Below, in pieces: positions 1 through 35,355 of a DNA stretch of 35,355 nucleotides. A model generated the notes under the pieces. It was not told the origin of the DNA, made no database searches, and was given only the letters and a program-made list of their open reading frames with translations. Position 1 is the first letter of the stretch. Every line of letters begins with the position of its first letter. Both the position numbers and the translations under genes were made by a program. Source of the DNA: a bacterium (GTDB taxonomy: Bacteria > Actinomycetota > Thermoleophilia > Solirubrobacterales > Solirubrobacteraceae); assembly GCA_021323635.1 (NCBI GenBank), contig JAJPKQ010000020.1:1-35355 (forward strand), written 5' to 3'.

Positions 1-2907
1 CTTCCCGAAGGGCTGCTTGCGAACCTGAACGGGGTCAAGCTCTGCGAAGAAGCGCAGGCTGCGGAAGGCAGCTGCCCGGCCGAAAGCAAGGTCGGCAGCG
101 CGAGCGTCAGCGCCGGGGCGGGCTCCGAACCGCTCTCGCTCGCAGGCAGCGTCTACCTGACCAAGGCCTACGGCGGCGGCCCGCTCGGCCTTGCGATCGC
201 CATCCCCGCAAGCGTCGGCCCCTACAACGCCGGCACGGTCGTCGTCAGAGCAGCGGTGATCGTGGACACCGTGGACGGCCAGATCACGATCAAGACCGAC
301 CCGTTGCCACAGGTCGTCGACGGCCTGCCGCTGCGCCTGCGCAATCTCAAGGTTGAAATAAGCCGCAGCGGCTTCATGGTCAACCCGAGCACCTGCAGCG
401 CGCCGCTCTCGCTCGCCGGCACGCTCGCCTCTAGCGGCGGCCAGGGCTCATCGTTCACCGACGCGCTCCAGCTGGAAGGCTGCAAGACGCTTGCCTTCGA
501 CCCGTCCTTCACGGTGACTCCGAGTCAGGCCGCGATCGAATCGGCGCTGCCCCTCGAAATCGCGCTTGCCCTGCCAAGCGGAGACTCCACGCTTCACCAG
601 GCGACCGTCGCCCTGCCCGAAGGCGTCTCGATCAACCCCTCCGTCGCCTCCGGACTTGAAGGCTGCAGCGATCAGCAGCTGCACCTCGGCGAAGACGTGC
701 CGGTCGCCTGCCCACCGGCATCGCAGATCGGATCGGTGAAGATCACCTCGCCGCTTCTGCCTGAAGCGCTGACCGGCGCGATCTACATCGGCGCTCCGCT
801 CAGCAGCAGCCCGGAATCGGGAGAAGAGTATCGGCTGTTCGTCGCCGCAGAAAGCCCCAACTACGGGATCCCGCTGCGCTTGATCGGCAGGCTTGCGGCC
901 AACACGAGCAGCGGTCGCCTGACAGCGACATTTGCTGAAACGCCGCCGATCCCCTTCACTGAAATGAGGCTCTCCTTCAACGGTGGCGCCCATGCGCCGC
1001 TTGCATCCCCCTCGACCTGCGGCTCCGCACAGCTTGCAAGCTCGCTCATCGCCACCAGCGGCGCAAGCGCCGCGCCCGGCGCAGCGATCGCGATCTCGGC
1101 CAACGGCGAAGGCGAAGGCTGCCCGGCAAGCCTGCCCTTCGCGCCGGCTCTCAGCCTCACGCCGAGCTCGGCCGCGGCCGGTGCCCCTGACGCTCTCGCG
1201 CTCAGCGTCGAAGGCAGCGATCGTCAGCAGAAGCTGGGCGCGCTTGAAACGACGCTGCCGCCAGGGCTGCTCGGCGAGATTGCAAATGTCGCGCTCTGCG
1301 GCGAACCTGAAGCCGGCCAGGGCACCTGCCCCGGCGCAAGCGAGGTCGGCACGGCGAGCGCGATCGTGGGCATCGGCAGCGAACCGCTACAGCTGAGCGG
1401 CCCGGTCTACCTGACCGGCCCCTATGGGGGCGCGCCCTTCGGCCTCTCGATCGCCATCCCAGCAGCCGCCGGCCCCTACAACCTGGGAACGGTGGTGGTG
1501 AGAGCGGCGATCTCGGTGAACCCCCAAAGCGCGCAGCTGACGATCAAGAGCAGCTCCTTCCCGACCATCCTCGGTGGCATCCCCCTGCGCCTGAAGGGCG
1601 TGCGGATCAGCCTCCAGCGACCCTCCTTCATCGTCAACCCGACCAGCTGCGCAGCGCTCACGCTGAGCGCGCTCGTCACCTCCGCCGCCGGCGCGCAGTC
1701 CGCCGCCAGCAGCCCCTTCCAGGCAAGCGGCTGCCAGTCGCTCGCCTTTGCGCCGACGATCAGCGCATCGACGCAGAGCCCGAGCAGCCGCACCGAAGGG
1801 GCCGGCCTGGAGACGGTCATCACCTACCCCTCCGAAGGCGAGGCGAACCTGGCGTCCGTAGGCGTCAGCCTTCCCGCCCAGCTTGTCGCGCGCACGAGCA
1901 CGCTCGGCGACGCCTGCCCGGAAGCCACCTTCGAGGCAAATCCCGAATCCTGCCCCGCTGCTGCGCGTGTGGGCTCCGCCTCGGTTCTCACGCCGGTGCT
2001 GCCGGGAACCCTCGCCGGGCCTGCCTATCTGGTCTCTGACGGCGCCGCGTTCCCGGCGCTCGACCTCGTGCTCTCAGCGGATGGCGTGCGGATCATCCTG
2101 CATGGCGCTACAGCGATTCACGCAGGCACCACCAGCGCGAGCTTCAGCGGCCTGCCTGACGTCCCGATCAAGCGCTTTGACCTCGTGCTCCCCGCCGGGC
2201 CGACCTCGCTGCTTGCAGCCAACGGCAGCCTCTGCAGCGGTGCCCTGCAGATGCCCGCAACGCTGAGCGCACAGAGCGGAGCGCAGCTGGCGAGGCAGGT
2301 TGCGATCGCCGTCGCCGGCTGCGCCCCCGGTAGCGGCACAGAAGGCGAAGGCGCCACCGCAAGCGGCCGCTCCCCGCTTGCGCATCTGACGATCACGCCC
2401 ACGCACTTCGCGGCTCAGACGCCCGCCGCCGAGCGCAGCGCGCACCGCCGCGCCCTGCACGTCGGCGCACGGATCGCCTGGAGCGACGCGCATGCCGCAA
2501 GCACGCTCTTCCACATCGAGCGCCTGGTCGCCGGCGTCAAGCATGGTCGTAGTTGCATCGCGGTCAAGGGCACGCTGCGGCGCCCGGGCGCGCGCGGGGG
2601 CCGGCGCGGTCGCCCCTGCGTGGTCAGGGTGCCCGTCAGCGTCCAGCAGACAGTCCGCGGCATCCGCCACGGAAAGCGCTGTGTGCTCGCACGCCGGGGA
2701 GCCCAAGGCGCGCGCTGCATCCTGCGCCGAGTGGTCTCGAGCTTCGTCCACAGGGATCGCGCCGGGAGCAACAGCATGCCGTTCACCGGCCTGCTCGGCG
2801 GGCGTCCGCTTGCCCCCGGAGCCTATCTCCTGATCGCCGAAACGAGCGTGCCTGGCAGCAGGAGGAACGCCCGCGCCACGGCGAAGTTCTGGATCGTGCG
2901 CGGCTGA
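1..2907 (+). CDS. Giant repeat-containing, probably secreted protein (5' end outside window)
   Basis: The reading frame is open from base 1, so the gene begins upstream and at least 968 residues are visible. The protein is rich in Ala, Ser, Gly and Pro with few, regularly placed Cys. It is built of long repeats: the block with VYLT, YGG, IAIP and GPYN motifs near base 151 recurs near base 1405, a period of about 418 residues. A shorter third copy lies at about 1980-2320. The last 150 residues are Arg-rich with paired Cys and end in a beta-strand-like AKFWIVRG, a type of ending I associate with secreted Thermoleophilia proteins. No C-terminal membrane anchor or sorting signal is seen, and the signal peptide would lie outside the window. 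Glu is written almost only as GAA here, unlike neighbouring genes. Function is unknown; an extracellular or surface structural role is an inference. Confidence 0.85.
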   Translation, partial: LPEGLLANLNGVKLCEEAQAAEGSCPAESKVGSASVSAGAGSEPLSLAGSVYLTKAYGGGPLGLAIAIPASVGPYNAGTVVVRAAVIVDTVDGQITIKTDPLPQVVDGLPLRLRNLKVEISRSGFMVNPSTCSAPLSLAGTLASSGGQGSSFTDALQLEGCKTLAFDPSFTVTPSQAAIESALPLEIALALPSGDSTLHQATVALPEGVSINPSVASGLEGCSDQQLHLGEDVPVACPPASQIGSVKITSPLLPEALTGAIYIGAPLSSSPESGEEYRLFVAAESPNYGIPLRLIGRLAANTSSGRLTATFAETPPIPFTEMRLSFNGGAHAPLASPSTCGSAQLASSLIATSGASAAPGAAIAISANGEGEGCPASLPFAPALSLTPSSAAAGAPDALALSVEGSDRQQKLGALETTLPPGLLGEIANVALCGEPEAGQGTCPGASEVGTASAIVGIGSEPLQLSGPVYLTGPYGGAPFGLSIAIPAAAGPYNLGTVVVRAAISVNPQSAQLTIKSSSFPTILGGIPLRLKGVRISLQRPSFIVNPTSCAALTLSALVTSAAGAQSAASSPFQASGCQSLAFAPTISASTQSPSSRTEGAGLETVITYPSEGEANLASVGVSLPAQLVARTSTLGDACPEATFEANPESCPAAARVGSASVLTPVLPGTLAGPAYLVSDGAAFPALDLVLSADGVRIILHGATAIHAGTTSASFSGLPDVPIKRFDLVLPAGPTSLLAANGSLCSGALQMPATLSAQSGAQLARQVAIAVAGCAPGSGTEGEGATASGRSPLAHLTITPTHFAAQTPAAERSAHRRALHVGARIAWSDAHAASTLFHIERLVAGVKHGRSCIAVKGTLRRPGARGGRRGRPCVVRVPVSVQQTVRGIRHGKRCVLARRGAQGARCILRRVVSSFVHRDRAGSNSMPFTGLLGGRPLAPGAYLLIAETSVPGSRRNARATAKFWIVRG

Positions 2908-3100
2908 GCGCACCACTGGCGCGCCAGCGCGGCTCGTCAAAGCGCTGGCCGAGCTGATGCAGCGCATCTCAACCCGCACAGCCGCGGCCGCTCCGTACTT
3001 TGCCGCTTGAGATTGCGGGTCTTCCGACGGTCGCGCCGCCCCACCTTGGCGCTAAGGTCAACTGCGTCAAGGCAACATGACGAGGTGAAAGGAAGCTGCA

Positions 3101-3316
3101 ATGGATCTGATCAAGAATGCAAAAGGGGTCGCCGAGGCGCTCAGGAGTCGCGCAGCCGAAGCACGCTCAAAGGCGCGCTCGGCGTCGCATGCAGACGTGC
3201 ACGTCGCCCATGGCGAGTCTTCGTTCTCTGCCGAGGCCGGCGCCGGCGCCGGAGCCGATGCGGAGCGCCACGCCGAGGCCGGACCGTCCATCCAGGAGCA
3301 GGCACCCGAGGAATGA
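3101..3316 (+). CDS. Small Ala/Glu-rich hypothetical protein (71 aa)
   Basis: A purine-rich GAAAGGAAG ribosome-binding site lies just before the ATG, which is the main support for this gene. The N-terminal half (MDLIKNAKGV start, then alternating Ala, Arg, Glu and Lys) looks like an amphipathic helix. The C-terminal half is low-complexity Ala/Gly/Glu ending in QAPEE. There is no signal peptide or membrane segment. I do not recognise the family. It may be a small helical or disordered stress-type protein, but nothing in the sequence fixes a role. No gene is supported in the 280 bases after it. Confidence 0.55.
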   Translation: MDLIKNAKGVAEALRSRAAEARSKARSASHADVHVAHGESSFSAEAGAGAGADAERHAEAGPSIQEQAPEE

Positions 3317-3595
3317 GCGCCCGGCGCGGGCGTGATGCGCGGCCGCGCGCAGAGCGGCGACTATGACCAACGCCGCCGCCACTTGGCGCGTCAGGACCCG
3401 GCGGCGGTAGCGCGGCTGTCGCTGCCGGCGCTCAAAGTCGCTGCCTTGCAGGGCCGTGCAGGTTCGCTTTTCGGTTTTCACATCGGACGACGTAGTGTAC
3501 GATCAAGGTTACGCGCGGTGCGGCACGGAGGCGACCCGAGCAGCAGGCGCCGTGAGCGAGCTTTCGCCCATACCGACGATCCCGAGCGACCACGA

Positions 3596-3952
3596 TCAGG
3601 TGATCGGCGGTTCCTGCGGCGGGTAAGGCGTTCCCGCCGCGCACGTCTGCTCGTCCTGAAACGGCGGATAGGTCTCGGTCAGCAGCAGCAGATACGCGTC
3701 TGAGCGGGCTGTGTATGAGTTTGCGAGCACAAGCACATCGAATAGCCCGCGCGGCATCTTGCCGGTGATCACGATCACGAACCAGGCCGCGAACGCGCCG
3801 ACCTCGAGCAGCAGGCCCATTATGTAGCGAACGACGAGGATCGGCAGCGCGAGGATGAATCGAAAGAGCGCCTCCGGAACGCCACCAGTCGCCCCGCAGA
3901 CGACACAGCCCGCTCCTGCTTCGATCGCTACGGAGTTCGCAGGCGCTCGCAT
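3596..3952 (-). CDS. DUF4389 family membrane protein
   Basis: The 118-residue product carries the DUF4389 hallmarks: a hydrophobic segment at about residues 30-63, then a TGKMPRGLFD motif (64-73) and the LLLTETYPPF motif (89-98). The family contains small membrane proteins of unknown function, often with two or more membrane segments. This one is short, with one clear long hydrophobic stretch and a weaker second one around 73-92. An in-frame stop lies nine codons upstream, so the ATG at 3952 is the first usable ATG. Its start is only 26 bases from the divergent DUF4258 gene, so the two promoters must overlap or be shared. The Pro-rich tail after residue 98 is not part of the family core. Confidence 0.75.
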   Translation of the reverse strand: MRAPANSVAIEAGAGCVVCGATGGVPEALFRFILALPILVVRYIMGLLLEVGAFAAWFVIVITGKMPRGLFDVLVLANSYTARSDAYLLLLTETYPPFQDEQTCAAGTPYPPQEPPIT

Positions 3953-3978
3953 ATCCGCCGCTGCGGGCGCCAGGATTC

Positions 3979-4200
3979 ATGGCTGCGATGAAGCTCAGTC
4001 GGCACGCCAAGAACGAGATGCGGCTCTACGGGATCAGCGCCGAGGATGTGGAGGCTACGGTGGCCGATCCCGTCAGCCGGCAGGCCGATGAACGCGGAAA
4101 TGCCCGCCTGAGCGGCCAGTCGGGCGATGGCCGTTCTATCCTTGTCGTGGTGGCCAGAGACGATCCTGGCTTTGTGATCACCGTCTTTCCTCGGAGCTGA
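3979..4200 (+). CDS. DUF4258 family protein, toxin-like partner
   Basis: The 73-residue product fits DUF4258, a small alpha/beta fold grouped near RelE/BrnT-like toxins. It begins LSRHAKNEM, has a short helix with GISAEDVEATV, and ends in two strands containing SILVVVA and GFVITVFP. Start choice: ATG at 3979 has AGGA a few bases upstream, and the in-frame ATG at 3988 is an alternative. The stop is separated by one base from the start of the DUF2283 gene, the arrangement expected of a toxin-antitoxin operon. The toxin assignment rests on family and gene order only. Some DUF4258 proteins may not be toxic. Confidence 0.75.
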   Translation: MAAMKLSRHAKNEMRLYGISAEDVEATVADPVSRQADERGNARLSGQSGDGRSILVVVARDDPGFVITVFPRS

Positions 4201-4201
4201 C

Positions 4202-4492
4202 ATGCGAGCGGACTATGACACCAGCGCGAACGCCATCTCGATCGCGATCACCGATGCGCCGAGCGCCGAACGCGGCGACGAGGTGCATCCACGGGCCGTC
4301 GTGGCTCTCGCGGCGGGCAAGCCCGTCGAGGTCCAGCTCCTGTATCCTGACATGGGAATCTCCGAGCCACTCGCTGCCGTGGCCAAGCGCTACGAACTTG
4401 ACCGCGAAGCCCTGGAGGCTGCCGCGCGGTCGGCGCTCGCCGCCCCCAACCGGGTGGTCTCGGTCGAAGTCGCAGCTGGATCGCCAGCTTAG
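4202..4492 (+). CDS. DUF2283 family protein, putative antitoxin
   Basis: The first 55 residues match DUF2283: MRADYDTSANAISIAI, then a variable acidic loop, then a strand region with VALAAGKPVEVQLLYP. This family is small, all-beta, and often sits beside DUF4258 genes, where it is proposed to act as antitoxin. The rest (about residues 56-96) is helical, with ISEPLAAVAKRYELDREAL resembling a short helix-turn-helix or dimer helix, and could bind the operon promoter. It starts one base after the DUF4258 stop, so translation is almost surely coupled. The role is inferred. Confidence 0.75.
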   Translation: MRADYDTSANAISIAITDAPSAERGDEVHPRAVVALAAGKPVEVQLLYPDMGISEPLAAVAKRYELDREALEAAARSALAAPNRVVSVEVAAGSPA

Positions 4493-5520
4493 ATCTTATG
4501 TATGGAGCGTCGGCTCTCCGGCGCGGGAGGCGGGATCGGTCGACACCCCGCGCATAGATGTGCGGGGGATGGACACCAGGAATAAAGCGCGGTGCCACAG
4601 GGGGCGGTTCACGCCTTTTTGTGGCCCACGTGAGAGCGGAATGCCAGAATGTGCTCGCGGGCGCTCCGCCGGGCCGGATGACCGAAGAAATCAGCCGGGA
4701 GGCGAGCGGCGAGGTCGACCAGGCCTTTGCAAGGCCACACAAGCAGCAGGGTGCTGGTTGAGAACAGCCCAGGCGAAACCGGAGAGCTCGACGAAATCAT
4801 TGGCAACATGCTCAGGCCGTACGAGCGCCCGGATGAGAGGTCGCTGATTCGCGGCATGCCGGCGAGGCGCGAGTGTGAAGCCAGAGAGCGAGCGGAATCC
4901 CAACGCTTGAGGAGTGCAGAATCAGAACCGCAACGGGCTCTTGGATTGTCGAGGGTGGACGAGCCACGGCATCCTTACGAGGGACCCACCTGCACCCAGC
5001 CGCCACGCCGGTGACTGGCGAGCGTCGACCGAGATGGCCTGCCTGCCAGGGTGAGTGAGCCGTCGAGAGCGGTGGGAGCCAACAAAGCGTTCCACGCGGT
5101 AACCGGAAGACGGAAACTCCTCGCACGAGTTTCGGCACTGATTGCGATGGGGAATCGATCTGTGGCATGGACACTCGGCGCTGCTGACTTCGAGTGCCAG
5201 CACACTCGCGTCCGTGTGGCGGTCGCGCTATCCCACCGGGCAACGGGATGCGGCAGCGCTGGGTGCTGTGGGTCACCGATTCGCTGTAAGGTGCCCGGCG
5301 CGAAGAAGTCGTGGCCCTCGGTACGCCGCTGTGTGACGCTTGCCATCTGGCGGTTGTATTCCGCGGCCACCAGCGAAACCGCCCCCAAGGTCTTCCAGTC
5401 GGCGATGCCTCTCAGGATCAGCTTGGTCTGAGAGAGCGCGAGCAGTCCGTCGGCCACGCTCTCGCCCCAGCGCACGAGCGCCTGATCGCAAAGGCGCCCG
5501 GCATCACCGGCGAGCAGGCG

Positions 5521-5790
5521 ATCGGCCGCGGCTCCGCCCTGATCGACGCCAGGGCCGCCGGCCACATGCCGGGCCTTCCCCCGACCTGGCTGCTCGCCCA
5601 GGCGCACGCGGGCAAGATCCCGCACCATCGCTTGGGCGACCACGTGCGCTTCAGCGCATCCTCGGCCAGTCGCTTGGTGGAGCACCATGCCGGAGGACAT
5701 CCCCGCCCGCCCCAGGCTGCCCCGAGCTTGCGCTGGACCTGCCGGCCGTCAGGAAGGCGAGACTTGGCATACCAGACCGGACCGCGCTAG
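5521..5790 (+). pseudogene. Excisionase-like (MerR-type helix-turn-helix) remnant
   Basis: The translation of this frame contains LIDARAAG, then PPTWLLAQAHAGKIPHHRLG and DHVRFSA. This matches the signature of small excisionase/AlpA-like winged-helix proteins (helix, WLL.QARAG.IPH.RLG, strand VRF). Expected residues after VRFSA, normally a DL..WLE helix, are eroded to SSASRLVEHHAGG, and the tail after that is unrelated. No start codon with a ribosome-binding site is visible. In intact actinobacterial elements xis lies just upstream of the integrase gene near the tRNA; no integrase is recognisable here. A chance match is possible but unlikely given the length of the motif. Confidence 0.5.
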
Positions 5791-5908
5791 AGCGCCACAC
5801 CGAAGAGGTGGCCGATCGGCGCGACGCAACGCTGGCTGCCTGTGCGCCGCGGGGGGCCGCTTGAGCTCGCCGTGCTGGGCGTCAAGTATGCCAGGCGTCC
5901 AACGCGGT

Positions 5909-5926
5909 CGGGACATATTCGGGACA
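5909..5926. repeat. Two CGGGACA heptamers 11 bases apart near tRNA-Arg 3' end
   Basis: CGGGACA occurs at 5909-5915 and 5920-5926, spaced one helical turn. The pair lies 63 bases beyond the 3' end of tRNA-Arg. Paired short repeats of this kind are common next to integrase attachment sites. The function is inferred. Confidence 0.35.
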
Positions 5927-5988
5927 CGTCCCAGTCTTTGTGATGTCTACCGCTAAAGCGTTACGCTCATTTAGCAGGCTATTCCTCA

Positions 5989-6062
<74 letters not shown>

Positions 6063-6265
6063 AGCAGCAACATCCTACCGACGCCCGGCGCTTTCCTCTC
6101 GGCCGGCTTGCCGATCGGCGGCTGCGTCGCCAGACAGGCAAGCGGGGAGCCGCGTGGCGTCGATCTGCGTGTCCGCTCGGGAGCTGCGCCGAGGTGATCG
6201 TGGCGGTCATCACATATGCCTTGCAGCTTCCCGCCCGTGCTCGGCGCTGCCCGCGACGCAGCGCG

Positions 6266-7582
6266 CTACAGCAGCGTTCTGATCGGATACAGGTCGCCGA
6301 AGCCGAACGCAAGCATGATCACCCAGCCCACGAGCGCAGCCCGCGGAACGCGGCGATCGCCGAAGACCCGCGCGAGCATGACGTAGATGGCCGGAACGAC
6401 GATCAGCATGTAGTAGATGTAGTTGACCCGGTCATAGACTTCGCTCTCGAGCACCGACGGCAGGAACGTCCCCAGGAACCATGCCACGCCAAGCAGGCAG
6501 ACCCTGTCGCCGCTTCGCCACCAGCACGCCAGGCAGCAGAAGAGCGCCGGGATCGCAAGGAAGATGATGAACGGGTTGATCTCGCCCAGGAACAGATAGA
6601 TCGGATGCAGCCCGACGACATGCCCGTTTGCCTTAGTGGTCACCACCGTCTTCGCATACGGGATCACCTTCTCATTGAGCAGCCACTCCCAGGGGCTCGA
6701 TGAGATTCCCGGCTTGCTCGGTTCGGCCTTCAGCAGCGTCGCGTAATGGATCATGTGGAAGAAATGCGCAAACGGGTTGCCCGCGTATTCGATGTGCGTT
6801 CCCGTGTCATATGCCGGCACGAGCACGTCAAGCAGCAACAGCAGCAGCAGGAAGGTGACAGCGGTCCCGCCGATCGCGATCGCCACCGGGCGCACGTACT
6901 CGCGCAGGAAGCCCTGCAGCGACCCCGTCTGCCACCAGCGCCTGATCAGCGCCAGCAGCTCGTAGACCACAATCACCGCCAGCAGGTAGACAGCAACTTC
7001 CTTCATGCACATCCCGACGCCCAGCGCGATCCCTGCGAGCAGCGGTCGCCTGCGGACGTACAGCGCCATCGCGATCAGCATCAGCGTCAGCGCATAGATG
7101 TCAAGCGTGCCGACGCGGCTTGACACCAGAAAGAGATTGTCAAGCGAGGCGACGCCGACGGTCCCGACCGCGAGCCACCCCGATCCGCCCAGCCCCCGCA
7201 CGAGCGCATAGAGGGCGCAGAGCGCAATCAGCGAGAACAGCATCGAGCCAATCCGCCAGGCGAAGGGGCCGTCGCCGAACAGCTCGATCGCGCCCGCGAT
7301 GATCAGCTTTGCAAGCTGCGGATGCTCAGCATTGGGGTCTTTTCCGAGGGGCGCATTGTGGTAGTTTTCGCCCGACCCCGGGTTGATGTGATCGATCACC
7401 TTCGCCGCGTTGACGTAGTAGGCCTCATCGAAGATCAGCGTGTGCGAGGCAGGCGTCTTGCATGGCGAGGAGCACGGCTCGTTGTAATCGATCATCCGCG
7501 CCGCGAACGAGAGCACGAGGATCACGCAGAGAGCAACGATCGGAGCCATCGGGTCCGCGAGCAGGCGCCGCAGCGGCGCCAT
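6266..7582 (-). CDS. Membrane GT-C glycosyltransferase, protein O-mannosyltransferase (GT39)-like
   Basis: The product is a polytopic membrane protein of about 438 residues. After the first membrane helix (about 13-28) comes a large loop with FDEAYY (D52 and E53), equivalent to the Asp-Glu pair that binds the polyprenyl-phosphate sugar donor and acceptor in GT39/GT-C enzymes. A further loop has EHPQLAKLIIAGAIELFGDG, also typical of the family. About nine more hydrophobic helices follow. The likely reaction is transfer of mannose from polyprenyl-phosphate-mannose to proteins or lipids on the outer face of the membrane. The frame stays open up to an ATG at 7762, but that extension is Arg/Pro-rich and unlike a transferase N terminus, so I prefer ATG 7582. 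The gene is divergent from the acyl-CoA synthetase gene, with about 280 bases between. Confidence 0.8.
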   Translation of the reverse strand: MAPLRRLLADPMAPIVALCVILVLSFAARMIDYNEPCSSPCKTPASHTLIFDEAYYVNAAKVIDHINPGSGENYHNAPLGKDPNAEHPQLAKLIIAGAIELFGDGPFAWRIGSMLFSLIALCALYALVRGLGGSGWLAVGTVGVASLDNLFLVSSRVGTLDIYALTLMLIAMALYVRRRPLLAGIALGVGMCMKEVAVYLLAVIVVYELLALIRRWWQTGSLQGFLREYVRPVAIAIGGTAVTFLLLLLLLDVLVPAYDTGTHIEYAGNPFAHFFHMIHYATLLKAEPSKPGISSSPWEWLLNEKVIPYAKTVVTTKANGHVVGLHPIYLFLGEINPFIIFLAIPALFCCLACWWRSGDRVCLLGVAWFLGTFLPSVLESEVYDRVNYIYYMLIVVPAIYVMLARVFGDRRVPRAALVGWVIMLAFGFGDLYPIRTLL

Positions 7583-7863
7583 CTGCTCGCCAAGCGCGGC
7601 AAGCCGAGCTCGCGCCCGACCGGGCAGATCACGACCGGCGGCCTCTCCCGCCGGGGGCCTCGGCGGGACCCGCAGCCGCCCAGCATCGCCTTGATGCTCT
7701 CTCCTCACGGGGCGTAACCTAGCGTCTTGCCGGCCGGGCGGTCGCGCCCGCGGCGCTTGCATGGCAACCTCGCCGGCGCGACCTGCGCTCAGTCCAGAGC
7801 GAAGCTGCGACTCTGCGGGATCGAGCGGATTGCTCAGGACAGCCGACCGCGTAGCTTGCTGCC

Positions 7864-10563
7864 ATGAGCGTCAAGGGACTGGAAGCCCTCTTTGAGCCGC
7901 GGGCGATCGCCGTGATCGGCGCCGGTGCCCAGCAGGAGCAGGTCGGGCACATCGTTCTGCGCAACCTCGTCGACGGCGACTTTGCGGGCGTCGTCTACCC
8001 GGTCAACCCGCATCGGGGTGCGATATCCGGCGTTCGCGCGCATGCTTCCGTCGCAGAGCTGCCGACAGCGGTGGACCTTGCGGTGATCTGCACGCCAGCG
8101 GCGGCCGTGCCGGCGGTCGTGCGCGAATGCGGTGAGCAGGGCGTCCGGGCGCTCGTCGTCCTCTCTGCCGGCTTCCGCGAGGCCGGTGCCCAGGGCAAGG
8201 GGCTCGAAGCCGAGCTTCGCTCCGAGCTCATGCGCTTTCCGGCAATGCGGCTGCTCGGGCCCAACTGCCTCGGGCTGATCGTGCCACGGCGCGCGCTCAA
8301 TGCGAGCTTCGGCGCAGTCATGCCCGCAGCCGGCCAGCTTGCCTTCATCTCCCAGTCCGGCGCGCTTGCGACCGCGATCATCGACTGGGCGCACAGCGAG
8401 GGCATCGGCTTCTCTTACGTCGTCACCCTCGGCAACATGCTCGACGTCGATGTCGCCGACGTGATCGATTATCTGGGCGAGGATCAGGCAACGCGCGGGC
8501 TGATCCTTTATGTCGAGTCAGTGACCAACGCGCGGCGCTTCATGTCCGCAGCCCGTGCCTTTGCGCGCAACCGCCCGATCATCGTCTACAAGGCCGGGCG
8601 CTTCGCCGCCTCTGCGCAGGCCGCCTTCTCGCACACCGGCTCGCTGGCGGGCGCTGATGACGTCTATGAAGCCGCATTCCGGCGCGCCGGGCTGGTGCGG
8701 GTCAGCCGCATCGAGGAAGTCTTCTCGACCGCCGGGCTGCTCGCGCGTGAGCAGCCTGCTCGCAGCGGCCGCCTCGCGATCGTGACCAACGCGGGCGGCC
8801 CCGCGGTGATGGCGACGGACGCGCTGCTGGCACGCGGCGGGACGCTCGCATCGCTCTCTGAGGAGACGCTCGCCAAGCTCGACGCGGCGCTCCCCGCGCC
8901 CTGGTCTCACGGCAATCCGATCGACGTGCTCGGCGATGCGAGGCGCGAGCGCTACGCAACCGCTGTCAGCGCAGCCCTTGCAGACCCGGGCGTCGACGGC
9001 GTGCTCGCAATCCTGACGCCACAGGCGATGAGCGACCCGATCGGATCGGCCTCAGCGCTGCTGGAGGCCGTCGGCCGCACCGAGATCGCCCGCAAGCCTG
9101 TGCTTGCGGCGTGGATGGGTGGCGACAGCGTGAAAAGGGCAGCGACGTTGCTTGCGCAGGGCGGAGTCGCAAGCTATGCCTACCCGGAGCAGGCGATCGA
9201 CGCCTTCATGGACCTTGTCGCCTACGCCCGCAACCTCGCGATCCTGCACGAAACGCCGCGCGCGGTGCCGGCGGCGCTGCATCTGAACCGGAGTCGGGCG
9301 ACAAGCGTGCTCGCGCAGGAAGGGCTCGGCGAGGAGCGGGGCGATGGCGCCCTCAGCGCGCACGTGACCAAGCGGCTGCTTGACGCCTACGGAATCGAGG
9401 TCACAGAGAGCGTTCGCGCGAGCGATGCGCGAAGCGCAGCCGCCGCTGCACACCGGATCGGCTTTCCGCTCGTGATGAAGATCGACTCGCCGCAGATCAC
9501 GCACAAGAGCGACATCGGTGGCGTGATCAGGGGACTCAGCACCGCCGAGCAGGTGGCAACCGCCTATGAGGAGATGGTGGCCCGCGTGCGCGAGCTGCGC
9601 CCACAGGCGACCGTGCGCGGCGTCACGCTCGAGCCGATGGTCAGGGACGTGCTGGTGGAGCTGCTGCTCGGCGCCCGCCAGGACGCGACCTTCGGCGCAG
9701 TCGTGCTCCTCGGTGCTGGCGGGACGGCAGCCGAGCTGCTGAGTGACCGCGTGCTCGAGCTGCCGCCGCTCAACGAGCGGCTAGCGCGTGCGGCGCTCGA
9801 ATCGCTGCGGGTCTGGCCCCTGCTGCGCGGCTATCGCGGCCGAGCCCAAGCGGCGGTCGAGCGCCTCGTGGAGGTGATGATCCGCTTCTCCTATCTGGTC
9901 GCCGATCACCCCGAGCTGCTCGAGGTCGAGATCAACCCGCTCGCGGTTCGCAGCGACGATGTCCTGGCGCTTGACGCGCGCGCGCTCGTCGACACAGAGC
10001 GTCTCGCCCATCCCCCTGCCCCGTTCTCGCATCTGGCGATCCGCCCCTATCCGGAGGAGCACACCCGCGAGGCGCTCACGCGCAGCGGCCTGCACGTGCG
10101 CCTGCGGGCGATCATGCCCGAGGACGAGCCGCGCTGGCATGAGATGCTCGACGCCTGCTCAGCCGAGTCGATCTTCAGACGCTTCCGCGCGCCCTTCAAG
10201 CACACGCACGAGGCCGCGTCGCGCTTCTGCTTCATCGACTACGACCGCGAGCTGGCGATCGTTGCGGAGCTGCTCGAGGGGCCAGACGCAGGCAGGCTTG
10301 CCGGCGTCGGGCGACTGGTAGCCGATCCAGATCGCCAGCGCGCCGAATATGCGCTGCTGATCGCCGACCCCTGGCAGAGGCAGGGGCTGGGCGACCTGAT
10401 CACCGAGCGATGTCTGGAGATCGCCCGCAGCTGGGGGCTCGAGAGCGTCTATGCAGAGACAGGCGCTGAGAACCTCGGCATGATCGCGGTGATGCGCTCG
10501 CATGGCTTCACTCTGTCGCGAAGGGCCGAGGAGGGCCTCGTCTGTGGGGAGCGCAAGCTCTAG
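7864..10563 (+). CDS. ADP-forming acyl-CoA synthetase fused to GNAT acetyltransferase (PatZ/Pat-like)
   Basis: The 899 residues follow the bacterial Pat architecture. An N-terminal CoA-binding Rossmann domain (about 1-130, with AVIGAG) is followed by succinyl-CoA-ligase-like domains (150-460, with GPNCLG and the SHTGS loop; H257 matches the phosphorylated His of ADP-forming acetyl-CoA synthetases). Next is an ATP-grasp domain (about 500-715, with PLVMKIDSPQITHKSDIGG), then a GNAT domain (about 740-899, with the acetyl-CoA loop QRQGLG at 838-843). In well-studied homologues the synthetase half only senses or binds acyl-CoA and the GNAT half acetylates lysines of metabolic enzymes. Here the His is present, so catalytic acetate activation remains possible. 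Length is close to E. coli PatZ (886). It is monocistronic and cytoplasmic. Confidence 0.92.
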   Translation: MSVKGLEALFEPRAIAVIGAGAQQEQVGHIVLRNLVDGDFAGVVYPVNPHRGAISGVRAHASVAELPTAVDLAVICTPAAAVPAVVRECGEQGVRALVVLSAGFREAGAQGKGLEAELRSELMRFPAMRLLGPNCLGLIVPRRALNASFGAVMPAAGQLAFISQSGALATAIIDWAHSEGIGFSYVVTLGNMLDVDVADVIDYLGEDQATRGLILYVESVTNARRFMSAARAFARNRPIIVYKAGRFAASAQAAFSHTGSLAGADDVYEAAFRRAGLVRVSRIEEVFSTAGLLAREQPARSGRLAIVTNAGGPAVMATDALLARGGTLASLSEETLAKLDAALPAPWSHGNPIDVLGDARRERYATAVSAALADPGVDGVLAILTPQAMSDPIGSASALLEAVGRTEIARKPVLAAWMGGDSVKRAATLLAQGGVASYAYPEQAIDAFMDLVAYARNLAILHETPRAVPAALHLNRSRATSVLAQEGLGEERGDGALSAHVTKRLLDAYGIEVTESVRASDARSAAAAAHRIGFPLVMKIDSPQITHKSDIGGVIRGLSTAEQVATAYEEMVARVRELRPQATVRGVTLEPMVRDVLVELLLGARQDATFGAVVLLGAGGTAAELLSDRVLELPPLNERLARAALESLRVWPLLRGYRGRAQAAVERLVEVMIRFSYLVADHPELLEVEINPLAVRSDDVLALDARALVDTERLAHPPAPFSHLAIRPYPEEHTREALTRSGLHVRLRAIMPEDEPRWHEMLDACSAESIFRRFRAPFKHTHEAASRFCFIDYDRELAIVAELLEGPDAGRLAGVGRLVADPDRQRAEYALLIADPWQRQGLGDLITERCLEIARSWGLESVYAETGAENLGMIAVMRSHGFTLSRRAEEGLVCGERKL

Positions 10564-10580
10564 GGCGCCGCGATCAGCGC

Positions 10581-11006
10581 TCATACGAAGGTGAAGCTCG
10601 CCTTGCCCGCGGCGCAGTGCACGAGGACGTGCGAGCCGCCAGGCTCCGGGCGGCAGCGAAAACGACCCAGATGGAAGCGCAGCTTCCGCCGCGCCCGCGC
10701 GCGGCGCTCTCCGGCGATCACCCAGCCATAGTGCGGGCGCACCAAGGCCAGCGCGCGCCCACAGGCGATGTCGCACGCCGTGAGCATCGCGCCGCGCGAG
10801 TAGCGGCCGCCTGCCAGCGACCTGCCGGCGTGGTAGGCGCTGCAGTTGATCAGCTTGGGGGCAGGCGGCGCCGCAAGCGCCCGCGAAGCGCCTGGCAGCA
10901 GCACAGCGCCCACCGCCAGCATCCCAGCCGGCGCCAGCTGGCGCGCGAGGCGCATCCGATCAAGCGCAGCAACAGCAGCACACGTGCTGATCGGGCCCCG
11001 CGACAT
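10581..11006 (-). CDS. Secreted hypothetical protein (141 aa)
   Basis: The N terminus has positive residues (RMRLAR), a hydrophobic stretch (about 26-43) and an ALAAPPAP cleavage-like site, so it is probably exported. The mature part has six Cys: two N-terminal (INCS and TACD), two closely following or central (IACG and RFRC), and one near the end (HCAAG). This suggests disulfide bonding outside the cell. I do not recognise the family. It ends 17 bases from the convergent acyl-CoA synthetase/GNAT gene and lies downstream of, and co-oriented with, the PadR gene (94 bases between). Confidence 0.6.
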   Translation of the reverse strand: MSRGPISTCAAVAALDRMRLARQLAPAGMLAVGAVLLPGASRALAAPPAPKLINCSAYHAGRSLAGGRYSRGAMLTACDIACGRALALVRPHYGWVIAGERRARARRKLRFHLGRFRCRPEPGGSHVLVHCAAGKASFTFV

Positions 11007-11099
11007 CCCGGCAGGCTACTACCAGCGGCTGCGCTCCTGCGCGGCAGCGCGCAGGTGCTGCCCGCAGCGCTGCGGGCAGCGCCCCGAGGGGCGCATGCC

Positions 11100-11759
11100 T
11101 CACTCATCGGCGCCCGCGGGCGTTTCCTCCTCATCGTCACCAGCGAGCACTCGATAGAGCTCGCGCCTGGCCCGGGTCAGAATCCTCTGTGCCTGCGCCA
11201 GCTGCACGTCGCTGCCCGTGCGCAGCACCTGGACGGCCGCCGCTGCGGCCGCACGCATGCTCTGCGCCAGCTCCTGGACGTGGTCGCCGGCATCGCGACG
11301 GAGCTCCTCCCAGGGCGCCGGGCGCTCCGGGCCGCGAGCATCAACCTGCCTGCGCCCCGCGTCGGTGAGCGCAAACAGCCTCCTGCCGTCGACCTCTTCG
11401 GCGCTGATCAGCTGCTCGTCCTCCAGCTGCTGGAGTGCGGGGTAGACAGATCCCGGGCTCGGGCTCCACAGGCCGCCGCTGCGCTCCTCCAGCTCCTGCA
11501 TGATCTGATAGCCGTTGCGCGGCTGCTCAGCCAGCAGCAGCAGGATTGCTGAGCGGACGTCGCCGCGGCGCGCCTTGCGGCCGCGCCGGTGACCGCCAGC
11601 CCCAAGGCCGCCGAGCCCTCCGGCGCCTGGGCCGCCCGCGCCGCGCCAATGGCGCGCTCCGCCGCCTCGCGCGCCCATCGCGTGCAAAGCCGCCCTCAGC
11701 GCATCCCGATCGCGCCTGCCACAGCCTCGCTCGCCGAGGCTCATCGCATGTGCCTGCAT
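11100..11759 (-). CDS. PadR family transcriptional regulator
   Basis: The DNA-binding domain is clear at about residues 68-140: DVRSAILLLLAEQPRNGYQI, then ELEERSGGLWSPSPGSVYPA, LQQLEDEQLI and the GRRLFALTDAGRR wing. These are the PadR winged-helix signatures. The C-terminal 75 residues are helical, as in the family, and should form the dimer. The N-terminal 65 residues are an unusual Gly/Arg/Ala-rich extension with many HAM and GG patches. Start choice: the ATG at 11759 has AAGGA eight bases upstream. The frame is open further, to 12116, but that part is implausible. An AT-rich dyad sits 29 bases before the start, so autoregulation is likely. No efflux gene, the usual target, lies adjacent. 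Confidence 0.85.
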   Translation of the reverse strand: MQAHAMSLGERGCGRRDRDALRAALHAMGARGGGARHWRGAGGPGAGGLGGLGAGGHRRGRKARRGDVRSAILLLLAEQPRNGYQIMQELEERSGGLWSPSPGSVYPALQQLEDEQLISAEEVDGRRLFALTDAGRRQVDARGPERPAPWEELRRDAGDHVQELAQSMRAAAAAAVQVLRTGSDVQLAQAQRILTRARRELYRVLAGDDEEETPAGADE

Positions 11760-11787
11760 TCGATCATTCCTTTCTGCAATCGGTGTA

Positions 11788-11803
11788 TCTCGATATATCA
11801 CGA
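11788..11803. promoter_or_regulatory. Imperfect AT-rich dyad upstream of padR, probable operator
   Basis: TCTCGATA-TATCACGA is an imperfect dyad (6 of 8 arm positions pair) centred on GATATATC. It also reads as a tandem repeat of ATC-N-CGATAT. The stretch 11784-11815 is strikingly AT-rich for this genome. PadR proteins bind AT-rich dyads at their own promoters, so this is the best operator candidate. The rest of the gap 11816-12115 shows no gene that I can support. Confidence 0.5.
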
Positions 11804-12115
11804 TATTATCATTAGTCTGCTCAGCCCTCGTCGCGGTCGACGCTGGAGCAGCCGGCAGCCGCTGCGGCTTCGCCTTGCTTTCAACCCCACATGCGCCAGC
11901 GGCATCCAAGGGGCGCCGGCAGATCCCGGGCCGGCCAGTAGTTAACCGAGGGAAGGACTGTGGCAAACGGCGCAAGGCCCATGCCGCGCTCTCTAATAGC
12001 CTCCTGACGGTGACCATCACGGGCTCCGGCAACTGCGGTGGATGAGACCTCCGCCGGCAGGTAACGCAAGCCGCAGCCGCGCCTGACATCTCAGTGAGCC
12101 GACAAAGGAGGCACA

Positions 12116-12508
12116 ATGGCGCAACAGCCCAGCAGCGAGATCCAGCCCGAGGACGTCAGCAACGGGGGTCAGCCGGATCCCCAGCCGGTCGCTCCCGAGG
12201 ACGAGTCCCAGCAGAGCGAGGGAGCAGGAGGGCAGCTTGGTGGCCAGCCACAGCCCTGGGGTGAGTGGACGCCTGATGTAGAGTCGCGCTCCGAAGCGCA
12301 TGCGGACAGGCGCCTGCGCTCGGGCCTCATCGCGGGCGGTGCGTTGGCCGGCGGCGGCGCGCTTGCGCTGATCGCAAGTCGCCGGCGGGCGCACACGCGG
12401 CGCTCGGCCCCGAGGCAAGCCCTGCTCGTGCCCGAGCGGCTGAGGCGCATCGGCAGGCGCCGCCCATCTCAGCTGGAGCTGCTTGGCAGCCGGCTTTGGC
12501 ACCGCTAG
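12116..12508 (+). CDS. Hypothetical protein with single membrane helix (130 aa)
   Basis: A textbook Shine-Dalgarno, AAAGGAGG, sits five bases before the ATG. The first 65 residues are disordered, rich in Gln, Glu, Pro and Gly. A Gly/Ala-rich hydrophobic segment follows at about residues 70-86 (GLIAGGALAGGGALALIA), flanked by Arg on both sides. The tail is strongly basic. A single-pass membrane protein with a basic cytoplasmic tail fits best; a glycine-zipper type helix is also possible. I know no family. It is convergent with the eRF1-like gene, whose end is 100 bases away. Confidence 0.7.
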   Translation: MAQQPSSEIQPEDVSNGGQPDPQPVAPEDESQQSEGAGGQLGGQPQPWGEWTPDVESRSEAHADRRLRSGLIAGGALAGGGALALIASRRRAHTRRSAPRQALLVPERLRRIGRRRPSQLELLGSRLWHR

Positions 12509-12607
12509 CCGGTCCTCGACCGGCCGCCTGAGGGTGGCGATGCGCGGTGGCAAGCGCACGCCGATTGAGGCGCCGACGGATGCGTGCGCCGACTGCGTCG
12601 GACGCCC

Positions 12608-13759
12608 TCAGTAGCGCAGCAGCGCGGCAATCGAGCCGAAGTCGGCAAGCTCAGCGCGGCGGTGATGGAAGACCAGCACCTCGGCATCCTGCGCGAGCCC
12701 AGCCTCGATCGCCGCGCCCGCGACATCCTCACGCCTCTCAAGCATGCTGTGATCTACCGGACATGACGTCACATCGCAGTTTGTTGTCAGCCATCCACAG
12801 CGCGGGCAGACGAGCCCGGGCTCGCTGTAGGACTCCGATATGAGCAGCGCGCGCACGCGGCGCTCGTTGAGCAGCGCCAATACCTCATCGGCGCCCGCAG
12901 AGGCATGGTCGCCGGGCGCCATCCCCTCACGCAGGCGCACGAGCGCCCTGTCCTCATGTTCGCGCTCGGAGGCTTCGATTGCTGGCAGCGCGCGATGGAG
13001 CACCTCGTCTGCTGAGCTGCGCTCGACATCGATCTCGAAGTGGCCCGCAAGACGCCTGCGCAGCTCGGAGTGCAGCGCCCGCTGCGCGCGCGCATGGAGC
13101 TCCGAGGGCCCCCCGATCAGCAGCCGCTCGAAGGGCTCGCGCTGGAAGTGGCCGAAGATCGCCTCGCAGCTGGCTGTGATGTGCTCTTCGACCTCGCGCT
13201 CGATCCCCCGTTGGAAGCGCGCCTGCGACCAGCCGCCCTGAGCATGACGGCGGTGCACATCATCGAGCGCTCCCTCAACCTCGGTCAAGCGCTCACGCGT
13301 GCCGCGAAAGACTCGGGCTGAGCGACGAGAAATCAGCAGCGCAGCCCAGCGTTCGGCTGCGGTGAGCTCGATCAGCGGCTCGATGAACGGCCGGCGCCCC
13401 ACCGTCACCGCCGGCGCAACCGGACGCGGAAGCCTGACGACCTCAAAGATGCCGGCCGCCTCCGAGCAGAAGATCGCGAGCCCGCGCGCGGAGGGCGGAG
13501 CAAGCTCGTCCCTGCCGGCAAGTCGCTCGCGCAGGTGCTCGATGTCGCGCAGCAGCGCGAGCCGCTCTGAGCGCGAGCGGCAGCCCGCTTCAAGCTGCTG
13601 GCGCTGCGCTGACTCCAGCAGCGAGTCCAGCTCGGCACGGCGGTCGCGCACGTGTGGAAAGCGCCCAGGATCGAGGTCGAGGTAGACGCTCAGGATGCTC
13701 TCGTCGCTCGAGGGGAGCGCTGAGAGCCGGTCAAGCAGCCGTGTGGCGGTGCTTGCCAT
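12608..13759 (-). CDS. eRF1-like protein of the Vms1/baeRF superfamily with C-terminal zinc ribbon
   Basis: The start MASTATRLLDRLSALPSSDE and VYLDLDPGRF are typical of bacterial eRF1-like (baeRF) proteins related to Vms1/ANKZF1 peptidyl-tRNA hydrolases. Residues 172-184 (HAQGGWSQARFQR) occupy the place of the GGQ-type catalytic loop, with Q178 as the likely Gln. A L7Ae-like domain follows at about 270-383, interrupted by a zinc ribbon with C318, C321, C328 and C333. The protein ends FGSIAALLRY. By analogy it may release or cleave peptidyl-tRNA on stalled ribosomes; this is inferred. The frame extends upstream to 13918, but homologues start near the ATG at 13759. It is a single gene of 383 residues, with no ribosome-rescue partner nearby. 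Confidence 0.8.
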   Translation of the reverse strand: MASTATRLLDRLSALPSSDESILSVYLDLDPGRFPHVRDRRAELDSLLESAQRQQLEAGCRSRSERLALLRDIEHLRERLAGRDELAPPSARGLAIFCSEAAGIFEVVRLPRPVAPAVTVGRRPFIEPLIELTAAERWAALLISRRSARVFRGTRERLTEVEGALDDVHRRHAQGGWSQARFQRGIEREVEEHITASCEAIFGHFQREPFERLLIGGPSELHARAQRALHSELRRRLAGHFEIDVERSSADEVLHRALPAIEASEREHEDRALVRLREGMAPGDHASAGADEVLALLNERRVRALLISESYSEPGLVCPRCGWLTTNCDVTSCPVDHSMLERREDVAGAAIEAGLAQDAEVLVFHHRRAELADFGSIAALLRY

Positions 13760-14003
13760 CAGCCTGCAGCTCGAACGCTTGCAGCGCTCAGCGCCCTCCG
13801 CACTGCGCCGGGAGGAGGAGCGGCGCATTCTGCTGCGGAGGGCGCTTGCACGGGAGGAGTGATGCTCCAACTTGGCCGGCACCAGCGGGGCCGGAGGCCG
13901 GCTGATGTCACTACGCAACGCAAGCTATTGCGTTCGTGGTGCGCACGCATCAGCGATCTACCGCCGGGTGCACGTGGAAAGCTACGTAGCACCGCCGCTG
14001 CCC

Positions 14004-14492
14004 CTAGGCCTCGCCCCAGGCCATGACGCCACAGATGTCCAGCGTCGAGAGCAGCCCTACCGGCCGGCCGTGCTCGGCGCCCACCACTATCAGGTGCTCG
14101 GCGCCGTGCTCGGCCATCAGCTGAGCCGCGAGCTCGAGCTGCTCTGCGCTGCTCACCGTGGGTGGATTGCGCACCGCCACCTCACCGGCCGTGCGATCCT
14201 CGAATGGGATCCCCTCACCGCTCATCGCAACGCGAACGAGGTCCAGCGCCGAAATCAGGCCCCAGTCATCGAGAGCGCCCGCTTTCGGGCCAGCCACCAC
14301 GATGCAGTGGATGTGGCGCGTCGCGAGCATGCGCGCCAGGTCACGAAGCGGCGTCTCGGGCGGCACGCTGATCACGCCCGGATGCATTGCATCCTCAACG
14401 CGCGCGTGCGCCAGGTGCGGCAGGCGAAAGCTGCCCGGTCTCGCGCTGTCACCGGCCCCGCTCGCGTGCGGCGATCCTTGGGCGATGCTCAT
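14004..14492 (-). CDS. Tandem CBS domain protein
   Basis: The 162-residue product is almost entirely a CBS pair. The first repeat, at about 38-95, has VEDAMHPGVISVPPETPLRD and HIHCIVVAGP. The second, at about 104-160, has AGEVAVRNPPTVSSAEQLEL, then HGAEHLIVVG and RPVGLLSTLDI. CBS pairs bind adenine nucleotides or SAM and act as energy sensors; the ligand here cannot be read from sequence. There is no attached effector domain. The start chosen is ATG 14492; the frame continues to 14576 but that part looks non-coding. It lies downstream of, and in the same direction as, DUF779, separated by 108 bases that contain a perfect palindrome. Confidence 0.85.
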   Translation of the reverse strand: MSIAQGSPHASGAGDSARPGSFRLPHLAHARVEDAMHPGVISVPPETPLRDLARMLATRHIHCIVVAGPKAGALDDWGLISALDLVRVAMSGEGIPFEDRTAGEVAVRNPPTVSSAEQLELAAQLMAEHGAEHLIVVGAEHGRPVGLLSTLDICGVMAWGEA

Positions 14493-14586
14493 GGCTGTCC
14501 GCTCTCGGTCATTGGCACATCCCAGGCTAGGATCGAGCGCCGCTGCGCTGCATCGGTGATTTGGCCCCCATTGCAAGCGGACAACT

Positions 14587-14601
14587 ACGGTCGTCGACCG
14601 T
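14587..14601. repeat. Perfect inverted repeat between DUF779 and CBS genes
   Basis: ACGGTCG-T-CGACCGT has seven-base perfect arms around one base. It touches the stop codon of the DUF779 gene and lies 95 bases upstream of the CBS start. It is too tight to make a normal hairpin loop and there is no T run, so an operator is at least as likely as a terminator. Confidence 0.4.
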
Positions 14602-14972
14602 CACTCGGTACGGCTAACGAAGTGAGCGCCGAGCAGAGACTCCAGCGAGCGGTCCTCCTCGACGCCGGGCGCAACATCGATCTGGAAGACCGGCCGACCC
14701 CAGCGCTCGTACTGGTTGGCGTCGATGAAGAACGAGCAACCGCCAATTTCACCCAGACGCAGGTCGTTTTCAGCGCTCGGCAGCTCGCCTTCGGGCACGC
14801 AGATCAGTGCGCTGCTGGCGCAGCGTCCGCCAGATTGGACGAAGACCAGCGACCCGTGCTCGGCGCGCAGGCGCTCGATCAGCGCCAGCGCCCGTGGGGT
14901 CGCCTTCACGGGCCCGTCCGCCCGACGGGAGGCAAGCGCGTTCGTGTGCGCCTGTGCGCGCCGCGCGATCAT
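14601..14972 (-). CDS. DUF779 family protein
   Basis: The core at about residues 22-120 matches DUF779: VKATPRALALIERLRAEHGS, then VFVQSGGRCASSALICVPEGE, NDLRLGEIGGCSFFID, YERWGRPVFQIDVAPG and a C-terminal SLESLLG. The family is usually encoded beside an aldehyde dehydrogenase and is thought to assist it. No such gene lies in this window. The conserved double Cys of the SGGCC motif is changed to Gly-Arg-Cys here, so one Cys is lost. The start ATG overlaps the stop of a 28-codon ORF (TGATG), so translation is coupled to it. Function is unknown. Confidence 0.8.
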   Translation of the reverse strand: MIARRAQAHTNALASRRADGPVKATPRALALIERLRAEHGSLVFVQSGGRCASSALICVPEGELPSAENDLRLGEIGGCSFFIDANQYERWGRPVFQIDVAPGVEEDRSLESLLGAHFVSRTE

Positions 14973-15058
14973 CAGCTATCGCAACGCTCCTTGACCTCCA
15001 CCGTGCCGCCGGAGCTCTCCTGGCCCTCATGTATGCCGTGCCTCTTGCTGACTGCCAT
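14972..15058 (-). CDS. 28-residue ORF translationally coupled to DUF779
   Basis: An AAGGAG site lies seven bases before the ATG, and the stop TGA shares its A with the ATG of DUF779 (TGATG). The peptide starts MAVSKRHGIHEGQ and ends VEVKERCDS, hydrophilic with one Cys near the C terminus. The strong ribosome-binding site belongs to this ORF and not to DUF779, so it probably carries translation into DUF779. It could be a leader used for coupling or a real micro-protein. No family is recognised. Confidence 0.5.
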   Translation of the reverse strand: MAVSKRHGIHEGQESSGGTVEVKERCDS

Positions 15059-15362
15059 CTCAAAGCTCCTTGCTCGCTCTGGAAGGACTCTGCCTCGACC
15101 AGACTTGCGCTAGCCCAACCTGCCAGCCGCCGCGGCGGCCGACATCCGTGCTGACCGCCTCTCGCGTTCAGTGCTTAACCCTGAGCGCATGTCCGCTTGC
15201 GGCGGTGGCGCCCTAGCGAGCACAGGCGCCTGCGGCGCACGCAGCGGATCACGGCGCGCTCCGTAGTTCGCCGTGGCCGATCAGCGCGCCTGCCCTGATG
15301 AGCGCCGCGCGCGCGGTCGACATGATCGTGGACGTGCCGGAAGCGCACAGAGCATCTCCCAG
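15059..15362. other. Divergent intergenic region between the DUF779 leader and the CpsB-like gene
   Basis: About 300 bases separate the two divergent transcription units. I see no reading frame with a ribosome-binding site and no convincing hairpin. It should hold both promoters, but no clear -35/-10 pair stands out. Confidence 0.4.
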
Positions 15363-16103
15363 ATGGATGGAGCAGCTCTGATCGACCTGCACTGCCACAT
15401 TCTGCCCGCCCTTGACGACGGCGCGCTGGATATGAGCGACAGCGTCGCGATGGCGCGTGAAGCCGCGCGGGACGGCATCGAGGTGGTGTGCGCAACGCCG
15501 CACATCCGCTCCGACCATGACGTGCGCATCGAGCAGCTGCCCGAGCGCATCGAGGAGCTGCAGGGTCAGCTCGACGCTCGCGGCGTGCCCGTGCGGATCG
15601 CCCAGGGCGCAGAGATCTCGCAGCTCTCAGCTGAAACGCTGAGTGACCGGCACCTGCGCACGCTCTCGCTCGGTGGCGGAGGCTGGATTCTGCTCGAGCC
15701 CGCATCGGGGCCGATCGCCGAGCGGCTGCCCGCGCTCGCAGGCGAGCTCGCAGCACGAACGACGGGGGTGATCGTCGCGCACCCCGAGCGCCATGCGGGC
15801 ACGAACATCGTGCAGCAGCTGTGTGCGCTTCGTGACCGCGGCTGCCTGCTGCAATGGACGGCGGATTTTGTCGCACGTGCCGACCCGGAGGACCCTGGCG
15901 CGCTGGTGCTGCGGCTGGCGCGTGAAGGGCTTGTGCACCTGCTCTCAAGCGACGCTCACTCCTCTCATGGCGGTCGGCCGCTGAAGCTGCGCGCGGGCTT
16001 CGATCGCCTGCGCGCGGTCTGCACGCCTGAGCAGGTCGCATGGATGGCCGAGGTCGCGCCCGCTGCAATCCTGCGGGGAGAGCTGCTCACGCCGCCTTGG
16101 TGA
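15363..16103 (+). CDS. CpsB/CapC-type PHP-domain tyrosine phosphatase
   Basis: The 246-residue product has all PHP metal-binding motifs in order: DLHCHILPALDDGA (about 7-20), CATPHI (about 42-47), QGAEIS (about 80-85), VAHPERH (about 138-144) and SSDAHSS (about 197-203). This matches Gram-positive CpsB/YwqE manganese-dependent protein tyrosine phosphatases, which dephosphorylate the bacterial tyrosine kinase controlling capsule or exopolysaccharide chain length. No tyrosine kinase or polysaccharide gene is adjacent, so the target is not evident. The start is ATG 15363; the frame is open to 15273, but the protein family starts at this Met. It ends three bases from the convergent PfkB gene. Confidence 0.85.
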   Translation: MDGAALIDLHCHILPALDDGALDMSDSVAMAREAARDGIEVVCATPHIRSDHDVRIEQLPERIEELQGQLDARGVPVRIAQGAEISQLSAETLSDRHLRTLSLGGGGWILLEPASGPIAERLPALAGELAARTTGVIVAHPERHAGTNIVQQLCALRDRGCLLQWTADFVARADPEDPGALVLRLAREGLVHLLSSDAHSSHGGRPLKLRAGFDRLRAVCTPEQVAWMAEVAPAAILRGELLTPPW

Positions 16104-16106
16104 TCC

Positions 16107-17081
16107 TCAGCTCCCCTCCCCGACGGGCCACGCGGAAAGCTCAACGCTGCCGGCCAGCTGCTCGACGACCTCACGCGAGGCATGGCCCAGCCCGCGGCGC
16201 AGGAAGTTCGCAGCGCCCGCCGCCGCGCCGAGCACGATCGCACGCTCAAAGCTCTCGCCGCGCGCCCAGACGGCCGCAAGCGCTCCCATCATCGAGTCGC
16301 CGCAGCCCTCGCGGTAGCCGTGCTCAAAGCCAGGCGAGCGCAGCGCAGCCGCGCTCTCCCCGTCCAGCACCAGCGCCGGGAGCTGACCACGGCTGATCAC
16401 TACCCGTCTCGCTCCGCGTTCGCGAAGCTCCTTCGCGCCAGCCAGCAGCTGCGCGGGCGTCGCGACCGGCCCGCGCACGAGCTGGGCGAGCTCCCAGTCG
16501 TTGATGCGCACAAGATCGGGCTCGCCCGCAAGCGCGCTCTCCAAGCGCGGCGGCGAGAGATCCACCAGCGTGCGGCAGCCGCCTGCCCGCGCGTCGGCAA
16601 CCAGATCCCGATAGATCTCCAGCGGCAGCAGCTCACCCGGAAAGGGGTTAGTGACGACAAGCCAGCCGCACGCCAGCGCCTGCGCGCAGGTTCGCGAGAA
16701 GAGCTCGTCAAGCTCATGGCGCGACGGTGCATCGCTCACCGCCATCGCCAGCAGCTTGCGCTCGCCGCTGCGCCGGTCGACCATGTAGCTCCCGCTCGCG
16801 CTCGCGGTCCGCACAAGGCTCGCGCGTCCGCTGCCGAGGGCACGCTTGATCAGGGGCTCGAGCAGCGCCCCAGGCTCGCCGCCGATGAAGCCGCACAGCA
16901 GTGGAGAGGCACCCATGCTCGCTGCCATCTGGGCCACCCAGACACCCTGTCCACCGGCGTGGAAATGGATGCTCTCGCGCTGCGGTCCGTCCCGCTCGGC
17001 TGTGACCGTCAGCAACGGGCTCGGCGCAAACACCGCAATCGCGGGCGTCGCATCCGGTTGCTCTGCTGCTCCGCTGCTCAC
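16107..17081 (-). CDS. PfkB family sugar kinase (1-phosphofructokinase/ribokinase-like)
   Basis: The 324-residue length and motifs fit PfkB kinases. FHAGGQGVWVAQMAASMGA (about 41-59) is the substrate-binding GG/N-type loop, DLSPPRLE and NDWEL lie in the middle, VVISRG is a core strand, and REGCGDSMMGALAAV holds the anion hole and catalytic base D262. The usual signature is GAGDSM, and here Ala is Cys. The enzyme should phosphorylate a sugar or sugar phosphate with ATP in the cytoplasm. HAGGQG at the N terminus resembles 1-phosphofructokinase and tagatose-6-phosphate kinases more than ribokinase, but the substrate is not fixed. No PTS or sugar transport genes are adjacent. Confidence 0.85.
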   Translation of the reverse strand: MSSGAAEQPDATPAIAVFAPSPLLTVTAERDGPQRESIHFHAGGQGVWVAQMAASMGASPLLCGFIGGEPGALLEPLIKRALGSGRASLVRTASASGSYMVDRRSGERKLLAMAVSDAPSRHELDELFSRTCAQALACGWLVVTNPFPGELLPLEIYRDLVADARAGGCRTLVDLSPPRLESALAGEPDLVRINDWELAQLVRGPVATPAQLLAGAKELRERGARRVVISRGQLPALVLDGESAAALRSPGFEHGYREGCGDSMMGALAAVWARGESFERAIVLGAAAGAANFLRRGLGHASREVVEQLAGSVELSAWPVGEGS

Positions 17082-17213
17082 CAGCGCACGTTAGGCGACC
17101 GGGCAGGTGCGCTCATGCGTAGATCGCCTGCGCCGGCTGATCCGTAGTTGCCCACAGCGGGCGCTCGGTCTCCCTACGATGGCGGCCGGGCGATGGGCTG
17201 GGATTAATCATCC

Positions 17214-17564
17214 ATGGCCTCCGCGGCCCCTCTCAGCGTCCATCGGAGCGCGACAATCGGCGCCGATCTGGAGCGCTCGCGCCTGCAGCTGCGAGCCAGG
17301 CACGTCCGGATCGTGCTGGCACTGCTGCGCGAGCGCACGGGCGCCTCCGCAAGGCCCGGCCGGGCCCGGCCGGGGCTCGAGCAGACGATCAGGGAGCTCT
17401 CAGCGGAGCTCTCGAGCATCAGCCGCCAACTGCAGGAGCCCCGGCCTGGCCTGAGCGCTCCGCCTCGGTCGGGCGCGCGCGCACAGCGCACGGCGAGCTC
17501 AGGGCTCCGCTCGCGCTGGCAGGCGGCGGAGGGTGGTGAGGGCGCATGCGCTACGAGGAGCTGA
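17214..17564 (+). CDS. Hypothetical protein upstream of DUF2267 gene (116 aa)
   Basis: This frame overlaps the start of the DUF2267 gene by 19 bases, a layout that suggests a two-gene operon. Residues 17-75 are helical (LERSRLQLRARHVRIVLALL, then LEQTIRELSAELSSISRQL). The ends are low-complexity. The ribosome-binding site is weak, and the opposite strand is also open, so the call rests on helix-like composition and position. No family is recognised. Confidence 0.4.
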   Translation: MASAAPLSVHRSATIGADLERSRLQLRARHVRIVLALLRERTGASARPGRARPGLEQTIRELSAELSSISRQLQEPRPGLSAPPRSGARAQRTASSGLRSRWQAAEGGEGACATRS

Positions 17565-17974
17565 TCCGCCAAGTCGAGCAGCTGGCCGCAGGCGGGCTGC
17601 ACCGCGCTGGCGCCGAAAGGGCGCTTGCCGCAACCCTGACGACCCTCGGCCGCTGCCTCCCGGAGCGCCTGGCGGCAGATCTTGCCGACCAGCTGCCGCT
17701 TGGTGCCAAGCGCTACCTGTCTGGCCCACCGAGCGGCCGGCAGGAGGCGCTCTCCCTGACCGAGCTGCTCGAGGAGATCGCGGAGCTGGAGGGCGTATCC
17801 AGCTCCGAAGCGCTCGATCACGCGCGTGCGGTAATCGACGCGCTGCGCCAAGCGGTCACGGGCCACGAGCTGCAGAGGGTCCGCGCCGAGCTGCCAGAGC
17901 AGCTCGAGCCGCTCTTCGCGCCGCCAGCGGCCGCGGGCTGGCCGGAGAGCCACCGCCGGCGAGCGCATCCCTAG
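17546..17974 (+). CDS. DUF2267 domain protein
   Basis: MRYEELIRQVEQLA at the start, then RALAATLTTLGRCLPERLAA (about 25-44), DQLPLGAKRYL and the second helical repeat with ALDHARAVIDALRQAV are the usual DUF2267 pattern of two helical halves. The family is of unknown function and common in actinobacteria, often beside stress or membrane genes. GTGAGGG precedes the ATG at a good distance. The Pro/Ala-rich last 20 residues are outside the domain. It is preceded by an overlapping small ORF and followed by 177 bases before the hydrolase operon. Confidence 0.8.
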   Translation: MRYEELIRQVEQLAAGGLHRAGAERALAATLTTLGRCLPERLAADLADQLPLGAKRYLSGPPSGRQEALSLTELLEEIAELEGVSSSEALDHARAVIDALRQAVTGHELQRVRAELPEQLEPLFAPPAAAGWPESHRRRAHP

Positions 17975-18151
17975 CGTGGCCCTAGCGTGGCGCGCGCGGA
18001 TGGCGCGCGGCCTCAGTAGTTCTCACGCCATCAGATCCGCACTGCATACATCGGCGATCCGCGACCTCTGCCGATGCCGCCCAGCGCCGCCGGCGCAAGG
18101 ATTGTCTAGAGCTGCCGACTGCGGAGCCGTCAACCTGGAAAGGACATCAGG

Positions 18152-19033
18152 ATGGGCAAGGCACAGATGATCAACAGCGGTGCGGGCAGAGCGATTGTCA
18201 ATCCGCGCGCCAACCTGAGGGTCAAGCCGCCCGCCGCGCTGCGGTCGATCGGCTCCTCCTACCGAGACCTCAGCCCGACCCGCGAGGAGGAGGTGGAGAC
18301 GGCGCTTGCCGAGCGTGGTCCGATCGACGGTGGCGCGACCCCCGCCGAGCCAGCGGCGCACAGAGTGCAGATCGACGCTGAGGGGGTCAGGCTGAGCGGC
18401 GACCTCGTGCTCCCCTGCTGCGCGCACGGGGTGGTGGTGTTTGCTCATGGCGCCGGCTCCAACCGCTTGAGCCCGCGCAACCGGCCCGTCGCGCTGGCGC
18501 TCAACAGGGCCGGCATCGGCACGCTGCGCTTCGACCTGCTGAGCCCGGAGGAGGCATTGGATCGAGCCAACATCTTCGATATCCCGCTGCTGAAGCAGCG
18601 GCTGTTGGCCGCGACGGGCTGGCTTGCCGCGCAGGCGCGGACGCGCGACCTGCCACTCGGCTATTTCGGCGCCAGGACCGGCGCGGCGGCCGCGCTGCTT
18701 GCCGCAGCCGAGCTTGGCGCGCGGGTCAGCGCGGTCGTCTCGCGCGGTGGTCGGCCCGACCTCGTGCTGCCAGCGCTGGAGCAGGTCACCGCACCGACGC
18801 TGCTGATCGTGGGCGGCTACGACTGGCAGGTCCTTGAGCTCAACCGCGAGGCCCAGGAATATCTGCGCTGCCCCAACCGACTCTCGGTCGTCCCGCAGGC
18901 TACGCACCTCTTCGAAGAGCCCGGCGCGCTCGAGGAGGTGGCGCGGCTGTCAGTCGACTGGTTTGCGCACAGCATGCGCCGCCCCTCCCCCGCGCTCGAA
19001 GACACAGCAAAGGCGGCAGCGCACGGTCGATGA
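18152..19033 (+). CDS. Alpha/beta hydrolase (dienelactone hydrolase-like) with Arg at the nucleophile position
   Basis: The core begins near residue 70 (VQIDAEGVRLSGDLVLP). HGAGSNRLSPRN (about 98-109) provides the oxyanion-type loop. The nucleophile elbow reads GYFGARTGAAAA, where relatives have GYFGASTG, so residue 175 is Arg (AGG) instead of Ser (AGC), one base different. The acid D224 (GGYDWQVL) and His H252 (ATHLFEEPG) are present. The first 68 residues are an extra, disordered N-terminal part. AAAGGA lies before the ATG. The stop overlaps the archease start by four bases (ATGA), and archease overlaps nadA, so the three genes form one operon. As read, the enzyme should lack normal serine-hydrolase activity; a sequencing error is possible. 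Confidence 0.8.
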   Translation: MGKAQMINSGAGRAIVNPRANLRVKPPAALRSIGSSYRDLSPTREEEVETALAERGPIDGGATPAEPAAHRVQIDAEGVRLSGDLVLPCCAHGVVVFAHGAGSNRLSPRNRPVALALNRAGIGTLRFDLLSPEEALDRANIFDIPLLKQRLLAATGWLAAQARTRDLPLGYFGARTGAAAALLAAAELGARVSAVVSRGGRPDLVLPALEQVTAPTLLIVGGYDWQVLELNREAQEYLRCPNRLSVVPQATHLFEEPGALEEVARLSVDWFAHSMRRPSPALEDTAKAAAHGR

Positions 19034-19476
19034 GCTACCGCTGGGCAGAGCACACGGCCGAGGTGGCGCTCGAGATCGACGCACCCGGGGAGACACAGGC
19101 GTTCGAGGATGCGATGCTGGCATTGCGCGAGCTCCTCCAAGACGATGGGGAGACGCCAAGCACCCGCCGATCGCTCACGGCAGGGCCCGCCGACCTCCCT
19201 GAGCGCAGCGTCGTCTCGCGCCGTGTGGAGGTTGCCGCCAGCGACCGCGCGGCGCTGCTCGCAGCATGGCTTGAGGAGCTCGTCTACATCGCCGAGACAG
19301 AGGACCTCCTGCCAGAGCAGGTAAGCGACCTGACGCTCGACAACAGCCACCTGGCTGCGACCGTTGCCGCGCGCCGCGGCCGGCCGCGCCATCTCGTCAA
19401 GGGGGTCACCTACAGCGACCTTTCCTTCGAGCGACGCGGCGAGGGCGTCCACGCGACGGTGGTGCTCGATGTCTGA
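19030..19476 (+). CDS. Archease
   Basis: The 148-residue product matches archease (MTH1598/TM1083 family): WAEHTAEVALEIDA at the start, the LLAAWLEELVYIAETEDLLP helix (about 77-96), HLVKGVTYSDLSF (about 120-132), and the end VHATVVLDV with the conserved C-terminal Asp. Archease speeds multiple turnover by the RNA ligase RtcB in archaea and bacteria, by metal and GTP handling. The usual HTAD motif is HTAE here. No rtcB gene is in the window. The start overlaps the hydrolase stop by four bases and the end overlaps nadA by eight, so all three are translated together. Confidence 0.88.
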   Translation: MSYRWAEHTAEVALEIDAPGETQAFEDAMLALRELLQDDGETPSTRRSLTAGPADLPERSVVSRRVEVAASDRAALLAAWLEELVYIAETEDLLPEQVSDLTLDNSHLAATVAARRGRPRHLVKGVTYSDLSFERRGEGVHATVVLDV

Positions 19477-20521
19477 GGCGCCGGCGCCGATGCCCGGCGC
19501 ATCGGCGAGCGAGCGCGCGCGCGAGCGCGCGATGGCGATTCCAGTCGAGCCTCCGCCCAGCCTCCGGCAGATCGCGACGCTGCAGCAGGAGGTGCGCATG
19601 CTGGCGAGCGAGCGCGATGCCCTCATCCTTGCCCACAACTACGAGCGCCCGGAGATCCAGGATGTGGCAGATCGCACCGGTGACTCCTTTGCGCTCTCGC
19701 GTGAGGCTGCCGCCAGCGAGCATCAGGTCATCGTCTTCTGCGGCGTGCATTTCATGGCCGAGACCGCTGCGATTCTCGCTCAGGACAGAACAGTGCTCAT
19801 TCCCGATATCGATGCCGGATGCTCGCTCGCCGAGACGATCACCGCGCAGCAGCTCCGCGCCTGGAAGGCCGCGCATCCCGGAGCAATTGTCGTGATGTAC
19901 GTTAATACGACAGCTGCGGTCAAGGCCGAGGCCGACTACTGCTGCACCTCATCGAACGCGGCAGCCGTGGTAGAGCACATCTTTGAGGAGCACGGCCCGG
20001 ACGTCGAGGTCCTCTTCGGGCCCGACAGATGGCTGGGGACGTTTGTCAGGCGGCGGACCGGCCGGGGGCTGCAGCTATGGGATGGCGAGTGCCACGTGCA
20101 TGGAGCAATCGGCTTCTCTGAGCTTGCGCAGCTGCGCGAAGCGCATCCGCAGGCGGAGCTGATGATCCACCCCGAGTGCCGCTGCATCCCTGATGTCACG
20201 CAGCTGCTGGCCGAGGGCGGCCCGCTGGCGGCCCGCCATCACGTGCTCTCGACCGGCGGCATGCTCGAGCACGCCCGGCGCTCGGATGCGCCGCAGCTGA
20301 TCGTGGCAACCGAGATCGGCATGCTTCACCCGCTGCGCAAGCACAGCCCCGGCAAGCAGCTCATTCCAGCGCGGCAGGACGCCCTCTGTCAGCACATGAA
20401 GCTGATCACGCTGCCCAAGCTGCGCGACGCCCTGCGCGACCTGCGCCCGCAGGTGCAGGTGCCGACGGAGATCGCCGCCAGAGCGCGCAGGCCGCTGGAG
20501 CGCATGCTCGCGATCTCTTGA
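19469..20521 (+). CDS. nadA: Quinolinate synthase A
   Basis: NadA condenses iminoaspartate with dihydroxyacetone phosphate to quinolinate in de novo NAD synthesis, using one 4Fe-4S cluster. The sequence has the three-fold repeat signatures: ILAHNYERPEIQDVAD, VIVFCGVHFMAETAAIL, PDIDAGCSLAETI, VMYVNTTAAVKAEADYCCTS, LFGPDRWLG, MIHPECRC, STGGML and VATEIGMLHPLRK. Cluster ligands are the Cys of FCGVHFM, HPEC and LCQHMK. The start at 19469 overlaps the archease gene by eight bases; an in-frame ATG at 19532 would trim a low-complexity N terminus and is an alternative. No nadB or nadC lies next to it, which is unusual for nadA. The length of 350 residues is normal. Confidence 0.95.
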   Translation: MSEAPAPMPGASASERARERAMAIPVEPPPSLRQIATLQQEVRMLASERDALILAHNYERPEIQDVADRTGDSFALSREAAASEHQVIVFCGVHFMAETAAILAQDRTVLIPDIDAGCSLAETITAQQLRAWKAAHPGAIVVMYVNTTAAVKAEADYCCTSSNAAAVVEHIFEEHGPDVEVLFGPDRWLGTFVRRRTGRGLQLWDGECHVHGAIGFSELAQLREAHPQAELMIHPECRCIPDVTQLLAEGGPLAARHHVLSTGGMLEHARRSDAPQLIVATEIGMLHPLRKHSPGKQLIPARQDALCQHMKLITLPKLRDALRDLRPQVQVPTEIAARARRPLERMLAIS

Positions 20522-20652
20522 AGTGCCGCGCCGCCCCTTCCGACGGCTCCCTGGCATGCAGCGCCGCGAGGAGCCCCGCCGGGCGCACCGGACCGGCTCG
20601 GCGGCTGCGGAGAGAGCGGGGAAGGCCGGGCGGCCGCCGCGCGCTGCCGCCG

Positions 20653-20937
20653 CTAGGAGGAGCCTCCGCGCTCACGCTCGGCCTCCTGCTCCATGCGCGC
20701 CAGACGTGTGTAGTAGTCGGGGAACTCGTTGAGATGGGCGAGCGCAATCTTGGCGGTGAAGATCGGGTCGTCGTCGGTCACGTTCGTCACGGCGCTCTGC
20801 AGACCGTGCTCGAGCTCGACATCCATGCCCATGCGAAGCTGCTCGACATCGAAGGGCGCAGCGGACCAGTCGATCCCGATTGCGGCCCCCGCTGCTCTGG
20901 CCTCATCGCTGCTGAAGTGCCTGCGAGCTTCGCTCAT
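20653..20937 (-). CDS. DUF5661 family protein
   Basis: The 94-residue product is a close fit to DUF5661. FSSDEARAAGAAIGIDW (about 8-24) is followed by the FDVEQLRMGMDVELEHG block (about 29-45), then TNVTDDDPI, KIALAHLNEFPDYYTRLARM and an acidic C terminus. The family is small, soluble, widely spread and of unknown function. It stands alone and is convergent with nadA, 131 bases away. No Shine-Dalgarno is clear, but TAATCT lies 17-22 bases before the ATG and might be a -10 element for a short or absent leader. Confidence 0.85.
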   Translation of the reverse strand: MSEARRHFSSDEARAAGAAIGIDWSAAPFDVEQLRMGMDVELEHGLQSAVTNVTDDDPIFTAKIALAHLNEFPDYYTRLARMEQEAERERGGSS

Positions 20938-21010
20938 AGCGCGATCTGCTAGAGATTAGCCGCTGCCAAGCGCACCGCGCCGCGCACCCCCCGCAGGCTG
21001 GATCGTTCTC

Positions 21011-21571
21011 ATGCCGACACTCGCCCCCGCACCCGCCATCCTGACAGCTGCTGCGATCGCCCTCCTCCCGAGCGCATCCGCCTCGGCCGCCGAGATGCCG
21101 GTCGCTCGCTGCTCGATCCACCAGCTTCGCGTTCACGCTGAAGGATCTGGCATCGCCGCCGGGAGCGAGCTCTCGGAGTTTGCATTTGTCAACCGCGGTG
21201 CGCGCGCCTGCCGGCTGTTTGGATATCCGCGCCTGACGATGCTTGGCCGCGCAGGGCGCGCGCTCAAGACCAGCGACCGAAACGCTCCGCCCGGCTTCGA
21301 CGGCGTCCGGGAGGGCGTTGTCACTCTGGGCGCGGGAGCGCAGGCGTGGTTCGGCGTCTACTACGCGGATCGCACAGGCTACGGGACGCTCACATGCCCA
21401 ACCGCCACGCGGCTGCGCTTCACGCCTCCCCAGCTGAAGGGCACGATCACGCTTGCGGGCAAAGGGGCGCGGATCACGCCCTATGGCGGCTCGGTTGAGC
21501 ACCTTCAGTGCGGCGATGTCATGCTCACACCGGTCAGCGCAAAGCGCCTCTTGCCGGCACGCTCGCGTTAG
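21011..21571 (+). CDS. Secreted DUF4232 domain protein
   Basis: An N-terminal signal peptide (about residues 1-27, ending ASASAAE) precedes a single DUF4232 beta domain (about 33-180). Its marks are LSEFAFVNRGARACRLFGYP (the ARACRL.GYP core), LGAGAQAWFGVYYAD, and the paired Cys in the ARAC and LTCP segments, plus a final QCGDVMLTPV strand. DUF4232 proteins are exported or lipoprotein-like in actinobacteria and have no known activity. There is no lipobox Cys at the cleavage site, so it should be free or wall-associated. It is convergent with the cupin gene (19 bases between stops). Confidence 0.8.
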   Translation: MPTLAPAPAILTAAAIALLPSASASAAEMPVARCSIHQLRVHAEGSGIAAGSELSEFAFVNRGARACRLFGYPRLTMLGRAGRALKTSDRNAPPGFDGVREGVVTLGAGAQAWFGVYYADRTGYGTLTCPTATRLRFTPPQLKGTITLAGKGARITPYGGSVEHLQCGDVMLTPVSAKRLLPARSR

Positions 21572-21590
21572 CGCACCGCTCTGCACAGGC

Positions 21591-22139
21591 TCAGCCGGCA
21601 GGGGCCTCCCATCCGTCGACGCGCAGCCCGAAGCGCTCCACGAGGCCGGGCACGGTCTCGGGGCGCATCTCCAGGCCGTAGCGCTCGCAGAGCGCCGCAA
21701 AGGCCGCGGGCTCCAGCTCTGCTGCCCGCATCTGCGCTGCGCCGCGCAACTGGACAAGCTGGGCGAAGAAGCTCTCGAAGCCCGCGGGGGAGATTATCTC
21801 AAGGATCCGTGCGGGCTCATCGCCGTCGTTCCAGAATGTGTGCCATTGGCCGCGCGGCTTGAAGATGAGGTCGCCCGCTTCGCCGCTCAGCACCTCATCC
21901 CCCAGCAGCGCACCGACCCGTCCTTCGATCACGAAGCTGTACTCATCCTCGCGGCTGTGGCGATGAAGCGGGGCCGCCAGAGCGCGCGGCGGCATCGGAT
22001 GCTCCACAAGCGAGAAGCGCTCGCCGCTCTCTGACCCGTCGATCATGAAGCGCACGCCGATGCCGCCAAGGGAGCCGCCGCTGCCCTCCGTTGACCGAAG
22101 CGCCCGCGCGCCGGTAATCATGTCTCTTGCAGTCTCCAT
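21591..22139 (-). CDS. Cupin domain protein (monocupin)
   Basis: The cupin motif 1 reads PLHRHSREDEYSFVIEGRVG (about 57-76), giving His, His and Glu ligands. Motif 2 is AGDLIFKPRGQWHTFWN with the fourth His. A metal-dependent oxygenase, isomerase or binding protein is possible. The C-terminal 60 residues are a helical extension of the type found in quercetinase-like actinobacterial cupins. AAAAGGAG lies six bases before the ATG. It is divergent from a TetR regulator with 81 bases between, so that regulator likely controls it. Confidence 0.85.
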   Translation of the reverse strand: METARDMITGARALRSTEGSGGSLGGIGVRFMIDGSESGERFSLVEHPMPPRALAAPLHRHSREDEYSFVIEGRVGALLGDEVLSGEAGDLIFKPRGQWHTFWNDGDEPARILEIISPAGFESFFAQLVQLRGAAQMRAAELEPAAFAALCERYGLEMRPETVPGLVERFGLRVDGWEAPAG

Positions 22140-22157
22140 GTCATCTCCTTTTCATCG

Positions 22158-22196
22158 AACATCAATGTTGCACGGATTATATGCCGGCAGTCGGCA
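22158..22196. promoter_or_regulatory. Two dyads between divergent cupin and TetR genes, candidate operators
   Basis: AACAT-CA-ATGTT (22158-22169) is a perfect five-base dyad, and TGCCG-GCAGT-CGGCA (22182-22196) another. They fill the centre of the 81-base divergent spacer, where a TetR repressor would control both genes. Which dyad is the operator cannot be decided from sequence. Confidence 0.45.
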
Positions 22197-22220
22197 CCTG
22201 TCAAGATTGGATAGACAGCA

Positions 22221-22928
22221 GTGATCGATGAAGATGGTTCAGCCGGCGGCGCGGCAGGGACCCAGGGCAGCTCGCAGCGCCGGTCCTCGAGCGCGCGCGA
22301 TGCAGCTGCGAGCGAGCGCTCCTCAGCGGCGGGCAAGCGCCCCTATCGGATGCGCCGCAGAGCCGAGGCGGAGGCGCGCACCCGGCTGCGCATCACCGAG
22401 AGCGCCGTTGCCCTCCACGGGACGCTCGGCCCGGCCCGCACCTCGATCAGCGCGATCGCAGAGCACGCCGGGGTGCGGCGCTCCACGGTCTATCGTCACT
22501 TCCCCGATGAGGCTGCGCTGCTCGGAGCCTGCTCGGCGCACTGGATTGCAGCAAACCCGCTGCCGGACCACGAGAGGTGGACCGCTATCGCTGACGTGCA
22601 GGAGCGCCTGCGCGCAGCGCTGCTTGACCTCTACGCCCACTACCGGCGCACCGGGCAGATGATGGAAAATCTGCTCCGCGACGAGCCCGTGGTGCCTATC
22701 CTGGGCGAGCTGCTCGGCGGCTACCGCGCCTACCTGGAGTCCGCGCGCGCGGCGCTGATGGCGGGCCGCGGGCTGCGCGGGGCACGGCGGCGGCTCACGC
22801 ATGCTGCGATCGGCCACGCGCTCGCCTTTCACACCTGGCGCTCGCTCGCGCGCGAGCAGGCGCTCGCGGACCGCGAGGCGGCGGCCCTGGCCTGCGCGAT
22901 GGTGGAGGCGGCCGCAAAGAGCCGCTGA
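22221..22928 (+). CDS. TetR/AcrR family transcriptional regulator
   Basis: The DNA-binding domain at about residues 55-100 reads RLRITESAVALHG, then TSISAIAEHAGVRRSTVYRHFPDEAAL, which is the TetR helix-turn-helix with the YRHFP signature. The helical ligand and dimer part follows to residue 235. The chosen start is GTG 22221; its first 43 residues are disordered and the ribosome-binding site is poor, so the in-frame ATG at 22350 (MRRRAEAEAR) is a real alternative. It is divergent from the cupin gene. The effector is unknown. Confidence 0.85.
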   Translation: MIDEDGSAGGAAGTQGSSQRRSSSARDAAASERSSAAGKRPYRMRRRAEAEARTRLRITESAVALHGTLGPARTSISAIAEHAGVRRSTVYRHFPDEAALLGACSAHWIAANPLPDHERWTAIADVQERLRAALLDLYAHYRRTGQMMENLLRDEPVVPILGELLGGYRAYLESARAALMAGRGLRGARRRLTHAAIGHALAFHTWRSLAREQALADREAAALACAMVEAAAKSR

Positions 22929-22947
22929 GCGCGCGAGCACCTCCAGG

Positions 22948-23021
22948 CGGGAGCGACGGGGCTCGAACCCGCGACCTCTGCCGTGACAGGGCAGCGCTCT
23001 AACCAGCTGAGCTACGCCCCC
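22948..23021 (-). tRNA. tRNA-Asp (anticodon GTC)
   Basis: The minus strand forms acceptor stem GGGGGCG with CGCTCCC (one G-T pair) and a D arm with AGCTCAGCTGG. The anticodon stem CTGCC/GGCAG encloses loop CTGTCAC, giving anticodon GTC. The T arm has GTTCGAGCC. The discriminator is G and CCA is not encoded. It is convergent with the TetR gene, 19 bases away. Confidence 0.95.
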
Positions 23022-23143
23022 GCGAGACGGCGTCCAAGCGCTCTCGGACGCCTGCCACCCTCCATCTTACGCACAAGCGCTCTCAGGCACCGTGGCCACC
23101 CTTCTTGGATAACGCTCGCTATCCTTGCGCCTGGAGCAGGAGC

Positions 23144-24637
23144 ATGTCGCTGATCGGGCCCCCACCTCTGAGCTCAAACCCGCTTGCGGTGATGCTCGAC
23201 GATGTGCGCAAGGAGCGAGCGGCGACCGTCCCTTATCCGCCTGGCGACCTCTCCTTCAGCCTACGCCGCGCCTCCCAGATCGCCAAGGACCCGCTGCCGG
23301 CGCTGCTCGATGCCTACGAGCGCCACGGCCCCATCTTCACGCTGCGCATCCTCCACTCCCGCATTGTCTTCATGATCGGGGCTGAGGCCAACCACTTCAT
23401 CCTGCTCTCCAACGCCAAGCGCTTCATCTGGCGAGAGGGCCATTTCCGCGAGCTGACCGCGCTGCTCGGCGACGGCCTGCTGACGATCGACGGCGACTTC
23501 CACCGGCGCTCGCGGAGGATCATGCTGCCCGCCTTCCATCGCGAGCAGATCGAGGGCTCGGTTGCGACGATCGTCACAGAGGCAGGCAGGGCGATCGAGC
23601 GCCTTCAGCCGGGCGAGCGCTTCGACTTCTTCGCCTGGACGCGCCGCCTTGCGCTGCGCGTCGCGATGCGGGCGATCTTCGGCCTTGACCCTGACGGTGA
23701 GCTCGCCCGCTCAGTCGACGCCGCAGCGCTCTTTCCACAGGCGCTCTCCTTTTACTCGCACGGGCCGCTGCCGCGCATGCTGCGCGGCCCGGGAAGCCCA
23801 TGGTCGCGTATGCAGCGCGCACGCTCGGAGCTCAACCGGCTGATCTACGGCGAGATCGCCCGCAGACGGGCCTCCGGCGAGCGCGGGCTGGACGTCCTGA
23901 GCCTTTTGCTTGACGCGCGCGACGAGGACGGCGCAGCGTTCAGCGATCGCCAGGTCAGAGACGAGGTCATGACGCTGCTCTTCGCAGGCCACGACACCAC
24001 CACAGCGACGCTTTCCTTCATGTTCTACGAGCTTGCCCGCAACCCCGATCTGCAGGCTCCGCTGCGCGCCGAGCAGGAAGCCGTGCTCGGAGGCGGCGCA
24101 ACGCGACGGCTGCCGGCGGCTGCGGATCTCAACGGCAACGGGCTGCCCCAGCTGGAGATGGTGCTCGAGGAGACGCTGCGCAAGTACCCGCCGGCGTGGA
24201 TCGGACCGCGCCGCTCAGTCGAGCCCTTTGAGTTCGCCGGACACACGGTTCCCGCCCACGCTTACGTCAACTACAGCTCCTGGGTCACGCACCACCTGCC
24301 CGAGCTCTACCCGGAGCCTGAGCGCTTTGACCCGGAGCGCTTCACTGCCGAGCGCAAGGCGGCGCTGCCGCGGGGCGCCTACGTCCCCTTCGGGGGCGGC
24401 TCGCGCACCTGCATCGGCATGCGCTTCGGCCAGGTGGAGATCAGGGCGATCGCGTCGATGCTCCTAGCCCATTGCGCCCTCGAGCTGCCCGAGGGCTTTG
24501 AGCTGCGCATCCGCGAGGCGCCCACGATCGGCCCGCGCGGGCTGCCGATGAGGGTGTGCGACCCGCCGCGAGCGCCCGCGCGGGTGGGCCGCCTGGACGC
24601 CGGCGGGCCCGCCGGCGCTGAGCGCCTTGCCGCCTAG
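23144..24637 (+). CDS. Cytochrome P450
   Basis: The 497 residues show P450 marks in order: the I-helix LLFAGHDTTTATLSF with the oxygen-activating acid-alcohol pair, the K-helix ExxR (EETLRKYPP), the PERFDPERF meander and the heme loop FGGGSRTCIG with C423 as thiolate ligand. The length and pattern (HGPIFTLRI, then LLSNAKRF) resemble CYP102/CYP110-like class rather than short soluble actinobacterial P450s; the substrate is unknown. The start is ATG 23144 with AGGAG upstream; the frame opens at 23105. There is no fused reductase, so it needs the ferredoxin and FprA-type reductase found 1-7 kb downstream. Its stop overlaps the convergent LmeA-like gene in one CTAG. Confidence 0.92.
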   Translation: MSLIGPPPLSSNPLAVMLDDVRKERAATVPYPPGDLSFSLRRASQIAKDPLPALLDAYERHGPIFTLRILHSRIVFMIGAEANHFILLSNAKRFIWREGHFRELTALLGDGLLTIDGDFHRRSRRIMLPAFHREQIEGSVATIVTEAGRAIERLQPGERFDFFAWTRRLALRVAMRAIFGLDPDGELARSVDAAALFPQALSFYSHGPLPRMLRGPGSPWSRMQRARSELNRLIYGEIARRRASGERGLDVLSLLLDARDEDGAAFSDRQVRDEVMTLLFAGHDTTTATLSFMFYELARNPDLQAPLRAEQEAVLGGGATRRLPAAADLNGNGLPQLEMVLEETLRKYPPAWIGPRRSVEPFEFAGHTVPAHAYVNYSSWVTHHLPELYPEPERFDPERFTAERKAALPRGAYVPFGGGSRTCIGMRFGQVEIRAIASMLLAHCALELPEGFELRIREAPTIGPRGLPMRVCDPPRAPARVGRLDAGGPAGAERLAA

Positions 24638-25434
24638 TGCAGCGCGCGTGCGCGCACGCTGATCGACACCGCTCCTTCCGCTTCCCGCGCGCCGAGCGAC
24701 TCGAAGTAGACCCTCGGGTCAGCGAGCAGGGTGATCCTGGCAAGCGATGCAAGCGGGATGCCCACCGGCGTCCCCACGATCCTCCCGCCTTCGGCGCTCA
24801 GCACCAGGCCGCCGGCGATGCGCACGCCCGGAAGCCCCGCTGAGCCGCTTATCTCAGGCTCCCCTTCGAGCACCCCGATGCGTTCGAGCGCTGCGCCCGC
24901 CGGCAGCGTCGCGTGCACATCGCTCGCGCCCAGTCGGCCGTCCGCTTCCAGCTGAGCGCCGCGCTTGGAGAGGGTGACTTCACGGAGCGTCACGGTCCCG
25001 GAGAGGGGCGCTGGAAGCGGCAGCGTGAGAGCCGGCGAACGGATCAGCCCGCTGTCGACGCCTGACGCTTCCTGCTCGAGCGCGATCAGCTGGGCCGGCG
25101 AGGCGCTGAGGGCGCCGGCGCGCACGCTCACGCTTTGAGCTTCGCCGAGCAGCAGCTCCAGCGCTGGGCTCGCCTGCACGCTCACGGCTTCCACGTGGCC
25201 GTAGCGGCCCAGCGCTTCGCGCGCGCGCTGCGCCGCCATCCCCGGCAGCAGCAGCTCTCCGAGGGCTGCGAGCAGGATCAGCAGCGACAGCAGCGCCCCG
25301 CCGACATAGAGCAGACGCCGGCGCCGCCGCCGCGTGGGAGCTCCCGTGCTTCCCAAAGGTGCAGCGGGCGAGGCGACGGGCGCCCTCGCAATCGGCTGCT
25401 CCAGCCCTCCCTCCGGCTCCATGCGCTGCTCCAT
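24634..25434 (-). CDS. LmeA/DUF2993-like membrane-anchored phospholipid-binding protein
   Basis: After 34 disordered residues there is an Arg run (35-40) and one membrane helix (about 41-66, GGALLSLLILLAALGELLLP). Then comes an extracytoplasmic domain of about 200 residues of alternating strands (AREALGRYGHVEAVSVQ, then LELLLGEAQSVSVRAG, ATLPAGAALERIG). This is the LmeA/DUF2993 pattern, related to the BPI-like lipid-binding fold and tied in mycobacteria to lipomannan/mannoside maturation. It sits head-to-tail opposite the P450 with a four-base shared stop. The function here is inferred from family only. Confidence 0.7.
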   Translation of the reverse strand: MEQRMEPEGGLEQPIARAPVASPAAPLGSTGAPTRRRRRRLLYVGGALLSLLILLAALGELLLPGMAAQRAREALGRYGHVEAVSVQASPALELLLGEAQSVSVRAGALSASPAQLIALEQEASGVDSGLIRSPALTLPLPAPLSGTVTLREVTLSKRGAQLEADGRLGASDVHATLPAGAALERIGVLEGEPEISGSAGLPGVRIAGGLVLSAEGGRIVGTPVGIPLASLARITLLADPRVYFESLGAREAEGAVSISVRARALH

Positions 25435-25496
25435 CCTTCAAGCTTTGCACCTCACACGCCACAGCAAGCGCCTGAGGCCCTACGCTTTAGGTGCGT

Positions 25497-25570
25497 GGGC
25501 GCGTAGCTCAGCTGGCCAGAGCACCTCGCTTACACCGAGGGGGTCGCCCGTTCGAGTCGGGCCGCGCCCA
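25497..25570 (+). tRNA. tRNA-Val (anticodon TAC)
   Basis: Acceptor GGGCGCG pairs with CGCGCCC. The D arm has AGCTCAGCTGG. The anticodon stem CCTCG/CGAGG with loop CTTACAC gives anticodon TAC, and the T arm has GTTCGAGTC. The discriminator is A and no CCA is encoded. It lies 61 bases before fprA and reads in the same direction, so readthrough is possible. Confidence 0.95.
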
Positions 25571-25603
25571 TCGCAACAGCCGCGCGCGCCGTTCAAGAAG
25601 AGC

Positions 25604-25642
25604 ACATGACAGACGCAACCAGCCCAACCACATGACAGACGC
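25604..25642 (+). repeat. 26-base tandem duplication of the fprA start region
   Basis: The 13-mer ACATGACAGACGC occurs at 25604-25616 and 25630-25642, and similarity continues for about ten more bases. The first copy gives a nine-codon ORF (MTDATSPTT) out of frame, whose TGA overlaps the true ATG at 25632. It may act as a short upstream coupling ORF. Confidence 0.6.
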
Positions 25643-27089
25643 CGCCAGCCCGATCCGCGTCGCGATCATCGGCTCCGGCCCCGCCGGCTTCTACGCCGCC
25701 GGGCACCTGCTCGCCGAGGGGCCCCAGACGATCGAGGTGGACATGCTCGAGCGCCTCCCCACCCCCTGGGGGCTGGTGCGCTCGGGCGTCGCCCCCGACC
25801 ACCCCAAGATCAAGTCCGTCACGCGCATCTACGAGCGCACGGCCGAACATGACCGCTTTCGCTTCTTCGGCAACATCGAGGTCGGGGTCGATGTCAGCCG
25901 GGCGGAGCTTGCCCGCCACTACCACGCGCTCGTCTATGCGACGGGCTCGCTTGCCGACAGGCCCCTGGGCATCCCCGGCGAAGAGCTGCCCGGCTCGCTG
26001 CCGGCGACTGAGCTTGTCGCCTGGTACAACGCCCACCCCGACCATCACGCGCTCGCGCCCGACCTCTCCTGCAAGCGCGCGATCGTGATCGGCAACGGCA
26101 ATGTCGCTCTCGACGTCGCCCGCATGCTCGTGCTGCCGATCTCAGAGCTTGCGCGGACCGACATCGCCGACCATGCGCTTGCCGCGCTGGAGCAGAGCGC
26201 CATCGAGGAGGTGCTCGTCGCGGGTCGCCGCGGACCCGCGCAGGCCGCCTTCACCAACCCTGAGCTGCGCGAGCTTGCCGAGATCGAGGGCGTCGAGGTC
26301 GAGGTCGACGGCCAGGAGCTCGAGGACGCCCTGGCGGTCGAGGATCCCCATGCGGACCCCACTGCGAAGCGCAACGTCGAGACCCTGCGCGAGTACGCGC
26401 AGGCGACCGCGGCACGCAGGCGCAAGCGCGCTGCGGGCGATGAGGGCGCTGCAGCGCCCCGCCGCATCGTCCTGCGCTTCCTGCTCTCGCCGCTTGCGAT
26501 CGAGGGCGGCGAGCGGGGCGTGCAGGCGGTGACGTTCGTGCGCAACAGGCTGGAGGCCGACGCGGCGGGCAGGCTGCGGGCGGTCGGCACCGGACAGCGC
26601 GAGCGCATCGAGGCGGGGCTGGTCGCGCGCGCGGTCGGCTATCGCGGCAGCCCGCTGCCGGACGTGCCATTCGATGCCGAGCGCTACGTGATCCCCAATG
26701 AGCGCGGGCGCGTGATCGATCCGGCGGGCGGCGGCACTCGCCGCGGCGAGTACGTTGTCGGCTGGATCAAGCGCGGGCCGACCGGGGTGATCGGGACAAA
26801 CAAGAAAGACGCGCACGAGACGGTCTCCGCGATCCTCGAGGATCTGCGAGCCGATCGTCTCCCCGGCCCCGAGCAGCCCTCTCCCGATCAGGCGCTCGCG
26901 CTGCTGCGCGCCCGCCAGCCCAACCTCGTCACCTACGCCGGCTGGCGTGCGATCGATCACCATGAGCGTGCGCGTGGCGCAGCGCAGGGGCGCCCGCGCA
27001 CCAAGCTCGCCCGCATCGAGGAGCTGCTCGAGGTTGCCGCCAAGGCGGGCTCCGAGGAGGAGATCAGCGCGGCGCTGCAGCGTGCCTGA
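25632..27089 (+). CDS. fprA: NADPH:ferredoxin oxidoreductase, FprA (adrenodoxin reductase) type
   Basis: The 485-residue product starts with the FAD-binding loop IIGSGPAGFYAAGHLL. It continues with LPTPWGLVRSGVAPDHPKIK, the FprA/adrenodoxin reductase signature, and the NADPH fold VIGNGNVALDVARML. Further marks are GRRGPAQAAFTNPELREL and, at the C terminus, WIKRGPTGVIGTNKKDA, also invariant in the family. It moves electrons from NADPH to ferredoxin for P450s. Length matches FprA (about 456) with a short C-terminal excess. Start ATG 25632 is the first in-frame ATG with sense N terminus; the same frame runs through the tRNA upstream. It lies between the P450 gene and the IS-split ferredoxin gene. 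Confidence 0.93.
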   Translation: MTDAASPIRVAIIGSGPAGFYAAGHLLAEGPQTIEVDMLERLPTPWGLVRSGVAPDHPKIKSVTRIYERTAEHDRFRFFGNIEVGVDVSRAELARHYHALVYATGSLADRPLGIPGEELPGSLPATELVAWYNAHPDHHALAPDLSCKRAIVIGNGNVALDVARMLVLPISELARTDIADHALAALEQSAIEEVLVAGRRGPAQAAFTNPELRELAEIEGVEVEVDGQELEDALAVEDPHADPTAKRNVETLREYAQATAARRRKRAAGDEGAAAPRRIVLRFLLSPLAIEGGERGVQAVTFVRNRLEADAAGRLRAVGTGQRERIEAGLVARAVGYRGSPLPDVPFDAERYVIPNERGRVIDPAGGGTRRGEYVVGWIKRGPTGVIGTNKKDAHETVSAILEDLRADRLPGPEQPSPDQALALLRARQPNLVTYAGWRAIDHHERARGAAQGRPRTKLARIEELLEVAAKAGSEEEISAALQRA

Positions 27090-27128
27090 GGCGCGTCGCG
27101 CTAGCCGAGGCTGTGCGAGACTCCACCC

Positions 27129-27200
27129 GCGCGGCTAGCTCATCGGGTAGAGCACCGGACTTTTAATCCGGCGGGCTGGGTTCGAGTCCCAGGCCGCGCA
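27129..27200 (+). tRNA. tRNA-Lys (anticodon TTT)
   Basis: Acceptor GCGCGGC pairs with GCCGCGC. The D arm has AGCTCATCGGG. The anticodon stem CCGGA/TCCGG with loop CTTTTAA gives anticodon TTT, and the T arm has GTTCGAGTC. The discriminator is A and CCA is not encoded. It starts 39 bases after fprA. Everything beyond its 3' end is mobile or accessory, so this tRNA is the likely entry point of the island. Confidence 0.95.
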
Positions 27201-27254
27201 TGACACCCGTTTGCAGGGCTTCTGGGCGCGAACCAAACTGGGATGATCGCGGTC

Positions 27255-27275
27255 GGGTTCCCAAATGGGGTTCCC
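27255..27275. repeat. Paired GGGTTCCC repeats near tRNA-Lys 3' end
   Basis: GGGTTCCC occurs at 27255-27262 and 27268-27275. The rest of 27201-27470 holds no supportable gene; it also contains GGTCA-CAC-TGACC as a dyad. Such repeats beside a tRNA 3' end resemble integrase arm sites, though no integrase is left. Inference. Confidence 0.35.
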
Positions 27276-27495
27276 CAGGATGCGACGAGATCGCCATAGC
27301 CGCCCGACCGACCGGCGGGCCAGAGGGCGCCGCGGCTGGACAGCGCGGTTGTCGCTCCGCAACTGCGTGGCAAAGACGCAGCAGCCAGTCGAATAGGTAT
27401 GCAGCCTGTCGAGCCCGTTCCAAGGGAGGTGCCCTGACACTGGTCACACTGACCCGTAGTACTCCCGCTCTGAATCACCCCGGCTTCATTGGAGG

Positions 27496-28407
27496 CTATT
27501 TCGTGTGGGAAACCAACTGCCTGTCTGTGTTGCGGGTCAACTGCTCAAACTCCACCGGCGGCCTGTCGCCGCAGGCGCTGTGAAGCCTCTGGTGGTTGTA
27601 CCAATCGACCCATTCCAGCGTTGCAGGCTCGACCTGCTCCATGCTCTTCCACGGACCAAGGCGTTCGATCAGCTCCGTTTTGTATAGGCCAATTGTCTTC
27701 TCGGCCAGGGCGTTGTCGTAAGCATCTCCGATCGATCCAACCGAGTCGTCGATGCCTGCGTCAAGGAGCCGTTGGGTGAAGGCAAATGAGATGTATTGAC
27801 TGCCCGCGTCGTGGTGTTTGATCAGCTCGCCTTCGAGCACCGGCATGCCTTCGTGATCGCGAGCGAAGAGCGCCATGTCCAGCGTGTCGAGCACGAGATC
27901 GGTCTTCATCTGTCGATCTGCCTTCCATCCGACGATCCGCCTTGAGTAGGCGTCGATCGCGAAGGCCACATAACAGACGCCCGCCCAGGTGGGCACATAC
28001 GTGAAGTCGGAGACCCAAATTCGGTTCGGCTCGTGAGCTTTGAAGTTTCGCTTGACGAGGTCCTCCGGGCGCGCTGCGGCCTGCTCGGGGATCGTCGTGC
28101 GACGGCGCTTTCCTCGACGAACGCCTTCAAGACCGGCCTTCTTCATCAGCCGCTCCGTCGTGCAGCGCGCGATGTCGATGCCTTCGCGGCGCAGCTGAAG
28201 CCAGACCTTGCGGGCGCCGTAGAGGCTGCGACTCTTGGCGTGGACCCGCTGGATCTCCCGGGTGAGCATCTCGTCGCGCATGGAACGCGCCGAGGGCTCT
28301 TGCTCACGGGCCTTGGCGGCGTAGTAGGTGGAGAAAGCGATCTGGAGTGTTTTGCAGATCGGCTCGACTCCGTGCTCTTCTCGGTGCGTGTCAATCATCG
28401 CGGTCAT
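27496..28407 (-). CDS. IS3 family transposase OrfB (integrase core)
   Basis: The 303-residue product has the HTH_21 region (REEHGVEPICKTLQIAFSTY) and the rve integrase core. DFTYVPTWAG carries the first Asp, HHDAGSQYISFAF the second Asp, and DNALAEKTIGLYKTE the Glu. The usual HSDRGSQY is HHDAGSQY here, but the catalytic Asp is kept. It ends with the WYNHQRLHSACGDRPPVEFE motif seen in intact IS3 enzymes. It is expressed as an OrfAB fusion by -1 frameshift at the four-base overlap with orfA. It appears intact. Confidence 0.9.
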   Translation of the reverse strand: MTAMIDTHREEHGVEPICKTLQIAFSTYYAAKAREQEPSARSMRDEMLTREIQRVHAKSRSLYGARKVWLQLRREGIDIARCTTERLMKKAGLEGVRRGKRRRTTIPEQAAARPEDLVKRNFKAHEPNRIWVSDFTYVPTWAGVCYVAFAIDAYSRRIVGWKADRQMKTDLVLDTLDMALFARDHEGMPVLEGELIKHHDAGSQYISFAFTQRLLDAGIDDSVGSIGDAYDNALAEKTIGLYKTELIERLGPWKSMEQVEPATLEWVDWYNHQRLHSACGDRPPVEFEQLTRNTDRQLVSHTK

Positions 28408-28739
28408 CTCCTCGGTTGCGGGCCTGCCTCCCGCGCGAAGAAAGCTGAGGCGAGCTTGAGAATCTCGTTGGCCCTGCGGAGCTCCTTGTTCTCGCGTTCA
28501 AGCTCCTTTATGCGAGCTGCCTCCTCGGTGGAGATACCCGGCCGGGAGCCTTCGTCGATCTGGGCCTGGCGGATCCAGCGGCGCAGGGTCTCGTTCTTGA
28601 TCCCGAGCTTCGCCGCTAACGAAGTGATCGCGGCCCATTCGGAGCTGTGGGCCCCGCGGGCCTCTCTGGTGATGCGGATCGCGCGCTCGCGGAGCTCAGG
28701 CGAGTAGCGCTTGCTCCTGTTGCTCTTGGTATCTGGCAT
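28404..28739 (-). CDS. IS3 family transposase OrfA (DNA-binding)
   Basis: The 111-residue product has the HTH_Tnp_1 helix-turn-helix (RYSPELRERAIRITREARGA, then SLAAKLGIKNETLRRWIRQA) and a C-terminal leucine-zipper helix (KELERENKELRRANEILKLA). These are the DNA-binding and multimerisation parts of IS3 OrfA. The stop overlaps the OrfB start (ATGA). No clear A-rich slippery heptamer is seen near the overlap. Confidence 0.88.
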   Translation of the reverse strand: MPDTKSNRSKRYSPELRERAIRITREARGAHSSEWAAITSLAAKLGIKNETLRRWIRQAQIDEGSRPGISTEEAARIKELERENKELRRANEILKLASAFFAREAGPQPRR

Positions 28740-28789
28740 CTGCCCATCCTCTCACTGGGTTGGGCCTCCAAGATTCCCGGGGGGATTCA

Positions 28790-28990
28790 AGGACGATCAA
28801 AGAGCAGCGCTCGGGCATCGAGGCGGCGCTTGCATGGAGCCTCTCGAACGCTCGGGTGGAGCAAGTGAACACCCAGATCAGGCTGATCGCGCGGCGTGCC
28901 TTCGGCTTTCGCTCACCGCAGGCGCTGATTGCCATGGCCATGCTGTCACTCGGCGGTCTGTGCCCACCGCTGCCGGCCGAGGGTGCATGA
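28790..28990 (+). pseudogene. ISL3 family transposase, C-terminal remnant
   Basis: The last 66 residues of an ISL3 (IS204/IS1001/IS1096/IS1165) transposase remain: NARVEQVNTQIRLIARRAFG and FRSPQALIAMAMLSLGG, ending CPPLPAEGA. The N-terminal three quarters are missing because the IS3 element begins exactly at its left edge. The bases after the stop, to about 29011, contain TCAGGAGACCC and are probably the old ISL3 end. It cannot be active. Confidence 0.8.
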
Positions 28991-29014
28991 CCCACACATC
29001 CGTCAGGAGACCCC

Positions 29015-29638
29015 CATTTCGCCCGCCAGAGCCCCGGCTTCTTCGATGATCTGCTGCTGGTCGACTTCACTCCGGTGGAGTGTGCCCGCTCCCGCGAGAC
29101 CGTCAAGCGCGGCGGGGACTCGAGTCTCACCGTCGCGCTGACGGACGCCGCCGACTACGGCTACTGCGCAAGCCACAGCCGCCACTTCTTCGGCTTTCGC
29201 CTGCACGCCCTGTTCGCGGCCGACGGCACCCCGAGGGCTTTGGCGCTGACCCCGCCGAAGGTCGACGAGCGCGAGGTTTGCTTGAAGCTCGTCGCCCGTT
29301 GCGAACGCAGGCCCGGGCAGCTGCTGATCGTGATCGGGGACAAGGGCTTCCGCGGCAAGGGCTTCGAGGCCCAGATGGCCGCGCTCGATGCCAGGATCAT
29401 GCGTCCGCCCCGCAAGGACGAGAGCGGGCGTGGCCCGCAGCTCGCGCCCATCCGCCAGCGGATCGAGTCGATCTTCTGGACCTTCAAGGACATCCTCACG
29501 CTTGAGCGCCACGGCGCCCGCACCCTTCGCAACCTGCGCGTGCGGCTGTGTGCCCGCTTCGCCGCGCGGGCTGCCGCCGTCGCGCTCAACCACCAGCTCG
29601 GCCGCGCCAGCCGTTCGTTGGTCTGCTACACGGCGTAA
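29015..29638 (+). pseudogene. IS982-like transposase, 5'-truncated
   Basis: The frame reads HFARQSPGFFDDLLLVDFTP, then VECARSRETVKR, DAADYGYCASHSRHFFGFRL, LIVIGDKGFRGKGFEAQMAA and RQRIESIFWTFKDILTLERH, ending NHQLGRASRSLVCYTA. These are the catalytic core and C terminus of an IS982-type DDE transposase, with Asp in DFTPVE, Asp in GDKGF and Glu in RIESIFWT. The N-terminal part is absent; the frame begins where the ISL3 end stops. A GTG at 29075 could start translation, but the product would lack the N-terminal domain. Confidence 0.75.
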
Positions 29639-29652
29639 TTCCGTGGCACTAC

Positions 29653-29763
29653 TCATCTAGAGCGCCCGGGCTCGCCCCGGCGCTGGCCCCGGCCCGCTCG
29701 GCCCGCGCGCCTATCGGTGAGCTCCGAGGGGCGCGGCGCGCGATCGACGAGGCGCTCGCATGA
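29653..29763 (+). pseudogene. Possible 3' tail of a gene cut off by the IS982-like element
   Basis: The frame APGLAPALAPARS, then RGARRAIDEALA ends in a TGA that overlaps an ATG at 29760. That ATG opens a 25-codon ORF ending just before the ferredoxin ribosome-binding site. The chained layout suggests the end of a former operon member whose body was lost. Too short to identify. Confidence 0.25.
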
Positions 29764-29846
29764 GCGCGGAGGCGCCGAGGAGCGCGTCGGCAGGCGGGCT
29801 TTCGACGCACGCTGCGATCACCCCATCTCGACCATAGGAGGGATGC

Positions 29847-30053
29847 ATGAGCGATCAGCCAACCATCGATGAGCAGGCGTGTATCGCCCAGGGCGACTGC
29901 GTAGAGACCGCGTCTGCGGTCTTCGCGCTCGAGGATCGCGCCGTGGTCCTGGGAAGCGGGCCCGACGAGCTCCTGCTTGCGGCGGCCAAGGGCTGTCCGG
30001 TGCAGGCGATCACGCTCGTCGACCCGGACACCGGCGAGCAGGTCTATCCCTGA
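29847..30053 (+). CDS. 3Fe-4S-type ferredoxin, P450 redox partner
   Basis: The 68-residue product has C12, C18 and C50 (C-x5-C and a later C-P), with the position for a fourth cluster Cys occupied otherwise, as in actinobacterial [3Fe-4S] ferredoxins that serve P450s. The motifs DEQACIAQGDCVE, VFALEDRAVVL and KGCPVQAI are typical. AGGAGGG lies just before the ATG. It probably passes electrons from FprA to the P450, both in the 6.7 kb upstream of it; the IS cluster now lies between. No P450 is directly adjacent. Confidence 0.9.
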   Translation: MSDQPTIDEQACIAQGDCVETASAVFALEDRAVVLGSGPDELLLAAAKGCPVQAITLVDPDTGEQVYP

Positions 30054-30063
30054 CTCGTGGCCG

Positions 30064-30642
30064 TCACGCTCGATCACCGCTCTGGATCGGTGGTGGCGGG
30101 GGGCCGTGGCGCATCATCCCCGTCTCGCGCTCGACCGCCGCCACGCGGTCCGCGGGCACGCGAGGGCCGTCGGGCGGCGGCTGAAGCCACGGCCACTGCG
30201 CGGGCTCGGCCAGCCCGCGAACCATGTTCTCGATGCCCGCCGGCGTGGAGAGCGCCAGCATCCTCGCCGTGTCGGACTCCACGCGGAAGGTGTGCGGCGT
30301 TCCTCCGGGCGCGAACACCACGGCCCCCGGCCCGCAACGGCGCCCGCGCGTGGCCACCCAGGAGGGAGGATCTGCGGAGTCCTCAGTGAGCTCCAGCTCA
30401 ACGAGCCAGGCAGTCAGCTCGCCTTCGAGGACGTAGAAGGTCTCGTCCTGGGGATGGGAGTGGAGCGGCGGCGCGGCGCCGTGGGGAAGAACTCCCTCCC
30501 ACAGGCCGAGCCGTCCACCGGTTTGCCACCCGTCTAGCTTCATCCGCGCCAGCGTGCCCAGGAACCACAGGTTCTCGCCGCCGCTGACCACGCAAGGCTC
30601 GGCCGTATCGGCGCACGCTGCGATCGACGTCTGTGCGCTCAT
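30064..30642 (-). CDS. Cupin 3 of the coupled cupin operon (quercetinase-like)
   Basis: This 192-residue protein has cupin motif 1 in PPLHSHPQDETFYVLEGELT (about 58-77) with His, His and Glu, and motif 2 in GAVVFAPGGTPHTFRVESDT with the fourth His. An extra C-terminal segment (about 130-192) is typical of quercetin-2,3-dioxygenase-like actinobacterial cupins. It is the last of three cupin genes and starts within an ATGA shared with cupin 2. Its end is 10 bases from the convergent ferredoxin stop. Substrate unknown. Confidence 0.85.
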   Translation of the reverse strand: MSAQTSIAACADTAEPCVVSGGENLWFLGTLARMKLDGWQTGGRLGLWEGVLPHGAAPPLHSHPQDETFYVLEGELTAWLVELELTEDSADPPSWVATRGRRCGPGAVVFAPGGTPHTFRVESDTARMLALSTPAGIENMVRGLAEPAQWPWLQPPPDGPRVPADRVAAVERETGMMRHGPPPPPIQSGDRA

Positions 30643-31019
30643 GGGCGCACCCCGCCGGAGAACTGCTCGGGGCGCTCGTATGCGCCCGCGGGCGCGCAGC
30701 CGATCGCCAACACCCTCGCTCCTTCGGCTCCTGGCCAGAACATGCGCGTGGCCGCGGCGTCGATGCGGAGCATCGAGCCAGGATCGATCGGCACCCGATC
30801 GCCGTCGATCTCGAACTCGCCCGAGCCGCGCAGGAGAACGTAGACCTCCTCCTGGCCGTCGGCGGCATGGTTGTGCTCGGGGTAGTCGCGAAAGCCGGCG
30901 GGGAGGTCGAGCACCTGGAGCCCGAAGGACTCCACCCCCAGCTCAGCAGCGGCGAGCCTGACGGCGCCGTGATGCAACGCGGCCATGTCGCCGATCGCCA
31001 TGATCGTGTAGCGGCTCAT
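30639..31019 (-). CDS. Cupin 2 of the coupled cupin operon
   Basis: The 126-residue product is a single small cupin. It has AGFRDYPEHNHAADGQEEVY (about 41-60) with the His-x-His...Glu set, then VLLRGSGEFEIDGDRVPIDP and SMLRIDAAATRMFWPG. Motif 2 lacks a clear fourth His, so metal binding may differ. It starts in an ATGA overlap with cupin 1 and ends in one with cupin 3. The frame is open upstream, but MSRYTIMAIGDM is the natural start. Confidence 0.8.
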   Translation of the reverse strand: MSRYTIMAIGDMAALHHGAVRLAAAELGVESFGLQVLDLPAGFRDYPEHNHAADGQEEVYVLLRGSGEFEIDGDRVPIDPGSMLRIDAAATRMFWPGAEGARVLAIGCAPAGAYERPEQFSGGVRP

Positions 31020-31384
31020 CGCGCCGCTGCCTGCAGGAGCGTCGCGCTGCCGCTGAAGTCGACCGTCACGCACGGCTCCTCGCCCAGCACCCACGCGTCG
31101 TGGCCCGGGCCGATCACGAACGCGTCGCCCGGCTTCAGCTCGAACTCGCTGCCGTCGGCCATCCGAACCATCTGACGCCCGGAGACGACGTAGCCGGTGT
31201 GGGCCGCCTCGCACAACTCGGTCCCCGCTTGCGGCTTGACGTGCTCCGACCAGCGCCAGCCAGGCTGGAAGGTCGCACGGCCGACCGTGAGCCCACCGAG
31301 TCGTACGAGATCGATCCGGCCGTGCCCGGCGGTCGCCCGGCTGTCCTCCGGATCCTCGAGGCTCTTGACGATCACGCTGCTCAT
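31016..31384 (-). CDS. Cupin 1 of the coupled cupin operon
   Basis: The 122-residue product begins with a regulator-like strand region and has cupin residues in GWRWSEHVKPQAGTELCEAA and HTGYVVSGRQMVRMADGSEF. The second motif is LKPGDAFVIGPGHDAWVLGE with its His. AGGAG lies eight bases before the ATG. It is first in the three-cupin operon, 130 bases downstream of the LuxR pseudogene, and its start shares bases with the stop of a 21-codon ORF that has its own strong ribosome-binding site. Substrate unknown. Confidence 0.8.
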   Translation of the reverse strand: MSSVIVKSLEDPEDSRATAGHGRIDLVRLGGLTVGRATFQPGWRWSEHVKPQAGTELCEAAHTGYVVSGRQMVRMADGSEFELKPGDAFVIGPGHDAWVLGEEPCVTVDFSGSATLLQAAAR

Positions 31385-31446
31385 CTCGAGTCTCCTGCGT
31401 GCTCGTCGAAACCGGGCCATCCGGCCCCCTGCCGTGTACTGATCAT
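31381..31446 (-). CDS. 21-codon leader ORF before the cupin operon
   Basis: AAGGAGG stands seven bases before an ATG (31446), and the ORF (MISTRQGAGWPGFDEHAGDS then Arg) stops in an ATGA that overlaps the cupin 1 start. The layout suggests translational coupling or a leader peptide. The peptide has no Trp, Cys or His run of the attenuator kind. It could be chance, but the match of ribosome-binding site and overlap is unusual. Confidence 0.4.
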   Translation of the reverse strand: MISTRQGAGWPGFDEHAGDSR

Positions 31447-31514
31447 CTGCGCCTCCTTGTCGTGAATGGCAGCAGGGTAGCGATGCGGCGTTCGGCTCAC
31501 ATCGGTCGAGTTGC

Positions 31515-34130
31515 CTATCTTTGCAGGGCGGCTTGCCCATCTTGGGCGAGCAGCGTGCGTGCCCTCGCGCGCTCGACTGCCGCCGTGCGGTTGGGGGCAT
31601 CGAGCTTTCGCAGGATCGCCGAGACGTGATGACCGACCGTGCGCTCGGAGAGATGGAGCGCCTGCGCGATGGTGGCGTTGGTGGCCCCGGTGGCGAGCGC
31701 TTCCAGCACCTCCTGCTCGCGCCGCGTGAGCCCCGCCGCATTCTCGAGCGTCGAGCGCCGCGGGCCCCGCGAGGCGCGCTCACCGCGCGCCGCCCGCTCG
31801 CGGGTGAAGGCTCTCGCTGCCGCACGGGCGCCGAGCCCGTGCAACGACGCGAGCGCGTCGCGAGCGGCACGGTCGTCGCCGGCCAGCGACGCGAGCGCGG
31901 CCTCGTACGGCGCGTCCACGGCTCGCCAGGCCGCGATCGCGCCCCGCCAGTCGCCGGCGAGCTCGAGCAGCACGGGCTCGGGTGCACCGGCCGGAGGGTC
32001 GATCGGGCTGCCCAGTCGCGAGGCCCAGAGCGCCAGCTCGCCGCCCCAGCGCGCGAAACGCGCGACCGCCGGCGTCTCCCGCGCGGCTCGCAGCAGATCC
32101 AGCGCCGCCGCGCGGTCGCCGCGCAGCCATGCCGCCTCGACGAGCGCCAGGCGGACCATCCCGTGCCTCGAGCCCTCTGCGGCGACCAGCTCGACGATTC
32201 CCTCCCACGCCTGCTGCAGCAGCTCGGCAGCATCCGGCTCGCCGCGCCTTGCCTTGATCAGAGCCTCGAGCGCGCACGCGACATGGAACTCTCCCTGCCA
32301 CCAGCGCTCCCGGCGCGCCGCGATCGCCATGGCCTCCTCCCAGCGTCCCCTGTCCAGCAAGCTGCGCGCGCGGAAGATGCGGATCGCCATGATCGGAAGC
32401 GCCGAGACGTGCAGCTCCTCCAGCAGCGGCAGCGCCTCCGCTGCGACCTCGTCCACGCGCTCGTGTGCGCGCAGCGCGACCCCAACGTTCGTCAGGTTGA
32501 CGTACGCGCGGACCATGCGGATCGTGAACCCGCTCCGCTTTGTCGCCGCAAGCGCGTCGTCCAGGGCCCGGAGCGCCGCGCGCTCGCCGAGGTGGCCCCG
32601 AGCGAGGCCGGTGCTGATTGCCACGTCGATGCAGGTCTCCTCCAGTCCGGCGTCCTCCGCCAGCGCCAGGGCGCGTGGGGCCATCTGGAGCGCCGAGGCC
32701 GGATCGAAGGCCGTTGCCTCGATGCGCAGCAAGGTGGCGGACGCCCAGGCCAGCGATGCCATGTCGCCGGTCTCTTCGAACGCGGTGATCGCCTGCACGG
32801 CCGCCGCCCGTGCCTCCACTACGCGCTCCAGCGACCACAGCGCGTACGAGAGCGCCACGAGCGCGCGCCCGTGCCTGCGCTGATCGCTCAGCCGCTCCGC
32901 GAGCGCGACGGCGCGTTCTGCGGCATCCACTGCGTCCTCAAGACGTGGATTGGCGAAGTTCGACGCGCGCGAGCATTGCACGAGCAGCTCGAATCGATCA
33001 GGACCAGCCAGGTCGCCGCCGAGTCGCAGGGCGCGCTCCGCCTGCAGATAGGTCTCGCGCACCGCGCCGACGCGCTCGGCCTCGGCCGCCGCGAGCATTG
33101 CGTGCCGCGTGGCCTCCTTCGTGAGGCCGCCAAGCTCGGCGTGGTGCGCGAGTTGCGCGTGGTCCTCCGCATGTCCCCCTGCGACGAGCGCTGCGAATGC
33201 CCGCGCGTGAAGCGTGGTTCGGCGCTGCGGGGAGATCGAGCTCTCGATCGCCTCACGGATGAGCTCGTGCCTGAACGCCAGAGCGCTCCCGTCGGCGACC
33301 AGCACTCCACGCGCGCGCGCCTCCTCGAGTGCCACCGGGTGCGTGGAGATGACCGCCTCGATCAGTGCCGGATCGAGACGGGGGCCCATGACCGCCGCTG
33401 CGTCGAGCGCTTCCCGCGCCGCCATGCCGAGCCTTCCTACGCGCGCGAGCGCCGCGTCCCGGACGGAGGCCGGCAGTCGGCCATGGGCTGCGATCGACTC
33501 GACGACCAGGAAGGGATTGCCACCGGTCGCGCGCATCAGATCCGCCGCGTCGAGCCCCGCCGGGCGCGTGAGATCGGCCACCGCCGCCTCCGACAATGGG
33601 CGAAGCGCGATGCGAGTGACAGCGGGCGCGGTTGCAAGGTCGCCCAGCAGCAGCCGGAGCTCCGGCTGCGCCTCGACCTAGTCATCCCGGTACGTCACGG
33701 CCATCACCACACCTAGCTCCTCGATCCGCCGCGCCAGGACGCGCGTCAGCTCCAGCGTCAGCGGATCGGCCCAATGAACGTCCTCGATCACCGCCAGCGC
33801 CGGGGCTCGCCGGCCAAGGGCGTCGAGCAGCGCGCGAGCGACCGTCAGGCGGTCTTCGCTTCCCAGCGCGAGCAGGTCTCCGCCGTCTGCGGCTTCGAAG
33901 AGCTCGCGCAGCGGGCCCAAGGGAGCAGGCACCGACAGCGGCTCGCATGCGCCCGCGAAGAACGCGACCGCATCGCCGGCGACGCGATCTCGAAGCTCGC
34001 GCACGAGCGATGTCTTGCCGATGCCCGCCTCTCCAGCGACGAGCGTCAGCGCGCCTCGGCCGTCACGGGCCGCATCTACGATCTCAACCAGCCGGGCAAG
34101 CTCATCCTCACGCTCGAGCAGCCGCTCCAC
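31515..34130 (-). pseudogene. LuxR family ATPase regulator (LAL type), interrupted by an in-frame TAG
   Basis: Read through, this is an 871-codon LAL-type regulator of normal size. It has an N-terminal AAA/NB-ARC-like ATPase (Walker A GEAGIGKT at 33-40; Walker B AVIEDVHWAD at about 117-126) and a long TPR-like helical middle. The C-terminal LuxR helix-turn-helix reads LTRREQEVLEALATGATNAT, then IAQALHLSERTVGHHVSAIL. Codon 151 is TAG, just after VTYRDD; the frame is otherwise continuous (VEAQPELRLLL follows), so a single base change, most simply GAG to TAG, broke it. The start chosen is GTG 34130, with TACAAT eight bases upstream and no Shine-Dalgarno, so it may be leaderless. Downstream are the cupins; upstream is an IS3 element. 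Confidence 0.8.
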
Positions 34131-34213
34131 AAGCGCCGATTGTAACGGGGGGCAGAGGAGCGCCGCGCGGCGCCGGAGCCCGTCAAGCCCGGTGAGACGG
34201 TTCGCGTCCGAAA

Positions 34214-35200
34214 CTAGTGAGCGGCGGCGGCCTCCTTTGGCTTGTTGATCCACGCGGCGGTCGGCAACTTGGGCGGGACCGGCTGCTTGCGGACGAACCG
34301 CTCGGGATGGGCGGCGTAGGCGGCCTCGAGCACGGCGGCCCGCGCCGCGTGGAGCTGCTTGCCGTGGCCGTGGTGGAAAGCGGCAGGGGTCATCAGGCCG
34401 ATCCCGGAATGGCGGTGCTCGTGGTTGTGCCAGCCGAGGAACGCCCTGCAGTGCGCCCGGGCGTGCTCGATCGAGTCGAAGTGCTCCCGGAACTCCGGCC
34501 TGTACTTCAGCGTCTTGAACTGCGCCTCGGAGTGGGGGCTATCGACCGGCGTGCCGACATCGCCCATCGAGGGTGCCAAGCCGGCGTCCTTGACCTTCTG
34601 GCTGAAGACCCAAGATCCGAACTGCACGCCCTGGTCGCTGTGAATTATCGCCTGCCGTGAAGGACTCCGCTGCGCCAGGGCCATGCCGAGCGCGTTGGTC
34701 GCCAGCAGCGCCGTCTGGGAGCTGTCGATCGACCAGCCGACGACCATCCTCGAGAAGGCGTCCAGGACGGCGCAGCAGTAGAGCTTGCCCTCTCTCGCGG
34801 GGTGCTCCGTTATATCGGTCATCCATAGCCGATCTGGCTCCTGCGCTCCGAAGCGCCTGCGCACCAGGTCAAGCGTGTTGCCTTTCGAGAGCCTTGCGGT
34901 GCGTGGCGGGCGCCTGTTGGGCAGGCCCTTCAGTCCTAATCGGCGCATCAGCAGCTCGATCTGGTTGTGGCCGACGTGGATGCCTCTTCCCAGGCGCAGC
35001 TCCGCTGTCACGCGCATTGCGCCGTAGGTTCCGCCGGAGTCCTTGTGAACCTGCGCGATCTCGCCGGCGAGCCAGGTGTGCCTGAGTGTCTTCGCCGACG
35101 GCGGCCTGCCTCTCCAGGCGTAGTAGCCGGAGACCGAGACTCCGAGCATCAAACAGGCCCGCTGGACGTCGAAGCCCTGCCCGGTCAGGGAGGCGATCAC
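34214..35200 (-). CDS. IS3 family transposase OrfB (second element)
   Basis: The 328-residue product has an N-terminal HTH part (GFDVQRACLMLGVSVSGYYA) and the integrase core. DRLWMTDITEHPAREGKLY carries the first Asp, QAIIHSDQGVQFGSWVFS the second Asp, and DSPHSEAQFKTLKYRPEF the Glu. The usual DN before the E segment is DS here. The C terminus has WHNHEHRHSGIGLMTPAAFHHG. The GTG start at 35200 overlaps the OrfA stop in the -1 frame, so expression is by frameshift. It appears intact. Confidence 0.9.
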   Translation of the reverse strand: MIASLTGQGFDVQRACLMLGVSVSGYYAWRGRPPSAKTLRHTWLAGEIAQVHKDSGGTYGAMRVTAELRLGRGIHVGHNQIELLMRRLGLKGLPNRRPPRTARLSKGNTLDLVRRRFGAQEPDRLWMTDITEHPAREGKLYCCAVLDAFSRMVVGWSIDSSQTALLATNALGMALAQRSPSRQAIIHSDQGVQFGSWVFSQKVKDAGLAPSMGDVGTPVDSPHSEAQFKTLKYRPEFREHFDSIEHARAHCRAFLGWHNHEHRHSGIGLMTPAAFHHGHGKQLHAARAAVLEAAYAAHPERFVRKQPVPPKLPTAAWINKPKEAAAAH

Positions 35201-35355
35201 CGGGTAGAGGCTTTTGAGGCAAGATTCTGGTCGAGAAAGACTTCATTGACTTTCCGCGAGAGGGCCAGTTCGGTCTCAAGCTGACGTATGCGCCGCTTGG
35301 CGGCAGCGAGCTGCATCTGTCCCTCGGTGTTGAGCCCCGGCGCCTCGCCGCGGTC
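35197..35355 (-). CDS. IS3 family transposase OrfA, C-terminal part (window edge)
   Basis: The last 52 residues are visible: LAAAKRRIRQLETELALSRK followed by VNEVFLDQNL, a leucine-zipper type helix, as in IS3 OrfA. The rest lies outside the window. Its TGA overlaps the OrfB GTG. Confidence 0.75.
   Translation of the reverse strand, partial: DRGEAPGLNTEGQMQLAAAKRRIRQLETELALSRKVNEVFLDQNLASKASTR

Follow-up and report, generated by a model that had tools for sequence, protein, structure and literature searches.

Do three different cupin genes, coupled head to tail below a disrupted LuxR-type regulator gene and flanked by insertion sequences, constitute a functional unit, or were they gathered by chance in a single strain? 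The question is raised by a locus on the minus strand of a 35,355-nucleotide stretch of a Solirubrobacteraceae genome (contig JAJPKQ010000020.1; hereafter the window), where a LAL-type regulator gene is followed by a 21-codon ORF and the genes of cupins 1, 2 and 3, the ORF and the cupins being coupled by ATGA overlaps (Table 1). Every gene named in the preliminary description was found at the locus. All three cupins matched cupin profiles, the two ATGA cupin junctions were located at 31016-31019 and 30639-30642, and the leader ORF was found to have its own AAGGAGG and to overlap the cupin 1 start. It is cupin 2 whose second motif is altered, and a ferredoxin gene is indeed convergent at the end of the set. 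The spacing of 130 bases reported below the regulator holds for the distance from LAL to cupin 1, but the LAL stop is separated from the leader ORF by 68 bases.

Table 1. Features of the cupin locus and its surroundings (window coordinates)
Feature	Position	Strand	Basis or remark
IS3-type transposase ORFs, other side of the set	27496..28739	-	profile match
DDE_Tnp_1 transposase remnant	29075..29638	+	profile match
Single-cluster ferredoxin (Fer4_13), convergent, neighbour outside the module	29847..30053	+	profile match
Cupin 3 (192 aa), quercetinase-like core member	30064..30642	-	G(X)5HXH(X)3E(X)6G and G(X)5PXG(X)2H
Cupin 2 (126 aa), part of the core	30639..31019	-	lacks the motif-2 His but has HxH and Glu
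Cupin 1, 122 aa, accessory member	31016..31384	-	Cupin_3, borderline
21-codon ORF (MISTRQGAGWPGFDEHAGDSR)	31381..31446	-	ATGA overlap with cupin 1; unconserved
AAGGAGG, Shine-Dalgarno of the 21-codon ORF	31452..31458	-	sequence
TACCCT, -10-like hexamer 19 nt past CCGATGT	31474..31479	-	inferred promoter
CCGATGT, exactly 7 nt past the second half-site	31499..31505	-	perhaps a -35 region or a third, inverted half-site
Tandem half-sites CAAGATGGGC-N12-AAAGATAGGC, period 22, proposed LAL operator	31513..31544	-	overlaps LAL 3' end
LAL-type regulator gene (AAA_16 and LuxR HTH)	31515..34130	-	native start GTG 34130; split by TAG 33678-33680
TACAAT, -10-like hexamer 8 nt upstream of the LAL GTG, GTTACAAT	34139..34144	-	inferred
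IS3-type transposase upstream of the LAL gene	34214..35200	-	profile match

A conserved gene order was found outside the strain, but it is not that of the three cupins: the conserved unit is the regulator, cupin 2 and cupin 3, smaller than first proposed. The order LAL-cupin 2-cupin 3 was kept in eight other Thermoleophilia-type loci (G180, G182, G134, G097, G052, G165, G106 and L101). The outcome named beforehand as speaking against a system, all three cupins unlinked in all relatives, was observed in the main for cupin 1 only, and cupins 2 and 3 were linked. Five further loci contained cupin 2-3 without an adjoining orthologous regulator (G188, G008, G420 and G377, as well as G419 with only a distant LAL, 1.2 kb away), and the enzymes are therefore not dependent on this regulator. 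No further genome with cupin 3 at E 1e-40 was found among 276 genomes sampled across the phylum, and plasmid-borne relatives comprised only distant cupins of less than 60% identity. The genes around the module were not conserved in the relatives, so no pathway partner backs a guess at the substrate. No publication on this particular LAL-cupin set was found in the open-access literature.

The first cupin is an accessory. Its profile match is borderline (Cupin_3, 24.4 bits at a cut-off of 23.5), it gave no match in the PDB, and its membership in the set is common to only one other genus, whose cupin 2 carries an internal deletion. The 21-codon ORF had no Pfam match and was rejected as a conserved leader peptide, G145 having an in-frame GTG extension of cupin 1 at that place.

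Transposase genes or remnants flank both sides of the locus, as the notion of an IS-bounded cassette implied, but the two IS3-type elements differ (no DNA match longer than 17 nt; proteins 37-43% alike) and do not form matching ends. A composite transposon was rejected since these elements are not copies of the same IS, and the search for IS terminal repeats gave nothing convincing. Assembly by IS activity in this strain, giving an ordinary accessory cluster without functional unity, would agree with the flanking IS genes, the broken regulator, the unconserved leader ORF and the mostly unlinked cupin 1. Such an origin is nevertheless very unlikely, and for LAL-cupin 2-cupin 3 it is largely refuted: this order, together with the candidate operator described below, spans three families of the order and cupin 2-3 occurs also in one family outside it, the window's three cupins are open with their conserved residues kept, and the order cupin 1-2-3 recurs with the operator in G145, where no overlap was seen between the ends of the LAL contig and the cupin contig and LAL-cupin adjacency is unproven. 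The module has probably been moved horizontally, because its distribution is patchy and the LAL tree does not track the families. The ferredoxin was rejected as a member of the set, as no ferredoxin match was present in the relatives' cupin loci and no cupin near the ferredoxin relatives; linkage of ferredoxin with P450 or FprA was not found in the loci fetched.

The DNA at the regulator/cupin junction has a common layout of two CAAGATRGGC half-sites 22 bp apart, CCGATGY, a gap of 19-20 bp and a -10-like hexamer. It was present in 9/9 LAL loci and in the second cupin 1 locus, and was not found at the five cupin 2-3 loci without the orthologous LAL. The motif had been spotted by eye prior to testing. 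Twenty columns were identical in at least nine of ten loci compared with at most 2 in 5000 offset shuffles, a test anchored on the half-sites and hence biased except for the CCGATG part, which was not anchored. A pattern search of the strain's own genome returned the junction motif as the only site with fewer than three mismatches, and in 399 genomes of the class four of the five sites with at most one mismatch were these cupin promoters. An exact match in G265, with no LAL or cupin of the set in the fetched stretch, was taken as chance or other use. Since the half-site copies occupy different reading frames across the loci, and lie outside the LAL coding sequence in L077 (the second copy likewise in L079 and L082), it is DNA and not protein that is conserved at the junction.

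Judged by these comparisons, the motif most likely serves as operator for a LAL regulator with a single target. The repeat could instead be an attenuator or the site of another regulator, the LAL gene being merely adjacent; the first copy does lie inside the LAL coding end, and LALs of other lineages bind different sites, the MalT box GGA[TG]GA and the SCO6993 palindromes (PMC9628970). This was considered improbable because the presence of the repeat tracks the orthologous LAL through all the loci counted above, its fixed 7 and 19-20 nt spacings to the -10-like hexamer suit an activator site, and it recurs beside two distant LAL genes. The latter (43% and 34%) have nearly identical operator geometry, in one case over a SCO4226-like nickel-protein gene. 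What is new is a shared, nearly genome-unique junction site of fixed geometry tied to the orthologous LAL. As the regulator, this control site and two of the three cupins are all retained in relatives, the combination is a real portable module and not a one-off arrangement.

LAL regulators are signal-responsive AAA+ ATPases with a LuxR-type HTH. In the window copy the N-terminal part matched AAA_16 at 4.7e-22 (2.3e-19 in the intact orthologue L095) and the C-terminal part matched the GerE/LuxR HTH at 8.8e-18. The break reported in this gene is a single in-frame TAG at codon 151 in a reading frame otherwise continuous from the GTG to 31515; no single frame of ~870 aa exists, a result that bears on intactness, not ancestry. 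Seven intact orthologues are open through the equivalent codon, with Glu in 7/7. If the TAG base is right the window gene is broken and the operon in this strain may have lost its normal control, but, the genome being a draft of 46 contigs, the TAG may be a mistake of the assembly. The orthologues form a sharp group (1074-1524 bits versus 621 for the next best), and all those lying far enough from a contig end on their 3' side are followed by these cupins, the G145 and G397 copies stopping at contig edges. A -10-like hexamer was found at the same place upstream of LAL in L075, L083, L080 and L081 (GTTACGAT or GTTAGGAT). With MalT-type LALs the protein shares the N-terminal AAA_16/P-loop domain, the C-terminal GerE HTH and a length of ~870 aa; it differs in its proposed tandem site, unlike the MalT box and the SCO6993 palindromes, in its targets, which would be the neighbouring cupins, and in the nonsense codon of the window copy.

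The suggestion that the genes act on a small aromatic or keto compound was partly supported, as it fits cupin 3, whose nearest solved structures are quercetinases. Cupin 3 matched the Cupin_2 profile at 3e-12 and contains motif 1, G(X)5HXH(X)3-4E(X)6G, as G55, H61, H63, E67 and G74, the last four invariant in 15 sequences and G55 kept in at least 90% in a separate alignment. Of motif 2, G(X)5PXG(X)2H(X)3N, it has G106, P112, G114 and H117, this His being also invariant in the 15 sequences, with V121 in place of the final N. Its PDB sequence matches were quercetinases. The predicted fold gave 5flh as the best Foldseek match (1.5e-12) and quercetinases at ranks 1-9 (Z 15.6-18.5; next family 13.3), the likeness to QueD extending over the whole chain (Z 18.5, 2.6-2.7 A over 156-157 residues). 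Cupin 3 is quercetinase-like in sequence, motif and predicted fold. It shares the fold and metal-binding motif with its best PDB matches, QueD (Streptomyces, Ni) and YxaG/QdoI (Bacillus), and has the size of QueD, but is only ~20% identical to them, which supports the fold and metal site, not the substrate; it differs also in the last residue of motif 2 (N to V) and in being paired with a second cupin under a LAL.

That second cupin matched Cupin_2 at 8e-7 and has H49, H51, E57, E58 and Arg92 invariant; judging from its residues, the fourth metal ligand is missing. In the fold search, based on a model of only moderate confidence (pLDDT 72), cupin 2 resembled small cupins of the BF4112/TcmJ/KdgF type, from which it differs by the absence of the motif-2 His and by the invariant Arg92. 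The loss of this His with HxH and Glu kept, the nickel enzyme as the closest structure to cupin 3, and the SCO4226-like nickel-responsive gene adjoining another LAL with the same operator geometry would all be compatible with non-enzymatic cupins, i.e. small-molecule binding or metal-handling proteins serving with LAL as a sensor or buffer (e.g. of nickel). We regard this as unlikely, since cupin 3 has retained all of catalytic motif 1 as well as the motif-2 His and is quercetinase-like along nearly its whole length.

The locus is probably a locally controlled switch and enzyme module. LAL would bind the tandem operator at the 3' end of its own gene and switch on the cupin operon immediately downstream. 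The operon would encode cupin 3 as a quercetinase-like, metal-dependent oxygenase and cupin 2 as its partner, whose metal site is incomplete, joined in this lineage by cupin 1. LAL would sense an aromatic or enolic compound of the soil, and the enzymes would likely open it oxidatively or detoxify it. A similar logic is known from the ECF41 sigma factor/COE modules, in which the sole target detected is a neighbouring gene for a small enzyme, preceded by a conserved promoter motif (PMC3426412); the regulators there are of another class (ECF sigma factors, not LALs), the enzymes are different, and the likeness is one of logic, with no kinship claimed.

Actinobacteria contain many LAL regulators, which have been called poorly studied (PMC3282765). 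Few of them have known binding sites, and those of SCO6993 yielded no consensus (PMC9628970). Somewhat more tentatively, the loci may represent a class of Thermoleophilia modules not described before, each with a one-target LAL, in which a LAL oligomer reads a rigid operator and controls a two-part cupin oxygenase, and the geometry may extend to other LAL genes and predict their targets. The operator would here be composed of half-site, 12, half-site, 7, CCGATGY, 19-20 and -10, and the oxygenase of a quercetinase-like catalytic cupin with a metal-poor partner. The conserved, nearly single-copy site of fixed geometry beside the LAL orthologues provides a testable candidate operator and target for one LAL group, the junction geometry offers a search handle for the targets of related LALs, and the pairing of a catalytic with a metal-poor cupin poses a defined enzyme question.

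The minus strand carries, in this order, the gene for a large AAA+/LuxR-type regulator (LAL), a 21-codon leader ORF and cupins 1, 2 and 3, with ATGA junctions between the leader and cupin 1, cupins 1 and 2, and cupins 2 and 3. The window is contig C40 of an assembly of 2.6 Mb in 46 contigs. IS3-type transposases flank the set, one on each side; the left one is separated from the convergent gene for a single-cluster ferredoxin by a DDE_Tnp_1 remnant. The preliminary description had read the genes correctly. The plus strand also encodes a cytochrome P450 and a ferredoxin-reductase-like protein, which together with the ferredoxin may have formed one redox chain, now split by the IS3 element and the DDE transposase remnant; this linkage was not seen among the relatives checked.

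Features of the window discussed in the text
Feature	Position	Strand
LAL regulator	GTG 34130 to stop 31515	minus
TAG within the LAL frame	33678-33680	minus
21-codon ORF (leader)	31446-31381	minus
Cupin 1	31384-31016	minus
Cupin 2	31019-30639	minus
Cupin 3	30642-30064	minus
Single-cluster ferredoxin	29847-30053	plus
Ferredoxin-reductase-like gene	25491-27089	plus
Cytochrome P450	23105-24637	plus

The LAL product matches AAA_16 in its N part and the GerE HTH in its C part. The gene, earlier described as a broken LuxR gene, is indeed interrupted as assembled: a single TAG cuts an otherwise open frame. Seven LAL orthologues, 57-70 % identical to the two LAL parts, have Glu at this position within the motif R(D/S)DE, and the TAG may be an assembly error and not a real codon. 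If it is real, the window copy would yield a 150-residue ATPase fragment and an HTH part without its start. The orthologues form a sharp group (at least 1074 bits, next match 621), several of them sharing a −10-like hexamer found 8 nt upstream of the LAL start.

What is conserved is the set LAL-cupin 2-cupin 3, together with its proposed operator. Cupin 2 precedes cupin 3 on the same strand in ten loci of related genomes (G numbers; L numbers denote individual loci), eight of which (G180, G182, G134, G097, G052, G165, G106 and L101, the others being G188 and G008) have the LAL orthologue directly upstream. The same cupin order occurs in L102 (G420), L107 (G419) and L099 (G377), the last with a 38 % relative of cupin 2. 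Cupin 1 was found in none of these loci and is usually unlinked in relatives. By inspection, the flanking ORFs appear to differ from locus to locus, and therefore the module seems to be free-standing. Named close relatives of cupin 3 come almost all from Solirubrobacterales and other Thermoleophilia MAGs. Genomes with a close cupin 3 relative are few: 19 of 201 in the order (E 1e-20), 16 of 399 in the class (E 1e-40) and, in a phylum sample of 276 genomes, none besides the window's own. Nearly every related genome has cupin 2 relatives, of varying closeness, usually in the absence of cupin 3. Cupin 3 is also re-paired with other LuxR-type regulators: at 4759-6513 of L103 (the same site as L084; G020:C77), the gene directly upstream of a quercetinase-like cupin 3 is that of a different one, with a GerE domain and no AAA domain by Pfam, and the other strand nearby carries one more LuxR-type gene and a further cupin.

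Only G145, of another genus, has cupin 1 (67 %) ahead of cupin 3 (77 %). The cupin 2 between these intact genes (L077, about 4288-4460; G145:C96) has an internal deletion that fuses its first 23 residues, MDGYEIKRTDETEAIFHGSFKRA, to the C-terminal end. The window is therefore not the only place with the three-cupin order, which in G145 has decayed in cupin 2. The G145 LAL orthologue stops about 280 bases from its contig end and the cupin contig starts about 270 bases ahead of cupin 1, with no overlap between the two contigs. An ordered set does recur outside this strain, but as LAL-cupin 2-cupin 3 and not as the cupin 1-2-3 set proposed earlier, which recurs only in this deleted form; compared with LAL-cupin 2-cupin 3, the arrangement with three cupins is the rarer variant.

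The proposed operator was recognised by side-by-side reading of regulator/cupin junctions. It comprises two CAAGATRGGC copies with a 22-base period, 7 bases, CCGATGY (CCCATGT at one locus), 19-20 bases and a −10-like hexamer, which reads TACCCT in the window and TACGTT, TACCGT, GACGCT or similar elsewhere; an AGGAGG-type site lies 3' of the hexamer. Each of the nine loci with the LAL, the window's included, has the element, and so does G145. In an alignment anchored on the half-sites, which favours their columns and leaves CCGATG unanchored, at least nine of ten loci were identical at 20 of 75 columns, compared with at most 2 in 5000 offset shuffles. The reading frame of the copies varies between loci (QDR in L075, PR-stop in L082), and the L077 copies lie in a stretch without visible LAL coding sequence; conservation is therefore at the DNA level. 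The element was absent 5' of cupin 2 where the orthologous LAL is absent (L074, L078, L102, L107 and L099).

Allowing up to 3 mismatches, the window's own genome gave one further match besides the junction site, with 3 mismatches. Among 399 class genomes, sites with at most 1 mismatch, a search that misses members with divergent half-sites (L079 has 5 mismatches), were found in G000, G165, G182 and G145, plus one in G265. The G265 site, in L140 (G265:C29, 6510-6541), matches the tandem half-site pattern exactly, and the fetched stretch around it has no LAL or cupin of the set. Two distant LAL genes, in L141 (43 % identity) and L143 (34 %), have weaker sites next to them whose spacing is identical or almost so. 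In L141 (G419:C24, 26846-26877) the LAL gene is divergent from one for an SCO4226-like nickel-responsive protein, and between the two genes the tandem half-site, CCGATGT and −10 are spaced as in the proposed operator.

Sequence matches of cupin 3 were quercetinases (2h0v, 9e-10; QueD, 5e-3). It keeps motif 1 (G55, H61, H63, E67, G74) and His117 of motif 2, and its four metal ligands are invariant in 15 sequences. In structure comparison of the predicted model (pLDDT 88), quercetinases took ranks 1-9 (Z 15.6-18.5; next family 13.3). Cupin 2, modelled with moderate confidence, keeps H49, H51, E57, E58 and an invariant Arg92 and lacks the motif-2 His. A sequence search of the PDB with cupin 1 gave no relative. 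We infer that cupin 3 is a quercetinase-like oxygenase that acts, with cupin 2 as its helper, on an aromatic or enolic compound.

The nearest relatives of the window's cupin 3 and LAL lie in genus g37, which belongs to the same family, and not in the window's own genus. In the LAL tree the families are intermixed: G106, of f2, groups among f1 members, and G165, of f1, among those of f2 and f3. Together with the patchy distribution this suggests that the module moved horizontally, although paralogy and loss may be the cause instead. A composite transposon was rejected, since the flanking IS3-type elements differ from each other and therefore give no evidence for one.

A search of open-access literature turned up no paper describing this combination of LAL and cupins. 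LAL regulators have been described as poorly studied (PMC3282765); MalT binds GGA[TG]GA, and SCO6993 binds short palindromes from which no consensus is derivable (PMC9628970). The ECF41/COE modules (PMC3426412) resemble the set in logic, a regulator having an adjacent small enzyme as its only detected target, and both have a conserved promoter motif before the enzyme, although there is no relationship between them. On the simplest reading of the sites found, the LAL would be a regulator with one strong genomic site, at its own neighbour.
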